From positions 62,001 to 126,000 of the forward strand of contig CALUJL010000030.1 in the NCBI GenBank assembly GCA_944320955.1: a stretch of 64,000 nucleotides of DNA. The letters are read 5' to 3'. Shown one piece after another: positions 1 to 64,000 of this stretch. Under the pieces are notes generated by a model. That model searched no databases. It worked only from the letters and a program-made list of their open reading frames with translations, and had not been told where the DNA came from. Source of the stretch: an uncultured Bacteroidaceae bacterium (GTDB lineage: Bacteria > Bacteroidota > Bacteroidia > Bacteroidales > Bacteroidaceae). The first letter of the stretch is position 1. Each line of letters opens with the position of its first letter. The position numbers and the translations under genes are program-made.

Positions 1-579
1 ACCGTAGGAGCCGTATTCGTTTTCCACCTGCACCATGATGATGTTTCCCCCGCGGGAGAGCTGCAGGGGGGCGAGCTGTTTGCCCACTTCCATCTCGAAG
101 AGACGGACGCGTTCGAGGAAGTAAGGGTCGCGTTCGCGCAGGCGGATGTCTTTTTTCTTAAGCAGCCACCAGGGAAGGCCTCCCATCTCCCACTCGGCGC
201 ATACGTAGGGACCGGGACGGACTATGATGTACATTCCGTTTTTCTGCGCCAGGCGGCAGAATTCGGCCACGTCGTTGTTGCCGGTGAAGTCGAACTTTCC
301 GGGCTCTTGCTCGTGGATATTCCAGAACACGTAGAGGCAGATGGTGTTCATGCCCAGCGCTTTGCACATCTTGATGCGGTGCTCCCAGTAGGGACGGGGA
401 ATGCGAGGGTAGTGGAGTTCGGCGGCTTTCACGACGAAGGGTTCGCCATTGAGCAGGAAGGTCTTGTCGCCTACGCCGAAGGTCTCGGTCTCTTTTTCTT
501 TTGCCGCAAGTGTGTCGGTTGCGGGCGGAGCCGCCAGCAGTGCGGCGAGCAGCAGGCACAGTAGGGATGTTCTTCTCAT
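1..579 (-). CDS. GH35 beta-galactosidase, N-terminal part (runs off window)
   Basis: The first 193 codons of a secreted glycoside hydrolase family 35 enzyme, which removes terminal beta-galactose from oligosaccharides. The ATG at 579 begins a signal peptide (MRRTSLLCLLLAALLAAPPA). The TIM-barrel start follows with the family signatures AELHYPRIPRPYWEHRIK, NTICLYVFWNIHE and RPGPYVCAEWEMGGLPWW. The catalytic acid/base motif VQVENEYGSYG lies at the very edge, so the nucleophile and all C-terminal domains are outside the window. It reads away from rny, which lies upstream on the same strand. Seen: motifs and signal peptide. Known: GH35 assignment from these motifs. Inferred: periplasmic or surface galactoside trimming, fitting the other plant-glycan enzymes at the far end of the window. 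Confidence 0.93.
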   Translation of the reverse strand, partial: MRRTSLLCLLLAALLAAPPATDTLAAKEKETETFGVGDKTFLLNGEPFVVKAAELHYPRIPRPYWEHRIKMCKALGMNTICLYVFWNIHEQEPGKFDFTGNNDVAEFCRLAQKNGMYIIVRPGPYVCAEWEMGGLPWWLLKKKDIRLRERDPYFLERVRLFEMEVGKQLAPLQLSRGGNIIMVQVENEYGSYG

Positions 580-658
580 AATGTTGTTTAGTTTAGGGGA
601 AGGTTAATGAAATGTGTATGTCTCTTGATGGAATGTTGCGGGGGAAGAGTCGTCCGGC

Positions 659-2197
659 TCATCGTGCGAAGCTGACGGCACGCGTCTCGCGGATGACGGT
701 GATCTTCACCTGTCCGGGATAAGTCATCTCGTCTTGTATCTTTTTGGCTATCTGCCCGGAGAGTTCCTCGGTGGCTTTGTCGTCTATCTTGTCGGCCCCG
801 ACGATGACGCGCAGCTCCCGTCCGGCCTGGATGGCGTAGGTTTTCGTCACGCCCGGGTAGCTCATGGCCAGTTGCTCCAGGTCGTTGAGCCGTTTGATGT
901 AGGCTTCCACGACTTCGCGGCGTGCTCCGGGGCGTGCTCCGGAGATGGCGTCGCAGATTTGCACTATGGGAGCCAGCAGGGAGGTCATCTCGATTTCGTC
1001 GTGGTGGGCGCCGATGGCGTTGCAGACGTCGGGTTTTTCCTTGAACTTCTCGGCGAGTTTCATGCCGAATATGGCGTGGGGCAGCTCGGGCTCTTCATCG
1101 GGCACTTTGCCGATGTCGTGCAGCAGGCCGGCGCGCTTGGCGGTTTTCGGGTTGAGTCCCAGCTCGGAGGCCATCACGGCGCAGAGGTTGGCCGTCTCCC
1201 GTGCGTGCTGGAGCAGGTTTTGGCCGTAGGAGGAGCGGTATTTCATCTTGCCGATGATGCGGATCAGCTCCGGATGCAGGCCATGGATGCCGAGGTCGAT
1301 GGTCGTGCGCTTGCCGGTCTCGACCACTTCTTCTTCCACTTGTTTGCGCACCTTGGCCACGACTTCTTCGATGCGTGCGGGGTGGATGCGTCCGTCCGTC
1401 ACGAGTTGGTGCAGGGCCAGGCGGGCGATTTCGCGGCGGATGGGGTCGAATGCGGAGATGACGATGGCCTCCGGCGTGTCGTCTACTACGATTTCCACGC
1501 CCGTGGCAGCTTCCAGGGCCCGGATGTTGCGGCCTTCGCGGCCGATGATGCGGCCTTTTACTTCGTCGTTCTCGATGTGGAAGACGGTTACGGAGTTCTC
1601 GATGGCTGTTTCCGTGGCCACTCTTTGGATTGTCTGTATGACTATCCGTTTGGCCTCCTTGTTGGCGGTCAGCTTGGCGTCGTCGATTATTTCGCTGATG
1701 TACGACTGGGCCTGGCTTTTGGCTTCGTCTTTGAGCGACTCGATGAGGTGGTTTTTGGCTTCTTCGGCCGAGAGTCCGGAGAGGGTCTCCAGCTGGATGC
1801 GTTCTTCCTGTATGAGTTTGTCCAGTTCCTCGTGGCGTTTGTCCAGAAGGGCAAGCTGCTGGTTGAGATTCTCGCGTATTGTGTTGGCTTCCGCCCGTTG
1901 TTTCTGGAGATCCTCATGGCGTTGGCTGATTTGCAGCTCGCGTTGTTTCAGTTTGTTCTCGATTTGCTGGATTTTCTGGTTGCGTTGGGCCACTTCCTTT
2001 TCCAGTTCGTTCTTCTTGTTGAGGAACTTTTCCTTGACTTCGAGGAGCTTGTTTTTTTTGATGACCTCCGCTTCCTGCTCTGCCTTGCTGAGTAGTGCGG
2101 AACATTTGGATTTTGTGCCGATCACGGTAACGAAGTATGCAATTCCGCCTCCGACGAGGAGTCCTATGATTGCAAATACGATAGTGCTGATGTCCAT
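659..2197 (-). CDS. rny: Ribonuclease Y
   Basis: Membrane-anchored endoribonuclease of RNA decay, 512 residues, the normal family length. An N-terminal transmembrane segment ([21 protein letters not shown]) is followed by a long charged coiled coil (about 35-180). A KH RNA-binding domain contains [17 protein letters not shown], and an HD phosphohydrolase domain contains AGLLHDIGK and the later AHHDE metal-binding residues. It lies 3' of the zapA pair on the same strand, separated by about 175 nt holding a terminator-like hairpin, so it is probably transcribed on its own. No good TAnnTTTG promoter box is visible just upstream. Function is secure from domain order and motifs. Confidence 0.97.
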
Positions 2198-2224
2198 GTT
2201 TTTGTATTCTTAAATAGGTGTAAA

Positions 2225-2285
2225 TATAAAAGGCACTACAGCGGTCTTCTCTTTCCTGTGGTGGGAAGGAGGGGCGGCGTAGTGC
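2225..2285 (-). terminator. Terminator-like hairpin after zapA
   Basis: On the minus strand GCACTAC (2285-2279) can pair with GTAGTGC (2239-2233), enclosing a smaller TTCC/GGAA stem, and is followed by CTTTTATATTT. It lies between zapA and rny and probably ends the zapA transcript. The apical region is long, so this could instead be the 3' part of a small structured RNA. Confidence 0.4.
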
Positions 2286-2372
2286 GGTTTTTCGTTGTTT
2301 GCCGCCGGGGTTCCCTGTTTCCTCCGGGGAGGGGCGGGAAGATGCCTTGCGGCTTACGGGTAGGGTGCATCG

Positions 2373-2702
2373 TCATTTCCCGGTCTCCTCCGCGTCGGCG
2401 AGGAGCGTCTCTATCTCCCGTGTGTATCCTTCTATGCGGTCCAGGATCGGTGCCTTGGCCTCTTCTTCCGAAGCGCCTATGGCTCCTACTGCGAACTGGA
2501 AGGCCACCATGACGAGGATGTAGGGTGTGTCGAACTGTTTGGTGGCCAGTTTCCGCTGGTAGGCATTGCGGTATTCGTTGATGAGGCCGGCTACTTGCCG
2601 GGCGGCATCGCGGTAGCGTTTCTCCTCGCTGCTCTTCACTTTCAGGGGGATGGTGTACCCTTCGATCTGGAGGTTTATGTTTACGAGTTTTTCCGCTTCC
2701 AT
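2373..2702 (-). CDS. zapA: Cell division protein ZapA
   Basis: Small FtsZ-ring-associated protein. The region from MEAEKLVNINLQIEGYTIPL matches the ZapA fold: an N-terminal beta region (INLQIEGYTIPLKV), then helices (RDAARQVAGLINEYRNAY, FQFAVGAIGAS) that form the dimer or tetramer coiled coil. I start it at 2702 because homologues begin near this methionine. An in-frame ATG at 2753 would add 17 non-conserved residues and overlap the upstream stop by 8 nt. It is the second gene of a pair with the coiled-coil gene at 2746-3039, a common Bacteroidetes arrangement suggesting joint action at the Z ring. Confidence 0.82.
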   Translation of the reverse strand: MEAEKLVNINLQIEGYTIPLKVKSSEEKRYRDAARQVAGLINEYRNAYQRKLATKQFDTPYILVMVAFQFAVGAIGASEEEAKAPILDRIEGYTREIETLLADAEETGK

Positions 2703-2745
2703 GGGGTTCCGCAAGTCCCGGTCTGTCCTGCCGGGGGATGAGGGT

Positions 2746-3039
2746 TTATTCATTGAGCAATGCGATGCATTTGTCTATTTCCCGCACCAGTCCTGAGAGC
2801 GTGGCCCTCACGTCGCGTATGTCGCGTGCGGAGGCCTGCAGGGTCAGGTCTGCCTTCAGGCGCCGGTAGGCCGTCTCGGTTTCTTCCAGCCGGGCGGCCT
2901 GGGAGTCAAAGGCGCGGCGCTGTTCGTCCAGGCGGCTGCGCAGCATTCGGTTTTCTTGCTGCAGGGAGTGGTATTTGCCCATGAGTTGGTGCAGGGCCAC
3001 TTCGAAGCGCCGGAGTCTGGTCTCGTCTTTTTCCTCCAT
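2746..3039 (-). CDS. Coiled-coil protein upstream of zapA (ZapB-like partner?)
   Basis: A 97-residue, almost entirely helical and highly charged protein (MEEKDETRLRRFEVALHQLM, then LQQENRMLRSRLDEQRRA) with heptad-like spacing and no membrane segment. The ATG at 3039 is chosen because a sigma-ABfr promoter box sits at 3065-3058, leaving room for a short leader; a TTG at 3060 would fall inside the promoter. Translation is probably coupled to zapA. Position and coiled-coil nature resemble the small coiled-coil proteins encoded beside zapA in Bacteroidetes. A ZapB-like divisome role is inference from context only. Confidence 0.7.
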   Translation of the reverse strand: MEEKDETRLRRFEVALHQLMGKYHSLQQENRMLRSRLDEQRRAFDSQAARLEETETAYRRLKADLTLQASARDIRDVRATLSGLVREIDKCIALLNE

Positions 3040-3057
3040 ACGTAGCCTAAATTGTGA

Positions 3058-3065
3058 CAAAGGTA
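3058..3065 (-). promoter_or_regulatory. Promoter -7 box TACCTTTG for the zapA pair
   Basis: The minus strand reads TACCTTTG, a match to the Bacteroidetes -7 consensus TAnnTTTG, about 20 nt before the ATG at 3039. Confidence 0.6.
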
Positions 3066-3149
3066 CTGTTTTGCATCAAGAAATGCAAAGCCGGGGAGGA
3101 AAAAACGGGGTGTGGGCTCCTCATTTCGGCCTCTCCCGGAGGGTTCGTC

Positions 3150-3773
3150 TCAGAGGTGTGCGTTCTTGCAGCCCTTGGCCAGGAGGATGATGGGGAAGGT
3201 GAATTCCGCCATCCACTCGGCCGAGTAGTGGAGTTTCTCCTTGAGTTTGCGGGTTTCGCGCACCATGAGGTTCACGTCTTCCTTCTTCCAGAATTTCTGC
3301 GGGTTCTCGATGTCTTTCATCGACTGCAGCGTGGCCGTGAAGAGGGTCTTGCGGAAGCGGGCGGGGATGCGCAGCTTCCACTGCATGACGGTGCCCAGGA
3401 GGGTCATCAAGTCGTTGGAGAATCCCTGGAAGGCGTAGAGATAGTTCTGTACGTCCTGCTGCTTTTTGCAGCCGCGCTTGATGGAGGCGTCTATCTCGTT
3501 GAAGAAATTGGCCGACAGGCCGTAGGCTTCGGTGAGCATCTTCCTGGCGCGTGCTTTCTCGGCCATGCCGAGGCGGCCGTTGGTGGTGGGGATTTTCAGG
3601 GTGCGCTTGAAGAGGGCCATGTCCGGGGCGGCATTGATGTTCGTGATGCCGAGGTTGACGACCATAACGGCCTGGTAATATACGCGGATCAGGGTCATGT
3701 ATTCCTCCACCCGGGCTTGGATGGCGGCGGTTTTCTCTTCGTTCTTTTGTTTGAGTTTGGAGAGTAATCCCAT
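3150..3773 (-). CDS. Conserved-looking hypothetical protein, cytoplasmic
   Basis: A 207-residue basic, mostly helical protein with no signal peptide, lipobox or membrane segment. It starts MGLLSKLKQKNEEKTAAIQ and includes a run of helices around ARARKMLTEAYGLSANFFNEI and a WKKEDVNLMVRETRKLKEKL segment. I do not recognise a family. A TACCTTTG promoter box on the minus strand at 3826-3819 lies about 45 nt upstream of the ATG, supporting it as a real single gene. It is transcribed divergently from the small gene at 3926. No function can be assigned from the sequence. Confidence 0.75.
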   Translation of the reverse strand: MGLLSKLKQKNEEKTAAIQARVEEYMTLIRVYYQAVMVVNLGITNINAAPDMALFKRTLKIPTTNGRLGMAEKARARKMLTEAYGLSANFFNEIDASIKRGCKKQQDVQNYLYAFQGFSNDLMTLLGTVMQWKLRIPARFRKTLFTATLQSMKDIENPQKFWKKEDVNLMVRETRKLKEKLHYSAEWMAEFTFPIILLAKGCKNAHL

Positions 3774-3818
3774 AATTCTTATGCTGGTAATTTCATTAAA
3801 AAGTTACGCTTTATCGGG

Positions 3819-3826
3819 CAAAGGTA
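3819..3826 (-). promoter_or_regulatory. Promoter -7 box TACCTTTG for the gene at 3150-3773
   Basis: Minus-strand TACCTTTG upstream of the ATG at 3773, forming half of a divergent promoter region. Confidence 0.6.
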
Positions 3827-3889
3827 CGAAAAAACTGATATTCCCTTTAATTTTTCGCCTGCAAATGGGGGAGAATTGCCGCAAAGTTC

Positions 3890-3897
3890 TACATTTG
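3890..3897 (+). promoter_or_regulatory. Promoter -7 box TACATTTG for the gene at 3926
   Basis: TACATTTG matches TAnnTTTG and lies 28 nt before the ATG at 3926. No clear -33 TTTG is seen at the expected spacing. Confidence 0.55.
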
Positions 3898-3925
3898 CGG
3901 CCGAAACCTATATAGAGTGAAAAAC

Positions 3926-4156
3926 ATGAGCTACGAGGAACTGGAAAAAGTGATTGAGCACTACCGCCTGTTAGCCGCGCAGTCGAACATGATCAGCGAG
4001 CAGAAAGCTTTCCTCTACCGTAACTTTGCCGATGTGGTGGAGACGAACATCGACCTCCTGGAGGACGCTTCGTCGGAAGACGACTTGTGGGATTTCTACA
4101 ACGAGCACTCCTCCGACGGTTACGAGATGATGAATCCCAACGAGGAGGCCTACTGA
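3926..4156 (+). CDS. Small acidic hypothetical protein
   Basis: A 76-residue acidic cytoplasmic protein (MSYEELEKVIEHYRLLAAQS, then DLLEDASSEDDLWDFYNEHS). Two helices are predicted by eye, separated by an acidic loop, with no signal peptide. I use the ATG at 3926; an in-frame GTG at 3917 would add only three residues. It has its own promoter box and is followed by a repeat locus. No family is recognised. The high acidity could indicate a protein-binding partner, but nothing in the neighbourhood names one. Confidence 0.65.
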   Translation: MSYEELEKVIEHYRLLAAQSNMISEQKAFLYRNFADVVETNIDLLEDASSEDDLWDFYNEHSSDGYEMMNPNEEAY

Positions 4157-4212
4157 GCGCCGGCATGCGGCAGTCCCGGAGGGCCGGGGCTGCGGGCGGG
4201 AGAAGGATTTGC

Positions 4213-4270
4213 GGCAAGGCTTTCGGCGGAAAGCCCTGCCGCTTTTTGCCGCAACCGCTGCCGTTTTTTA
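4213..4270. repeat. 22-bp repeat family, locus 1
   Basis: Contains AAAGCCCTGCCGCTTTTTG and degenerate copies (CTTTCGGCGGAAAG, CCGCTGCCGTTTTTTA). It lies between the 3926-4156 gene and the promoter of the S41 gene. Confidence 0.7.
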
Positions 4271-4301
4271 TGTATAAAGTATAGTTTTTTTACTTTTGTG
4301 T

Positions 4302-4309
4302 TATCTTTG
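4302..4309 (+). promoter_or_regulatory. Promoter -7 box TATCTTTG for the S41-like gene
   Basis: TATCTTTG, the commonest form of the Bacteroidetes -7 box, 38 nt before the ATG at 4347. An 11-codon open frame starts at 4318 and its TGA overlaps the gene's ATG (ATGA), so translation may be coupled. Confidence 0.65.
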
Positions 4310-4346
4310 CCGCAGAAATGGTAAAAGAATTAAAAACAGAGTACTC

Positions 4347-5969
4347 ATGAAGAAGAATTTTTTGACCTTGTTCGCTTTGTTGGCGGCTTTCCCGGTGTGG
4401 GCGCAGCCTGACTATTCCGGCGATACGCTTGCGGCCGATTTCCGTTATCTCGTCCGGCAGTTGGAGGAAACGCATCCCGATCCTTATACGGGCTTTGGCG
4501 GAAAGGTGTTCTTCCACAAGGCTGCTTTCGAATTGGAGCATCATCTGCGTAATCTTCCCGATACCACGTTGACTTATTTTTGCGAGCAGACAGGCGCTTT
4601 CCTTGCCCATCTGCAGGACGGGCACACCTATCTTTCTGCTCCCGGCGCAAATGCCCGTGAAGGAGAGGCTCGCCGCATTCCGGCCTATCTGCGCGTGATT
4701 CCCGAAGGCCTCATCATGCAGGGCGTTCCCGCGGGGCTGTGTTCTTTCTTGGGGAGCCGTCTGGTAGCGGTTGAGGGGTGCGGCATAGACGAGGTTCTGG
4801 AGCGGGTAGCCGCGTTGCAGGCCTGCGAGAATCTTTATGACCGCTATACGGTGTTTCGCATACACTTCGGCGAGGAGCGTTTCATGCGCCGCCTCTTCCC
4901 GCAGGTTGGCGACAGCCTGCACTTCTCTCTGCTCACGCCTTCCGACAGTTTGGTCTCCCTTTCGCTCCCTTTTTTGCCCGACGCAGAGGCCAATGCTGTG
5001 CCGAAAGCGTGGTGCCCCACCTCGCGGGTCGTGCCAATCGGGCAGCTGGCTTATAAATTCATGGACGCGGACAAACAGGTGATGATGATCAACATCGACC
5101 AAATCAGTGCGCGCGAGAATTTTGAGTATATGTATGAGCACGGTTGGAGCGGATATAAGACCCAATTACCGGCCTTTTATCGCACGTTGGGCTGGGAGAT
5201 GCCTTCCGATACGTTGCAGGGCATCGGCCGGTTGCCCTCTTTTTCCGGCGTGTTCGGGCGCATGTTGCGCGAGATGAGGCAGCACGGTTCGTCCACACTC
5301 ATCATCGACCTGCGCAGCAATGGCGGCGGATGGACCGGCATCACCCTGCCTACGCTCTATCAGCTCTACGGCCGTCGCTATGTGGAGACTGATCTTTCGA
5401 CTAATTTCTACCGGCTTATCTCTCCGCTCTACTTGGAGAAAGTCAACACGACGCTGGAAGATTTCAACCGCAGCAACGGGGCGGACTGGCAACTGGGCGA
5501 CTATACTTTCTCGATTCCCGCAGCCGGGGGCCTGTCGGGCGATGCCCTGTGCGAGCGTTTTGTGCGGGGCTGCATGAGCAGCGTGCGGGAGGAACTGGCC
5601 GCCCAGCAGGGCGAACCGCTCTATACGCCGCGGCACGTATATGTGGTGACGGATGCCAATACGTTCAGCGCGGCGTTCCATTATGCCTTTTATCTGTGGA
5701 AAATGGGGGCTACCGTAGTGGGTGTTCCCTCCCGGCAGGCCCCCAATACGTATATGGAGGTAACGCCGTTCCGCCTTCCCCGTACCGGGCTGGAGGGTTC
5801 GATCTCCAACTCGATGCAGGTTTTCCTGCCGCCCGCCGACCGGAGGGCCAAGGTTTTCTGGCCGGACCTTATCCCCGCTTATGGGGATTACCGCGAGGCC
5901 CGCTTCGACAACGAGGCGGAAATCATCTTCCTGCTCAAGTCCATCGGCCTGCCGGGCTTGCCCGGGTGA
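4347..5969 (+). CDS. S41-family (tail-specific protease-like) secreted peptidase
   Basis: A 540-residue exported protein with signal peptide MKKNFLTLFALLAAFPVWAQ. The N-terminal helical region includes THPDPYTGFGGKVFF. The C-terminal half carries the S41 core: TLIIDLRSNGGGWTG is the conserved DLR-NGGG strand and loop, and VVTDANTFSAAFHYAFYLW contains the likely nucleophile Ser in NTFSAA. No clear PDZ domain is visible. Such proteins are common in Bacteroidetes as stand-alone periplasmic or surface peptidases. The catalytic Lys cannot be placed by eye, so activity is probable rather than certain. It has its own promoter at 4302, and a tandem 22-bp repeat array follows the stop. Confidence 0.85.
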   Translation: MKKNFLTLFALLAAFPVWAQPDYSGDTLAADFRYLVRQLEETHPDPYTGFGGKVFFHKAAFELEHHLRNLPDTTLTYFCEQTGAFLAHLQDGHTYLSAPGANAREGEARRIPAYLRVIPEGLIMQGVPAGLCSFLGSRLVAVEGCGIDEVLERVAALQACENLYDRYTVFRIHFGEERFMRRLFPQVGDSLHFSLLTPSDSLVSLSLPFLPDAEANAVPKAWCPTSRVVPIGQLAYKFMDADKQVMMINIDQISARENFEYMYEHGWSGYKTQLPAFYRTLGWEMPSDTLQGIGRLPSFSGVFGRMLREMRQHGSSTLIIDLRSNGGGWTGITLPTLYQLYGRRYVETDLSTNFYRLISPLYLEKVNTTLEDFNRSNGADWQLGDYTFSIPAAGGLSGDALCERFVRGCMSSVREELAAQQGEPLYTPRHVYVVTDANTFSAAFHYAFYLWKMGATVVGVPSRQAPNTYMEVTPFRLPRTGLEGSISNSMQVFLPPADRRAKVFWPDLIPAYGDYREARFDNEAEIIFLLKSIGLPGLPG

Positions 5970-5994
5970 GCCTGCCGTGCGCCGCGGTTTTGCG

Positions 5995-6130
5995 AGGGCG
6001 GCGGGGCTTTCGGCCGAAAGCCCTGCCGCTTTTTGCTGAAAGTGTTGCCGCTTTCGGGGAAAAGTGTTGCCGCTTTCGGGGAAAAGTGCTGCCGCTTTCG
6101 GGGAAAAGCGCTGCCTGCTTTTTCCCCGCT
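5995..6130. repeat. 22-bp repeat family, locus 2: tandem array
   Basis: The clearest copy of the family. AAAGTGTTGCCGCTTTC plus GGGGA occurs at 6039-6060, exactly again at 6061-6082, with one change (T to C) at 6083-6104, and a diverged fourth copy starts at 6105. A further dyad unit (CTTTCGGCCGAAAG) lies at 6007-6020. It sits between two convergent genes. Confidence 0.9.
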
Positions 6131-6183
6131 GGGCGGGGGAAGCCTTGGCCCGCCGGGCGGTTCCCCGCGCCGGGGCGCGAGGG

Positions 6184-6263
6184 TTATTCCGTGATTTCTA
6201 TGAGATTTCCTTCCGCGCTGCTTCCAGGTCGTTTGCGTAGAGGGCAGTGTGGTCTATCTTCAT
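6184..6263 (-). pseudogene. Remnant of a VOC/glyoxalase-family gene (internal deletion)
   Basis: The ATG at 6263 opens MKIDHTALYANDLEAAR, a typical start of vicinal-oxygen-chelate proteins (glyoxalase or bleomycin-resistance type). The frame then stops after four more codons. In the next frame the same DNA ends EGNLIEITE followed by TAA at 6184, matching the usual C-terminus of this family (DGNLIEITE). So 5' and 3' ends are joined out of frame within 80 nt and the middle (about 100 codons) is gone. It lies directly behind the NUDIX gene and was probably once its operon partner. Confidence 0.7.
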
Positions 6264-6268
6264 GGGCT

Positions 6269-6904
6269 TCAGTCGCAGGTCGGGGGCAGGCCGGGGTTGT
6301 GGTAGTGGCGGAACATGCGGCGGATCTGGCTCTCCAGATTGCGCTCTTCGGAGAGGGGAGGCAGGGCGTCTTCGGCAAAAAATCCGCATCCCAGCGTGTC
6401 GAAAGCCGCCCGGGGGCTGCCCCCGGTGAGGCGGCAGAGGATGAAAAGTTTGTAGGCGTAGTGCAGCGCGGGCGGATAGGGGTGGGTCTTCTGGTCGTCC
6501 ACGGCAAGGAGGCGCAGGGGTTCGGCGTCGTAGCCCGTTTCTTCCTTTACCTCTTTCCGGGCCACCTCGCAGGGCGTGTAGCCCACGTCGGCCCACCCTC
6601 CGGGCAGCGCCCAGCGGCCGTCGGCCTTTTCCTGCACGAGGAGTATCTCGCCGCGGGCGTTGAAGACGGCGGCGCGCACGTCGACTTTCGGGGTCACGTA
6701 GTTCGTCTCCAGCGGGAAGAGGGCGGCGATGGCCGTTTCGCTCGCCCCGCCGTCGCGCACCAGCGCGACGATGCGGTGGCTCAGGGCGAGGATTTCGCCG
6801 TAGCGCTCGCGGTCGTACTCGATTTCGGAATAGACGAGCCCGTTTTGCGCCAGCTGGCGGATGCGGGCGGCGGCTTCGAGCAGGAGTTTGGGCGTGTGGT
6901 CCAT
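6269..6904 (-). CDS. NUDIX hydrolase with N-terminal Nudix_N-type domain
   Basis: A 211-residue cytoplasmic hydrolase of nucleoside-diphosphate-linked compounds; exact substrate unknown. Residues 1-70 form the helical N-terminal domain usual for this subfamily, and the Nudix fold starts at VDVRAAVFNARGEILLVQEK. The Nudix box spans about 103-125. It keeps Glu118, Glu121, Glu122 and Gly124, but the consensus Glu is Tyr109 and the consensus Arg is Lys117, so catalysis may be altered. It lies 25 nt after prfC on the same strand and directly before the VOC remnant. Confidence 0.9.
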   Translation of the reverse strand: MDHTPKLLLEAAARIRQLAQNGLVYSEIEYDRERYGEILALSHRIVALVRDGGASETAIAALFPLETNYVTPKVDVRAAVFNARGEILLVQEKADGRWALPGGWADVGYTPCEVARKEVKEETGYDAEPLRLLAVDDQKTHPYPPALHYAYKLFILCRLTGGSPRAAFDTLGCGFFAEDALPPLSEERNLESQIRRMFRHYHNPGLPPTCD

Positions 6905-6929
6905 GGGGAAAGCGGCGGGCCGGGCGGGT

Positions 6930-8498
6930 TCAGAACTCGCTGGTGAAGTGGAAATGGATGTGCTCGAAATCGCTTTGCGCCATCTGCAACACGTAGGCGC
7001 TGTCGGCCAGGAAGACGTCGCGCCCTTCGCGGTCCTTGGCCATATACTGGTATTTCCGTTTTTTGAAGGCTTCGAGCTCCGCCTCGCTGTCGGCCTCTAT
7101 CCAGCAGGCCTTGTAGAGATGGACGGGTTCCCAGCGGCAGGAGGCGTTGTACTCATTGAGAAGCCGGTACTGGATGACCTCGAATTGCAGCTGCCCCACG
7201 GTGCCGATGATTTTCCGGCCGTTGAATTGGTTGACGAAGAGCTGCGCCACGCCCTCGTCCATGAGTTGCTCGATGCCTTTGTTGAGCTGCTTTGTCTTCA
7301 TGGGGTCGGCGTTTTCGATATACTTGAAGAGTTCGGGCGAAAAGCTGGGCAGCCCGCGGAAATGGAGCTTCTCCCCTTCGGTCAGTGTGTCGCCTATTTT
7401 GAAAACTCCGTTGTCGGGGAGTCCCACGATGTCTCCCGCCCAGGCTTCTTCGACGGTGCTCTTCCGCTGCGCCATGAACTGCACGGGCGAGGAGAAGCGC
7501 ATGGTTTTCGCCTGCCGCACGTGGAGATAGGGGCTGTTGCGCTGGAACCGTCCGGAGCAGACCTTGCAGAAGGCCACGCAGGAGCGGTGGTTGGGGTCGA
7601 TGTTGGCCGTAATCTTGAAGATGAAGCCCGTGAACTTTTCTTCTTCGGGGCTGACGGTGCGCTCCTCGGCCTGCACGGGACGGGGCGGGGGGGCTATGCG
7701 CACGAAGCAGTCGAGCAGCTCCTTGACGCCGAAGTTGTTGAGCGCCGAGCCGAAGAATACGGGGGCGATGGCGGCCGAGAGATAGTCTTCTTGCCGGAAC
7801 TCGGGGTATACTCCGCCGATGAGGTCGAGGTCGTCGCGCAGTTTCTGCGCCTCGCGGTTGCCGACGCGGCGGTCGAGCTCGTCGCTTCCGAGGTCGACTT
7901 CCACCTTTTCCGTCACTACTTGCTTGGAGGGCTGGTAGAGGTCGAGTTTGTTTTCGTATATATTATAGACGCCTTTGAAGCGTGCTCCCTGCTCGATGGG
8001 CCAGCTCAAGGGGCGGACGCCGATGCGGAGTTCTTCCTCCAGCTCGTCGAGAAGGTCGAAAGGGTCGCGCCCTTCGCGGTCCATCTTGTTGACGAAGATG
8101 ATGACCGGCGTGCTGCGCATGCGGCAGACTTCCATGAGTTTCCGCGTCTGCGCCTCCACGCCTTTGGCGCTGTCCACGACGATGATGGCGCTGTCTACGG
8201 CGGTAAGCGTGCGAAACGTGTCTTCGGCAAAATCCTGGTGCCCGGGAGTGTCGAGAATGTTGACCTTGTATCCGTCGTAGTCGAACTCCATTACGGAAGT
8301 GGTCACGGAGATTCCGCGCTGCTTCTCGATCTCCATCCAGTCGCTTGTAGCGGTTTTCTTGATTTTGTTGCTCTTGACGGCTCCGGCCACTTGGATTTGT
8401 CCGCCGAAGAGGAGGAGTTTTTCGGTCAGGGTGGTCTTTCCTGCGTCGGGGTGGGAGATGATGGCAAAGGTTCTTCTGCGTTCGATTTCGGGATTCAT
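6930..8498 (-). CDS. prfC: Peptide chain release factor 3
   Basis: Translational GTPase (522 residues) that recycles RF1/RF2 from the ribosome. The start is ATG 8498 ([20 protein letters not shown]). An upstream extension of the frame covers repeat DNA and is not part of the protein. Visible motifs are the P-loop [13 protein letters not shown], switch I with [12 protein letters not shown]3 [15 protein letters not shown]4 NKMDREGRD, and the RF3-type C-terminal domain ending in [13 protein letters not shown]. Length and motif order are those of RF3 rather than EF-G, which is longer. It is preceded by repeat locus 3, which carries a bidirectional terminator hairpin, so it is likely transcribed separately from rmlD. 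Confidence 0.96.
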
Positions 8499-8565
8499 CG
8501 GTTGTTTTTTCTGTTGGGGGTTGTGTTTTGCGGGGTTGGCGGGCGGGGCGGGGGGGGAGGGGTGC

Positions 8566-8660
8566 GGGGCTTTTGGGCAAAAGTGCCGTGGCTTTCCGGA
8601 AAAAGTCCTGCCGCTTTCGGCCGGAAGCGGCAGGGCTTTTTTGTGGAAGTGCCTGCGGGG
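8566..8660. repeat. 22-bp repeat family, locus 3
   Basis: Repeat units (GCAAAAGTGCCGTGGCTTTCC, AAAGTCCTGCCGCTTTCGG and the inverted GAAGCGGCAGGGCTTTTTT) fill the gap between the end of rmlD and prfC. Two inverted units make the terminator at 8600-8640. Confidence 0.8.
8600..8640. terminator. Bidirectional terminator made of inverted repeat units
   Basis: CCTGCCGCTT (8607-8616) and AAGCGGCAGG (8625-8634) form a 10-bp stem. A T-run follows on the plus strand (8636-8642), and TTTTT follows on the minus strand (complement of 8600-8604). It lies immediately 3' of rmlD. Confidence 0.7.
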
Positions 8661-8661
8661 G

Positions 8662-9525
8662 CTACTTGAGGTTCTTGAGCAGGCAGACGCAGTGGGCAAG
8701 GCTGTCGTACCAATAGGGCACTTCGATGCCGTAGGTCTCCTTGATCTTTGTCTTGTCCAGCACGGAGTAGTGGGGGCGCCGGGCTGCCGTGGGGTAGTCT
8801 TCGGTGTGGAGGGGGCGGACGTGGCACGTGGTGATTCCGGCCAGGCGGTGTATGGCTTTGGTGAAGTCATACCAGGAGCATACGCCTTCGTTGCTGTAGT
8901 GGTAGACGCCGGGCACGATGCCGTGGCGGATGGCGGCGTAGATGGCGCGGGCAAGGTCGCGGGCATACGTGGGCGAGCCTATCTGGTCGGCCACAACGCC
9001 CAGCTCTTCCCGCTCACGGCCGAGGCGGAGCATGGTCTTCACGAAGTTGTTTCCGTAGATGGAGTAGAGCCATGCGGTACGGATGATGAGGCTTTGGCTG
9101 CAGGCGGAGCGTACTTGTTCTTCGCCTTCGAGCTTTGTGCGGCCGTATGCAGAGGCGGGGCAGGGAAGTGCTTCTTCGCGGTAGGGAATGTGGGCCGTTC
9201 CGTCGAAAACATAGTCGGTGGAGATCTGAATCATGGCCCCTTTCCGTTTTTCGACTGCCGCGGCCAGGTATCCGGGGGCCAGGGAGTTGAGGCGGTGGCA
9301 GAGGTCTTGGTCGGCTTCGGCCTTGTCTACGGCGGTATAGGCGGCGCAGTTGACGACGAGGTCTATCCCGTTTTCGCCGATATACTGCTCTACGGCGGCC
9401 TGGTCGAGGATGTCGAGTTCGTTTATGTCGGTGAAAAAGTAGTTGTAGTCTTTGTTTTCGGAAGAGAGTACGCGCATTTCGTTGCCGAGCTGGCCGTTTG
9501 CGCCGGTGATGAGTACGTTTTTCAT
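8662..9525 (-). CDS. rfbD: dTDP-4-dehydrorhamnose reductase
   Basis: RmlD/RfbD, last step of dTDP-L-rhamnose synthesis (NADPH-dependent reduction), cytoplasmic, 287 residues as usual. It has a Rossmann SDR fold with nucleotide motif [12 protein letters not shown] (6-17), active-site STDYVFDG (102-109) and catalytic Tyr127/Lys131 in [11 protein letters not shown]. No other rml genes are in the window. It lies third in a minus-strand run with the LysE-type exporter and DUF4924 gene upstream (41-nt gap) and ends at a repeat-derived terminator. The product would feed surface polysaccharide synthesis. Confidence 0.94.
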
Positions 9526-9565
9526 ATCTGTATGGCTGTGTGGTTTGTTGTCTGTGCGGGGGGAT

Positions 9566-10117
9566 TCAGTCGATTTCGAGGGTGCCTTCGCGGTCTTTGC
9601 GGTAGTATCCGGCGAGTTGGTCGAGCAGGGCGGCGATGATTTCGGCTGCCTGGCGGGTGCCGGGTGTTATCTCTTTTTGCTGCATGCGCAGCAGGATGAT
9701 GCCGTAGAGGGCCTGGAAGCAGGTCTCCAGCTCGGGTGTTTCGCCTGCGGGGGAGGGGCTTTTGGCGCGGAGCTCTACGATGAAGGGGAGGGCGCGGTAG
9801 TAGGCGGCGGCGTAGGCGGGGTGCTTGGGGCTGCGCAGGAGCTGGAGGTGGAGGTCGGTGAGCTGTATGATTACGTTTTTACATATCTGGAGGTGCCCGC
9901 TTTGCATTACGCCTTCGCTGCGCATCATGTCGGCCAGTTCGCCGTACCAGCGGGTGAGTTCTTTTTCTTGCCCGGGGGTGGGGCGGTAGAGGGCTATGAC
10001 TTTGCGGGCGATGGTGCCGATGTCTCCTCCGGCGGCGCGTATGAGGTCTTCGACTTGCCACATGTAGAGGAGGTATTCGACGATGTTTTTCTGCTTCAGG
10101 GCGCGGGCTGTGAACAT
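9566..10117 (-). CDS. DUF4924 family protein
   Basis: A 183-residue all-helical cytoplasmic protein beginning MFTARALKQKNIVEYLLYMW, with WQVEDLIRA, ELTRWYGELADMM, and a C-terminal LLDQLAGYYRKDREGTLEID tail. I recognise it as the Bacteroidetes-specific DUF4924 family, which has no known function. The ATG at 10117 lies 5 nt after the stop of the LysE-type gene, so the two are probably translated from one message. It lies upstream of rmlD, an arrangement I recall as common in Bacteroides. No catalytic motif is visible. Confidence 0.85.
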   Translation of the reverse strand: MFTARALKQKNIVEYLLYMWQVEDLIRAAGGDIGTIARKVIALYRPTPGQEKELTRWYGELADMMRSEGVMQSGHLQICKNVIIQLTDLHLQLLRSPKHPAYAAAYYRALPFIVELRAKSPSPAGETPELETCFQALYGIILLRMQQKEITPGTRQAAEIIAALLDQLAGYYRKDREGTLEID

Positions 10118-10122
10118 GTCTT

Positions 10123-10776
10123 TCAGTAGAGTATTTTTCCGGACCAGGTGTAGAATGCGCCGACGAGGGAGGCTATCATGACACCTCCGCCTACGATGCG
10201 GTTGATGAGGCGTATGTCTTTTACGTCGAAGCGGGTGCGGATTTTGTTGACGGCGAAGGTGAGGGCGAACCACCAGGCTACGGCTCCTGCGGCGATGGCG
10301 AAGTAGCTGCTGAATTGCTTGAAGAACAAGTCGGTGGGCCCGGCGGGTGCGAAGCGGGCGAAGAGGCCTATGAAGAGGAAGATGATGAGGGGGTTGGAGA
10401 GGGTTACGAGGAAGGCGGTGACGAAGTTGTGCATGTAGGTTCCTTTCGAGCCGGGCTGCTGCTGGAGGGAGTAGTGGGGGCGGCTGCGGAAGGTGTAGAG
10501 CCCGAAGAGGAAGAGGAGCACGCTGCCGGACCACTGGAAGAGGAGCATGTAGCGGGTGATGATGCCGGAGATGAAGCTCATGCAGTAGCCGGTGAGCAGG
10601 GCGTAAATGAGGTCGCTGAGCATGGCGCCCAGGCCGGTGACGAATCCGTACCACCGTCCTTTGTTCAGCGTGCGCTGGATGCAGAGGATTCCTACGGGCC
10701 CGAGCGGGGCGGAGACTACGACTCCGGTGATGAATCCTTTGATGAGTAGACTGAGCAGGGCTATGGGTTCGACCAT
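10123..10776 (-). CDS. LysE/RhtB-type exporter
   Basis: A 217-residue inner-membrane protein with about six transmembrane helices. The first helix holds the LysE hallmark GVVVSAPLGPVGILCIQRTL; others are LGAMLSDLIYALLTGY, MLLFQWSGSVLLFLFGLYTF, FLVTLSNPLIIFLFIGLFA and AIAAGAVAWWFALTFA. Members export amino acids or related small molecules, and the substrate here cannot be read from sequence. The start is ATG 10776 (MVEPIALLSLLIKGF); longer upstream frames lack homology. It is the first gene of a likely exporter-DUF4924-rmlD transcript. Confidence 0.88.
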   Translation of the reverse strand: MVEPIALLSLLIKGFITGVVVSAPLGPVGILCIQRTLNKGRWYGFVTGLGAMLSDLIYALLTGYCMSFISGIITRYMLLFQWSGSVLLFLFGLYTFRSRPHYSLQQQPGSKGTYMHNFVTAFLVTLSNPLIIFLFIGLFARFAPAGPTDLFFKQFSSYFAIAAGAVAWWFALTFAVNKIRTRFDVKDIRLINRIVGGGVMIASLVGAFYTWSGKILY

Positions 10777-10808
10777 TTTCTGTGGGTGACGGGGCGGATG
10801 GGGGTGGG

Positions 10809-11129
10809 TTATTTGATGGCTATCTTGCGCACGATGTTTTCGAGCTTGAGTATGTAGCAGCCTTTTGGCAGGCTGAGCGCCACGGTTTTGTTGGCCGTGT
10901 CTATCTTGATGCTTTGCACCTTGAGGCCCAATACGTTGTAGATTTCCAGTTTGGCGCCTGCCGCGGCGTTGCGGATGCGGACGGTGTTTTCGCTGACGGT
11001 CATGGAGAGGGTCTCTTCTTCTTCCTGCCAGGGGGAGGCGGGGGGCGGGGCACAGAGGGCGCCGGCGTGCAGGCTTCCGGGGAATGCGATGCACGCACTG
11101 ATCAATACCTGAAGTAGCAATTTCTTCAT
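10809..11129 (-). CDS. Tiny secreted protein consisting of a T9SS-type C-terminal domain
   Basis: A 106-residue protein: signal peptide MKKLLLQVLISACIAFPGSL, a short Pro/Glu-rich linker (about 25-42), then one domain, TVSENTVRIRNAAAGAKLEI followed by YNVLGLKVQSIKIDTA and LPKGCYILKLE. This matches the type A C-terminal sorting domain of the type IX secretion system (strand, YNVLG turn, LPKGxYIL strand, short basic end). There is no cargo domain. It may be a degenerate exported protein, a decoy or a small surface ligand; DUF3244-like proteins are the alternative. A TATATTTG promoter box lies about 55 nt upstream. Confidence 0.7.
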   Translation of the reverse strand: MKKLLLQVLISACIAFPGSLHAGALCAPPPASPWQEEEETLSMTVSENTVRIRNAAAGAKLEIYNVLGLKVQSIKIDTANKTVALSLPKGCYILKLENIVRKIAIK

Positions 11130-11182
11130 AGCCTTCCTCCTGTTGTGCCCGGCGGGTGGGCTTCCCGCCCAATTCGGAAGTG

Positions 11183-11190
11183 CAAATATA
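11183..11190 (-). promoter_or_regulatory. Promoter -7 box TATATTTG for the gene at 10809-11129
   Basis: Minus-strand TATATTTG matches TAnnTTTG, 53 nt upstream of the ATG at 11129. Confidence 0.5.
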
Positions 11191-11277
11191 GGAAGAATAT
11201 TCTTTACTTGGGAAAGGACGGGTTAATTTTAACCTGTTTTTGCCCCTCGTGGGGTTTGCGGGTGCGGGGCTTTTGTC

Positions 11278-11369
11278 TTTTAGCGCTGCATCTTTCGGGA
11301 AAAAGCGGCTGGGCTTTTCGGGAAAAGTGGCTGGGCTTTTTCGGGAAAGCGGCTGGGCTTTTCCCGGCT
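11278..11369. repeat. 22-bp repeat family, locus 4
   Basis: Four degenerate units (TTTTAGCGCTGCATCTTTCGG, AAAAGCGGCTGGGCTTTTCGG, AAAAGTGGCTGGGCTTTTTCGG, AAAGCGGCTGGGCTTTTCCC) in tandem between the end of rnz and the small secreted protein gene. Confidence 0.8.
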
Positions 11370-11373
11370 GGGG

Positions 11374-12288
11374 CTACAGGGCGTAGGTTTTTCCTTCTTC
11401 GGAGAGGAGCGCCGGGGGGAAGACGGACCGGGCTTCCTGCAGCAGGGGGGTGCAGTCGGGGTAGCGCGCCGAGAAGTGGCCCAGCAGGAGCTTCCGGGCG
11501 CCTGCGCGGCGGGCGGCTTCGGCGGCTTCGGCGGCGGTGGAGTGGTAGCGCAGGCGGGCTTGTCCGGCCTCGCTCTGGGCGAAGGTGGCCTCATGGTAGA
11601 GCAGGTCGCAGCCCTCGATGAGGGGGAGGTAAGTCTCGCTGTAGGCCGTGTCGGAGCAGTAGGCGTATTTCCGCGCGGGGCGCGCCGGGGTGGTGAGGCG
11701 GCTGTGGGGGATGAGGGTGCCGTCGGGCGCGGTGTAGTCTTCGCCCTGCTTGATGCGCCCCCGCCAGGCTATGGGGATCTGGTAATAGTCGAGCATGTCG
11801 CGGCGGAGGTGGGGCAGGAGGGGCTTTTCGGCGAAGAGGAACCCGCAGCAGGGTATGCGGTGGCGGAGGGGAATGGTATGGACGGTGAGCGAGCGGTCTT
11901 CGTAGATGAGTTCGGATTGGTTGCCGGAAAATTCTTCGAAGCGCAGGGCGTAGGGCAGCCGGTCGCAGAAGGCGCGGAGCAGGGGGCCGAGGGCTTCTTC
12001 CAGCCCGGCGGGGGAGTGGACGGTGAGTTCTTCCCCCCGCCCGGCCAGGCCGAGGGTGGAGAGCAGGCCGGGCAGGCCGAAGCAGTGGTCGCCGTGGAGG
12101 TGGGAGATGAAGATGTGGCGGAGCTTCTGGAAGTTGAAGCGGCATTGCCTGAAGCGGGTCTGCGTCCCTTCGCCGCAGTCGACGAGGAAGATTTTCTCCC
12201 GCAGGTTGACGATTTGTGCCGAGGGGTTGCGCAGCGTGGTGGGCATGGCCGAGCCGTTGCCGAGGATGGTTACTTCGAATCGTTCCAT
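11374..12288 (-). CDS. rnz: Ribonuclease Z (tRNA 3' processing endonuclease)
   Basis: A 304-residue metallo-beta-lactamase-fold nuclease that removes 3' trailers from tRNA precursors. Motif HLHGDH (His63, His65, Asp67, His68) binds the two zinc ions. It is preceded by LVDCGEGTQTRFRQ and followed by FGLPGLLSTLGLAGR. The C-terminal HEATF and LLLGHFSARY motifs complete the site, and the length is normal for the short form. It lies 3' of rpsA on the same strand, about 155 nt away, with a repeat array beyond its stop. No promoter box is seen in the gap, so readthrough from rpsA is possible. Confidence 0.95.
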   Translation of the reverse strand: MERFEVTILGNGSAMPTTLRNPSAQIVNLREKIFLVDCGEGTQTRFRQCRFNFQKLRHIFISHLHGDHCFGLPGLLSTLGLAGRGEELTVHSPAGLEEALGPLLRAFCDRLPYALRFEEFSGNQSELIYEDRSLTVHTIPLRHRIPCCGFLFAEKPLLPHLRRDMLDYYQIPIAWRGRIKQGEDYTAPDGTLIPHSRLTTPARPARKYAYCSDTAYSETYLPLIEGCDLLYHEATFAQSEAGQARLRYHSTAAEAAEAARRAGARKLLLGHFSARYPDCTPLLQEARSVFPPALLSEEGKTYAL

Positions 12289-12443
12289 GTGTCGGGTCTT
12301 TTTCTTGTGTGCGCCGTCTCTTTGGGGAGGTTGGCGCGGGGCGGGGCGGAAAAGAAGTTGCCTCTTTCCTCTCCGCGGGGGAGGGGTAAAGAGGCAACCA
12401 TGGGGAGGAAGCGGTCAGAAGTATAGCTTCCCGGGGGAGAAAC

Positions 12444-14231
12444 TTATTCCTTGTTCTCTTCCATTTCCTTCTTCAGCGCAGCCAGAGCGTCGAGGTCGCC
12501 GAGCGTAGTGGCAGCGGGCTGGTTCTGGATCTGCGGGGTCTCTTCTTTCTTGGCAGCAGCGCGCTTGGCCTTCTTCTCGGCGCGTTCTTCGGCTTTTGCA
12601 GCGTCTTCGAAGATGCGGCTGTGGGAGAGGATGATGCGCTTGGCGTCTTTGTTGAACTCGATGACCTTGAAGGGCAACTTCTCGTCGAGCTGGGCCTGCG
12701 ATCCGTCTTCCTTGACCAGATGTTTCGGAGTGGCAAATCCTTCCACGCCGTAGGGCAGGGAGATGACAGCACCCTTGTCGAGCATCTCGATGATAGTGCC
12801 TTCATGCACGGAGCCTACGGTGAAGACCGTCTCGAATACGTCCCAAGGATTGTCTTCCAGCTGCTTGTGGCCGAGGCTGAGGCGACGGTTTTCCTTGTCT
12901 ATCTCGAGGACAACGACTTCGATCTCTGCACCGATGGTGGTAAACTCCGAGGGGTGTTTGATTTTCTTGGTCCAGCTCAGGTCGGAAATGTGGATCAGTC
13001 CGTCCACTCCCTCTTCGATTTCTACGAACACGCCGAAGGTCGTGAAGTTGCGGACGCGGGCCATGTGGCGGGAACCTACGGGGTATTTCTCCTCGATCTT
13101 CTCCCACGGGTCTTCTTTCAGCTGCTTGATGCCGAGCGACATCTTGCGCTCTTCGCGGTCCAGGGTGAGGACTACGGCCTCTACCTCGTCGCCGACTTTC
13201 ATGAAGTCCTGCGCCGAACGCAGATGCTGCGACCAGGACATTTCCGAAACATGGATGAGTCCTTCCACTCCCGGTGCGATTTCCACGAATGCGCCGTAGT
13301 CGGCCATTACGACTACCTTGCCCTTCACGTGGTCGCCCACCTTGAGGTTCGGGTCGAGTGCGTCCCAAGGATGCGGGGTGAGCTGCTTCAGGCCGAGGGC
13401 GATGCGCTTCTTCTCGTCGTCGAAGTCGAGGATTACGACATTAAGTTTCTGGTCAAGCTGCACAACCTCCTTCGGGTCGCTCACGCGTCCCCAGCTGAGG
13501 TCGGTGATATGTATCAAGCCGTCTACGCCGCCCAGGTCGATGAATACGCCGTAAGAGGTAATGTTCTTGACGGTTCCTTCCAGTACCTGGCCTTTTTCCA
13601 GCTTGCTGATGATTTCTTTCTTCTGGGCTTCCAGCTCGGCTTCGATGAGGGCTTTGTGGGAAACCACCACGTTTTTGAATTCCTGGTTGATTTTGACAAT
13701 CTTGAATTCCATGGTCTTTCCGACGAAAACATCGTAGTCGCGGATGGGTTTCACGTCGATTTGCGAGCCGGGGAGGAAGGCCTCGATGCCGAACACGTCG
13801 ACGATCATGCCGCCTTTGGTGCGGCATTTGATGTAACCCTTCACGATTTCCTGGTTTTCCATAGCCGCATTCACGCGCTCCCAAGAGCGTGCGGCGCGGG
13901 CCTTGCGGTGGGAGAGGACGAGCTGGCCGCGTTTGTCTTCCTGATTCTCTATGTAGACTTCCACGGTGTCGCCCACTTTCAGGTCGGGGTTGTAGCGGAA
14001 TTCGCTGATGGGGATTACGCCGTCCGATTTGTAGCCTATGTTTACGACTACTTCGCGCTTGTTGATGGAGATAACCGTGCCGTCCACTACTTCGCGGTCC
14101 GTCACCTTGTTGAGCGTCTCGTCGTACGCTTTCTCCATTTCCTCGTGGCTTTGTGCTGCCACTACCTCGCCTTTTTCGTAAGCCTCCCAGTTGAAATCAG
14201 CATCGGGAGTTACATTGTTGAATTTGTCCAT
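12444..14231 (-). CDS. rpsA: 30S ribosomal protein S1
   Basis: An mRNA-binding ribosomal protein with six S1 (OB-fold) repeats, for example VDGTVISINKREVVVNIGYK, VLEGTVKNITSYGVFIDLGG, VKGKVVVMADYGAFVEIAPG and MARVRNFTTFGVFVEIEEG. A lysine/alanine-rich C-terminal tail (AEKKAKRAAAKKEETPQ) ends MEENKE. I start at ATG 14231 (MDKFNNVTPDADFNWEAYEK), where homologues begin; an ATG at 14276 in the same frame would add 15 unconserved residues close to the promoter. A TACTTTTG box at 14305-14298 drives it. Codon use is strongly biased, as expected for a highly expressed gene. Confidence 0.95.
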   Translation of the reverse strand: MDKFNNVTPDADFNWEAYEKGEVVAAQSHEEMEKAYDETLNKVTDREVVDGTVISINKREVVVNIGYKSDGVIPISEFRYNPDLKVGDTVEVYIENQEDKRGQLVLSHRKARAARSWERVNAAMENQEIVKGYIKCRTKGGMIVDVFGIEAFLPGSQIDVKPIRDYDVFVGKTMEFKIVKINQEFKNVVVSHKALIEAELEAQKKEIISKLEKGQVLEGTVKNITSYGVFIDLGGVDGLIHITDLSWGRVSDPKEVVQLDQKLNVVILDFDDEKKRIALGLKQLTPHPWDALDPNLKVGDHVKGKVVVMADYGAFVEIAPGVEGLIHVSEMSWSQHLRSAQDFMKVGDEVEAVVLTLDREERKMSLGIKQLKEDPWEKIEEKYPVGSRHMARVRNFTTFGVFVEIEEGVDGLIHISDLSWTKKIKHPSEFTTIGAEIEVVVLEIDKENRRLSLGHKQLEDNPWDVFETVFTVGSVHEGTIIEMLDKGAVISLPYGVEGFATPKHLVKEDGSQAQLDEKLPFKVIEFNKDAKRIILSHSRIFEDAAKAEERAEKKAKRAAAKKEETPQIQNQPAATTLGDLDALAALKKEMEENKE

Positions 14232-14297
14232 TAGTTGTGAGTAAAAAGTGGTTTTGGTTTTTAAAATGTGAGACATTATGCTGGTCTAAAGCGGCGG

Positions 14298-14305
14298 CAA
14301 AAGTA
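14298..14305 (-). promoter_or_regulatory. Promoter -7 box TACTTTTG for rpsA
   Basis: Minus-strand TACTTTTG fits TAnnTTTG upstream of the two candidate rpsA starts. Confidence 0.5.
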
Positions 14306-14463
14306 CTACTTTATTTTGATTTTTCTCCTTTTCCCCGTTTCTTTTCTGCTTAAAATTAGGTTTTTCCCCGAAAAAGAAGCATTTTTGTGCCCTCTTTCGG
14401 CGCTCCCGCCGGCCGCCGGCGCAGGCGGAGGATGGGCCGCGGGCCTCCCCTCTGCCGCGGAAG

Positions 14464-14560
14464 TCCTGCTGCGCGTGGGAAAAAGCCCTGCCGCTTTCGG
14501 GCAAAAGTGCTGCCGCTTTCCGGAAAAAGCGCTGCGTCTTTTTCTCCCAAGTGCCGTCGC
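14464..14560. repeat. 22-bp repeat family, locus 5
   Basis: Tandem units AAAGCCCTGCCGCTTTCGGG, AAAGTGCTGCCGCTTTCCGG and AAAGCGCTGCGTCTTTTTC in the divergent spacer between rpsA and the GHL10 gene. The rest of the 330-nt spacer holds the rpsA promoter and GC-rich sequence with no other recognised element. Confidence 0.85.
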
Positions 14561-14619
14561 TGCGGGAAAATGCCGGATGGTTTGTTCGATTAACCCTACA
14601 ACACTTTTTTTACTAACGC

Positions 14620-16212
14620 ATGACGCATCTCTTATCTTCCTGCCGCCCCCAGTTTGCCCCCCGCCGGGCATGGGCGGTGTTTCTTGCCTTGTGCCTCGCC
14701 TGCCTGCCTGTGCTGGCCCAGCTTTCGCCCAAGCGCGAGTTCCGCGGCGTATGGCTCCATACGCTCAACGGCGACTACCAGGGCATGGACGAGGCCCGCT
14801 TCCGTTCCTACCTTTGCGGGCAGCTCGATCTCTTCCAGCGTGCCGGCATCAACGCCGTCCTCTTCCAGGTCCGTCCCGAAGCCGACGCCCTCTACCGTTC
14901 TTCCTATGAGCCGTGGAGCCGTTTCCTTACCGGAGAGCAGGGAAAGGACCCCGGTTTCGACCCCATGGCCATCTGCATCGAAGAATGCCACCGCCGCTTC
15001 ATGGAGTTCCACGCCTGGATCAACCCCTACCGGGCGCAACTCAACCGCAGTACACGGCTCAGTCCGTCGCATCCCTACTACGCCCATCCCGAATGGTTCT
15101 TCGAATACGACAACAAGCTCTTCTTCAATCCCGGACTGCCCGAGTGCCGTGCCTATATCCTGCAGGTCGTGCGCGACATTGTCAGCCGCTACGACGTGGA
15201 CGGCCTTCATGTCGACGATTATTTCTACCCCTATCCCGCCGGCGGGCAGTCCGTTCCCGACGAGGCCACCTACCGCCGCTACGGAGAGCCCCGCGGCATG
15301 ACGCTCGGCGACTGGCGCCGATACAACGTCAACATGCTCATCCAGGAACTTCAGGAGACGGTCCACCGGGAGAAGCCCTACGTCAAGTTCGGAATCTCCC
15401 CCTTCGGCATCTACCGCAACCGCCGCTCTGCCGGCGAAGGCTTCGGCAGCGAGACCAACGGGCTGCAGAACTACGACGACCTCTATGCCGACGTCCTCCT
15501 CTGGCTGCGCTACGGATGGGTAGACTACGTCATTCCTCAGCTGTATTGGGAGATGGGGCACCGCGCCGCGGACTATGAAACCCTCGTCCGCTGGTGGCCT
15601 TCGTGTTCCTACGGGCGCCTCCTCTTCATCGGGCAGGACGTGGACCGCTGCGCCAAGCATGCCTCGCTCACCGATCCTTCTACCAATCAGTTCCGCGAGA
15701 AGGCGGCTTTCACCCGTTTCCTGCCCGGCATCAGCGGCAACTGCTACTGGAGCGGCAAAGTCCTGCTGCAGAATCCCGGCAACATCTACACCGTGCTCGA
15801 GCGCGAGTTCCAGCGCTTCCCCGCCCTGCCGCCCGTCTATCCCGTGGAGAGCGAGCCGGTGGAGGAAGAAGGCGCCAAGGCGGCCCGCAAGCGGGCGCGC
15901 ACCTCGAAGCCGCCGAAGGCCAACCCCGTGAGGAAACTCAAGGCCATGTGGACCGAAGACGGCTACATCCTCCTCTGGCGTGCGCCCAAGGTGAAGGAAC
16001 CTGCCGACGAGCCCCGCTTCTATGTTATCTACCGCTTCGGCGAAGACGAGCCCGTGGATCTGGAAAATCCCACGCGCATCGTGGGCTACTCCAGCAGCGT
16101 GTATTACAAGCTGCCCTACGAGGACGGGACCCGTCCCTACCGCTATGTCGTCACCTCCGTCAACCGCTACAACGCCGAGTCGAAGGCCAAATCGAAAAAG
16201 GTGAAGCTCTGA
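14620..16212 (+). CDS. GHL10-type secreted glycoside hydrolase-like protein (DUF187/YngK family)
   Basis: A 530-residue exported protein (signal segment WAVFLALCLACLPVLAQ). The catalytic (beta/alpha)8 domain of the GHL10 family (PF02638) runs from REFRGVWLHTLNGDYQGMDE through NAVLFQVRPEADALY, FHAWINPYRAQLN, VDGLHVDDYFYPYP and WVDYVIPQLYWEMGHR. A fibronectin-III-like C-terminal domain (WTEDGYILLWRAP to YNAESKAKSKKVKL) follows. E. coli DigH, of this family, cleaves denuded peptidoglycan strands, so a cell-wall role is plausible but not shown. It is transcribed divergently from rpsA and ends at a strong terminator built from repeat sequence. Confidence 0.88.
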   Translation: MTHLLSSCRPQFAPRRAWAVFLALCLACLPVLAQLSPKREFRGVWLHTLNGDYQGMDEARFRSYLCGQLDLFQRAGINAVLFQVRPEADALYRSSYEPWSRFLTGEQGKDPGFDPMAICIEECHRRFMEFHAWINPYRAQLNRSTRLSPSHPYYAHPEWFFEYDNKLFFNPGLPECRAYILQVVRDIVSRYDVDGLHVDDYFYPYPAGGQSVPDEATYRRYGEPRGMTLGDWRRYNVNMLIQELQETVHREKPYVKFGISPFGIYRNRRSAGEGFGSETNGLQNYDDLYADVLLWLRYGWVDYVIPQLYWEMGHRAADYETLVRWWPSCSYGRLLFIGQDVDRCAKHASLTDPSTNQFREKAAFTRFLPGISGNCYWSGKVLLQNPGNIYTVLEREFQRFPALPPVYPVESEPVEEEGAKAARKRARTSKPPKANPVRKLKAMWTEDGYILLWRAPKVKEPADEPRFYVIYRFGEDEPVDLENPTRIVGYSSSVYYKLPYEDGTRPYRYVVTSVNRYNAESKAKSKKVKL

Positions 16213-16242
16213 CGGGCAAAAGTGCCTGCGCAAATACGGGAA

Positions 16243-16282
16243 AGCCCTGCAACTTGCAGAAAAAAGTTGCAGGGCTTTTTTT
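16243..16282 (+). terminator. Intrinsic terminator of the GHL10 gene, repeat-derived
   Basis: AGCCCTGCAACTT (16243-16255) pairs perfectly with AAGTTGCAGGGCT (16264-16276), a 13-bp stem with an 8-nt loop, followed by seven T. It looks like two inverted copies of the 22-bp repeat. It lies between convergent genes; on the minus strand only TTT follows, so it mainly serves the plus strand. Confidence 0.85.
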
Positions 16283-16326
16283 GTCCCGCTGCGGGGCGCG
16301 GGTGGTTTCCGCCGGGATTTTCCTCC

Positions 16327-17784
16327 TCAGGGTACGAGGAACTTGCGGCTCGCCGCCTGCCCTCCGCGGGTGAGGCGCACGAGGTAGAGGCCGGGCGGCA
16401 GGGCGCATTCCTCGCGGTGATGCGCCCCGGTACAACGGAAGCTGCGGAGCTGGCGGCCCGATGTGTCGTAGAGCCCACACTCGGCACCGGCGGCGTTTTC
16501 TACGGTCAGCACCCCGCCGTCGCAGCTGATGTGCAGGCCGCCGGCTTCGGGCGCGCCGATTCCGGTAACGTCCCCGGCCTCGGGGAAGAGGAACGGGCCG
16601 GGAAACCAGTAATAGTTTATCATTGCATACTCCCGGAGCAGCCTCCCTTGGCAGTCGTAGCGGCGCACGACGTAGGTAGGGTCGTTGAAGTCGTGGTAGA
16701 GCGACAGGTAGAGCTCGTCCGTCTGCGGGTCGATTCCCATGGAGCAGCCGTAGAGCCGCCAGCCGTCGGCAGCGAGGTCAATGAAGCAGCGGAACTCTTG
16801 GCGGTCGATGTCGTACTTGAATATCTGTTCGCCGCTGAACCAGCTGTTGTTCCCGCCGCTCCAGTAGAGTGCGTTCTCCACGGCCGAGGCGCAGAGGGCA
16901 TCGGGCGTCCAGGCATACCAGCTGTTGGACGGGGAAAAGATGCTGTCCGGCAGGCAGATGCGCAGGGTGTCGCCCGTCGCGGGGTCGAGGCGGATGAGAT
17001 AGGGGGCTGCGCTTCCGGAGCCTTCCGTGTCGGCACATACGCTGAGCCACAGCGCGCCGTCGCGGCTGCGCACGGCGGTTCCGAATCCGCGCTGCACGCT
17101 GCCGTCCCTCGGGGCTTGGATCGTGCGGGCTACGCGGTCGCTTTTTGTGTCTATGAGCAGCAGTCCGGCCGATTGGTGCACGGCGTAGGCCGTGTCGCCG
17201 GCCAGTAGCATCGTGCCGCACTGCCCCCGGTAGAGCGAACCGTAGGCGTCGTTGTTCGGATTGCTGCTGCCGGGGATCTGTTGGCCGAAGGTTTGCGTCG
17301 CGAGGTCGTAGAGGTAAATCCCGTTGTTGCTGGAGACGTAGGCTTTCCGGCTGTCGATGCCGAGGAAGGCGCGTCCGTCCACTCCGGTCCCGCCTTCGGC
17401 TCCGGCGGCGATCTGCCCGTGCTGGACGATGCACTCCAGCGTCCGGGCGTCGCAGACGGTGAGCCGTCCGCCGCTCACGTCGGCGCCGGGGTCTTTCGGC
17501 TGCTTGGCCACGATGTAGAGCCGCCCCTCGTGCAGGGCGGCGTGGCAGGCCGTGGCGCCGATTTCGCGGCCGTCGTTGGCTTTTTGGAAGGCGCGGTAGG
17601 TCCATTCGCCTGCATCGGAGAGCCAGTTGAGCGTCGAGTTGGCGTGTCCGTACCAGTCCTCGTTGAGGACGAAGCAGCCCCCTTGGCTGTAGTCGGCCTG
17701 CTCTTGTGCTGGAGCGGCGGAGGGCAGGGACGAGGCCGCCAGGGCTGCGCCCAAGAGAATGAGGGTGATTTGTTTCTTTTTCAT
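16327..17784 (-). CDS. DUF5074/BtuG-like secreted beta-propeller with T9SS-type C-terminal domain
   Basis: A 485-residue exported protein with a type I signal peptide (MKKKQITLILLGAALAASSL) and no lipobox. A beta-propeller begins at GGCFVLNEDWYGHANSTLNW, the LNE-G-N start typical of DUF5074 and BtuG proteins, and repeats blades such as RAFLGIDSRKAYVSSNNGIY and MLLAGDTAYAVHQSAGLLLI. About 75 C-terminal residues (LTVENAAGAECGLYDTSGRQ to LPPGLYLVRL) form a T9SS type A sorting-domain-like module. It is the last gene of the cobalamin-riboswitch operon, so it is probably a second B12-handling propeller that is secreted rather than lipid-anchored. B12 binding itself is inferred from operon and family. 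Confidence 0.82.
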   Translation of the reverse strand: MKKKQITLILLGAALAASSLPSAAPAQEQADYSQGGCFVLNEDWYGHANSTLNWLSDAGEWTYRAFQKANDGREIGATACHAALHEGRLYIVAKQPKDPGADVSGGRLTVCDARTLECIVQHGQIAAGAEGGTGVDGRAFLGIDSRKAYVSSNNGIYLYDLATQTFGQQIPGSSNPNNDAYGSLYRGQCGTMLLAGDTAYAVHQSAGLLLIDTKSDRVARTIQAPRDGSVQRGFGTAVRSRDGALWLSVCADTEGSGSAAPYLIRLDPATGDTLRICLPDSIFSPSNSWYAWTPDALCASAVENALYWSGGNNSWFSGEQIFKYDIDRQEFRCFIDLAADGWRLYGCSMGIDPQTDELYLSLYHDFNDPTYVVRRYDCQGRLLREYAMINYYWFPGPFLFPEAGDVTGIGAPEAGGLHISCDGGVLTVENAAGAECGLYDTSGRQLRSFRCTGAHHREECALPPGLYLVRLTRGGQAASRKFLVP

Positions 17785-17809
17785 GCGTGTCTTGTTTTTT
17801 ATGGGTAAG

Positions 17810-17897
17810 CCTTCCCGGGAAAAGTGCTTGCGCTTTTGCCGGGAAGTGCCGGGGCTTTTTCCGAAAAGCGCTGCATCTTTTCCCGGAAAGGCTTGGG
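17810..17897. repeat. 22-bp repeat family, locus 6 (inside the B12 operon)
   Basis: Units AAAAGTGCTTGCGCTTTTGCC, GAAGTGCCGGGGCTTTTTCC and AAAAGCGCTGCATCTTTTCCC fill the 132-nt gap between the Ig-repeat propeller gene and the last DUF5074 gene. They could attenuate or stabilise the polycistronic message. Confidence 0.8.
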
Positions 17898-17916
17898 GAA
17901 GTCCGGAAGTCTCTGC

Positions 17917-20900
17917 TCAGTCTATGGCGAATTTCAGTGCGATTCTTCCTTTTTCCCCTTCTCCAGAGAGAATGTAGGTGCCGGGCGCGAGCGACAGCGG
18001 GTAGAGCACTCGCCCGTCGGCGGGCTGCAGGGTGCGCAGGGCGCGGCCGCCGGTGTCGGTCAGGAGGAGCGTCGTTCCGGCGCAGCCTTCCACCACGAGA
18101 TTGCCGTCCTGCATGTAGGCGCGGCAAGCGGCGGAAGCGTCTGTCGCTGCCTCAAGGCCTGTGCCGGGCACGTGCTCCACCCTTACGAGACAAGAGTCGG
18201 CGCACGCGCTGCCGTCTGCCGTGCGGACGTAGATTGTGGCCTCGCCTTCGGCGAAAGCCTTCACATATCCTCGGGCGGAGACGCTGGCCACCGCGTGGTT
18301 GCTGCTGCTCCAGCGCACCCGCGGGTCGGTGGTGTTGGCCGGGAGCACGAGGGCCGTGAGCTGCAGCGCGTCGCCTTCTTTCAGTTCGGCCTCGTGGGCA
18401 TCGAGCGTCACGCCGGTGGCCGGCTGGTTCCGCACGATGATTTCACACGTGTCGGCCGTGCCGTTCAGCGCTGTGGCCACGGCTTGTGTCCTTCCGGCGC
18501 GCAGGGCGCGGACGACTCCGGCGGAGTCTACGGTGGCTACCGTCTCGTCCAGGCTCTCCCACGTGCAGGCCGGATTGGCCCCGGCGGGCAGGACGCCGGC
18601 AGTGAGCACCAGGCTGTCGCCGGGAACTGTGCGGAGCGTGTCGGCCGAGAGCAGCACTTTTTCTGCGGCGGGGCGCACGATGACGGCGCAGGTGTCCCGG
18701 TATCCGCCTTCTTGCGACACGGCCGTGACGAAAGTCTGCCCCGCGCCGCGCACGGTGAGGTAGCCCGAGGAGGAAACAGTGGCTACCTCCGTATTGCCTG
18801 ACGTGTACGTTGTGCGCGTATTGGTTGCGTTCGTCGGCGTGCGTCTTACGGCGATGTTCTTCGAGCGGTCCGTGCCGTAGTCGAGAACGTATTCCTCTTG
18901 CGGGAAAGCGATGCCCTGCAGGGCGATGCTGTCCACTACGGTCACACGGCACGTGTCTGCCAGTCCTCCGTCGCGGGTGCGCCCCGTGATGAGCGCCTCG
19001 CCTGCGGAAAGGGCGCGCACATAGCCCGAAGCGCTCACCGTGGCTACCGCTTCGTCCGAGGAGGTGTAGGCCACTGTGTCGTTGCTGATGCCGTCGGCCG
19101 GCGTAAACATTTCCCCGATGGAGAAACTCTTGCCCTTGGCTATCGTCGTGTCCTTTATGTCGAACGCGAAACCCTCTACGGGAATGTAGGAGACGTGGGC
19201 CGTCAGGAGGGCGATGAGCCGCGGGTCGTCATCGGATTGCACGACGATCTGCGCGTCGCCCGCCGTGAGTCCCTTGATGCGGACGGTGATGCTGTTGGAA
19301 TTGACGTAGGCCGTGGCTTCGGCTACGCCGGGGGAGAGGGAGTATGCCGTGAACTTTTCGTTGCTGGCATCTGCCGGGGTGGTCAGTATGTTGAGTGTCT
19401 GGCTCTTCGGGGCGGTGAGCCAGATTTCCTGTTCCTCCAGCGCCACGGACTGCGCGGGGCGGAAGGTGACGATCACGAGGCAGCTGTCGCGGAAGCCTCC
19501 GTCGCGGGTCGTGCCGTAGACCCATGTCGCTCCTTCCTTCAAGCCTTCGATGCGCTGGTTGTAGGAGGCGAAGGAGATGACCGTCGGGTCTGCCGTTTCC
19601 CACGTCAGGGTCTTCGTGCTGGCATCGGCGGGCAGCACCTCGTACTGTAAGGTGTCGGCGCGGTTGACGTAGACGTGCAGTGTGTCTTCGAGGAAGTGCA
19701 GGCCGGTGACGGGCTGGTCGCTGATGAAGACGCGGCACGTGTCGGTGAATCCGCCCTCTTCGGAAGTGGCGGTGACGAAAGTCTCACCTGCTTTCCGCGC
19801 GGTGAGCACGCCTTCTGCCGTGATGTTGGCCATGCTGTAGCTGTCATACGCCCAGCTTACTTCCTTGTTCGTTGCATTCTCGGGGATGAAGCGCACGCAG
19901 AGCGTGTCTTTCTGCCCCGTCTTTACGTAAATGGTGTCGGGCAAGTCGATGCCCTCCAAGGCGCGGCGGACAAGGACGGGGAGCTTCTTCTCCACGGTCT
20001 GGCCGCGGGAGGTCAGACCGAACAGGACTTCTGTCTCGCCGCTTTGCCCCGCGCGGGGGGCGATGCTGAGCAGGCCCTCGTCTGTGGTGCTGGCTTGTAG
20101 GAGTTCTTCATTGCCCAGGGAGATGGTGATGCGTATATCGTCGTCCACATCGTCGGGGTCGCTGACGATCTGCCCCAGGTCTATTACCTGCGCCTCGCCG
20201 TCCAATTCGAATTCGAGGCTTGCGGGCAGGTTGCTGAATGCGGGTGCGGCATCGGGGAAGAGCAGGGCGGTGGTGAGGACGGTGCCGTCGTTCTTCTCGG
20301 AGGCCAGCACCTTTCCGGTCTCGGCCTCCAGGGTGTAGAGAAGTTCGCAGCCGCTGTCGTCGGTGGCGAGAGCGTAGAGCAGGCCTTCTCCGGCATCAAG
20401 CGTGAGGCCGAAGCCCGTGAAGCGGGGATGGTCGTAGCGCGCTTCGTCGAGCGAGAAGAGGGGAGTGGCGAGGCTCGCGGCATCGCCGGGGATGAAGCGG
20501 AAGACAGATGCGGAGTCGGTGGGGCTGCCGCTGCAGAAGTAGAGGGCTTCGCGCTCCGTGTCGCCCGTGAGGTGGCGGATGGGGCATGTGTGGGCGGGCA
20601 GGGGCGTCTCGCTCGTCTGAAGTGTACGATGGTCTATGCGGAGCAGGCTGCCGGGGCGTGCGGCCCAGATTGCGCCGTCGGCCGTGCGGGCCAGTGCCGT
20701 GCAGCTGTCGGCGCTGAAGGGCGTTTCCTGCCCGGTGGCGGGGTCGATGGCGCTGAGCCTGCCGTCGTCGGCCAGGGCGAAGATATATTCTCCGGCAGCG
20801 AGCAGCTCCTTGTAGGCCGTGCCCTCGCTCCCGGCGATGGGGGTGCCTGCGGAGAGCGTGGTGAGGTCTACCGGGAAGAGGCCGGAGTCTGTGCCGATAT

Positions 20901-21909
20901 ACGCTTTTTCGGTGGAGATCCCGGCAAAGCAGCGGGGACTTCCGAGCGGGATCCGCCCCAGTTCGGTCAGCTTGCGGCCGTCGGCCACGACTACCGTCCC
21001 CTCTTCCCGGAAAAGCAGCAGCACTTTTCCGGAAAACATGCAGCTCTTTTCGAGAAAAGCGGGAAGGCTTTTTCCGCCGTTCGCTGCGGCAAAGATGTCG
21101 AGCTCCCAGTCGCCCGAGGGTTTGCGGTAGTCGAGGAGGGTCATTCCCGTGCCGTCGGTGCGGAAAAAGAAGTCGCCGCTCGTGTATCCCGGCGCGGGGG
21201 CGGGGGCAAAGGGCTTGAAGCTGTGGTTCTGCATGCCGAGGGAGAAGTTCCATCCGTCCCAGCTCCCGTCGGAAAGCTTGCGGCTTGAGGCGCCGAGCTG
21301 GCTGTAGCTGAACGCTCCGCCGCCGTCGGCTGTCCAGTACGACCAGTAGCTTTCGTACCAACCTGCGCCCCAGAAGTCGTCTTCGTCGAGGGCGGTATAA
21401 TTATCGTAGTCGTATCCGTTGGAGTTGACGAAGATGCCCGGTTCCGTGGGGTAGAGGATTTCGCCGGTCTGCTTGTTGCGGAGGGCGATTTCCCCGTCGC
21501 CGTCGCGGTCGTAGCCCAGGCCGCAGATGGTGTAGCCGAGGCTGCCGGTGTATTGAATCATGGCGTAAAACGCGGGGTCGGCAGCGGCAATGTCGCGCAC
21601 GGCGTCCACTCCGTATTTTTCGCCGTCGAACTTATAGCCCCAGACCGTGGCGGTCGTCTCGCGCGGGTCGTTCCATTGTACGGCAAAGAGCACGCTGTTG
21701 CTGCCTTCGCCTATCCAGTACTCGATGTCGTCCATCGTGAAATTCGAGGCCGGTGCTGCGGCCATCGGGACGGTGCCGCCGCTTCGGGCGGAGGGGCCTG
21801 CAATCTGCCCGTAGGGGTGCGGGTGGCCCTGCACAGTGGGCTGCGCCTGCTGTGCGAAGAGGCTCCCCGCTGCGAGCCACAGGCTGCAGAGGGATAAGAT
21901 TTTTCTCAT
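17917..21909 (-). CDS. Giant secreted B12-locus protein: N-terminal domain, propeller, Ig-like (Big2) repeats, T9SS-type end
   Basis: A 1330-residue exported protein with signal peptide MRKILSLCSLWLAAGSLFAQ and no lipobox. Residues about 55-265 form a domain starting MDDIEYWIGEGSNSVLFAVQ, which I associate with Bacteroidetes B12 loci. About 300-560 reads as a propeller (GISTEKAYIGTDSGLFPVDL, ALADDGRLSAIDPATGQE). About 660-1250 contains roughly eight Big2-type Ig repeats marked by recurring VSSSGYL, GEALITGRTRDGG and DTCRV motifs. The final 75 residues resemble a sorting domain ending GTYILSGEGEKGRIALKFAI. Residues 279-303 are encoded by a copy of the dispersed 22-bp repeat. It is fourth in the riboswitch operon; a long-armed surface B12-capture protein is inference. 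Confidence 0.82.
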   Translation of the reverse strand: MRKILSLCSLWLAAGSLFAQQAQPTVQGHPHPYGQIAGPSARSGGTVPMAAAPASNFTMDDIEYWIGEGSNSVLFAVQWNDPRETTATVWGYKFDGEKYGVDAVRDIAAADPAFYAMIQYTGSLGYTICGLGYDRDGDGEIALRNKQTGEILYPTEPGIFVNSNGYDYDNYTALDEDDFWGAGWYESYWSYWTADGGGAFSYSQLGASSRKLSDGSWDGWNFSLGMQNHSFKPFAPAPAPGYTSGDFFFRTDGTGMTLLDYRKPSGDWELDIFAAANGGKSLPAFLEKSCMFSGKVLLLFREEGTVVVADGRKLTELGRIPLGSPRCFAGISTEKAYIGTDSGLFPVDLTTLSAGTPIAGSEGTAYKELLAAGEYIFALADDGRLSAIDPATGQETPFSADSCTALARTADGAIWAARPGSLLRIDHRTLQTSETPLPAHTCPIRHLTGDTEREALYFCSGSPTDSASVFRFIPGDAASLATPLFSLDEARYDHPRFTGFGLTLDAGEGLLYALATDDSGCELLYTLEAETGKVLASEKNDGTVLTTALLFPDAAPAFSNLPASLEFELDGEAQVIDLGQIVSDPDDVDDDIRITISLGNEELLQASTTDEGLLSIAPRAGQSGETEVLFGLTSRGQTVEKKLPVLVRRALEGIDLPDTIYVKTGQKDTLCVRFIPENATNKEVSWAYDSYSMANITAEGVLTARKAGETFVTATSEEGGFTDTCRVFISDQPVTGLHFLEDTLHVYVNRADTLQYEVLPADASTKTLTWETADPTVISFASYNQRIEGLKEGATWVYGTTRDGGFRDSCLVIVTFRPAQSVALEEQEIWLTAPKSQTLNILTTPADASNEKFTAYSLSPGVAEATAYVNSNSITVRIKGLTAGDAQIVVQSDDDPRLIALLTAHVSYIPVEGFAFDIKDTTIAKGKSFSIGEMFTPADGISNDTVAYTSSDEAVATVSASGYVRALSAGEALITGRTRDGGLADTCRVTVVDSIALQGIAFPQEEYVLDYGTDRSKNIAVRRTPTNATNTRTTYTSGNTEVATVSSSGYLTVRGAGQTFVTAVSQEGGYRDTCAVIVRPAAEKVLLSADTLRTVPGDSLVLTAGVLPAGANPACTWESLDETVATVDSAGVVRALRAGRTQAVATALNGTADTCEIIVRNQPATGVTLDAHEAELKEGDALQLTALVLPANTTDPRVRWSSSNHAVASVSARGYVKAFAEGEATIYVRTADGSACADSCLVRVEHVPGTGLEAATDASAACRAYMQDGNLVVEGCAGTTLLLTDTGGRALRTLQPADGRVLYPLSLAPGTYILSGEGEKGRIALKFAID
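21001..21077. repeat. 22-bp repeat copy inside a coding sequence
   Basis: Three degenerate units (CGGAAAAGCAGCAGCACTTTTC, GGAAAACATGCAGCTCTTTTC, GAGAAAAGCGGGAAGGCTTTTTC) sit in frame in the 1330-residue gene, encoding KSLPAFLEKSCMFSGKVLLL. The encoded stretch interrupts the junction between the N-terminal domain and the propeller. Confidence 0.8.
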
Positions 21910-21971
21910 ACGTTAAGTTACATTTTGGTTGTGGGTTGGTTTTATGTAGACGTTCGCGAATGTCCTGTTTC

Positions 21972-23261
21972 CTAAGGGTCGGGCAGTCCCTCGTAGTAGA
22001 GGTTGAGGTCTGCGGCGCGGGTGATCTCGGTGGAGGTCTCGCCGATCCATCCGCACTGCTGCAGCACGCCGGTGTAGACGCGCACGAAGTCGGCGCCGGG
22101 CAGGCGGGCGGGGCGGCCTGCGGAGTCCACGGCCTGGTCGAGGTCGAGGCTGATGCCTTCGAGAGGGTCGTTGGGGAGATTGTCGGCGTAGCCCCAGCTG
22201 TAGGCGCGTAGGAAGTAGTAGCGTCCCGTGCCGCTGAGGTCTTCTCCGTTGGGGGGCAGGCAGGTCCCGCTGAAGGTGAGGCTGTCGTCGGGGAGCCACT
22301 GCGGATAGTAGCTCTGCGGGTGGGCTATGATTTGGGCTATATGGCCGCGGGAGCCGCGGTTGTCGTGCCAGGGGATGTGTTCTTTGTCTATGTACCCTTG
22401 GGCGCTGACTGCGGCGCGCGCCGTGTCGGGGCGCAGGTAGGTTACGGCATAGCCGCGGCGCGTCAGGGGATTGTCGTGCTCGCTGCCGCGCAGTTCGTAC
22501 CACTCGTCGGGGTCGGGGCGGCCGTTGCAGTTGCGGTCGAAGGCTACGCAGACGATGCCCGGCTCTGCCGATCCGCCGCTCGCGGAGGGCACGGCGGAGG
22601 CCTGGAATGCGTTGCCGAAGATGGCAAGGTCGGGGGCGCCGGGGCGGTTCATGACGGTGTGGTCGAAACGGAAGGTGACGTATCCGCCGAAACTGCCGAG
22701 GCTGACCATGCCGCTGCCTTCGCCGGCTATGGCTTCGCCGGCCTTGCGGAGCATGTCGGCCTCGGTGTCGCCTTCTTCATAGGCGGGGAGGAGGTTGACG
22801 AATTGCCCGGGGGCGGGGCGGTAGTCGATGACCTCGGAGATGTAGGGGCTGTATTCCGTCTCTTCGTGGACTACGTGGATGCGCGCCGTGTGGCTGTAGG
22901 GCGTGGCGGGATCGGCTATCTCGAAGGTCAGGAGGTACGCCCCTTCTTCGGCCTGGAGGAAGGTGTAGTCTTTCTCCGTGGAGACGAGGCTGTCGCGCCC
23001 GTCGGGGGTGCGGAGCGTCCAGCGGTAGGCTTCTCCGGTGAGGGCGGGCTCCAGGCGCAGGGCGGCCATGCGGGGCTGGTAGTATTCGGCGTCGAGGCCG
23101 AGGCTTACCAGGGGCACTTCTTCCTTGCAGGCTGCAAGGCTCAGCGCGAGCAGCAGCCCCGTGGCGCACAGGGCGCTGCGGCAGGCGGGGAAAAGTGCTG
23201 CATGTATTGGCAGAAAGTGCTGCATGTTTTCGCGGAAAGTGGCAGGTGTTTTTCGGTTCAT
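21972..23261 (-). CDS. B12-locus surface lipoprotein (BtuH candidate)
   Basis: A 429-residue lipoprotein: signal ATGLLLALSLAAC, lipobox Cys45, followed by KEEVPL. An Ig/PKD-like domain (about 55-130, YRWTLRTPDGRDSLVST, then YLLTFEIADPATPYSHTARI) precedes a larger domain with FGGYVTFRFDHTVMN, DLAIFGNAFQAS, IVCVAFDRNCNGRPDPDEWY and YSWGYADNLPNDP. Proteins of this layout recur in Bacteroidetes B12 loci, and BtuH proteins there bind B12. Equating it with BtuH is a guess I cannot test. It starts 9 nt after btuG. The first 30 residues (MNRKTPATFRENMQHFLPIH and on) are repeat-encoded; the start may instead be Met13 at 23225, still inside the repeat. Confidence 0.8.
   Translation of the reverse strand: MNRKTPATFRENMQHFLPIHAALFPACRSALCATGLLLALSLAACKEEVPLVSLGLDAEYYQPRMAALRLEPALTGEAYRWTLRTPDGRDSLVSTEKDYTFLQAEEGAYLLTFEIADPATPYSHTARIHVVHEETEYSPYISEVIDYRPAPGQFVNLLPAYEEGDTEADMLRKAGEAIAGEGSGMVSLGSFGGYVTFRFDHTVMNRPGAPDLAIFGNAFQASAVPSASGGSAEPGIVCVAFDRNCNGRPDPDEWYELRGSEHDNPLTRRGYAVTYLRPDTARAAVSAQGYIDKEHIPWHDNRGSRGHIAQIIAHPQSYYPQWLPDDSLTFSGTCLPPNGEDLSGTGRYYFLRAYSWGYADNLPNDPLEGISLDLDQAVDSAGRPARLPGADFVRVYTGVLQQCGWIGETSTEITRAADLNLYYEGLPDP
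23190..23256. repeat. 22-bp repeat family at a gene start
   Basis: Units AAAAGTGCTGCATGTATTGGC, AGAAAGTGCTGCATGTTTTCG and GGAAAGTGGCAGGTGTTTTTC cover the 5' end of the lipoprotein gene at 21972-23261, right after btuG. Confidence 0.85.
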
Positions 23262-23270
23262 GTGCGGCGG

Positions 23271-24455
23271 TTATTTGGGAAGGAATACCATGTGGGCGGG
23301 AATATCGCCGGTGCGGACGCTCCAGCGGAGCTTGCCCTCGCGGCTGTAGCAGTGGAGTTTCCCGCTGGAGACGTAGTTCTTTGCGTCGGTCACGTAGATG
23401 TCCCCGTTGGCGGGGTGCAGGGCTATGCCGTAAGGCACGGCGATGTCGCGCTCCGTGCCGTCGGTTATGAAGTGGTCCGTCAGCACCTGGTGGGTGCGGA
23501 TGTCGATGATTCCGTAGCGCACGGCGTTGGTCTCCGTCTGTTCGTCCCACGCGGCGGAGATGAAGTAGAGCGAGTCGCCGCGCAGGGCGAGGTCGCTGCA
23601 GGGCACGTCTACCGTGTCGCTCACGGCGTAGCGGTTGCGCCCTTCTTCTTTCTGCAGCACGAAGAGGCGGGAGGGGGTGCCGCTCCGGTCGCCGCGCGAG
23701 CTGACCCACAGCTGTCCGCGGCGGTCGAGCCGGACGCGGTGGAGGTTGGGGGCGACGTCTATCTTGGCGGTTTGCTTCATCTCCTCCGGTTCGACGACGG
23801 AGAGGGTGCGGTCGTAGAGGGGGGCGCGGTAGCCGCCGGAGTTGGCGACATACAGATAGTCGCCGGCAAAGGCCATCTCCTCGGGCTGGTAGCCCACGGT
23901 GACACGGCCGGTCACTTGCAGCGATGTCGTGTCCATGCGGTAGACCGCGCCGCGCGGAGCGTCGGGGTCTATCTGTACGGGGGCCACGTAGGAACTCACG
24001 TAGGCCTGCCCCTTGTGGAAGCGGATGTAGCGGCAGTTGGGGATGTCCACCTGCCCCAGCCGCCGGCCGCTGCGCGCGTCCATGACTTCTACCTTGTGGG
24101 AACAGTTGACGACGGCATAGAGTTTGCTGCCGTAGATCTGCAGGTCGTTGCCCACATCGCCCAGCTCTTTGACGATCGACGGGTTCCTTTCGGCGTACAG
24201 GTTGCGCACATAGTAAGCATTGCGGAAGTCCACGAAGTCGATGCTGGCTTTGTTGCTCCCCATGTTGCCTTCGTTGAGCACGTAGAGGCCTTGGGGGTCG
24301 GCTTGGGGATTGATGCGCTCGCCCGGCAGGGGTTCGTACTCCGTGGGGACTACGAGCTCGTCTTCCCGGCAGGCAGCAAGGGCGCACAGGAGAAGCCACA
24401 GCGCGCTTCGCAGCGCAAGGCGCATCGGCAGACGTATGGAAGATGTTCGCTTCAT
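23271..24455 (-). CDS. btuG: BtuG, surface cobalamin-binding lipoprotein (seven-blade propeller)
   Basis: A 394-residue lipoprotein with signal ALWLLLCALAAC (lipid-anchored Cys29). The mature part is a DUF5074/YncE-like beta-propeller opening with GLYVLNEGNMGSNKASIDFV (57-76), the BtuG signature. Blade repeats include YGSKLYAVVNCSHKVEVMDA, FAGDYLYVANSGGYRAPLYD and HPANGDIYVTDAKNY. In Bacteroides, BtuG sits on BtuB at the cell surface, binds corrinoids very tightly and hands them to the transporter. Here it starts 9 nt after btuB under the same cobalamin riboswitch, which makes the assignment strong. Confidence 0.92.
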   Translation of the reverse strand: MKRTSSIRLPMRLALRSALWLLLCALAACREDELVVPTEYEPLPGERINPQADPQGLYVLNEGNMGSNKASIDFVDFRNAYYVRNLYAERNPSIVKELGDVGNDLQIYGSKLYAVVNCSHKVEVMDARSGRRLGQVDIPNCRYIRFHKGQAYVSSYVAPVQIDPDAPRGAVYRMDTTSLQVTGRVTVGYQPEEMAFAGDYLYVANSGGYRAPLYDRTLSVVEPEEMKQTAKIDVAPNLHRVRLDRRGQLWVSSRGDRSGTPSRLFVLQKEEGRNRYAVSDTVDVPCSDLALRGDSLYFISAAWDEQTETNAVRYGIIDIRTHQVLTDHFITDGTERDIAVPYGIALHPANGDIYVTDAKNYVSSGKLHCYSREGKLRWSVRTGDIPAHMVFLPK

Positions 24456-24464
24456 TCCGCAATG

Positions 24465-26501
24465 CTATAGTTCTACCACGACTCCCACCCGGTAGTTGCG
24501 CTTGGGCATGGGGTAGTTGAGGATTACCTCATAGTCTTGCGACAGGAGGTTGTTGACCTCGACTGTGAATTTCCAGCGGCTCCGGCCCACTTCCAGCTCG
24601 CGCAGGAGGGAGAGGTCGCTGGTGTACCAGGGTTGGGTGTAGTTGTATTGTATGTTTTCTTGTTGGTTGTATCGTTCGCCCACGTAGATGAAACTGTAGT
24701 TGAGGCTCCACTTCTTCCAGCGGGCCATGAGGACGAGGGAGCCGCTGTGCCGGGGAATGTAGGGGATCTGGTCGCGGTAGTACGTGTCGGCGGGGTCGGT
24801 CACGTCGATGGCACGCTGGTATGTGTACTGCAACTTGGCCGCCAGCCTCCAGTGGCGCCAGGGCTCTGCGGCCACGTGGGCATGGGCGTCGATGCCGCGT
24901 ATGTCCACTTTTCCCAGATTGAGCATCGTCCAGCGGAATTGCTGCCCCTTCGGGTAGGCCACAATCTTGTCGGTCACGCGGTTGTAGTAGGCCTCGGCGC
25001 CGACTTCCAGGTAGGAGAGTGTGCGGCCCGGGCGGGCGAGGGTGTAGGTGAGGCCTGCATCGTACTGCGTAGTCTTCTCGGGCCGTAGCGAGGCGTTGCC
25101 CATGTCGGTGTAGTAAAGGTCGTTGAAAGTGGGCATCCGGAAAGCCTGTTTGGTAAAGGCGCGCAGCACCAGTCCGGCCTCGAAGGGCTGCCAGGAGAGG
25201 AATGCGGCGGGGGTGAGGACGCGGTGGGAGGGCGGTTCGGTGCGTTCGCGGGCTTCTTCGTCGATGAAGGTGCCCAGCAGGCTGGCCTGGAGCTTGAGCC
25301 GCCGGGGCAGAGTGAGGGCGGTGGCCACGGAAGCCCAGTGGGTCGTGCGGTGGACGTCGGCATATTCCGAGAGTTGGTTCCACTGTATGTCGTAGGCGGC
25401 CGAGGCCTGCCACCAATCGGTCAGGTCGTAGCACAGGGCCGCGGAGGCGTAGATTTCCTTTTGCTTGTAGATGTTGTCTACTTCGAGCAGTTTCTCGTCG
25501 TTGTTGACGTAGTGCGTGTAGTCGTAGGCGTACTTCAGATTGGCTTTCAGCTGCAGTTTTCGGGAAAAGCGGTGGCGGAGCGTGGCCTGGGCGAAGCTGT
25601 TGCGGTCCCAGAGGCGCTCGCCGTTGCGCCAGACGTTGTTGACAATGGCCCCGGGCACGCCGCGTTCGGAGCTGTAGTGGTAGAGGTATATGCGCCAGAA
25701 GCCGCGGTCGTAGCCGCCCTGCAGCCCGGCTTCGAGGCGCATGGCGTCGATGTCGCCGTTTTGCCGCGTGGCGGTCGTGTCGTAGGCCACGTCGCCGGCG
25801 GGCGTCTTGCGGCGGTAGCGGAACTTGTATTTGCCGCTGGCCGTGGTCCACTCGGCATTGAGCGTGGTGCTGATGCGGTCGGAAATCTTGTACTCGTAGA
25901 GCAGTGAGGGATTGACGAGGCCGAAGGAGCCTACGCGCAGTGCGGCGCGCAGGTTGGCGGTCTTCCCGTCCCGGAAGCGGGGGCGGCGCGTGGTGAGGTA
26001 GATGTTGCCCGAGGCGCCGAACTCGCGGGCGGACTGGAAGATTTCGCTCTTCTGCCCGTTGTAGAGGGCTATCTCTTCGATGTTGTCGAGCGAGAACTTG
26101 CCGAGGTCCACCTGCCCGTTCTGGGCGTTGCCCAGCTGGATTCCGTTGTAGTAGACGCCCGTCTGTTCGCTTCCCATGCCGCGGATGTTGACGGTTTTCA
26201 GGCCGGCCACTCCGCCGTAGTCCTTGATTTGCAAACCGCTGAAGTAGCGCAGCGCATCGGCCACGGAGAGGCTGTTCATCTGCTCCAGCTCCCGCCCCGA
26301 AAGCCGCTGGGCGGGGATGACTTCCTCGTAGCCCCGGGCCACTACTTCGTGCGCCTCCAGGCGGACGGCGCTGTCGGCGGCAGTCACGGGCGATGATGCC
26401 CTCCCGGCAGTGCGCGGGGCGGCAGGCGTCTGTGCGGCGGCGGGGAGAGCCGCGGGCAGCAGGCTGAGGAGCAGCGGGAGGAGTGTACAATAAAAATTCA
26501 T
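24465..26501 (-). CDS. btuB: BtuB, TonB-dependent cobalamin receptor
   Basis: A 678-residue outer-membrane receptor that imports vitamin B12 with TonB energy. Signal peptide MNFYCTLLPLLLSLLPAALP; plug domain about 55-180 (SVADALRYFSGLQIKDYGGV, LKTVNIRGMGSEQTGVYYNG). A 22-strand barrel follows, with FTKQAFRMPTFNDLYYTDMG in the middle and an aromatic C-terminal strand (YRVGVVVEL). It lacks the CarboxypepD-regulatory-like N-terminal domain of SusC proteins, fitting BtuB. It is first in the operon; a cobalamin riboswitch occupies the 5' leader, about 145 nt before the ATG. It acts with BtuG and the downstream surface proteins. Confidence 0.94.
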   Translation of the reverse strand: MNFYCTLLPLLLSLLPAALPAAAQTPAAPRTAGRASSPVTAADSAVRLEAHEVVARGYEEVIPAQRLSGRELEQMNSLSVADALRYFSGLQIKDYGGVAGLKTVNIRGMGSEQTGVYYNGIQLGNAQNGQVDLGKFSLDNIEEIALYNGQKSEIFQSAREFGASGNIYLTTRRPRFRDGKTANLRAALRVGSFGLVNPSLLYEYKISDRISTTLNAEWTTASGKYKFRYRRKTPAGDVAYDTTATRQNGDIDAMRLEAGLQGGYDRGFWRIYLYHYSSERGVPGAIVNNVWRNGERLWDRNSFAQATLRHRFSRKLQLKANLKYAYDYTHYVNNDEKLLEVDNIYKQKEIYASAALCYDLTDWWQASAAYDIQWNQLSEYADVHRTTHWASVATALTLPRRLKLQASLLGTFIDEEARERTEPPSHRVLTPAAFLSWQPFEAGLVLRAFTKQAFRMPTFNDLYYTDMGNASLRPEKTTQYDAGLTYTLARPGRTLSYLEVGAEAYYNRVTDKIVAYPKGQQFRWTMLNLGKVDIRGIDAHAHVAAEPWRHWRLAAKLQYTYQRAIDVTDPADTYYRDQIPYIPRHSGSLVLMARWKKWSLNYSFIYVGERYNQQENIQYNYTQPWYTSDLSLLRELEVGRSRWKFTVEVNNLLSQDYEVILNYPMPKRNYRVGVVVEL

Positions 26502-26644
26502 CCTGTATCCTTGTTAGTGCCGTCGGGCTACTTTCGGAAACAGGAAGATGCGTGCACGGGATGCACGGGAGCAGGAGATGCGACTCGGGGTCAGGACTTG
26601 TGTGCTCGGGCTTTTCCTCGAAAGCGGCCAAAACATGCGTTTCT

Positions 26645-26836
26645 TCCGGGCAGGTCTTCTGACTTGTCGCTTGCGGAGACTGTCCTTCCCGGAGGCGGTT
26701 GCGCTCCAGTGGATGCCTTTCTCGGCGGTGTCTCGGCAGGTGGCCTGTGGGCCGTGCGGCTTACAGCAGCGGGACTGTTCGGGACTTTCACCCGATTCCC
26801 TTTTCATCACCTTGCGGGGTGAACCCGGATACGGCG
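26645..26836 (-). ncRNA. Cobalamin (AdoCbl-type) riboswitch
   Basis: On the minus strand the leader reads GGGAATCGGGTGAAAGTCCC, then CAGTCCCGCTGCTGTAAGCC, a peripheral region with CATCCACTGG, and the B12 box AGTCAGAAGACCTGCC (complement of 26651-26666). These are the conserved elements of the class in order. The transcription start predicted from the box at 26845-26838 falls at its 5' edge. B12 should repress the five-gene operon. Between it and the btuB ATG lie about 140 nt with a GTGCA/TGCAC hairpin that may be the expression platform. Confidence 0.95.
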
Positions 26837-26837
26837 G

Positions 26838-26845
26838 CAAAGATA
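26838..26845 (-). promoter_or_regulatory. Promoter -7 box TATCTTTG of the B12 operon
   Basis: Minus-strand TATCTTTG immediately upstream of the riboswitch. A weak CTTG -33 element lies about 20 nt further up, at the edge of a repeat array. Confidence 0.7.
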
Positions 26846-26866
26846 CGCTTTCCCGTCGTGCCGTCC

Positions 26867-26962
26867 AAGAAAGTGGCGGCACTTTTTTCGAAAACCGCTT
26901 CCGCTTTTGCCGGGAAGTGCTGCCGCTTTTGCCGGGAAGCGGCTGCGCTTTTTCCCGGAAGG
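26867..26962. repeat. 22-bp repeat family, locus upstream of the B12 operon
   Basis: Units AAAGTGGCGGCACTTTTTTCG, AAAACCGCTTCCGCTTTTGCC, GAAGTGCTGCCGCTTTTGCC and GAAGCGGCTGCGCTTTTTCCC run in tandem between the 3' end of the GH128 gene and the riboswitch promoter. Confidence 0.85.
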
Positions 26963-27033
26963 GGCGGATAGGGCGCAGCCCGGCGGGGCAGGATGCCGGG
27001 CCGGGCTGCGGGGGAAAGCGGGGGCGTGCGGGG

Positions 27034-30000
27034 TCAGGGCACGGCGAAGCGCAGTGTGCCTGCTCCCTCGATTTGCAGGAGATAGGTCCCGGCGGGCAGG
27101 TGCGCGGTCGGGATGCTGCCTTCGGCCTGCGGAAGGCTCTCCACCGTGAGGCCCGCGGGTGTGAGGATGCGGCAGGAGTAGCGCCGCCCCTCGGGCAGGG
27201 CGATGCGTCCCGGCTCGACGCGGAGCCCCGCGGCCTTTATCTCCGCCAGGCCGTCGGGATACCGCACGGGCAGGGTGCATTCCGCTTCGCTGCTGTAGCG
27301 GTCGGTGCCCTGCGTGCTGACTTTCAGCCGGTAGGCCGTCTGTCCGCTGCCCGCCTCGGCGTAGGGGAGGGTCAGGCTGAAGGTTTCCGTATCGTAGCGG
27401 CTGCGTCCCGGCTCGGTGTAGAGCGTCTGCCAGCCGGTGCTGCCCTCCGGGCGGTACTGGAGCATGAGGCTGTCCGTGAGGTCGAGGTTGGGGTTGCCGA
27501 AGCTGAAGGTCACTTCCTGTTTCTCCTCGTCCGTGGAGAGGCTGAGGCTCACGTCTTTCACGGAGGGCTTCCACCAGTGGGGAATGTACTGCACCGCGGC
27601 GTTGTAGGCGAAGGTCGGACGGCTGTCGCGGTAGACCTCTCCGGCGGGAGTGATCCATCCGTCGTCGGGATTGATGACAGCGCGGTAGTAGGAGTCCCAG
27701 TTGTATATGGAGTAGCGCTCCACGAACCGGCACGTGTCCAGCACTTCGAGGATCGAGGCGATGGCCGCGCGGTTCTTTTCGAGCTTCTCGCCGTAGCCCG
27801 AGGGCCAGCTTTCGGTGGTCCAGCTGGCGCCGTTGTTCCATTCCGTAATCCAGATGGGGCGTTTCGTCTTGTCGTAGATGGTCTTCAGCTGGTTGTACCA
27901 GGCGCGGGCGTCGGCCATTTCGTTCGTCCCCCAGTAGGCGTGGATCACGACGTAGTCGCACCGGTAGGCCATGTCGTCCACGTGTCCCACGTAGTCATAG
28001 AGCCACTGCATGTCGGTGGGGGCGGGCGAGCCGATGCGCATGCCGCTCTCCAGGAAGTCGGGCGTCAGGGTGCAGGCTTTCCACGGGTCTATCGTCCCGC
28101 CGCAGTCGCACTTGGAAGCATCGTGCTGCTCGGAGTGTTCGGGCTCGTTGAGGCTCAGGACGTGGGTGCTGCCGCTCAGGGCGTTGATCTGGCTCCACGA
28201 GGGCCAATAGAGGTGTTGTTTGATGGGCACGTACTCCGTGTTGTCCGTATTCGTGCGGTCGGCGCTCCAGGTGTAGTACCACGTGGCGCGCATCTTGCGG
28301 CACTCCTCGGCGATGGCGCTGTTGCCGTGGGTGCTGCACCAGCCCTTTTTCGACACATAGTTCCAGCGTTTCACCTGTACGCAGGAGATGCGCCCGTCCA
28401 GCGCTTCGGGAAGCTGCGGCAGGCAGAGGTCTTCGTGGTCGGCCACGAAGACGCGGCTGTATCCCTTGCCGTCGGCGTCGGAGGAGACGCAGGCCATGTA
28501 GCCGCGGCGCAGGATGAAGCTGCGGAAGGAGTTGGCCTTCGTGCCGAGGTTGTGCTTGCCCACGGCGTACTCCGAGGCAGTGCCGCCGTAGAGCGGCTCG
28601 CTGAATCCTTCGAAAGGCTTGTAGGACGCTGCGCTGTGGGGGATGACTGCCGCGCCGTTCAGGTAGATGGCCACGCGGCAGTTTACGCCGTTTCGCGCCG
28701 TCTGCCCCTTGATGCGGATGGAGCCGAGGCAGGAGGCTATGACGTCGGAGGGCAGCGTATTGTCGAAGATGATCCACGCGTTGTCGTCGAGCACGTAGAA
28801 GGTGGCTTTCTCCAGCGGTGTGGTCTCGCGGCTGATGTGGAAGTCTACGGGCGAGTCGAGGGTGAGCCGCAGTCCGCGCACGAAGGCGGCGTGCCGCTCG
28901 CTGCGTCCGCCGGGGCCGGGTGTCTCGGTTCCGGGGGCTACGGCTGCGGAGGTGCTGACAGTCTCGGGCAGGAGGGAGGCGAAGGCTGCTTTCCCGATGA
29001 GCGTCCAGCCGCGCTCTGCGCTGCCGGACGTGCCGCCCGCTGCTGGGGCGAGGGCGGCAGTGCCCATTTCTTCCGTCCCGGCGTAGACCGTCACCCGGCC
29101 GGGGGCGAAGGCGAAGCGCAGGTCGCACGGCCCGTCGCTGCCGAGAGGCAGGGAGTCACAGACCTCGATGCCGTCTATCTGCAGGGTGCTCCGGGAGAAG
29201 GTGAAGCGTGTCGTCCGGCCGAGGCTGTTGCGCACTTCCAGTCCGCCGGCCATTTCGTCGGACGCGAGCTGCACTCCGCCGAGGGCGAGGGTGAAGGTTT
29301 CGCCCTCGGGGAAGCCGGTTCCGGAGGAGAGGGCTTCGTTGTTGGCCGTGCGGCAGGCTTCGAGGGCAGCGCGGAGGTCGGTGCAGGCCGATGTGAGGGC
29401 CGTTTCGTCTGTCTCCGGCTGGTCGTAGGTGGATTGGGCTGCTTCCGTGGCGGTGCGGAGGGGGGCTTTGGCCGTCTCGGCGTAGGCCGGGTCGGCGAGC
29501 AGGGTGCGCGCTTCGCCAATCAGGGCGGCGAGCGGCTGCTTGTAGAGCGCTTCGCGGGCTTCGGCCAGGGGGAATGCCGCTTCGGTCAGCTGCCAGGTGC
29601 TGAGCGGGCCTTGCGCTTTGTCGGAATAGACGCTGATGTACGTCTGCGCGTCGGCGCCCTCGTCGCAGCCGAGGTAGAGGCCGTTGTGGCGGTTGCGGAG
29701 CCATCCCCCGGCGCCTTCCCCGATGGTCCATTCGGCGCGGTCGCCCGCTTCGGAGGCCGAGGCGGCAAGGGTCATGCTGTAGTTGCCGCTGGAGGCAAGG
29801 TAGCGGCCGCTGCTCTTTTGGCGGAGGCGGTAGTAGCCGTCGGCCGTGGCTTCGGCGGTGAAGACATAGGTCAGCGAGTCATTCGTCCCCGGGGCGGAGA
29901 GGCCGGGGAGGAACGGGTCGTCTTTCTGCCCGAGCAGGCGGGTATAGTGGGTGTGGTAGAAGCGGTATTCGCCGCCGTCGTAGAGGCGGTTGGTGGCTTG

Positions 30001-31122
30001 CCGCACGGGGCTGAAGGGCATCGGGTCGTAGCCCACGCGTCCGCCCCGCACTTCGGCGGGCGTCCCGCCGGGGAGTGTGGTAAGGCTGAGCAGGTTGTAG
30101 TCGCCTTCTGCCTCCACGAGCGTCACGCGGTCGAGGTGGACGATGCCCGAACTGCCGCTGCAAAGGAAGCCTACGTAGGACTCGCTGCCCACGGAGGCCG
30201 GGGCGGTGAACTCGAAGCGGTACTCCCGCAGCGTCTGCGCCGCAGCGGGGGCGGTCCACTCCCCGCGCAGGTATTCCCACCGGCCGGGCTGCGGGCCGAT
30301 GCCTGCGGCGTAGGTCTTGCCCAAGTCGTTGGTGTGGGCCAGGGCCTGGAAGGCCAGCACGTAGCGCCGGCCCGGGCGCAGGGGGGCTGTGAGGCGGGCG
30401 TAGACGTAGCTTCCGGCGGAGGCGCTGAAGCCGCCCGCGCCGTCTTGGCGGAACATGAGGGCCGATTCGCCCTCGCGGCCGTTGGCATAGAGCGGGTCGG
30501 CCTTGTTGCAGCGCACGCCCATGGCTTGGGCTTCTGTGGCGTTGGCGCCGGAGAGTTGCCACTCGACGGGCCAGAATTTGTAGGTGGTGCCGTCATCGGC
30601 GAGCAGGGTGCCTTCGGTCTCGAAACCGGGGTTGGGCACGAGGTTGCGCGCGTCGTAGATGCCGCTGCCCGGAGTGGCGGACGTGGCGGGCGTGTCGGCC
30701 TCGTCGCGCAGGGAAGGCACGGCGGGCAGGGCCAGTTGCTGCAGCGGGAGGGTGGAGTAGAGCGTGTCGGCACGGAAAAGGGAGGCCTTGCCGGAGCCTA
30801 CGGCCAGCCGCCATGTGGCAGGCTCGGGGGTGAGGGGGAGGTCGGCCTCGGCACCGCGGCCGTAAGCGCCGGTGGCGGTGAGGCGGACTGTGGCTGCGGG
30901 CGTGGCGGCGAGGTCTTCGAGTTCCACGGAGAAGCCTTCGGCCGATGCGGAGGCGTCGGTCGCTTCGTCCCAGATGGGGAAGGCGATGCCTTGGTCCGAG
31001 TAGCGGAAGCTGTCGAGCACGGCAGTGGAGAGCCGGGCGCGGAAAGGCATTGTCCCGTCCTGCGCCGCGGCAGGCAGCGACAGGGCGGCAAGGGTGAGGA
31101 AGAGGTAAAGCGGGTACTTCAT
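27034..31122 (-). CDS. Large secreted GH128-containing protein
   Basis: A 1362-residue exported protein; start ATG 31122 (MKYPLYLFLTLAALSLPAAA), not the longer upstream frame. Order: Ig-like region, CBM4/CBM6-like domain (NLVPNPGFETEG, about 155-330), a region with LSLTTLPGGTPAEVRGGRVG and a ricin-like or short lectin fold, a helical FIVAR-like segment (ALIGEARTLLADPAYAETAK), and a LamG-like part. The GH128 catalytic barrel follows, with ATWYYTWSADR, acid/base HVLSLNEPEHSEQH, VVIHAYWGTNE and nucleophile PIWITEWNNGASW. An Ig-like domain and a T9SS-type end (LPAGTYLLQIEG) close it. GH128 enzymes cleave beta-1,3-glucans. It lies alone upstream of the B12 operon, same strand. Confidence 0.85.
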   Translation of the reverse strand: MKYPLYLFLTLAALSLPAAAQDGTMPFRARLSTAVLDSFRYSDQGIAFPIWDEATDASASAEGFSVELEDLAATPAATVRLTATGAYGRGAEADLPLTPEPATWRLAVGSGKASLFRADTLYSTLPLQQLALPAVPSLRDEADTPATSATPGSGIYDARNLVPNPGFETEGTLLADDGTTYKFWPVEWQLSGANATEAQAMGVRCNKADPLYANGREGESALMFRQDGAGGFSASAGSYVYARLTAPLRPGRRYVLAFQALAHTNDLGKTYAAGIGPQPGRWEYLRGEWTAPAAAQTLREYRFEFTAPASVGSESYVGFLCSGSSGIVHLDRVTLVEAEGDYNLLSLTTLPGGTPAEVRGGRVGYDPMPFSPVRQATNRLYDGGEYRFYHTHYTRLLGQKDDPFLPGLSAPGTNDSLTYVFTAEATADGYYRLRQKSSGRYLASSGNYSMTLAASASEAGDRAEWTIGEGAGGWLRNRHNGLYLGCDEGADAQTYISVYSDKAQGPLSTWQLTEAAFPLAEAREALYKQPLAALIGEARTLLADPAYAETAKAPLRTATEAAQSTYDQPETDETALTSACTDLRAALEACRTANNEALSSGTGFPEGETFTLALGGVQLASDEMAGGLEVRNSLGRTTRFTFSRSTLQIDGIEVCDSLPLGSDGPCDLRFAFAPGRVTVYAGTEEMGTAALAPAAGGTSGSAERGWTLIGKAAFASLLPETVSTSAAVAPGTETPGPGGRSERHAAFVRGLRLTLDSPVDFHISRETTPLEKATFYVLDDNAWIIFDNTLPSDVIASCLGSIRIKGQTARNGVNCRVAIYLNGAAVIPHSAASYKPFEGFSEPLYGGTASEYAVGKHNLGTKANSFRSFILRRGYMACVSSDADGKGYSRVFVADHEDLCLPQLPEALDGRISCVQVKRWNYVSKKGWCSTHGNSAIAEECRKMRATWYYTWSADRTNTDNTEYVPIKQHLYWPSWSQINALSGSTHVLSLNEPEHSEQHDASKCDCGGTIDPWKACTLTPDFLESGMRIGSPAPTDMQWLYDYVGHVDDMAYRCDYVVIHAYWGTNEMADARAWYNQLKTIYDKTKRPIWITEWNNGASWTTESWPSGYGEKLEKNRAAIASILEVLDTCRFVERYSIYNWDSYYRAVINPDDGWITPAGEVYRDSRPTFAYNAAVQYIPHWWKPSVKDVSLSLSTDEEKQEVTFSFGNPNLDLTDSLMLQYRPEGSTGWQTLYTEPGRSRYDTETFSLTLPYAEAGSGQTAYRLKVSTQGTDRYSSEAECTLPVRYPDGLAEIKAAGLRVEPGRIALPEGRRYSCRILTPAGLTVESLPQAEGSIPTAHLPAGTYLLQIEGAGTLRFAVP

Positions 31123-31250
31123 GAGATAGTGGGGTTTAGAATGGGCGGGTGAAGCAAATCGGGTAAAGACGCTTCGGTAAAAATCTGCTTTTTGTGGGCG
31201 GGAAGGCGGAAATCGCCGACGGAAGTTTCGAGATGTAGAAACTTTTTTGT

Positions 31251-31258
31251 TATCTTTG
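31251..31258 (+). promoter_or_regulatory. Promoter -7 box TATCTTTG for the HigBA-like pair
   Basis: TATCTTTG about 45 nt before the toxin start, with a TTTC -33 element 21 nt upstream (31226-31229). Confidence 0.6.
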
Positions 31259-31294
31259 CGGCAGTATTTTATCCGAAAGCTTATGGGGCAAGAT

Positions 31295-31629
31295 ATGTTT
31301 AAGCTGATCATGTCTGTTGAAGCGCAAGATTTCATAAATAGTTTGCCGGAACCGGCTTCTTACAAGATATACTATATAATATCAAGCGGGTTATCGGCGG
31401 GGAGAGAAACTCCGAGTTGTTCAAGAAATTGGAGAATACGGAAATCTGGGAGTTCCGCACTCTGTATAACAAAACAGCTTACCGGCTGTTTGCTTTCTGG
31501 GACAAGGAGGAAGAGACTTTAGTAGTTGTCACTCATGGGATAATCAAGAAGACACAAAATACTCCTTTCAAGGAAATCGCAAAAGCTGAAGCTATAAGAA
31601 GAGAATATTTTAAAGGAAAGAAAATATAG
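31295..31629 (+). pseudogene. HigB/RelE-type toxin, frameshifted
   Basis: Read in two frames this is one RelE/HigB-family mRNA-interferase toxin. The 5' frame gives MFKLIMSVEAQDFINSLPEP then KIYY; the other frame continues NIKRVIGGERNSELFKKLEN, TEIWEFRTLYNKTAYRLFAF, THGIIKKTQNTPFKEIAKAE and ends FKGKKI. The break is in the AT-rich run near 31368-31382 (TACTATATAATATC), where removing one AT dinucleotide restores a normal toxin. The HigB hallmark (LxNTEIWEFR, YRLFAFWD, THGIIKKT) is intact. It may be a true pseudogene, a slippage-controlled gene or a sequence error. The antitoxin gene follows 5 nt downstream. Confidence 0.75.
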
Positions 31630-31634
31630 AAGGT

Positions 31635-31964
31635 ATGACACAGATGAATTTTGTATCCTTTGAACAGGTTTTGGATGACCATTTTGGAAAAGTTGGCACT
31701 CCGAAGAGGGATGCCTTCGAAAGGGATGTGCAGGAGGCTCTTCATGCTTACCACATAGGGGAGGCCATCAAGGCGGAGCGCCTGAGGCAGCACCTCACGC
31801 AGGAGGAGCTGGGCGCGCGGATCGGCGTGCAGAAGGCGCAAATTTCCCGCATGGAGCGGGGCTATAGCATCAGCATCCCCACGATGAGCCGGGTATTCAA
31901 GGCTTTGGGAATCACTACGGCAACCCTGGATCTGGGCGCGGCCGGGAAAATCCCCCTGTGGTAA
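31635..31964 (+). CDS. HigA-like antitoxin (XRE-family DNA-binding protein)
   Basis: A 109-residue cytoplasmic protein with a lambda-repressor-type helix-turn-helix at about 45-95 (RQHLTQEELGARIGVQKAQI, SRMERGYSISIPTMSRVFKA). The N-terminal region (EQVLDDHFGKVGTPKRDAFE) is typical of antitoxins that follow a HigB toxin. It starts 5 nt after the toxin frame and would be co-transcribed from the box at 31251, neutralising the toxin and repressing the operon. Toxin-first order is the HigBA order. The antitoxin frame is intact although the toxin is broken. Confidence 0.88.
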   Translation: MTQMNFVSFEQVLDDHFGKVGTPKRDAFERDVQEALHAYHIGEAIKAERLRQHLTQEELGARIGVQKAQISRMERGYSISIPTMSRVFKALGITTATLDLGAAGKIPLW

Positions 31965-32072
31965 AAAGTCCATGGGGAAAAAGCGAGGGCGGCTTCCGAG
32001 GATACGGAAATCTTCGGAAGCCGCCCGTCTGTTATTCATCGGTTAACCCGTATGTTCGGATGAAGCGGCAGG

Positions 32073-32222
32073 CTATTTCTTGCTGAAGAAGCCCTTGGCT
32101 GCGTTCTCTATACCGGGAAGTATCGGGGTGTCTTGCTGGCTTATTCCGCCGGATGCGGCGATTACGCCTTCTGCCTGTACTTCGTAGATTTCACATGCGG
32201 GTTTCTGATATTTCTTTTTCAT
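32073..32222 (-). CDS. 49-residue small peptide gene
   Basis: The ATG at 32222 opens MKKKYQKPACEIYEVQAEGV, followed by IAASGGISQQDTPILPGIEN and AAKGFFSKK, stop at 32073. I recall short Bacteroidetes peptides starting MKKxYxKPxxEVxEV and reaching an AASG motif near large exported proteins, with no settled function. It is basic at the start, has no classical signal peptide, and lies 100 nt after the 1144-residue secreted protein on the same strand. A 12-bp hairpin lies between them, so it may be a minor, partly terminated downstream cistron. Confidence 0.7.
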   Translation of the reverse strand: MKKKYQKPACEIYEVQAEGVIAASGGISQQDTPILPGIENAAKGFFSKK

Positions 32223-32262
32223 AATTCGGGTTGTGTGTTAGGGGTAAAACTTAAAGTGGGGT

Positions 32263-32291
32263 AAGCCGGGGCGGAGTCCCCGCCCCGGCTT
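32263..32291 (-). terminator. GC-rich hairpin between the 1144-residue gene and the small peptide gene
   Basis: AAGCCGGGGCGG (32263-32274) pairs perfectly with CCGCCCCGGCTT (32280-32291) around a 5-nt loop. No T-run follows on either strand, so it may be a 3' stabiliser or partial terminator rather than a complete intrinsic terminator. Confidence 0.45.
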
Positions 32292-32321
32292 GGATGGGTC
32301 CCCCGAGGGGGACGGTGGTAA

Positions 32322-35300
32322 CTATTGAGCGATGACAACTGTGCCGTTGACTATGTATTTGCCTGCGGGCAGGGCCACGAACTCGCTGCCGCCTGCGGTG
32401 AGGGCCACGGTCTGCAGAGCCTGGCCGTCCACGGTGTAGACCGTCACGCTGCCGGCCTTGGCGCTCTCGATGCGGATGCCGCCGTCGGCCGTGTAGACCT
32501 GTATGCCGGAAGTGCGGTCGCCGAGGGCTTCGCGTATGTTGGGCAGTGCGGTGAGCTGGCCGTCGCCGTCGTCGAAGATGGAGAGCGTCTGCGGGGCAGC
32601 CTGCGGGGTGGTCGGCAGGGTGGCGAATGCCTGGAAGGAGGCGATGGGCGCGAAGCCGGTCTGTACGAATGCTCTGCCTTCGGCGTCGAGGCCGTAGTAG
32701 GTGGTGCCTTCCTGGACGGGCAGGTTTTCAGCCGTGCCGCCGAAGTAGCCGAGGAGGTCGTAGGCGCTGCCGTCCTGTACCTGCAGGTCGGTGGCTGCGA
32801 TGGCATTGCCCTTGAAGGTGATGTCGCCCGGGATGTTGTAGAACGGGGCGTAGAAGTCCGGATCGTTGGGCACGAGCATCAGGTAGGGCACGTTGGCCTT
32901 GATTTCCGTGGCGGGAGCGAGCTCGCCGTCGACGATGGCGTAGAGCCAGAAGGGATGGTTGTAGTTGTCGTTGCTGTCGTCTACGCCGTTGTCAAAGTCG
33001 GCACTCATGATAGGTTTCAGAGGCACGGCGAATCCGTCTTTTGCAGCCGTAATTTCCGTCACGTCGAACGGCAGGCAGATAGTTTGCCATCCGCGCAGAG
33101 TCTCGTGGTTGACTTTCGTGCCTTCGTCAGTAGCGAATGCGAGGCGGGTGTAGGTAACATTGGCGGCTATTGCTTCGGGCGCATTGAATTTGTAGCCTTC
33201 TTGCAACTCCAGCACTTGCTCTTCGCTTTCCAGACCGTAGATTACGGTGTTCGGGTTCTTCGGGCTGAGAGTCCCTTCTGTAATAACGGCATCGCGAATG
33301 TCCACCGAAGTAACCTCGGTGGTCAGGTGTTCGTTGAGTTCGGTTGCGGTAGTCATGCCTATTACTGTCAGATCGGATTCTCCTTCTACGATGGCTTCTT
33401 TACCAAGATATGCCAATTGCATGTTGTCGGCCTGGAAGAATCCTTCGGTGTTTCCATTGCGGTTTTGGCCTTTAGAATAAATGCCTACGGTAACTTCTTG
33501 TTCCTCCTGCAGGAAGAAAGTTACAGAGAGATTGTTCCAGTTTTCCTTGTCCTTCCAATTGCCGGTCGGGTTGATGAACTGCATCAAGTCGGATTCGAAC
33601 GTCTTTTCTCCAACAAGGGCGACAAGGCGCGTCCCTTCGGCTGTGGTATTCTCGCGGTCGGAACGGACATCGCCGGTCAGTTTGTAGGTACCAGCCGGAA
33701 GCGTAATGTTTTGGGTTACATGGATGTAGTTAATCTGTTGGGCCCAAGCATTGAAAATCTTGGCTCCTTCAGTCGGATTCTGGCCTTCCATAAGGGCGAA
33801 ATCAGCACCTCCGGTAGTATTACGGTCAATTGTCCATCCATTGTTCCAACCGTCTCCTTCCTCGAAGCCCGGATTTACCAAGAGGGAAGTAAGGTCGACA
33901 GGCGTTTCTTGTGAGGTAAGCAGTGCAAGGTATGCGCTGTTTACTTCAGCTATCGTGGTCTCTATGTCTGCATCGGCTATGCTGCCGTCGTTGTATTTCC
34001 CGGTTATTTCAGCGATCTTGTCATTAAAGCTCTTCTTGGCTTCCTCGGTAGTGGTGATGTTCTCGGCTTTCGCGTTGGCTTCGTCCAAAGCGGTTTTCAG
34101 TGCGGCATAGTTCTCTGCAGAAGTAGTTGCTGCTGTTATGGCTTCGTTAAGGGCGGAACCGGCGGCGGTAATTTGTTCATCTGTGCCGGTACCTGCATTA
34201 ATGATTTCTTGGGCAGCAGAAACAGCTTCGGTCAGTTGCTTCTTGATTTCTGCATTCATATTGCTCTGTGCCAGTTCTGCAGTTGCATCTACCGTTTCTT
34301 TAAGTTGGGCGATAGCAGCTGTAGCATCATAGCCTAAATAGTACAGGCGGAAATAATCGGCTTTTGCGAAATTGGAAGTGGCATTCTTCATAACAACGCC
34401 GAGAGTAAGAGTGCCGTCTAAGACGGTCGTTTCCACAGAATAATCATTATCTGTGCTAATTGCCGTCTGTTGGTCGTTAGCAACGAGGTAGAATCCGTCA
34501 CCCCCGAAACTGCCAGCAGCAGTTACGCGGTATTTTCCGTTGGGAAGGTCTGTAATTTCTTGAGTTACGGAGAAATCAGGTAAAGTGTTAGGAGAGGCTG
34601 TCCAATATTGAAAATAAATATTTCCATCTCCATGTGTCAAACGTCCGTCAGCATTGTTGCGGGTACAATATTCGCTATTGGAATCTCCTGTTTTGTTCCA
34701 TCCCGGGATCGTTTGTTGGCGATCTCCTTGATTTTCCTCAAAGCCAGGGTTTTGGATGTATGCAGTCATGTCATAAACCGCACTGTTTATTTCCGGAGCA
34801 TAGGCTTCGCCTGCCAGATAAGTGGCGGAAGTGATGCCGGTGATGCCAGTGCTTGTAAGAGTGCCTTCTACTAAGCCAATGTAATCAATGTGGGTTAAAG
34901 GATCATTACCTGAAGAACACGTGCCGTGAGTGTTCTTTACAGTGAAATAGACAGTAGATGCAATTTCAGAAGGGGTCTTTATCGTTATATTTTTAATGGT
35001 GTTGTCCCCTTGATTAGTGCCGAGACGAATAGCATCATAAGCATATTCTAATCCATTTTCTGTGCTTCCTAATCCAAAATAGAATTCTGAATTAGCATTT
35101 GCAGCTTCTAACTGTTTTACATAGACTTTGTAATAAGTGTCGGGCTTAATCTTGTTATCTAAAGATTGGGCAAAGTAGTTGTCATTATTTGCTCCTCGCC
35201 ATAGGAGTTTGTATCCACCTACTGCATTTTCAAGCGGAGTTACACGGACACCTCCAGAGCTTGATACGGTAATATTAGTTACCCATGGTTCTCCAAAATT

Positions 35301-35756
35301 GTAGTTTGAGCCTCCTACAAGCGAGCCGGGTGTTTGGAAAGCTTGATTTTGGAGTAGTTGGGAGCCTTCCGTAAGAATGTTATCGTCATTGATCTCTGGG
35401 AAAGAAATCTCTGGTAGTTCTTGTGACAATGTACCTTTATATTCATTCCCCTCGTAGACATATACCGTACCGTTGTAGCTTACGAAGCGTACTGTGCCGG
35501 CGGTTTCGGGAGTGTAGGAGTATTTTCCGCCGTTGACGGTGATTTCCTGATTGGCTGTGCCTTCCACGGCCAAGGTGTAGTTGCCGCCGGAGGGGACAAA
35601 ATTGTTGAGATCGGAAACAGAGCTTCCGCCGAAGTCTGTTTTTTCGGGTACGTAAGGTACCACTACTTCATCTGCTTGCGCACATAGGGGGGGGGTAATG
35701 TGCAGCATTCCTGCGCCGAGGAACGCGGCGCAGAGATAATGTAATTGTCTGTTCAT
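32322..35756 (-). CDS. Large secreted multidomain protein (CBM-like domains, helical FIVAR-like region, T9SS-type end)
   Basis: An 1144-residue exported protein with signal peptide MNRQLHYLCAAFLGAGMLHI cleaved near LCAQA. Two or three jelly-roll, carbohydrate-binding-like domains are marked by NPGFEENQGDRQQTIPGW and NPGFEEGDGWNNGWTIDR. Between them is an alanine/threonine-rich helical segment (about 480-620, FIVAR-like). The C-terminal part carries GWQTICLPFDVTEI, a motif common in Bacteroidetes surface proteins, and ends in a sorting-domain-like module (GSVTVYTVDGQALQTVALTA, LPAGKYIVNG). No catalytic domain is evident. GC falls sharply in its 5' two thirds, and nine C in a row lie in the signal-peptide region. 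Function unknown; adhesin or glycan-binding role is inference. Confidence 0.78.
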   Translation of the reverse strand: MNRQLHYLCAAFLGAGMLHITPPLCAQADEVVVPYVPEKTDFGGSSVSDLNNFVPSGGNYTLAVEGTANQEITVNGGKYSYTPETAGTVRFVSYNGTVYVYEGNEYKGTLSQELPEISFPEINDDNILTEGSQLLQNQAFQTPGSLVGGSNYNFGEPWVTNITVSSSGGVRVTPLENAVGGYKLLWRGANNDNYFAQSLDNKIKPDTYYKVYVKQLEAANANSEFYFGLGSTENGLEYAYDAIRLGTNQGDNTIKNITIKTPSEIASTVYFTVKNTHGTCSSGNDPLTHIDYIGLVEGTLTSTGITGITSATYLAGEAYAPEINSAVYDMTAYIQNPGFEENQGDRQQTIPGWNKTGDSNSEYCTRNNADGRLTHGDGNIYFQYWTASPNTLPDFSVTQEITDLPNGKYRVTAAGSFGGDGFYLVANDQQTAISTDNDYSVETTVLDGTLTLGVVMKNATSNFAKADYFRLYYLGYDATAAIAQLKETVDATAELAQSNMNAEIKKQLTEAVSAAQEIINAGTGTDEQITAAGSALNEAITAATTSAENYAALKTALDEANAKAENITTTEEAKKSFNDKIAEITGKYNDGSIADADIETTIAEVNSAYLALLTSQETPVDLTSLLVNPGFEEGDGWNNGWTIDRNTTGGADFALMEGQNPTEGAKIFNAWAQQINYIHVTQNITLPAGTYKLTGDVRSDRENTTAEGTRLVALVGEKTFESDLMQFINPTGNWKDKENWNNLSVTFFLQEEQEVTVGIYSKGQNRNGNTEGFFQADNMQLAYLGKEAIVEGESDLTVIGMTTATELNEHLTTEVTSVDIRDAVITEGTLSPKNPNTVIYGLESEEQVLELQEGYKFNAPEAIAANVTYTRLAFATDEGTKVNHETLRGWQTICLPFDVTEITAAKDGFAVPLKPIMSADFDNGVDDSNDNYNHPFWLYAIVDGELAPATEIKANVPYLMLVPNDPDFYAPFYNIPGDITFKGNAIAATDLQVQDGSAYDLLGYFGGTAENLPVQEGTTYYGLDAEGRAFVQTGFAPIASFQAFATLPTTPQAAPQTLSIFDDGDGQLTALPNIREALGDRTSGIQVYTADGGIRIESAKAGSVTVYTVDGQALQTVALTAGGSEFVALPAGKYIVNGTVVIAQ
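35687..35695 (-). repeat. C9 homopolymer in the signal-peptide region of the 1144-residue gene
   Basis: Nine consecutive C (plus-strand G) encode part of ITPPLCA just before the signal cleavage site. One-base slippage would truncate the protein after about 25 codons. Confidence 0.9.
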
Positions 35757-36065
35757 AGTACTATACTTGAAAAAAGTTATGAAAAAAGTTTGATAGTAAA
35801 GTATATGCTTGCACGGTTCTTGTCGCCTTATGGGGGGAACGCCCTTGCGGCTTTTGCCTTATTTCTCTGCGGTTTCCGGTGAGGCCGGGCAGGGGATTCT
35901 CCCGAGGCGTCTGCGGCGAATGTAGGGATTTTTCGGGGAAAGGCCAAACCTGCAGGGGTAGAATTGCTTATTTTTTAATACATTTTAGCGCAAGCCGCTT
36001 GGGAGAGTCCTTACGGCTTGCGCTTTTGTGGGTCAGATGGGGAACGGCCGGCGGGCGATGCTGCC
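35757..36065. other. Gene-free 309-nt spacer with an 11-bp hairpin
   Basis: Between the 1144-residue gene start and the 3' end of the metallophosphoesterase gene. It contains AT-rich sequence just upstream of the former without a clear TAnnTTTG box. A hairpin AGCGCAAGCCG (35987-35997) with CGGCTTGCGCT (36014-36024) is followed by TTTTG on the plus strand. The U-run orientation is opposite to the minus-strand gene that ends here, so its use is unclear. Confidence 0.5.
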
Positions 36066-37151
36066 TTACCAGACGATGGTGGCCGATTCGCCCCACGGGG
36101 AGCCGGGGGCGTTCCACCGGTATTCGCGGACGGTCATGCGGCGGGCGGCGGGGTCGAACAGGACGATCTGGAAGGAGAGCAGCTTCTCGTCGGTCCGGGA
36201 TTTATAGCCTTTCATCGGCGAGTCGACGCGGAAGGCGGGCAGCGAAACCGTGCTGTCCACTCCCGTCCAGCGGTAGAAGGTGTTGTGGTGGGTATGGCCG
36301 TGGAACCAGGCTTTGACCTCGGGATGCCGGGCAATGAACCGCTCGGCTGCCCGGATTTCGCGCACCGGGCGCTCCGTGCGCCCCACGCTGCAGGTGTCGC
36401 CCAGGAGGTTCTCGAAGCCGGCAGCCGGGTCGAGGCTGTGGTCTCCGTAGGGGTTGATGAAGCGTTGGGCCTCGGCCTCGGGGTCCATGTGGGTGAAGAG
36501 GAAGCTGGGCAACGGTCGGGGCGCGGCGGAGAGGGTGCTGTCGAGCCATGTGCGGGCGGGAGTGTCGAGCCACAGGCCGGCAAATATGAGGCGGATGCCT
36601 TCGCGTTCGACGATGTAGTGCGTCTTGTCGGTCGCGAAGTCGAACGTCCCGGCCGTGCGCGGTGTGCGGGGGCGTACCCCGTGGTTGTAGATCGCTGCCG
36701 CGCATGTGGCGTCGCGCGGCGGGGTGAGCGGGCGTATGAAGCCCGTGGCGTTGGAGATGTCGTGGTTGCCGGGCAGGACCAGCAGCTCGGGCATCCCGGG
36801 CGCGAGCCACTCTGCGGCAAACTGCCGCCACGACTCGGCGGCGGTCTGTACGCCGCGCTCCATGCGGTTGGCCACGTCGCCGCCGCAGACCACGAAGTCG
36901 AGCGAGTCCACCGGCTCTCCGGCCCCGACCCCGCCGTCGCGGGGGAGCATCGTGCCGGGCAGTTTACGTATGGCGTCGGCCATGGCGCGGCACACTTCGG
37001 CACTCGTGGCCTTCCGGCCGCGGAAGTCGCGCGTCATGCCGTAGTGGAGGTCGGAGGTGAATACGAGGCAAACCCGGCGCTGTGCGTGCAGCGCGTGGGC
37101 GCACAGCAGCAGGATGGTGGCGAGGAGGAGTTGCAGTGGTTGTCGTATCAT
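36066..37151 (-). CDS. Secreted calcineurin-like metallophosphoesterase
   Basis: A 361-residue exported phosphoesterase. Start ATG 37151 (MIRQPLQLLLATILLLCAHA, signal peptide), because the longer frame begins within the promoter region. All five metal-binding blocks are present: FTSDLHYG, DFVVCGGDVANRM, VLPGNHDISN, SFLFTHMDPEAEAQR and AWFHGHTHHNTFYRW. Length suits the Ser/Thr-phosphatase-like or purple-acid-type periplasmic group. The substrate is unknown. A TACCTTTG promoter box lies at 37188-37181. It follows the carbonic-anhydrase gene on the same strand but has its own promoter. Confidence 0.9.
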   Translation of the reverse strand: MIRQPLQLLLATILLLCAHALHAQRRVCLVFTSDLHYGMTRDFRGRKATSAEVCRAMADAIRKLPGTMLPRDGGVGAGEPVDSLDFVVCGGDVANRMERGVQTAAESWRQFAAEWLAPGMPELLVLPGNHDISNATGFIRPLTPPRDATCAAAIYNHGVRPRTPRTAGTFDFATDKTHYIVEREGIRLIFAGLWLDTPARTWLDSTLSAAPRPLPSFLFTHMDPEAEAQRFINPYGDHSLDPAAGFENLLGDTCSVGRTERPVREIRAAERFIARHPEVKAWFHGHTHHNTFYRWTGVDSTVSLPAFRVDSPMKGYKSRTDEKLLSFQIVLFDPAARRMTVREYRWNAPGSPWGESATIVW

Positions 37152-37180
37152 GTGTCTTTTGTGTTTTCTGGAGCCGGGGG

Positions 37181-37188
37181 CAAAGGTA
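37181..37188 (-). promoter_or_regulatory. Promoter -7 box TACCTTTG for the metallophosphoesterase
   Basis: Minus-strand TACCTTTG 30 nt upstream of the ATG at 37151. Confidence 0.6.
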
Positions 37189-37221
37189 GGGCGGGATTGT
37201 TGCATTCCCTTGTCGGCGCGG

Positions 37222-37791
37222 TTAAATTCGTGTTTCGGGGGCGGGGAGGGGCGGTTCGTCCTGCGGGTGCGCCTCCGGGGTGCGGTACCAGGAGGCGTAT
37301 TCTATGTAGTTTTCGGATATGCCGCGGTTGAGCTCGAGGGCCTGTTCGGGGGATACTTTCTTGATGAACCGCGCCGGGGTTCCGCCCCAGAGCTCGTGGG
37401 GCGGGATGACGGTGCGGGAGAGGACGACGCTCCCGGCCGCCACGATGGAGCCCCGGCCCACGTGGGCAAAGTCGAGCACGACGGCGCCCATGCCGATGAG
37501 GGCATAGTCGTCCACGCGGCAGCCGTGGAGCGTGGCGTTGTGCCCTACGGAGACGTAGTCGCCCAGCTCTACGACGGACTTGCGGTAGAGGGTGTGGAGC
37601 ACGGCGCCGTCCTGTATGTTGACGGCATTGCCGAGGCGGATGGGGTTGACGTCGCCGCGCAAGACGGCGCCGTACCAGATGCTGCAGTCGCGTCCTATCC
37701 GGACGTCGCCCACGAGGACGGCCGTCTCGGCCAGGAAGCATCCTTCGCCCGTTTGGGGCGTGATGCCGCGCAGGGTGCGGATGATTGCCAT
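37222..37791 (-). CDS. Gamma-class carbonic anhydrase family protein (left-handed beta-helix)
   Basis: A 189-residue cytoplasmic protein built of hexapeptide repeats (VLVGDVRIGRDCSIWYGAVL, NAVNIQDGAVLH) forming a left-handed beta-helix. The zinc-binding histidines of the gamma carbonic anhydrase family appear in VLHTLY and VGHNATLHGC. A C-terminal helix (NRGISENYIEYASWYRTP) follows. Whether it hydrates CO2 or has a related acyl or scaffold role is not decidable. It has its own TATCTTTG box and is divergent from the aquaporin gene. Confidence 0.9.
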   Translation of the reverse strand: MAIIRTLRGITPQTGEGCFLAETAVLVGDVRIGRDCSIWYGAVLRGDVNPIRLGNAVNIQDGAVLHTLYRKSVVELGDYVSVGHNATLHGCRVDDYALIGMGAVVLDFAHVGRGSIVAAGSVVLSRTVIPPHELWGGTPARFIKKVSPEQALELNRGISENYIEYASWYRTPEAHPQDEPPLPAPETRI

Positions 37792-37825
37792 AGTATGGAG
37801 TAGGGATATGGGGGTAAATGTGGCG

Positions 37826-37833
37826 CAAAGATA
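37826..37833 (-). promoter_or_regulatory. Promoter -7 box TATCTTTG for the carbonic-anhydrase gene
   Basis: Minus-strand TATCTTTG 35 nt upstream of the ATG at 37791. Confidence 0.6.
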
Positions 37834-37909
37834 GGGAAAAATGGGCGTTGCGGTAGCAGAAGGCCCGTTTTTTGTGGGGGAGGATGCTTGTTTGTATTAT
37901 ATAATAAGG

Positions 37910-37917
37910 TATATTTG
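37910..37917 (+). promoter_or_regulatory. Promoter -7 box TATATTTG for the aquaporin gene
   Basis: TATATTTG 28 nt before the ATG at 37945, with a TTG at 37888-37890 at the -33 position. Confidence 0.65.
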
Positions 37918-37944
37918 CGGGGAGAACTCTAAAAACTGAGGCTT

Positions 37945-38655
37945 ATGAAAAAGAAACTTTTGGCAGAAATGGCGGGCACGATGGTGCTCGTGCTGATGGG
38001 TTGCGGCGCGGCGGTCTTCAATGGCGGCTGCGGGACGACGCAACAGGTGCTGACCGTGGCGATGGCCTTCGGCCTTTCGGTGGTGGCCATGGCGTATGCG
38101 ATAGGCGGCGTGTCGGGCTGCCACATCAATCCGGCCATCACGCTCGGCGTATGGCTGAGCGGCCGGATGCCGGGGCGTGAAGCCGCGGGCTACATGGCGG
38201 CCCAGGTGGCGGGGGCCTTCGTCGGCTCCCTGCTGCTGTATGGGATAGTGGGCTGCGTGGACGAGGCGGCCTTCGTGACGAACGGTGCGGCGATGGCCAC
38301 GCACACGGGCTCGAACGCCGTGGCGGCAGGCGTGCCCTTGCTGGGCGGGCTGCTGGCCGAAGTGGTGTTTACGATGGTCTTCGTGCTGGTCGTGCTGGGG
38401 GCCACGAGCGCGAAGCACGGGGCGGGCGCCCTGGCCGGGCTGGCCATCGGGCTGTCGCTGGTGCTGGTGCATATCGTTTGCATCCCGGTTACGGGTACTT
38501 CCGTCAACCCCGCCCGTTCCCTGGCCCCGGCCGTGTTCGACCTGGCCTATGGCAGCGGGGTCGCCCTGCAGCAGCTGTGGATCTTCATCCTGGGCCCCTT
38601 TGCCGGCGCGGCCCTGGCAGCCGGCCTGTGGCGCGGCATAGGAGGGAAGGAATAG
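37945..38655 (+). CDS. aqpZ: Aquaporin Z-like water channel
   Basis: A 236-residue inner-membrane MIP-family channel with six helices and two half-helices. The two NPA motifs are HINPAITLG (62-64) and TSVNPARSLAP (188-190). The constriction residues match water-selective AqpZ rather than glycerol channels: Phe42, His176 (in VHIVCIPVTGTSVNPAR) and Arg191, with no GlpF-type Asp in NPARD. Monocistronic: its own promoter at 37910 and a repeat-derived terminator at 38673-38712. It passively conducts water during osmotic change. Confidence 0.93.
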   Translation: MKKKLLAEMAGTMVLVLMGCGAAVFNGGCGTTQQVLTVAMAFGLSVVAMAYAIGGVSGCHINPAITLGVWLSGRMPGREAAGYMAAQVAGAFVGSLLLYGIVGCVDEAAFVTNGAAMATHTGSNAVAAGVPLLGGLLAEVVFTMVFVLVVLGATSAKHGAGALAGLAIGLSLVLVHIVCIPVTGTSVNPARSLAPAVFDLAYGSGVALQQLWIFILGPFAGAALAAGLWRGIGGKE

Positions 38656-38656
38656 C

Positions 38657-38730
38657 CCTTCCGCTTCTGCGGAAAAGCGCTGCATGAAATCCGGAAAACC
38701 GGCAGCGCTTTTCTGCTGAAGCGCCGCAGG
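38657..38730. repeat. 22-bp repeat locus forming the aqpZ terminator
   Basis: AAAAGCGCTGC (38673-38683) pairs with GCAGCGCTTTT (38702-38712), an 11-bp stem whose 3' arm ends in the T-run. The arms are two inverted units of the dispersed repeat, and a third unit (CTGAAGCGCCGCAGG) follows. Confidence 0.75.
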
Positions 38731-38754
38731 GTACGAATTTCTTCTGCGGAAAAT

Positions 38755-38785
38755 TTTGCCGGAAGAGAAAGTATCCGTACTTTTG
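38755..38785 (+). promoter_or_regulatory. rpsU promoter (TTTG-N19-TACTTTTG)
   Basis: -33 TTTG at 38755-38758 and -7 TACTTTTG at 38778-38785, spaced exactly 19 nt as in the sigma-ABfr consensus. Confidence 0.75.
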
Positions 38786-38842
38786 CAGCCGCTTCCGCCC
38801 GCAGCGGAATGCGGCTAACATATTAAATCTTAAAAACAAAGC

Positions 38843-39034
38843 ATGATTGTAGTACCCGTAAAAGAAGGCGAGAACATCGAACGCTCGCTGAAGAAGTTTA
38901 AGAGAAAATTTGAGAAAACCGGCGTAGTGCGTGAACTCCGTCGCCGCCAGCAGTACGACAAACCTTCGGTTCTGAAGCGTCTGGAGCGGGAGCACGCCAT
39001 CTACGTGCAGAAGTTGCGCCGCGAGGAAGAGTAA
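38843..39034 (+). CDS. rpsU: 30S ribosomal protein S21
   Basis: A 63-residue basic protein (MIVVPVKEGENIERSLKKFK, then RRQQYDKPSVLKRLERE), the normal S21 size and sequence for Bacteroidetes. In this phylum S21 and neighbouring ribosomal proteins have been linked to masking of the anti-SD sequence, which fits the absence of Shine-Dalgarno sequences throughout this window. It is first in a rpsU-xerC-hpf run, with a perfect-spacing promoter upstream. Confidence 0.95.
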   Translation: MIVVPVKEGENIERSLKKFKRKFEKTGVVRELRRRQQYDKPSVLKRLEREHAIYVQKLRREEE

Positions 39035-39117
39035 TTCCTGAAAAAAGCCTAAAATCTTTTGGCTGGTTGAATTAGTTTCCTTACATTCGCTTTCGGAATC
39101 GATATACGAACCGGCGT

Positions 39118-40008
39118 ATGTGGGAAGAAGCGTACAGACAGTATTTGGCATATGAACGCCACTACTCGGAGGGGACGGTGACCGTCTACACGAGTGCTGT
39201 GGCGGAATTTGCTGCCTATCTGCGCGGTTTCGACCCCGAGGCCCGTGTGGAAGACGCGCGGGCGGACGACATACGCGGATGGCTGATGGCCCTCTTGGAT
39301 GCGGGCAACGTGGCGACCACGGTCAACAAGAAACTGAGTGGTCTGAAGAATTTTTACCGTTTCCTGAAGTACCGGGGGTGTCCGGCTCCCAACCCGGCCG
39401 CACGGGTAGAAGGCCCGAAGCGGGGCAAACCGCTGCCCTGCTATGTGCGCGAGGGCGACATGGAGCACCTCTTGGACGGCGCGATCGACGCGCAGGACTT
39501 TGAGGCGGTGCGCGACCGTATGCTGATGGAAATGCTGTATTCCACAGGGATGCGCCTGGGCGAACTGCTTGGTTTGCGCGACGGCGATGTGGACGGCAGC
39601 GCGCGGTTGCTGCGAGTGACCGGAAAGCGCGACAAGCAACGCCTGATCCCCTATGGCCCGCTACTGGCCCGCCACATGGATGCCTACTGCGCCCTGCGCG
39701 ACAGCCGGACGGATGCAGCCCGCGAAAGCGGAGGCGCTTTTTTTGTCCGCAAAAGCGGCAAGCCCCTCACGCGCGCGAATATATATCGGATCGTAAAAGC
39801 TCAACTCTCGGGAATCGCGGCCTTGAAGAAGCGCAGCCCGCACGTGCTCCGGCATACGTTTGCCACGGCCCTCCTCAACCACGGAGCGGAACTGAATGCC
39901 GTACAGGCCCTCTTGGGGCACGAAAGCTTAGGCACGACGCAGATTTATACGCATGCGACTTTCGAGGAATTGAGAAAAGTGTATAACCAGGCTCATCCAA
40001 GAGCCTAA
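39118..40008 (+). CDS. xerC: XerC/XerD-type tyrosine recombinase
   Basis: A 296-residue site-specific recombinase for chromosome-dimer resolution. The N-terminal SAM-like DNA-binding domain is at about 3-90 and the catalytic domain at 105-290. All active-site residues are present: Arg146 (STGMRLGEL), Lys170, His242 and Arg245 (PHVLRHTFAT), His268 (LLGHESLG) and Tyr277 (TQIYTHA). Position between rpsU and hpf is the usual Bacteroidetes location of this housekeeping recombinase, so this is not a phage or transposon integrase. Confidence 0.93.
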   Translation: MWEEAYRQYLAYERHYSEGTVTVYTSAVAEFAAYLRGFDPEARVEDARADDIRGWLMALLDAGNVATTVNKKLSGLKNFYRFLKYRGCPAPNPAARVEGPKRGKPLPCYVREGDMEHLLDGAIDAQDFEAVRDRMLMEMLYSTGMRLGELLGLRDGDVDGSARLLRVTGKRDKQRLIPYGPLLARHMDAYCALRDSRTDAARESGGAFFVRKSGKPLTRANIYRIVKAQLSGIAALKKRSPHVLRHTFATALLNHGAELNAVQALLGHESLGTTQIYTHATFEELRKVYNQAHPRA

Positions 40009-40033
40009 AAAAATCAATGTAAGGAGGTCTATT

Positions 40034-40333
40034 ATGGAGATTAGAATTCAATCCATCCATTTCGACGCAACGAATGCACTGCAGGCATTTATTGAGAAAA
40101 AAGCCAGTAAGCTGGAACGTTTTTACGATGATATAAAGAAAGTGGAGGTGTCGCTTAAAGTAGTAAAGCCGGAAACTGCGATGAACAAGCAGGCGGGCGT
40201 GAAGGTCCTCATCCCGAACGGGGAACTGTATGCCGAGAAGGTAAAGGACAGTTTTGAGGAAGCTGTAGTCGAATCGCTCGAGGCTTTGGAGAAACAACTG
40301 CAGAAATTCAAAGAAAAACAGATGGGCAAATAA
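40034..40333 (+). CDS. hpf: Ribosome hibernation promoting factor, short form
   Basis: A 99-residue HPF/YfiA-family protein (MEIRIQSIHFDATNALQAFI; EKKASKLERFYDDIKKVEVS; YAEKVKDSFEEAVVESLEAL). It binds the decoding site of idle 30S subunits in stationary phase. It lacks the C-terminal dimerisation domain of long HPF. It starts 25 nt after xerC and is probably co-transcribed from the rpsU promoter. Confidence 0.93.
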   Translation: MEIRIQSIHFDATNALQAFIEKKASKLERFYDDIKKVEVSLKVVKPETAMNKQAGVKVLIPNGELYAEKVKDSFEEAVVESLEALEKQLQKFKEKQMGK

Positions 40334-40349
40334 AAAAATGCCGGATTTC

Positions 40350-40380
40350 TTTGGAGATTAAAAAATAGTCCATATCTTTG
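40350..40380 (+). promoter_or_regulatory. Promoter of the tRNA-tuf operon (TTTG-N19-TATCTTTG)
   Basis: -33 TTTG at 40350-40353 and -7 TATCTTTG at 40373-40380 with 19-nt spacing, followed by GCAGC as seen at other strong promoters in this window. Confidence 0.8.
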
Positions 40381-40440
40381 CAGCCGTTTCCGTGAGACAC
40401 GGACGAAGCGCGCTCCGCGGAGCGGCTGCAAGATAGAAAA

Positions 40441-40523
40441 GGGTAGTTACCAGAGTGGCCAAATGGGGCAGACTGTAAATCTGCTGGCTTATGCCTTCGG
40501 TGGTTCGAATCCATCACTACCCA
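40441..40523 (+). tRNA. tRNA-Tyr (GTA)
   Basis: Acceptor stem GGGTAGT/ACTACCC, anticodon loop CTGTAAA, long variable arm typical of tRNA-Tyr, T-loop GGTTCGAATCC. First of three tRNAs ahead of tuf. Confidence 0.95.
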
Positions 40524-40600
40524 CTCGCAAAAAAGCAGAAAGCCGATTCCTGCCCGGGATGGAATCCGGAAGAAAGGCGGGACGGCAATGTGGAAACAAT

Positions 40601-40673
40601 GCGGAAGTAGCTCAGTTGATAGAGCATTAGCCTTCCAAGCTGAGGGTCGCGGGTTTGAGTCCCGTCTTCCGCT
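40601..40673 (+). tRNA. tRNA-Gly (TCC)
   Basis: Acceptor GCGGAAG/CTTCCGC, anticodon loop CTTCCAA, T-arm GGGTTTGAGTCCC. Cloverleaf complete; CCA not encoded. Confidence 0.95.
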
Positions 40674-40684
40674 CTCTTTCTTTT

Positions 40685-40756
<72 letters not shown>

Positions 40757-40816
40757 CGCAGCAATCAGATGTTTGTTGAATTGTTTTAGATTACACATTA
40801 TAATATATAATCTGCT

Positions 40817-42001
40817 ATGGCTAAAGAGAAATTCGAGCGTTCTAAACCGCACGTAAACATTGGTACCATCGGCCACGTGGACCATGGTAAGACTACTTTG
40901 ACGGCTGCCATCACCACTGTTTTGGCAAAGAAAGGCCTGTCTGAGGTGAAGTCTTTTGACCAGATCGATAATGCTCCCGAAGAGAAGGAGCGTGGTATTA
41001 CCATCAATACTTCCCACGTGGAATATGAAACCGCAACCCGCCACTACGCACACGTGGACTGCCCGGGACACGCCGACTATGTGAAGAACATGGTAACGGG
41101 TGCTGCCCAGATGGACGGTGCTATCATCGTGGTTGCTGCTACCGACGGTCCTATGCCCCAGACCCGCGAGCACATCCTGCTTGCCCGTCAGGTAAACGTG
41201 CCTCGCTTGGTTGTTTTCTTGAACAAGTGCGACATGGTGGACGACGAGGAGATGCTGGAACTCGTAGAAATGGAGATGAAAGAGTTGCTGTCTGCTTATG
41301 ATTTCGATGGCGACAATACTCCTATCATCCGCGGTTCTGCCCTCGGTGCACTGAACGGTGTAGAAAAGTGGGAAGAGAAGGTTATGGAACTGATGGATGC
41401 AGTAGACACTTGGATTCCTCTCCCCCCGCGCGATGTAGATAAACCTTTCTTGATGCCTGTTGAGGACGTGTTCTCTATCACGGGCCGTGGCACGGTTGCA
41501 ACCGGCCGTATCGAGGCTGGCCGTGTGAAAGTCGGCGACGAAGTTGAGATCCTCGGTCTGGGTGAAGACAAGAAGTCTGTTGTTACCGGTGTGGAAATGT
41601 TCCGCAAGATCCTCGACGAGGGTGAAGCCGGTGATAACGTAGGTCTGCTCCTCCGCGGTATCGACAAGAACGAGATTAAGCGCGGTATGGTGCTCTGCCA
41701 TCCGGGCCAGATTAAGCCCCACTCCACTTTCAAGGCTTCCATCTATGTGCTGAAGAAAGAAGAAGGTGGCCGCCACACTCCGTTCCACAACAAGTATCGT
41801 CCCCAGTTCTATCTGCGTACCATGGACTGCACGGGTGAGATCACTCTTCCGGAAGGCACCGACATGGTAATGCCGGGCGACAACGTGGAAATCACCGTTA
41901 CGCTCATCTATCCGGTAGCCCTGAACGTAGGTCTTCGTTTCGCTATCCGCGAAGGTGGCCGCACGGTAGGTTCCGGTCAGATTACGGAAATCCTCGACTA
42001 A
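40817..42001 (+). CDS. tuf: Elongation factor Tu
   Basis: A 394-residue GTPase that delivers aminoacyl-tRNA to the ribosome. Motifs: G1 GHVDHGKT, G2 [15 protein letters not shown]3 [14 protein letters not shown]4 [10 protein letters not shown] and SAL. Domains II and III are complete, ending [10 protein letters not shown]. Codon use is strongly biased to the preferred set. It sits between a three-tRNA cluster and tRNA-Trp, an organisation widely conserved at the start of the secE-nusG-rpl-rpoBC block. Confidence 0.98.
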
Positions 42002-42029
42002 TCCTCGTTAGTCGGACAAATAGAAAAAC

Positions 42030-42059
42030 AGTACCTCCTTGCAACTTGCAGGAGGTACT
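42030..42059 (+). other. Hairpin between tuf and tRNA-Trp
   Basis: AGTACCTCCT (42030-42039) pairs perfectly with AGGAGGTACT (42050-42059). No T-run follows. It probably protects the tuf 3' end or serves tRNA processing rather than terminating. Confidence 0.55.
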
Positions 42060-42063
42060 CCTT

Positions 42064-42136
42064 ACGGAAGTAACTCAGTTGGTAGAGTACCGGTCTCCAA
42101 AACCGGCTGTCGGGAGTTCGAGCCTCTCCTTCCGTG
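42064..42136 (+). tRNA. tRNA-Trp (CCA)
   Basis: Acceptor ACGGAAG/CTTCCGT, discriminator G, anticodon loop CTCCAAA, T-arm with GTTCGAGCC. It lies 15 nt before secE, so it must be cut from a common precursor. Confidence 0.95.
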
Positions 42137-42151
42137 CATACGCATAAAGTG

Positions 42152-42352
42152 ATGAAAAGTATTGTACATAGCTTTATAGAATATTGCAAAGAGTCGTACG
42201 ATGAACTCGTTCATAAAGTCGCATGGCCGTCGTATGCTAATCTTTCCAGCAGTGCGGTAGTCGTGTCGGTAGCTTCCATACTGATCGCTGCCGTGGTTTA
42301 TGCTATGGACTCCTTGTTCCAGTTCGTGATGATGGACGTCATCTATCCCTAA
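42152..42352 (+). CDS. secE: Preprotein translocase subunit SecE
   Basis: A 66-residue single-spanning component of the SecYEG channel: amphipathic helix ESYDELVHKVAWPSYANLSS, then one transmembrane helix (AVVVSVASILIAAVVYAM). Short single-helix form, normal outside gammaproteobacteria. The start at 42152 avoids overlap with tRNA-Trp. It lies next to nusG as in most bacteria. Confidence 0.95.
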   Translation: MKSIVHSFIEYCKESYDELVHKVAWPSYANLSSSAVVVSVASILIAAVVYAMDSLFQFVMMDVIYP

Positions 42353-42381
42353 TTTTTAATTTCTTTCTTACTGAAAACATC

Positions 42382-42921
42382 ATGTCTGAGGCAGATAAAA
42401 AGTGGTATGTCCTTCGCGCCATCAGCGGAAAAGAATCGAAAGTGAAAGAATATTTGGAGGCCGATATCAAGAATAGCGGCCTTTCCGATTATGTTTCCCA
42501 GGTTCTGATCCCGACGGAGAAGGTCTATCAGGTGCGTAATGGCAAGAAGATTCTCAAAGAAAGAAGTTATCTGCCGGGCTACGTGCTGATCGAAGCCCAT
42601 TTGGTGGGTGAGGTGATTCATCATTTGATCAACGTGCCGAACGTGATCAATTTCTTGGGTGGGTCGGAGAATCCGGTACCTTTGCGCCAATCTGAGGTGA
42701 ATCGTATCTTGGGTACTGTCGATGAAATCCAGGAGAGTGACGCTGAAATGGTTCCTTACGTAGTAGGGGAGACTGTCAAGGTGAATGACGGGCCGTTCAG
42801 CGGATTCAGCGGTACGGTTGAAGAAGTGAGCATGGAGAAAAAGAAGCTGAAAGTGATGGTCAAAATCTTTGGGCGCAAGTCGTCCTTGGAACTCGGCTTT
42901 ATGCAAGTAGAAAAGGAATAG
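42382..42921 (+). CDS. nusG: Transcription antitermination/termination factor NusG
   Basis: A 179-residue protein with an NGN domain (KWYVLRAISGKESKVKEYLE) that contacts RNA polymerase and a C-terminal KOW domain (VNDGPFSGFSGTVEEVSMEK) that contacts Rho or S10. Length and genomic place (secE-nusG-rplK) are canonical. Not an RfaH/UpxY-type paralogue, which would be found in a polysaccharide operon. Confidence 0.97.
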   Translation: MSEADKKWYVLRAISGKESKVKEYLEADIKNSGLSDYVSQVLIPTEKVYQVRNGKKILKERSYLPGYVLIEAHLVGEVIHHLINVPNVINFLGGSENPVPLRQSEVNRILGTVDEIQESDAEMVPYVVGETVKVNDGPFSGFSGTVEEVSMEKKKLKVMVKIFGRKSSLELGFMQVEKE

Positions 42922-42988
42922 GGGTAGTAGGTTACGCTATACACCTTTTCTTTTCGCATATAATATCTAATAAACAAAATCATTAGAA

Positions 42989-43432
42989 ATGGCTAAAGAA
43001 GTTGCAGGACTAATTAAACTACAGATTAAAGGAGGTGCTGCAAACCCCTCTCCTCCCGTAGGCCCCGCATTGGGTTCTAAGGGAATCAATATCATGGAGT
43101 TTTGCAAGCAATTCAATGCCAGGACCCAGGACAAGGCAGGTAAGGTATTACCCGTTGTTATTACGTATTATTCCGACAAGTCGTTTGATTTTGTGGTTAA
43201 GACTCCGCCCGTGGCTGTGCAGCTGATGGAAGCATGCAAGCTGAAGGGTGGTTCGGCTGCTCCTAACCGTAACAAGGTCGGGGAGCTGACATGGGACCAG
43301 ATCAAGGCGATTGCTACGGACAAGATGCCCGACTTGAACTGTTTTACCATCGAGAGCGCAATGCGTCTCGTGGCAGGTACAGCTCGCAGCATGGGCATCA
43401 CAGTAAAGGGTGAATTCCCCGGTAACAACTAA
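42989..43432 (+). CDS. rplK: 50S ribosomal protein L11
   Basis: A 147-residue protein of the GTPase-associated centre. N-terminal domain with [20 protein letters not shown] and C-terminal rRNA-binding domain ([20 protein letters not shown]). Co-transcribed with rplA 17 nt downstream. Confidence 0.98.
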
Positions 43433-43449
43433 AAAACTTCAATTTTGTA

Positions 43450-44148
43450 ATGGGAAAACTGACAAAGAACCAAAAGTTGGCTGCCGGAAAGCTTGAAGCA
43501 GGAAAGACCTACACGCTGGCAGAAGCTGCGGCTTTGGTGAAGGAAATCACGTTCACCAAATTCGATGCTTCGGTAGATATCGATGTGCGCTTGGGTATTG
43601 ACCCCCGCAAGTCGAACCAGATGGTGCGTGGCGTGGTTTCTCTGCCTCACGGTACGGGCAAGGTGACTCGCGTACTCGCGTTGTGTACCCCGGACCAGGA
43701 AGCTGCTGCCAAGGAAGCCGGTGCTGACTATGTTGGATTAGACGAATATATTGAAAAGATCAAAGGCGGATGGACGGATATCGATGTGATTATCACGATG
43801 CCTTCCGTCATGGGCAAAATCGGTGCTCTGGGTCGTATCCTCGGACCTCGCGGTTTGATGCCGAACCCCAAGAGCGGTACGGTTACAATGGATATAGCCA
43901 AGGCTGTACGCGAAGTAAAGCAAGGTAAGATTGACTTCAAGGTGGACAAGACGGGTATCGTCCATGCTTCGATCGGCAAGGTTTCTTTCGATGCCGACAA
44001 GATCCGTGACAATGCCAAGGAGTTCATCTCTACAATCATCAAGCTGAAACCTGCTGCAGCCAAGGGTACTTACATCAAGAGCATTTATCTTTCCAGCACC
44101 ATGAGCAAGGGTATCAAGGTGGACCTGAAGTCTGTGGACGAAAACTAA
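43450..44148 (+). CDS. rplA: 50S ribosomal protein L1
   Basis: A 232-residue L1-stalk protein with [20 protein letters not shown] and the signature [20 protein letters not shown]. In other bacteria L1 represses the L11-L1 message; no obvious L1-mimic hairpin is resolved by eye upstream of rplK here. Confidence 0.98.
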
Positions 44149-44163
44149 AATCCGAAACGTAAA

Positions 44164-44676
44164 ATGAGAAAGGAAGATAAAGTATTAGCTGTTGAGAGAA
44201 TCGTTTCTACTGCTCAGGAGTACGCTCACTTCTATTTGGTAAGCGTGGAAGCTATGGGCGCCGAAGCTACGAGCAAGCTCCGCCGTACGTGTTTCGCGAA
44301 AGGCATTAAGTTGCTTGTAGTGAAGAACACGTTGCTTCACAAGGCGCTTGAGTCGATGGAAGCGGATTATTCTCCGTTGTATGATAGCCTGAAAGGCTCC
44401 ACGGCCATCATGTTTTGCAATACAGGCAATGTACCTGCTAAACTGTTGAAGGACCTGGAGAAAGACGGCGTGCCCTCGCTGAAAGCCGCATACGTGGAAG
44501 AAGGTTTCTATGTAGGCGCAGACCAGTTGGATACCTTGTGTGCCATCAAGAGCAAGGACGAAGTTATTGCCGACATCGTGGCTCTGCTCCAGTCTCCGGC
44601 CAAGAACGTGGTATCCGCACTTCAATCCGGTGGAAACACCCTGCACGGAGTTCTTCAGACTCTGGCAGAACGATAA
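44164..44676 (+). CDS. rplJ: 50S ribosomal protein L10
   Basis: A 170-residue base of the L7/L12 stalk: MRKEDKVLAVERIVSTAQEY, VKNTLLHKALES, and the C-terminal helix (LLQSPAKNVVSALQSGGNTL) that binds L12 dimers. It starts 15 nt after rplA, with rplL following. Confidence 0.97.
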   Translation: MRKEDKVLAVERIVSTAQEYAHFYLVSVEAMGAEATSKLRRTCFAKGIKLLVVKNTLLHKALESMEADYSPLYDSLKGSTAIMFCNTGNVPAKLLKDLEKDGVPSLKAAYVEEGFYVGADQLDTLCAIKSKDEVIADIVALLQSPAKNVVSALQSGGNTLHGVLQTLAER

Positions 44677-44727
44677 AATTTTATCCCCCAAACATCTTAG
44701 TAACAAATAAATTAAATCGATACGAAA

Positions 44728-45102
44728 ATGGCAGATTTGAAAGCATTTGCAGAACAATTGGTTAACTTGACAGTTAAAGAGGTAAACGAACTGGCTACGA
44801 TCCTCAAGGAAGAGTATGGCATCGAACCCGCTGCTGCCGCTGTGGCTGTAGCTGCTGGTCCTGCTGCCGCTGCTGAAGCAGCTGCAGAGAAGGATTCTTT
44901 CGATGTAGTCCTGAAAGCTGCCGGCGCTAACAAGCTCCAGGTGGTAAAGGCTGTTAAGGAACAGTGCGGCCTGGGTCTGAAAGACGCTAAGGACCTCGTG
45001 GACGGTGCTCCCAGCACGCTGAAAGAAGGCCTTTCCAAGGCTGACGCTGAAGCCCTCAAGAAAGCTCTCGAAGAGGCTGGCGCTGAAGTAGAACTGAAGT
45101 AA
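44728..45102 (+). CDS. rplL: 50S ribosomal protein L7/L12
   Basis: A 124-residue stalk protein. N-terminal dimerisation domain ([20 protein letters not shown]), alanine-rich hinge (about 38-57) and C-terminal factor-binding domain ([34 protein letters not shown]). Followed by an attenuator-like hairpin before rpoB. Confidence 0.98.
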
Positions 45103-45128
45103 AAACTGCCTGCTTGTCAGGTATCCGG

Positions 45129-45165
45129 TTAAGAATTCCCTCTCAGAGGGATTCTTAACCTTTTT
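45129..45165 (+). terminator. rplL-rpoB attenuator
   Basis: TTAAGAA-T-TCCCTC pairs with GAGGGATTCTTAA (13 bp with one bulged T, 3-nt loop, 45129-45158) followed by CC and five T. It lies between highly expressed rplL and rpoB, where partial termination lowers rpoBC relative to ribosomal proteins in other bacteria. Confidence 0.8.
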
Positions 45166-45207
45166 GTGTCTATTCCAAAAAGTTCACCTAATTCACAAAA
45201 AAAACTG

Positions 45208-48200
45208 ATGTCTTCAACCACCCAGAACCAGAGAATCAATTTTGCCACTGCCAAGGCTCCGATGCAATATCCGGATTTCTTGGAAGTACAATTGAAGTCG
45301 TTTAAAGATTTTCTCCAGCTCGACACTCCTCCCGAACAGCGCAAAAAGGAGGGCTTGTATAAGGTCTTTGCCGAGAACTTCCCCATTGCGGACACGCGCA
45401 ATAATTTCGTGTTGGAATTCTTGGACTACTATATTGACCCGCCCCGCTATACGATTGAAGAATGCTTGGAGAAAGGGCTGACTTATAGTGTTCCTCTCAA
45501 AGCAAAGCTCAAGTTGTATTGTACCGATCCGGAGCATGAGGACTTCGATACCGTGATTCAGGATGTATTCCTCGGCCCGATTCCCTACATGACCGAAAAG
45601 GCTACGTTTGTCATCAATGGAGCAGAACGAGTGGTTGTCTCTCAGTTACATCGTTCTCCGGGTGTGTTCTTCGGGCAGAGCATTCACGCCAACGGTACAA
45701 AACTCTATTCGGCCCGCATCATTCCTTTCAAAGGTTCTTGGATTGAGTTCGCCACGGACATAAACAACGTGATGTATGCGTACATCGACCGTAAGAAGAA
45801 GTTGCCCGTGACGACACTTTTGCGTGCCATCGGCTTCGAAAACGATAAAGACATCCTTGAAATATTCAATTTGGCAGAGGAAATTAAGGTGAACAAAGCC
45901 AATTTGAAGAAAGTCATCGGTCGGAAGTTGGCTGCACGTGTGCTGAAAACCTGGGTTGAAGACTTCGTGGATGAAGATACCGGTGAGGTTGTTTCTATCG
46001 AGCGTAACGAGGTCATCATCGACCGTGAGACCGTTCTGGAAGAGTCCCATATCCAGGAAATACTCGACTCGGGCATTCAGAATATCCTCCTGCATCGCGA
46101 GAAACCCGGGCAGAGCGATTATTCCATTATCTATAATACGCTGCAAAAGGACCCGAGCAATTCGGAAAAAGAGGCAGTGCTTTACATCTATCGTCAGCTG
46201 CGAAACGCCGATCCCGCAGATGACGCCAGCGCCCGCGAGGTGATCAACAATCTTTTCTTCTCCGAAAAACGCTACGATCTGGGCGAAGTAGGCCGTTACC
46301 GCATCAACCGTAAACTCAATCTGAGTACGAGTATCGACGTTTCCGTCCTGACCAAAGAAGATATTATCGAGATTATCAAATATCTCATCGAGCTGATCAA
46401 CTCCAATGCCGTGGTAGACGATATCGACCACTTGAGCAACCGCCGTGTGCGTACCGTGGGTGAACAGCTCTCCAACCAGTTCGCCATCGGTCTGGCCCGC
46501 ATGTCGCGTACGATTCGTGAGCGCATGAACGTGCGGGACAATGAAGTCTTCACGCCGATCGACCTGATCAACGCAAAAACCATTTCCTCCGTCATCAATA
46601 CGTTCTTCGGCACCAATGCCCTTTCCCAGTTCATGGACCAGACGAATCCCCTGGCGGAGATTACGCATAAGCGCCGTATGTCGGCCCTCGGTCCTGGCGG
46701 TCTGAGCCGTGAGCGTGCCGGATTCGAAGTGCGCGACGTACACTATACCCACTACGGCCGTCTCTGCCCGATTGAAACGCCTGAAGGACCGAACATCGGC
46801 CTTATCTCTTCGCTCTGTATCTATGCGAAGATAAACGATCTGGGCTTCATCGAGACACCTTACCGCAAGGTAGAGGACGGTGTGGCCAACCTCGACCAGG
46901 ACAGCGTGGTATATCTGACGGCAGAAGAAGAAGAGGGTAAGATCATTGCCCAGGGAAATAGCGAGTTGAACGACAACGGCAAGTTCCTCCTGTCCCGCAT
47001 CAAGGCCCGTCAGGATGCAGACTTCCCCGTGGTAGACCCCAAGGAAGTGGAGCTCATGGACATCGCTCCCCAACAGATCGCTTCCATCGCTGCCGCACTC
47101 ATCCCCTTCTTGGAGCACGACGATGCCAACCGCGCTCTGATGGGCTCCAACATGATGCGCCAGGCCGTGCCCCTGCTTCGTACGGAAGCTCCTATTGTCG
47201 GCACCGGCATCGAGCGCCAGCTGGCCCGCGATTCCCGCACCCAGATTACGGCTGAAGGCTCCGGAGTGGTGGAATATGTGGATGCTACGACCATCCGCAT
47301 CAAATACGACCGTACGGAGGACGAGGATTACGTAAGTTTCGAAAGCGCAGTCAAGGAATACGCCATTCCCAAGTTCCGGCGTACGAACCAGAATATGACC
47401 ATCGACCTGCGTCCTATCTGCGAGGTTGGGCAGCGTGTCGAGGCCGGTGATATCCTGACCGAAGGATATTCTACCCAGGATGGCGAGTTGGCCTTGGGCA
47501 AGAACCTGCTTGTGGCCTATATGCCTTGGAAGGGATATAACTATGAGGATGCCATCGTGCTCAACGAGCGGGTAGTGCGCGAGGACTTGTTGACTTCTGT
47601 CCATGTGGAAGAGTTCTCCCTCGAGGTGCGCGAGACCAAGCGCGGTATGGAAGAGTTGACCAACGATATCCCCAATGTCAGCGAAGAAGCTACCAAAGAC
47701 TTGGATGAGAACGGTATTGTCCGCATCGGTGCCCGTATCGAGCCGGGTGACATCATGATCGGTAAGATTACGCCCAAGGGCGAATCCGATCCCTCTCCGG
47801 AAGAAAAACTCCTGCGTGCCATCTTCGGTGATAAGGCCGGAGACGTGAAAGACGCTTCGCTGAAGGCATCTCCCTCGCTCAAGGGTGTGGTTATCGACCG
47901 TAAGCTCTTCTCCCGTGTCATCAAGACCCGTAGCGAGAAGCAGGGCGACAAGGCACGCTTGGCCGCTCTGGACGAGAAATACGAGAACAAGGCCGAGGAA
48001 CTGAAGAAAATCATGCTGTCGAAGTTGCTGAAGATTACCGAAGGGCAGACTTCGCAGGGCGTGAAAGACTATATGGGCGTGGACGTCATTGCCAAAGGGG
48101 CTCCCTTTACGATGAAAGACCTTGCCCACGTGGACTTTACCTCCGTACAGGTCAGCAAGTGGACTGCCGACGACCATGTAAACGAGCTGGTCCACGCATT

Positions 48201-49020
48201 GATCGTCAACTATCTGAAGAAATACAAAGAGCTGGATGCTGCCCTCAAGCGCGAGAAGTTTGCCCTCACCATAGGCGACGAGCTGCCTTCCGGCATCATG
48301 CAGATGGCCAAGGTCTACATAGCCAAGAAACGCAAAATCGGCGTGGGCGACAAGATGGCCGGACGTCACGGAAACAAGGGTATCGTTTCGCGCATCGTGC
48401 GTCAGGAAGACATGCCTTTCCTTGCCGACGGTACTCCGGTGGACATCGTGCTCAACCCGTTGGGCGTGCCCTCGCGTATGAATCTGGGCCAGATTTTCGA
48501 AGCCGTCTTGGGTGCTGCCGGAAAGAAGCTCGGCGTGAAGTTTGCCACCCCCATCTTCGACGGTGCTACGCTTGAAGATATCTGCAAATGGACCGACAAG
48601 GCCGGACTCCCCCGCTACGGAAAGACCTATCTCTACGACGGCGGTACGGGCGAGCGCTTCGACCAGCCGGCTACAGTGGGCGTGACCTATATGCTGAAGC
48701 TGGGCCACATGGTAGAAGACAAGATGCACGCGCGTTCCATCGGCCCCTATTCGCTCATCACACAGCAGCCGCTCGGCGGTAAGGCGCAGTTCGGTGGCCA
48801 GCGATTCGGAGAGATGGAGGTCTGGGCTCTGGAGGCATTCGGCGCGGCCCATATCCTGCAGGAAATCCTGACCATCAAGTCCGACGATGTAGTAGGCCGT
48901 TCGAAAGCATACGAGGCCATCGTCAAAGGCGACCCCATGCCTACTCCCGGAATTCCCGAGTCTCTCAACGTGTTGCTCCACGAGTTGCGCGGCTTAGGCT
49001 TGAGCATCCATCTGGAATAA
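45208..49020 (+). CDS. rpoB: RNA polymerase subunit beta
   Basis: A 1270-residue catalytic beta subunit. Start at ATG 45208 ([20 protein letters not shown]), the conserved Bacteroidetes start; the frame reads 14 codons further up only through the attenuator region. The rifampicin region is wild-type-like ([40 protein letters not shown]). Other landmarks are [27 protein letters not shown] and the C-terminal [17 protein letters not shown] lineage-typical insertion around [14 protein letters not shown] is present. Confidence 0.98.
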
Positions 49021-49105
49021 GTCCCTTCTGCGCCATCCAGGCGCAGAGCTTCTGATAGATTTATAAGCAAGAAAACAGTAACTCTTTTCAATCAAGATAT
49101 AAAAG

Positions 49106-53392
<4,287 letters not shown>

Positions 53393-53439
53393 ATTTCCCC
53401 CGTCCCCCTTGCGCCTCTGGCGCAAGATACATCCTCCCC

Positions 53440-53481
53440 CTCGGGGCAGGTTTCTCCGGAAGCCTGCCCCGAGTTTCTTTT
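53440..53481 (+). terminator. Intrinsic terminator after rpoC
   Basis: CTCGGGGCAGG (53440-53450) pairs with CCTGCCCCGAG (53463-53473), 11 bp, loop of 12 nt, then TTTCTTTTG. Confidence 0.85.
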
Positions 53482-53519
53482 GTGCCGCAGCCCGATACAG
53501 CCTGCAACGCTGTGTTGCA

Positions 53520-53592
53520 CTTCCCCTTGCGCTTTTTGCAAAAACCGCAGCCGCTTTTCGCCGAAACATGCAGGAGTTTTTTCCGTCAGGTG
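53520..53592. repeat. 22-bp repeat family, locus after rpoC
   Basis: Degenerate units CTTGCGCTTTTTGC, AAAACCGCAGCCGCTTTTCGCC and GAAACATGCAGGAGTTTTTTCC. The remaining sequence up to the promoter at 53785 is AT-rich with no gene I can support. Confidence 0.65.
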
Positions 53593-53784
53593 CTGGGGTT
53601 TCTGTTTTCTGCCGCGGTGAAGGGCAGAGCATTTGGCTTCCTAATCGAAAAAGGGGTAACAAATTTACAGAGTTCTTGATTAGGGTATGCGGGTGTGGGG
53701 AAAGGGTTTTGTAACAGAACGAAAGGGTATTCCGTAATTCCCTGCCCGATTTCTTAAAAAGAAAGCGCAAAAAGGCTGTATCGG

Positions 53785-53815
53785 TTTGCGAATTCTAAAA
53801 TAGTCCTTATCTTTG
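53785..53815 (+). promoter_or_regulatory. Promoter of the structured leader (TTTG-N19-TATCTTTG)
   Basis: -33 TTTG at 53785-53788 and -7 TATCTTTG at 53808-53815 with exact 19-nt spacing. Flanks (AAAATAGTCC, GCAGC) closely resemble the tRNA operon promoter at 40350-40380, indicating strong transcription. Confidence 0.8.
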
Positions 53816-53819
53816 CAGC

Positions 53820-54216
53820 GTTTCCTACGCCGAAAGCCTCCGCCGCCGGAGGCGGCAAGGGTGGGGAATGCACATTCACTGAAAGCGTTTACTTGGCGCT
53901 TTGATCTTGACGAATCGAAACTTCGCAACTTTCAGACCTTGTCAAAGACAAAGCAACAGTAGATGTTCATGGGTATGTTTTATAGCCATGTCCATATCCG
54001 CGCTTGCCAATTGCGCGGATATTTTTGGGCTTTTTATCATAAACATATCGGCGTGGGCTTCTGCGTTGCTCGTTTCGACAAGGTGGGCAATGCGAAGGCC
54101 TCGATTCGTGGGACGAGTAACAGGTACAGACTCCCGCGCTTTTTTGTTTATGTGCCTAAGCAAACAAAGCAAACCGGCCTTCCCGGGAGTCTGAAGGCGT
54201 ATCAGACTTTTTGTTA
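53820..54216 (+). ncRNA. Structured leader or small RNA with two terminator-like hairpins
   Basis: About 400 nt between a strong promoter and the first lipoprotein gene. Hairpins: GCCTCCG/CGGAGGC (53836-53853), AAAGCG/CGCTTT (53882-53902), CTTGTC/GACAA (53938-53951), and ATATCCGCGC/GCGCGGATAT (53994-54022) followed by TTTT, a terminator that would yield an RNA of about 205 nt. Downstream, CAGACTCCCG (54127-54136) can pair with CGGGAGTCTG (54184-54193), or AGTCTG (54188-54193) with CAGACT (54203-54208) followed by TTTTT. The two pairings exclude each other, as in an attenuator. The frame at 53963-54223 is open, but its peptide looks incidental. I believe closely similar sequence recurs in Bacteroides genomes; this is from memory and unverified. 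Confidence 0.6.
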
Positions 54217-54219
54217 TTT

Positions 54220-54969
54220 ATGAAAGATTCAGTGAAGCGGAGCCTTTGGCGTATAGGGCTTTTGTTGCCTATTTTGTTTGTGGGCCTTTTTTCTTCTTGC
54301 TCGGAGGATGATGACGAACCAAAAGGTGATGGTGTTTCCAACAGTCGGCTTGTTGGTACATGGATGACCAGCCCTGACAGTTGGGGAAATACTTGGGGAT
54401 ATACATTTTACGACGATGGGACGTGTGTTTGTTACGAATCCCGTTACTCTTATCCTGGCACTTATGAGGTGCATTCCGACCTTCTTCTTATCTATTGGGA
54501 AGGCGACGAAACCCCGGAGATATATACTAGTTTTTCAGTGAGCCGCAATTCGTTGTCGCTTACAGATGCGGATGGCGACACTTATACTCTCTACCGTCAG
54601 GGAACGGCAGGCGGAGACGATGAGGATGACGAGGACTATGGAAACAATGAGGGCAATGAGGACGAATATCCGTTTATCGGCACATGGATTGAAGATGCTG
54701 ATTTTGCAACTTCTGAGAATGTCCAGTTTGTCTTTGAGGCCAATGGTGCCTTTTCCTATACGTACTATGAGTATTCCCGCAAGGTTTACAGTGGAAACGG
54801 GGAATGGTGGGTAGAATACGATGAGTATAGTGGGGATTTGGAATTGCATGTCTTCGACGATACGTATGGAGATAGCTATTATTTCTCCATCAGAAATTCT
54901 TCCTCCTCTCGCTTAATCTTGCGTGAAGAGCATAGCGATGAAGTATTCTCTCTGACTCGTCGGTATTAA
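54220..54969 (+). CDS. Surface lipoprotein with two lipocalin-like (WT-motif) modules
   Basis: A 249-residue SPII lipoprotein: MKDSVKRSLWRIGLLLPILF, lipobox FSSC with Cys27, then an acidic SEDDDE stretch that may act as a surface-export signal. Two related modules each start with G-W (LVGTWMTSPDSWGNTWGYTF and PFIGTWIEDADFATSENVQF) and have the small beta-barrel look of lipocalin-like domains, joined by a very acidic linker (GGDDEDDEDYGNNEGNEDEY). ATG 54220 is used; a TTG three codons upstream falls in the terminator T-run. GC is well below the neighbouring genes. Function unknown. Confidence 0.8.
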   Translation: MKDSVKRSLWRIGLLLPILFVGLFSSCSEDDDEPKGDGVSNSRLVGTWMTSPDSWGNTWGYTFYDDGTCVCYESRYSYPGTYEVHSDLLLIYWEGDETPEIYTSFSVSRNSLSLTDADGDTYTLYRQGTAGGDDEDDEDYGNNEGNEDEYPFIGTWIEDADFATSENVQFVFEANGAFSYTYYEYSRKVYSGNGEWWVEYDEYSGDLELHVFDDTYGDSYYFSIRNSSSSRLILREEHSDEVFSLTRRY

Positions 54970-54970
54970 A

Positions 54971-55663
54971 ATGGCAACGATGAAGAAAATTAGATTGTCT
55001 GCATTGTTTCTGCTCCTTGGCTTTTTCTGTGGGGCGGCATTGCTTTCTTGTTCGGACGATGACGATGGACCGAGTTCCGGTTCGTCAAATGGCGGGTTGG
55101 TTGGTACTTGGATGACTAGCGATGGCGGTTCCGGTTATCAATTCTTTCGGGATGGAACTTTTATTCTTTATGAATATGACGGGGACCGTGAAACTGGGAC
55201 CTATCGGGTACTGTCTTCTGAAAGAAACGATATCCTGATACTTGATTGGGATGGTGCAGGAATGGAGTACTGCCCTTATTCTTTAACGGACGATTGCCTT
55301 ACGTTGTATTCAGATACGGACTATACAGTCCTTTATAAGCATTCTAATGACGATTATTTCGATGAGGAAGAAGATGGGTCTGATTCCGGGAACAGAGAAC
55401 ACCATTCTTCTCTTTTGGGAGAATGGATAGAGGAGGATGGTGGTTATGTCTATGACTATTATTCTTTTTATTCAGACGGGACCGGCATACATGGCTCATA
55501 TGAGTGGGACATTGATTGGGTCAACGAGGATGAGGATATAGAATGGTACACCGTAGATAAGAAATATCTGTATATAAACGGAGCTCGATATCGATATTGG
55601 TGCGATGGTTCGACGCTTGAGATCGAGATAAAAGGAGAGATCAGGACTTATTATGAGAAGTAA
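54971..55663 (+). CDS. Paralogous surface lipoprotein with lipocalin-like modules
   Basis: Starts one base after the previous stop; ATG 54971, or 54980 (MKKIRLSALFLLLGFFCGAA), with lipobox LLSC followed by SDDDDG. It repeats the layout of its neighbour: LVGTWMTSDGGSGYQFFRDG, an acidic linker (DDYFDEEEDGSDSG), then LLGEWIEEDGGYVYDYYSFY. The shared VGTWMTS motif shows the two are tandem duplicates that have diverged. The 3' end overlaps the next gene by 11 nt. Low GC as in the neighbour. Confidence 0.8.
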   Translation: MATMKKIRLSALFLLLGFFCGAALLSCSDDDDGPSSGSSNGGLVGTWMTSDGGSGYQFFRDGTFILYEYDGDRETGTYRVLSSERNDILILDWDGAGMEYCPYSLTDDCLTLYSDTDYTVLYKHSNDDYFDEEEDGSDSGNREHHSSLLGEWIEEDGGYVYDYYSFYSDGTGIHGSYEWDIDWVNEDEDIEWYTVDKKYLYINGARYRYWCDGSTLEIEIKGEIRTYYEK

Positions 55664-56723
55664 ATTGTATCGTTATTGTTTAGGGTGCATTCACAAAAGC
55701 ATCAAGACAAGAAGTGGGGTAGCTAAGACTTTGGCTCCTACATATAAATACTTAGGCCTGCTTTTGTTCTGTGCTGTATCGGAGTTCTGCTTGGCCCAGC
55801 CTGCGGTGGACTACTCTGTGGTTTCCGTGCCGGAGGAATCGGGGACTGAATTCCTGCAGGTGAGTACTGCTGCCGATTATGTCTGCATGCCGCAAGTGAA
55901 GCGCGGCAGTGGCGGGCGAATCGACTGGCTCTCCAACCGTGTGCTCGATACCTCGGTCGACGGGCAAAGCATCGCTTACTTGTCGCTGCGGGGCAACACG
56001 ACGAACATCTTCATCAAGGACCTGAGCCGTCAGGGCAGCTCTACGCAACGGACCAACCGTCAAGGGGTCTGGGACTTTGCCTATTCGCCGGATGGGAACT
56101 CCATCTGTTTCTCTGAAGCGCGCGGCACGACGAACCAGATCTTCCTGACGGATGCGCGGACCGGCTATGTCTGTCGCCAGATCACGCAGGGAAGCAATGA
56201 TTATTCGCCCGTCTTTTCTCCGGATATGAAGAGCATCTTCTTCGCCCGTCTGGAGAACCGGGGAGTAAGCATCTGGAATTATAATATCGAGAACAACTTC
56301 CTCTCCAGTTTTACCAACGGAATGAATCCATGCCCGCTGCCGGGCGATGAAAAGTCCTTCTTTTGTACCCGTACCAACACAAGCGGAAGGAGCGAGATCT
56401 GGAAGGTAAACTACGAAAGCGGTGTGGAGGAGTGCATTGTTTCCGATCCGCAGCGCAGTTTTACCAGTCCTTCCCTTTCGCCGGACGGGCAGTGGATTCT
56501 TTTTGTAGGCGACAGTAAAATCCAAGGCAACGGCTTCGTCTATGCCAATACGGATCTCTTCGTAGCCCGGGTGGACGGCACCGGTTTTGCCCAGCTTACC
56601 TATCATGCGGCCGATGACCTGAGTCCTGTCTGGAGCCGCGACGGGCAATTCATCTATTTCCTCTCGCAGCGGGGAAATGCGGAGGGGATTTGCAATATAT
56701 GGCGCATGAATTTTCAATATTAG
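55653..56723 (+). CDS. TolB-like beta-propeller protein (WD40/PD40 repeats)
   Basis: A 356-residue exported protein; a long N-terminal extension precedes the hydrophobic signal (YLGLLLFCAVSEFCLAQ). Six or so PD40 blades: VWDFAYSPDGNSICFSEARG, DYSPVFSPDMKSIFFARLEN, FTSPSLSPDGQWILFVGDSK and DLSPVWSRDGQFIYFLSQRG. Such TolB-type propellers act in the periplasm as binding platforms. It overlaps the upstream lipoprotein gene by 11 nt in another frame, so the start may lie further downstream at a non-ATG codon, but no better in-frame start is visible. Part of a four-gene transcript from the promoter at 53785. Confidence 0.82.
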   Translation: MRSKLYRYCLGCIHKSIKTRSGVAKTLAPTYKYLGLLLFCAVSEFCLAQPAVDYSVVSVPEESGTEFLQVSTAADYVCMPQVKRGSGGRIDWLSNRVLDTSVDGQSIAYLSLRGNTTNIFIKDLSRQGSSTQRTNRQGVWDFAYSPDGNSICFSEARGTTNQIFLTDARTGYVCRQITQGSNDYSPVFSPDMKSIFFARLENRGVSIWNYNIENNFLSSFTNGMNPCPLPGDEKSFFCTRTNTSGRSEIWKVNYESGVEECIVSDPQRSFTSPSLSPDGQWILFVGDSKIQGNGFVYANTDLFVARVDGTGFAQLTYHAADDLSPVWSRDGQFIYFLSQRGNAEGICNIWRMNFQY

Positions 56724-56769
56724 TGCTTAAACATTTTATTCAAACATCAATTCTAAAAAGAAAAAGACG

Positions 56770-57582
56770 ATGAAAACTTTCAGACTTTTGGCTGCCCTTG
56801 TTTTGGCGGGGGTAGCAGGCAGTGCCTCGGCACAGTTCGTAAATTCGGCAGACAATAGCCGGGCCGCCTCCGGCGTTAGCGCCCGTTCGGTCCAGACCGA
56901 GGGATGGAACCGGATTTACGTCTCGTACAACAAAATCGGGTATAGTTACGATGGAGACGGCAATGACTATAGTGACGATTTGGGGTTCAATGGCTTCCAA
57001 TTCGGATACATAAAAGGTTTTTCGATTACTCCCCGTTTCCCCTTGTATGTGGAAGCCGGAATAGGGTTGCAATATGCCTTTAAGAATATGGATTTGGGAG
57101 ATTATAAAAGTGGTGAGATCCCTAGGATTCTTCAGGACGAAGATAAAAAACCTCAGATTGGTCTTGGCGACAATATAGAACAAACGTACAAATATAGCTT
57201 GCTCACCCTGCAGGTTCCTGTGAATCTCGTATATAAGTATGCTTTCAGCGATCGTTTTGCCATAGCTCCTTTCGTAGGTATCGATCTGAAGTACAACTTG
57301 CTGGGAAAATTAGTCCTGAAGAACGAAGCTCAGAATGAAGCTGGCGAGGCCAAGATGGAGGACAATGATATAAAAGACAGTTACGATGCCAATCTTTTTG
57401 ACAAGAAGGATATGGGTAGCAAGGATGCTACATGGAAACGTTTCCAGATAGGCTGGCACATCGGTCTGGGAATGGATATCAGCGATTTCTATGCTTCCAT
57501 CAGTTACGGGACGGACTTCACAGAGATATGCAAGAAGACCAAGTTGAGTAATATGGTAATATCTCTTGGCTATAATTTCTGA
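56770..57582 (+). CDS. Outer-membrane beta-barrel protein
   Basis: A 270-residue protein with signal peptide MKTFRLLAALVLAGVAGSAS. Alternating hydrophobic strands: RIYVSYNKIGYSY, FQFGYIKGFSI, LYVEAGIGLQYAF, LLTLQVPVNLVYKYAF, FAIAPFVGIDLKYNLLG, WHIGLGMDISDFYASISYG. It ends in the aromatic C-terminal strand NMVISLGYNF, the BAM recognition end. Fits the 8-10-strand outer_membrane_beta-barrel (OMP_b-brl) group. It is last in the operon and followed by a terminator. With two surface lipoproteins and a propeller it may form an envelope complex; this is inference. Confidence 0.85.
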   Translation: MKTFRLLAALVLAGVAGSASAQFVNSADNSRAASGVSARSVQTEGWNRIYVSYNKIGYSYDGDGNDYSDDLGFNGFQFGYIKGFSITPRFPLYVEAGIGLQYAFKNMDLGDYKSGEIPRILQDEDKKPQIGLGDNIEQTYKYSLLTLQVPVNLVYKYAFSDRFAIAPFVGIDLKYNLLGKLVLKNEAQNEAGEAKMEDNDIKDSYDANLFDKKDMGSKDATWKRFQIGWHIGLGMDISDFYASISYGTDFTEICKKTKLSNMVISLGYNF

Positions 57583-57685
57583 GCATTTCCCAGTTTGTTC
57601 TGACGCAGAATATAGTAGACCGTTACTTTTATGGACGTACAGATATAATTCATTTTTTTTATAATCATAACCAAAGATTAAATCC

Positions 57686-57721
57686 GGAGCGTCCGGCCCG
57701 TGTGGGTGGGGCGCTCTTTTT
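57686..57721 (+). terminator. Terminator of the lipoprotein-propeller-OMP operon
   Basis: GGAGCGTCCGGCCC and GGGTGGGGCGCTC form an imperfect stem (about 57686-57715) followed by five T. Confidence 0.75.
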
Positions 57722-57742
57722 CTGTTCTTGTCCGGCGGCGGA

Positions 57743-57876
57743 CGAAAAGCGTTCTGGCAAGAGGGAAAAAGTGCTTCGGCAATAGGGAAGAAGTGCAGCG
57801 TGTTTTTGGGAAAAGTGCTGCATGTTTTTGGAAAAAGTGCCGCATGTTTCAGGGGAAAGCGCTGCCGCTTTTTGTG
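57743..57876. repeat. 22-bp repeat family, locus with five to six units
   Basis: Tandem units AAAAGCGTTCTGGCAAGAGGG, AAAAAGTGCTTCGGCAATAGGG, AGAAGTGCAGCGTGTTTTTGG, GAAAAGTGCTGCATGTTTTTGG, AAAAAGTGCCGCATGTTTCAGG and GGAAAGCGCTGCCGCTTTTTG in the convergent spacer between the OMP and GH43 genes. The last unit is closest to the core sequence. Confidence 0.9.
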
Positions 57877-57998
57877 GGGGGCTGTAGGCTTTGGGCTATC
57901 GCAGGGAGCCGAGGGAGGGCGATGGTGCAAGAACCAGCCCCACACGGAGGCGTGGTGCCGGTCCGTGCGGGGCTGATTTGTTTTTGTGCGGGGAGGCG

Positions 57999-60635
57999 TT
58001 ATTCCCGGATTCTCTTCCGGCTTTTGCTGCTGCCGTCGGCGTAGTGTATTTGTTCGATGTAGACGCCCGCGGAGGGAGTGGCTGTGGGGCGTCCGTCGAG
58101 CGTGAAGTAGGCGCGCGATGTCTCTTCGGGAGTCGCCGCGGACTGTAGGGGCGAGTCGATGCCGGTGGCGGCCGAGGGGTCGAGCACCACGTCGAACTCG
58201 GCGAGCGAGGCGTAGGTGCCTTCGCTGGAGACGAGGCGCAGGTAGCGGCATTCGTAGGTGTCGAAGGTGACTTCGGTGCAGTAGGGCAGCCAGTCGCCGT
58301 AGGAGATGTTGCGCCACTGCTTGCCGTCCGTGCTGGCCAGGAGCTGGTATTTGCGGATGAGGCCGTTGCTCGACCCGTCGTCCATGCGGGGCGTGGCGAG
58401 GAAGCCGCGGATGGCGTGGGTGCGGCCCATGTCGATGGTGATGTGGTGGGGCGCGGAGGCCGTGGAGCCGCTGTAGCGGGTGTGCCAGATGGTGTTGGCG
58501 TTGCCGTCGATGGCGTTGCGGGCGGGGGCGTTTTCGCTGGCGGTCTCTTCGCTGCTGCAGGCGGTGACTGTCCATCCGCTCTTGTCGGCGAAGTGCCCTT
58601 CGGTGGGCGTCTCGCGCCATTCGCCGGTGACGAAGTTGATGTCGAAGCGCTCGTGGTACTTAAAGGTGCAGCGGGTGCCGTCGAAGGAGATGGGGAAGAT
58701 GATGGTCTTCGTCTCCGGCAGGCCGGGGTCTTGCCAGCGGTCGCCGACGTAGAGGTAGGTGGTCGTTTTCGTCCCCTTTATCTCGAGTATGGCGGCGGCC
58801 TGCGTGTCGTAGGCCATGGGGTTGCCCACGTTCTGGAGTGCCGACCATCCGCTTTCCAGATTGCCCGTATAGGACATTTTGCACTGGTTGGGGTCCCATC
58901 CGGAGCAGGCGGAGTTGAACATGAAGTAGCGGTCGCCGATGCGCACGATGGCGGGTGCTTCGCGCCGTTGCCAGGGGAAGAGCTGGGTGTGGGCCACGGC
59001 TTCGTGGTAGTCGTCCGAGAGGCGGAAGAGGCCGAGGTGCTGGTTTTCTTCGGTGGTGGAGACGAAGTAGGCCGTGCCGTCCGTGTCTTGGAAGACGTTG
59101 CAGTCGCGCGACTTGATGCCGAGCGGGCGTCCGCTCCAGACGTAGCGGTAGGCGCCGTTTACCGAGTCGCACTCGAAACTGGCGGCTTCCGAGGCGCCGT
59201 AGTCGCTCGACTCGTAGTGGCACCAGACGACGAACTTGTCGGTCTTCGCGTTGTAGAGCAGCTTGGGGCGCTCGATCATGCGGCTGCTGCCGAGTTCGGC
59301 GGTGGTCACGCCGTTTTGGATGATTTTCTTTTCGAATTTCCAGTGGACGAGGTCGGTGGAGGAGTAGAGGTTTACGTCGGGGTTCCACCAGTTGGACCGG
59401 TCTTCGCCGCACATGTACCAGATGTCGCCTACGCGCACGAAGCCCGGGGCATGGGCCTGCACGGTGGCTCCGTCATCGGTTTGCCACAGAAGGCCGTTCT
59501 GGATGGTGACCCACTCTTCGGGGCGGTTCTTCAGGTAGCTGGCCTGTGCGGCTTCGATGTAGCCGGTCCCTGCCCGGAAGTCGGCCTCCGTCGTGGCTTC
59601 GGCCAGCATCCGTCCGGCTTCGGCCAAGGCTTCCTGCAGGGCTTCCCGGCCTTCGTAGCCGGTGGCCTGCAGCTGGTTGCGGGCGGTGCTGATGGCCTTG
59701 CTCATTTTCTGGTACTGCCCGAAGCGGCCGGCCAGCCCGCGCAGCAGGGGGAGTGTCCCGCAGACCCAGCTGTAGTGGTCTTCGTCTTGGGAATAGTAGG
59801 CCGTGATGTCCGCATGGATCTGCCTCACGGAGTCGAGCAGGGCAAATGCCGACTGCCCGCTCGCTGCATAAAGGGCGTCTGCCTCATTGCGCAGGGTGGC
59901 GTAGGCTGCGGTGATTTCCTGGAAGTGGAGGTGGGCGGCCTGGAGCAGGTCGATGGCTGCCTGCATCTTGGCCTCGTCGCCGCCGGCCGTGGCGCAGGCG
60001 GAGAAGGCGGCTTGCATCTCTTCGCGGTTGTACCATGCCTGCCGGTCTTCGGCCAGGGTGTCGTCGACGCATTGTTTGTGCCATGCGTCGAGGAGCAGGG
60101 CAAGGTCGCCGGGTTCAGGTTCGTACTGGTAGAGCCGGAAGGAGTCGAAGTCGATAGTCCCTCCACCCGTAACGTTCAGGGCCAGTCCCAGCTCGGCATT
60201 CCCGTCCGCTATGAGGGCTTCCACCTCGTATGTGCCGGCCTTTCCGGTGGGGATGGGCGTCGCGGAGTCGTTCAGGTAGAGCTCCACTGTGCCGCCGAAT
60301 GAGGTGGAGACGACGGCAGTCAGCCTGTAGCGTCCTGCGGGGAGCTGCGAAATTTGCTGGCAGGCTTTGCCCGTGAGCGGGCCGCTGGGCTGCCAGAGCT
60401 GCCAGTGGTTCTGGTTTCCGGCGATTGTGCCGTCCGCTTTTTCAGTGGTGCTGATCTTCGACTGCACTCCCGAGGAGCTGAGCTCCAGGGTCCATCCGCG
60501 GGGTGCGTTGGCCTCCATGGCTTCGTCCGTAAAGTCGGCGTTGGAGAGGAATTGGCCGGTCACGTCGGTCTGTGCCGCCCCGGCCGTCGCGGCGGCCAGG
60601 AGCAGGGCGGTGAGTAAGGATTTCAAGGGGTTCAT
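57999..60635 (-). CDS. GH43 subfamily 24-like exo-beta-1,3-galactanase, multidomain, secreted
   Basis: An 878-residue exported enzyme: signal MNPLKSLLTALLLAAATAGA, N-terminal jelly-roll (about 25-172), helical FIVAR-like region (about 178-370), GH43 propeller (about 375-675), F5/8C (CBM32-like) domain (about 685-830) and a T9SS-type end. The catalytic part matches exo-beta-1,3-galactanases: QAHAPGFVRVGDIWYMCGED, ERPKLLYNAKTDKFVVW, GIKSRDCNVFQDTDGTAYFV (Asp511), REAPAIVRIG (acid Glu559) and MAYDTQAAAI (Gln612). As in that subfamily, the usual GH43 base Asp is missing and the Gln is kept. It acts on the galactan backbone of arabinogalactan; it starts 19 nt after the GH127 gene. Confidence 0.82.
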   Translation of the reverse strand: MNPLKSLLTALLLAAATAGAAQTDVTGQFLSNADFTDEAMEANAPRGWTLELSSSGVQSKISTTEKADGTIAGNQNHWQLWQPSGPLTGKACQQISQLPAGRYRLTAVVSTSFGGTVELYLNDSATPIPTGKAGTYEVEALIADGNAELGLALNVTGGGTIDFDSFRLYQYEPEPGDLALLLDAWHKQCVDDTLAEDRQAWYNREEMQAAFSACATAGGDEAKMQAAIDLLQAAHLHFQEITAAYATLRNEADALYAASGQSAFALLDSVRQIHADITAYYSQDEDHYSWVCGTLPLLRGLAGRFGQYQKMSKAISTARNQLQATGYEGREALQEALAEAGRMLAEATTEADFRAGTGYIEAAQASYLKNRPEEWVTIQNGLLWQTDDGATVQAHAPGFVRVGDIWYMCGEDRSNWWNPDVNLYSSTDLVHWKFEKKIIQNGVTTAELGSSRMIERPKLLYNAKTDKFVVWCHYESSDYGASEAASFECDSVNGAYRYVWSGRPLGIKSRDCNVFQDTDGTAYFVSTTEENQHLGLFRLSDDYHEAVAHTQLFPWQRREAPAIVRIGDRYFMFNSACSGWDPNQCKMSYTGNLESGWSALQNVGNPMAYDTQAAAILEIKGTKTTTYLYVGDRWQDPGLPETKTIIFPISFDGTRCTFKYHERFDINFVTGEWRETPTEGHFADKSGWTVTACSSEETASENAPARNAIDGNANTIWHTRYSGSTASAPHHITIDMGRTHAIRGFLATPRMDDGSSNGLIRKYQLLASTDGKQWRNISYGDWLPYCTEVTFDTYECRYLRLVSSEGTYASLAEFDVVLDPSAATGIDSPLQSAATPEETSRAYFTLDGRPTATPSAGVYIEQIHYADGSSKSRKRIRE

Positions 60636-60654
60636 GGCGTATGATGGGGTTGGT

Positions 60655-62652
60655 TTAGTTTTTACTGCCGGTCAGCCAGATGGCGTAGGTAAAGGCTTTT
60701 GTGTTTTTCCGCGGCTTCTGTTCTCCTTTTCTGTACCATTGCCCGATGTTGCAGAAAGGCGTGAGCGTGAGTTGCACCTTGCGCCCCATGTAGTCGGCCT
60801 CGGCGCGGTAGGCGGGGCCCAGCAGGCTGCTGTCGGGCAGGGCCGTGCGGACGGGGAGTTTTCCGGTGTCTATCGTGACGTCGCGGTAGAGGTCGGCGTC
60901 GTCGTTGCAGAGGGCTTTGTTCCAGACCATGTCCACGCAGTAGACGATGGGGCCGCGCAGGAAGGCGTAGGGCGTCTTGTCGGCCGGTTCTTCGCGGTAC
61001 ATGATTTCGCCGCCGGGGAGGGTGTAGGAGGGGTAGTTGCTGTGGTGCTCGCGCATCAGCCACCGCTCTTCCATCGGGAAGCGCAGGGCGATGCGGTCGC
61101 CGGCCTTCCACTTCCGGTCGAGCAGCAGGTAGCTGCCCGGGTCGACCCCGCCTACTTTTTCTCCGTTGACAGCCACTTCGGGCCGGCTGCACCAGGCGGG
61201 GATGCGCAGGTGGAGGCGCTTCCCGGAGGCGGCACGGGTGATTTCGATTTCGGCGCCTTCCTCCACCGGGTAGTTGCCCGAGAGGCGGAAGGAGAAGCCG
61301 CTGCCGGTGTATTCGGAGGGGACGTACTGGTTGACGAAAAAGTCCTTGCCTTGTTCGGCATAGAAGAAGGTGGGGAGCAGGGAGATGATGCGGTGTCCGC
61401 TGGCGGTGCAGCAGTCGGGGCCGTGGAAGTAGCCCTCGGGCTTGGCTCCGTTGGGCGCCGTGTGGTAGCGGCAGGTGCCGGTCTCGGCGTCTTGCGCGGC
61501 AAACACGTGGTTGAGCATCAGCCGCTCCATGGCGTCGGCGTATTTCGTGTCGCCGGTGAGCTGGAGGAGTTGCTGGGTGAGCTGCATCCACGACATGGTG
61601 GCGCAGGTCTCCACGATGTTTCCCGAGAGGGGTTTCACATAACCATGCTCGTAGTGTTCGGCCACGCTGACGCCGCCGGTGATGTACATCTGCCGGCGGT
61701 AGATGTCATCCCATGCCCCGGCCACTTTCCGCAGCAGCGAGGCGTCGCCCGTGATGCGGTAGAGGCGCAGGAAGCCCATGAAGTTCATGTGGAAAGTGTG
61801 CGAATGGACGTAGGGTTGCAGCCGGTCGATTCCCAGAGTGCCGTCGGCCACGGAGTCGAGGCGCGAGAAGGAATCCCAGCCGCTCCAGCGGTCGATATTA
61901 CTTACCACCCAGAGGCTCCAGTCCAGGTACTTCTTCTTTCCCGTAACCTCGTAGAGGCGCGCGATGGGGTCGCAGAGCAAGGTGCCTTCCCAGCCGTAGT
62001 GGACGCTGTGCCCGGCGAAGTCCGAGGTGCCGGAGAGGTGCTTGAGTCTGTTGTCGGGGTAGCGCAGGGCGGAGGGCCAGAACTCGTTTTTCCCCGGTCC
62101 GAAGTAGCGGAGGAAATAGTCGGCCAGCCGCTCGGCGGACTGCAGTGCCTGCTTGTCGCCCGTTTCCTCGTAGACGGTGGTCAGCGCGTGGAAGACAAAA
62201 TAGAGTTCGTAGGGGTCCATGCCGCGGATGGGGCGCTCCTTCGAGCGGTAGTCGCGGGCCGTGGCGCCGAGGTAGCCTTCAGCCTCCTGTGAGTCGATGA
62301 TGCGGTAGAGCTCGCTTTGGGCTTTTTTCAGGAGCTCCTGGTCGCCGTTCTGGATGGCCGAGAGGTAGGCCGATTCGAGCCACTTGCCGTGCTGTTCGGC
62401 ACGGGTCCAGTTCCAGTCGCGGTGTTGGCGGCGGACAACGAAGTCCACATACTCGTCGATGGGGAAATTCTTGAGGTACACGTCGCGGTTCAGGGCGATG
62501 CGCTGCCCCACGAACCCTTGTATGTTCCGTACTGAGGCCACGGGCACGGGCTTTTCCGCCAGGCCGATTTTCTCCGTCTTCTTCCCGGCGTATCCCGCGA
62601 GGGGCAGCAGGGCCAGGAGCAGGGCTGTCTTCTTTAGGGTTGCTTGTATCAT
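60655..62652 (-). CDS. GH127/GH146-type beta-L-arabinofuranosidase
   Basis: A 665-residue exported (alpha/alpha)6-barrel enzyme. ATG 62652 starts the signal MIQATLKKTALLLALLPLAG; the much longer upstream frame is spurious. The DUF1680 signature is clear: RDVYLKNFPIDEYVDFV, WEGTLLCDPI, HEHG-like AEHYEHGYVKPL, and the zinc-thiolate catalytic cluster from Glu348 and Cys350 (VETCATMSW) with Cys414-Cys415 (GPDCCTASGHR), one of which is the nucleophile. A C-terminal beta-sandwich follows (LHLRIPAWCSRPEVAVNGEK). It would remove beta-L-arabinofuranose side groups from arabinogalactan proteins, preparing substrate for the adjacent GH43. Confidence 0.9.
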   Translation of the reverse strand: MIQATLKKTALLLALLPLAGYAGKKTEKIGLAEKPVPVASVRNIQGFVGQRIALNRDVYLKNFPIDEYVDFVVRRQHRDWNWTRAEQHGKWLESAYLSAIQNGDQELLKKAQSELYRIIDSQEAEGYLGATARDYRSKERPIRGMDPYELYFVFHALTTVYEETGDKQALQSAERLADYFLRYFGPGKNEFWPSALRYPDNRLKHLSGTSDFAGHSVHYGWEGTLLCDPIARLYEVTGKKKYLDWSLWVVSNIDRWSGWDSFSRLDSVADGTLGIDRLQPYVHSHTFHMNFMGFLRLYRITGDASLLRKVAGAWDDIYRRQMYITGGVSVAEHYEHGYVKPLSGNIVETCATMSWMQLTQQLLQLTGDTKYADAMERLMLNHVFAAQDAETGTCRYHTAPNGAKPEGYFHGPDCCTASGHRIISLLPTFFYAEQGKDFFVNQYVPSEYTGSGFSFRLSGNYPVEEGAEIEITRAASGKRLHLRIPAWCSRPEVAVNGEKVGGVDPGSYLLLDRKWKAGDRIALRFPMEERWLMREHHSNYPSYTLPGGEIMYREEPADKTPYAFLRGPIVYCVDMVWNKALCNDDADLYRDVTIDTGKLPVRTALPDSSLLGPAYRAEADYMGRKVQLTLTPFCNIGQWYRKGEQKPRKNTKAFTYAIWLTGSKN

Positions 62653-62720
62653 GTTTTTGCTATTATGGGTAAGTCGTTTTTCCCGGACTGGGCAGGCCGG
62701 GAAGATTTCATTTGCATCCT

Positions 62721-62795
62721 TCCCGGAAAAGCGGCAGGGCTTTCTGAAGAAAGTGGCAGGACTTTCCGGAAAAAGCGGCAGGGCTTTTCCCGAAG
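62721..62795. repeat. 22-bp repeat family, locus in the GH127-sensor divergent spacer
   Basis: Three units (GGAAAAGCGGCAGGGCTTTC, AGAAAGTGGCAGGACTTTCC, GGAAAAAGCGGCAGGGCTTTTC). The remaining part of the 339-nt divergent spacer holds the sensor promoter and no other recognised element. Confidence 0.85.
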
Positions 62796-62954
62796 ATGTC
62801 TGCCGCGAATTTACGCGAATTCCTCCTCTCCGGAGGTGCAGAATTGTGGAAAAGAGGTAAAAGATTGGGCGGAAGGCGACGATTCTTGCCCGGATACTCG
62901 TTTTTTGACCTTGCGTTCCCGCTTTCCGGGCTATGTTTCTTGTTGCAGAATCCT

Positions 62955-62962
62955 TAAATTTG
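62955..62962 (+). promoter_or_regulatory. Promoter -7 box TAAATTTG for the hybrid sensor gene
   Basis: TAAATTTG fits TAnnTTTG, 30 nt before the ATG at 62992. Confidence 0.55.
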
Positions 62963-62991
62963 CAAGCGATAACCCTTGCCCTCTTCCCGCC

Positions 62992-64000
62992 ATGAGACAG
63001 AAGATAGCCCTGTGTATTGCCCTGCTGCTGGCGCTGTGTCCTGCGGCGCTTCCTGCCGCCGAGATACGCACGCGCGTCGCCCTGCCTGCGGCGGAGGAAC
63101 TCTATTGCCTCCATTTCGACCCGCGGGGGCTGCTCTGGATGGGCACTTCGGCGGGGGTGAAGTCCTACGACGGCTATGCCGTGCGCGAGGAGTTTGCCGA
63201 TGCGGTGCGGCAGTTCCCCCAGTTGGGGAGCGACGTGCGCTGCCTGGCCACCGATTCGGCCGGAAACCTTTGGGCGGGGACGAACGACGGGCTGCTCCGC
63301 ATAGCCCTGGGCACGGGGCGGGCACGGCTTTTCCGTTTCCCCAAGAGCAGCCAGCAGATCGTCTATGCCCTCTTTTGCGGCCGCGACGGGACGGTCTACG
63401 CCGGCACCGACGACGGCTTCTCGCTCTGCCGGCGGGGGGAGGACCGTTTCCTGCACTTCAATGTCGAGACGGCCACGGCCCTGTGGCCCGACGGCCGCCG
63501 GGGGCGCTACGAGGGCTGGGGCGTGAAAGACTTTGCCGAGACGCCCGGCGGCGAGATACTGGTAGGGACCTGGGGGCAGGGGCTGTGGCGCTATTCGCCG
63601 GGGCGCCGCGAGCTGTATGCCTATGCGCGGCTGAACTGGATGAATTCCGCCTTTGCGCTCTGCCCGGACCGGCAGGGCCGTCTCTGGATCGGTACGCAGG
63701 GATGCGGCGTGCAGTGCGTGGACCGTTGGGACGACTGCCTTCTCGCTTCGCTCCGGACGGTGGGCTTGGGCCCGCTGGCGGGGCCGGGGGCGGTGGTCAA
63801 CGACGTGGTGCAGACGCCCGACGGGCAGGTGCGGGCCTGCACGGGCGATACGGTAGCAGCCTGCACCGGCCCCGACGGCGCGCTCTGGATGGGCACCCGC
63901 GGCGGGGGCATCGTGCGGATCCGGCAGGCGGGCGACCTCTTCACGAACTATTCCCTCGGGGCGCACGTTTGCTGTATCTATACCGAAGACGGCCGCCACT
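62992..64000 (+). CDS. Hybrid two-component system sensor, N-terminal periplasmic part (runs off window)
   Basis: 336 codons of a protein starting with signal peptide MRQKIALCIALLLALCPAAL. Repeated Reg_prop-type propeller blades follow: LHFDPRGLLWMGTSAGVKSY, LATDSAGNLWAGTNDGLLRI, LFCGRDGTVYAGTDDGFSLC, ALCPDRQGRLWIGTQGCGVQ and TGPDGALWMGTRGGGIVRI. This is the sensor half of Bacteroidetes hybrid two-component regulators, whose histidine kinase, receiver and AraC domains would lie beyond the window. Divergent from GH127-GH43, it probably senses an arabinogalactan-derived sugar and activates them. A truncated or non-kinase relative cannot be excluded from this part. Confidence 0.88.
   Translation, partial: MRQKIALCIALLLALCPAALPAAEIRTRVALPAAEELYCLHFDPRGLLWMGTSAGVKSYDGYAVREEFADAVRQFPQLGSDVRCLATDSAGNLWAGTNDGLLRIALGTGRARLFRFPKSSQQIVYALFCGRDGTVYAGTDDGFSLCRRGEDRFLHFNVETATALWPDGRRGRYEGWGVKDFAETPGGEILVGTWGQGLWRYSPGRRELYAYARLNWMNSAFALCPDRQGRLWIGTQGCGVQCVDRWDDCLLASLRTVGLGPLAGPGAVVNDVVQTPDGQVRACTGDTVAACTGPDGALWMGTRGGGIVRIRQAGDLFTNYSLGAHVCCIYTEDGRH

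Follow-up and report, generated by a model that had tools for sequence, protein, structure and literature searches.

An intergenic region ahead of a lipoprotein operon of an uncultured Bacteroidaceae bacterium was found to contain a conserved 5′ leader, which in our preferred reading (probability about two in three) acts in cis to control the downstream operon by transcription attenuation, in a riboswitch-like manner. Covariation among the aligned copies demonstrates the helices of the leader and the mutual exclusion among them, and for the leader we infer transcription, switching and the direction of the switch; the earlier claim of a regulated leader ahead of the lipoprotein operon was supported to this extent. 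On the best reading, the controlled genes are accessory envelope and defence genes. With a promoter and a stop signal of its own, this folded RNA of gut Bacteroidales, about 325 nt long, seems to represent an RNA-switch class that is not yet catalogued. All positions refer to the window, the whole stretch of 64,000 nucleotides that was analysed (contig CALUJL010000030.1, positions 62,001 to 126,000).

Locus and promoter of the leader

The element was found between rpoC (49106-53392) and the lipoprotein operon, the first ATG of which is at 54220 (Table 1), and it is insulated by the terminator of the upstream rpoC. Downstream of the promoter come the leader, some 400 nt long, and then the lipoprotein operon. 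The TTTG and TAnnTTTG boxes of the promoter, for which a consensus is quoted in PMC7366714, were separated by 19 nt, and the start of the RNA is predicted from the promoter position at about 53821-53822. This sigma-ABfr-type promoter had been proposed in the original prediction and was found again across the family, TAnnTTTG being present upstream in 98 of 123 copies (9.8 expected from shuffling) and clustered 67-79 nt ahead of the core anchor. A scan for sigma-70 promoters and short-loop terminators had overlooked the true promoter and the true terminator of the leader. The 402-nt leader was found to fold at -159 kcal/mol (z = -6.7; equalled by 0 of 100 shuffles), in accordance with the structured RNA element that had been claimed. 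The extent given for it, 53785-54223, was redrawn in part, with the end of the terminator placed at 54145 and that of the covarying segment D at 54193.

Table 1. Features of the leader RNA and of the genes around it in the window
Feature	Position	Strand	Role or evidence
rpoC terminator	53440-53473	+	15-bp hairpin and T-run
Promoter -33 TTTG	53785-53788	+	Sequence
Promoter -7 TAnnTTTG (TATCTTTG)	53808-53815	+	Sequence
Segment A (CCTACGCCGA)	53824-53833	+	5′ side of hairpin 1, or antiterminator when paired with B; permuted-partner test
Segment A′ (GGGTGGGGAA)	53859-53868	+	Pairs locally with A to form hairpin 1; fold of -25.5 kcal/mol and A:A′ covariation
P1 5′ strand (GCACAT...AAAGCG)	53870-53887	+	P1 z = 9.7, pair counts
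Hairpin P2	53885-53899	+	Compensatory changes in both helices (P2, pseudoknot)
Hairpin P3 (TTTG/CAAA, TTGAC/GTCAA), large loop	53900-53952	+	11/11 pairs changed on both sides
P3 loop K1 GAATCGA	53912-53918	+	6/7 pairs covary, up to 6 pair types
P3 loop K2 CTTCGCA	53921-53927	+	99.8% paired
P3 loop K3 CCTT	53937-53940	+	Weaker, 56% paired
Hairpin P4, variable	53994-54026	+	T-run peculiar to the window copy and few others
Segment B (TCGGCGTGGG)	54048-54057	+	Partner of A in the antiterminator, of C in the terminator; covariation
Hairpin P5 (GTTGCTCGT/ACGAGTAAC)	54065-54121	+	Pairing in 98% of cells; G-U changes frequent
P5 loop K3′, K2′, K1′	54080-54083, 54091-54097, 54101-54107	+	Partners of K3, K2 and K1 of the P3 loop
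Segment C (CAGACTCCCGCGC) and T6	54127-54145	+	3′ side of the conserved intrinsic terminator
Segment D (CGGGAGTCTG)	54184-54193	+	Complementary to C; past the terminator, 27 nt before ATG
First gene, lipoprotein with DUF5640	54220-54969	+	Pfam PF18692, E=1.8e-9
Second lipoprotein	54983-55663	+	ORFs, Pfam
PD40 beta-propeller protein	55653-56723	+	ORFs, Pfam
Outer-membrane beta-barrel protein	56770-57582	+	ORFs, Pfam

Covariation and strand of the RNA

The helices of a 53-pair structure were found by MI-APC in 125 aligned copies without a prior model. On 83 copies, 91.2% of the cells of this structure were paired and both-side changes were present in 28 of the 53 pairs; compensatory changes in the hairpins had been set beforehand as the test that could refute the prediction, and the result was strongly positive. 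The covariation score was 0.328 against 0.202 for shuffled alignments, none of 500 shuffles being as good, and it reached at most 0.164 when the structure was slid. The core was found to contain P2 with its pseudoknot, P3, the variable P4 and a loop-loop contact, in which the P3 loop (about 30 nt) is joined through K1, K2 and K3 to the P5 loop more than 100 nt downstream. In the pseudoknot, TTTAC of the P2 loop (53888-53892) was paired with GTAGA (53959-53963), as represented by the MI-APC pair 64-134, and the 5′ strand of P1 was found to have the T-run region and ATGTGC (54150-54155) as its partners. A 12-nt strand of P5 was invariant in alignment A2; the same strand had served as search pattern.

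Over the whole structure, 474 G-U pairs were found against 82 A-C mismatches, with ratios of 125:0 in P5 and 83:1 in the B:C terminator stem; column independence alone also favours G-U (617:221), and the contrast within single helices is the stronger argument. Since G-U far exceeds A-C, the selected molecule is the RNA of the + strand and not a DNA palindrome, and the aligned copies show the + strand transcript to be the functional form. No reading frame was kept open over the copies around P5, the three + frames being open in 38, 26 and 22% of them, and a small protein gene, for which a frame conserved among the copies was looked for, was rejected.

Mutually exclusive helices and the terminator

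In most copies, segment B was found to be complementary to both segment A, at the 5′ end of the leader, and segment C. Segment A was also complementary to A′, located just after it, and segment C to D; the C:D helix was contained in 91 of 109 copies, with the start of D 29-50 nt (10-90%) past the T-run. In a permuted-partner test, each copy's own segments were set against partners swapped among the copies. The own partners obtained z-scores of 8.7 (A:B), 9.2 (A:A′), 8.1 (B:C), 12.3 (C:D) and 9.7 (P1), and of 5.9-8.4 when 57 copies with less than 66% identity were used, all of these permutation scores being inflated by the relatedness of the copies. The non-partners A:C, A:D, B:D, A:P1-3′ and B:P1-5′ gave z-scores of -2.0 to 1.4. 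The z-score of 3.9 for B:P1-3′ is explained by the overlap of P1-3′ with C, and values of 2-4 were reached by some parallel-orientation controls. Compensated variants of A and B were present as CGCCGA with TCGGCG and CGCTGA with TCAGCG (loci L009, L050 and L056), followed by a second sequence solution of A TGAAAGCCCC with B GGGGCTTTCA (L061, L100 and L138).

Because successive helices share nucleotides, neighbouring helices of the chain A′:A:B:C:D exclude each other. As in an attenuator, the antiterminator and the terminator were found to be exclusive, with strand B in common, and both A:B and B:C were found to covary. The median duplex energies were -19.3 (A:A′), -17.2 (A:B), -12.9 (B:C) and -13.7 (C:D). 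For the window RNA, the constrained folds were -121.8 with the terminator and -118.3 with the antiterminator, less than 4 kcal/mol apart; the unconstrained minimum of -132.3 corresponded to a nested long-range fold, ViennaRNA being blind to pseudoknots.

The conserved terminator was found to consist of a hairpin of B, P5 and C (54050-54139) followed by T6 (54140-54145); the region 54046-54146 folds at -39.7 kcal/mol, and a motif search matched the T-run in 110 of the 122 copies. It predicts a terminated RNA of about 324 nt (53822-54145) in place of the product of about 205 nt proposed earlier. The hairpin and T-run at 53994-54026, which had been taken as a complete terminator, do exist (P4 hairpin 53994-54022 with T-run, -16.6 kcal/mol, z -3.9), but a hairpin with a T-run at the P4 position was found in just 3 of 122 copies; P4 was thus ruled out as the terminator of the family, and an RNA of about 205 nt is not a family property. 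In the window, segment D was found to open a short hairpin AGTCTGA/TCAGACT followed by T5 before the ATG (54188-54211), a possible extra terminator; none of this type was seen before the ATG in the other copies inspected.

The helices P1 and C:D both covary and need read-through to form, and they suggest a further role after it. Together with the position of D about 30 nt ahead of the ATG, this would also suit a post-transcriptional leader, in which P1, C:D and the loop-loop contact near the start codon set translation or mRNA stability while the terminator is leaky or marginal. Such a leader is unlikely, as a conserved hairpin and T-run stand directly after C in 110 of 122 copies and the exclusivity of A:B and B:C has no evident use in translation control.

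Copies, spread and divergence

Five copies, that of the window included, were found in the genome itself; BLAST located three places there besides the window, the longest match sharing 70% identity across about 250-270 nt. In the first search of relatives, copies were present in 15 of 61 genomes. A pattern of the two conserved strands was matched by at least 119 stretches of the genome collection, nearly all from Bacteroidales among the matches listed, which contained Bacteroides, Phocaeicola, Parabacteroides, Prevotella, Paraprevotella, Alistipes, Muribaculaceae and others; a few carried a Firmicutes label, these being MAGs that may be mis-binned. The covariance model R1, which represents the 3′ domain of the element, had matches in 74 out of the 393 genomes sampled from the same order (Bacteroidales), and in 395 genomes drawn from the phylum it gave, besides the genome itself, only one match, again of the same order. 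Eight genomes scanned deeper contained 5-17 covariance-model matches each at E<=0.01, of which the weakest are uncertain and a few are opposite-strand echoes of one site; several-fold fewer copies are found by the exact pattern than by the covariance model. No match to the element was found in plasmid sequences, two unannotated records were matched among phages, and three matches were found among viral contigs.

The dispersed RNA family that had been suspected was confirmed by these counts, in the genome itself as in the order, and the supposed near-identity of its copies was not: the median pairwise identity was about 58%, from which the copies are old, and no near-identical copies were present in the genome itself. 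A non-functional or mobile DNA repeat of the MITE-like palindrome kind would likewise be dispersed and imperfectly palindromic, with 5-17 matches per genome as in the eight genomes above. This explanation is largely refuted by the excess of G-U over A-C, the compensatory changes, the fixed gene orientation, the conserved promoter and the age of the copies. Neither the lack of strand preference nor the near-identical recent copies of a MITE were seen (G-U 474 against A-C 82; 111 of 116 co-directional).

Genes behind the leader

The next gene was co-directional in 111 of 116 copies, and its ATG was located at a median of 78 nt past the T-run. An autonomous trans-acting sRNA of about 325 nt, with incidental neighbour genes, would agree with the own promoter and terminator and with a multicopy state like that of the FopS family (PMC11697453), and is quite improbable in view of this orientation and tight spacing, of the covarying segment D past the terminator, and of a core with complex tertiary contacts and no open seed.

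In the window, the genes in 54971-57582 are likely the rest of the operon, and the PD40 protein (55653-56723) was found to resemble a family recurring in the operons behind L077, L112 and L137. By simple heuristics, signal or membrane N-termini were contained in 56% of first genes against 40% of control ORFs, and a lipobox in 20% against 7%. BspA-type leucine-rich repeats were present in the first four genes at 15 loci, and DUF4988 and LytTR proteins were recurrent, followed by an LPP20-like lipoprotein pair, a tiny HTH-like gene and radical-SAM/Cys-rich peptide pairs, all three labelled by eye. The genes behind the copies also included SNF2/phospholipase-D anti-phage helicases, a HaeIII-type restriction enzyme and DUF4007. 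A split into two sequence subfamilies with envelope and defence genes, respectively, was not clear (SP/TM 61% vs 42%, mixed lists).

Some single loci were also recorded. The tiny HTH-like first gene, of about 70-90 aa, was found at L015, L049, L063, L115 and L191:755-1009 (-), with the motif IGxxIxxxLxxQxRSxTWFAxxLxCxRxNVYxIFxxxxID, and the proteins of L115 and L191 had no Pfam match. The operons of L048, L060 and L121 contained Cys-rich, leader-peptide-like precursors and a radical-SAM-like gene and were RiPP-like. In L156:648-8125, an IMG/VR contig, the copy was followed by an EF-Tu-like protein with extensions, an Hsp70-like protein and a HerA-like ATPase (by eye).

Comparison with known RNAs

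The statement that the element does not match the signatures of tmRNA, RNase P, SRP or 6S was borne out in Rfam 15, no family of which matched the element in the window or 15 other copy loci, and nothing was found up to E 0.5 in a further Rfam scan; the best value recorded, E 0.15 for Leu_leader (21.1 of 50 bits), was judged a chance match. No published description of this RNA was found in the openly accessible journal literature that was searched. Rfam matches of other kinds in the DNA analysed were an abiF RNA (RF03085) at L040:1254-1290 (+), adjoining a copy of the element, and a cobalamin riboswitch (RF00174, 100 bits) at 26632-26843 (-) of the window.

With transcriptional riboswitches and T-box-type attenuators, the element was found to share the 5′ leader, the large conserved core, the antiterminator and terminator with a common strand, and the genes downstream. 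It differs from them by the missing Rfam match, the five-segment chain with a post-terminator segment, the loop-loop core, and the occurrence of as many as a dozen copies or more ahead of unrelated genes. A T-box kinship, raised by a short GTGG-AC-G resemblance, was ruled out, with no Rfam match and no amino-acid genes.

The FopS/GibS sRNAs of Bacteroides are paralogous and multicopy, FopS being described as a short, trans-acting RNA, represented in Rfam, of a single-stranded 5′ seed and one terminator hairpin (PMC11697453). The element shares with them the multicopy state, the sigma-ABfr-type promoter, the intrinsic terminator and the occurrence in Bacteroidaceae, but differs from FopS by its large folded core and its location in cis to genes; membership of the FopS family was rejected on the folded core of about 325 nt and the lack of an Rfam match. 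The Bacteroidales-1 RNA (RF01693) is likewise a structured RNA of Bacteroidales, and the Rfam scan of the element and the 15 copy loci was without a match to it. The HMP2 structured-RNA candidates of Bacteroidetes, of 27-219 nt and including short palindromic terminator-like ones (PMC8040213), are shorter than the full element and might include fragments of it.

The antitermination leaders of the EAR, put and LoaP type are also structured RNA leaders ahead of accessory operons. A processive-antitermination platform, where a protein is loaded on RNA polymerase to pass this and later terminators, would account for one RNA ahead of many unrelated accessory operons, as for a general loader. It is as improbable as the trans-acting sRNA, given that the covarying A:B/B:C switch is enough for local attenuation, which suffices for the anatomy of the element, and that no protein partner is known or dedicated protein identified for it.

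Proposed mechanism and significance

In the preferred reading of a cis-acting attenuator, RNA synthesis would begin at about 53822, and segment A would pair first with the adjacent A′ to form hairpin 1, an anti-antiterminator. The large core (P2, P3, the pseudoknot and the variable P4) would fold next, followed by the emergence of B. If free, B would pair with C and complete the P5 hairpin as an intrinsic terminator, with a stop at about 54145 and release of the RNA of about 324 nt. If B were paired with A as the antiterminator, RNA polymerase would read through, C:D would form just ahead of the start codon, and the operon would be expressed. The core with its P3-P5 loop contact is likely the sensor that chooses between A:A′ and A:B. 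From the helix strengths and the synthesis of A′ right after A, the default state is probably the terminated (OFF) one, with hairpin 1 and the terminator formed. Segment D cannot itself be the antiterminator because it lies past the terminator.

The downstream genes are very heterogeneous and therefore point to no obvious metabolite effector; with first genes so varied, the signal is more probably a general physiological or envelope/phage-related one than a single metabolite. It is possible, and is put forward tentatively, that the element represents a major riboswitch-like class, specific to Bacteroidales, with an aptamer core built on a pseudoknotted loop-loop contact and a switch of five segments, through which one global signal would reach many accessory operons (adhesins, lipoproteins, anti-phage, signalling).

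The long 5′ leaders of Bacteroidales have so far been poorly explained. A large covarying leader RNA outside Rfam, with copy numbers from several to a dozen or more in the genomes of many gut Bacteroidales and located before surface and defence genes, points to an unrecognised regulon and to a signal that governs it. The covariance model could be used to annotate such leaders in gut metagenomes and could correct spurious small-protein annotations there, if any exist.
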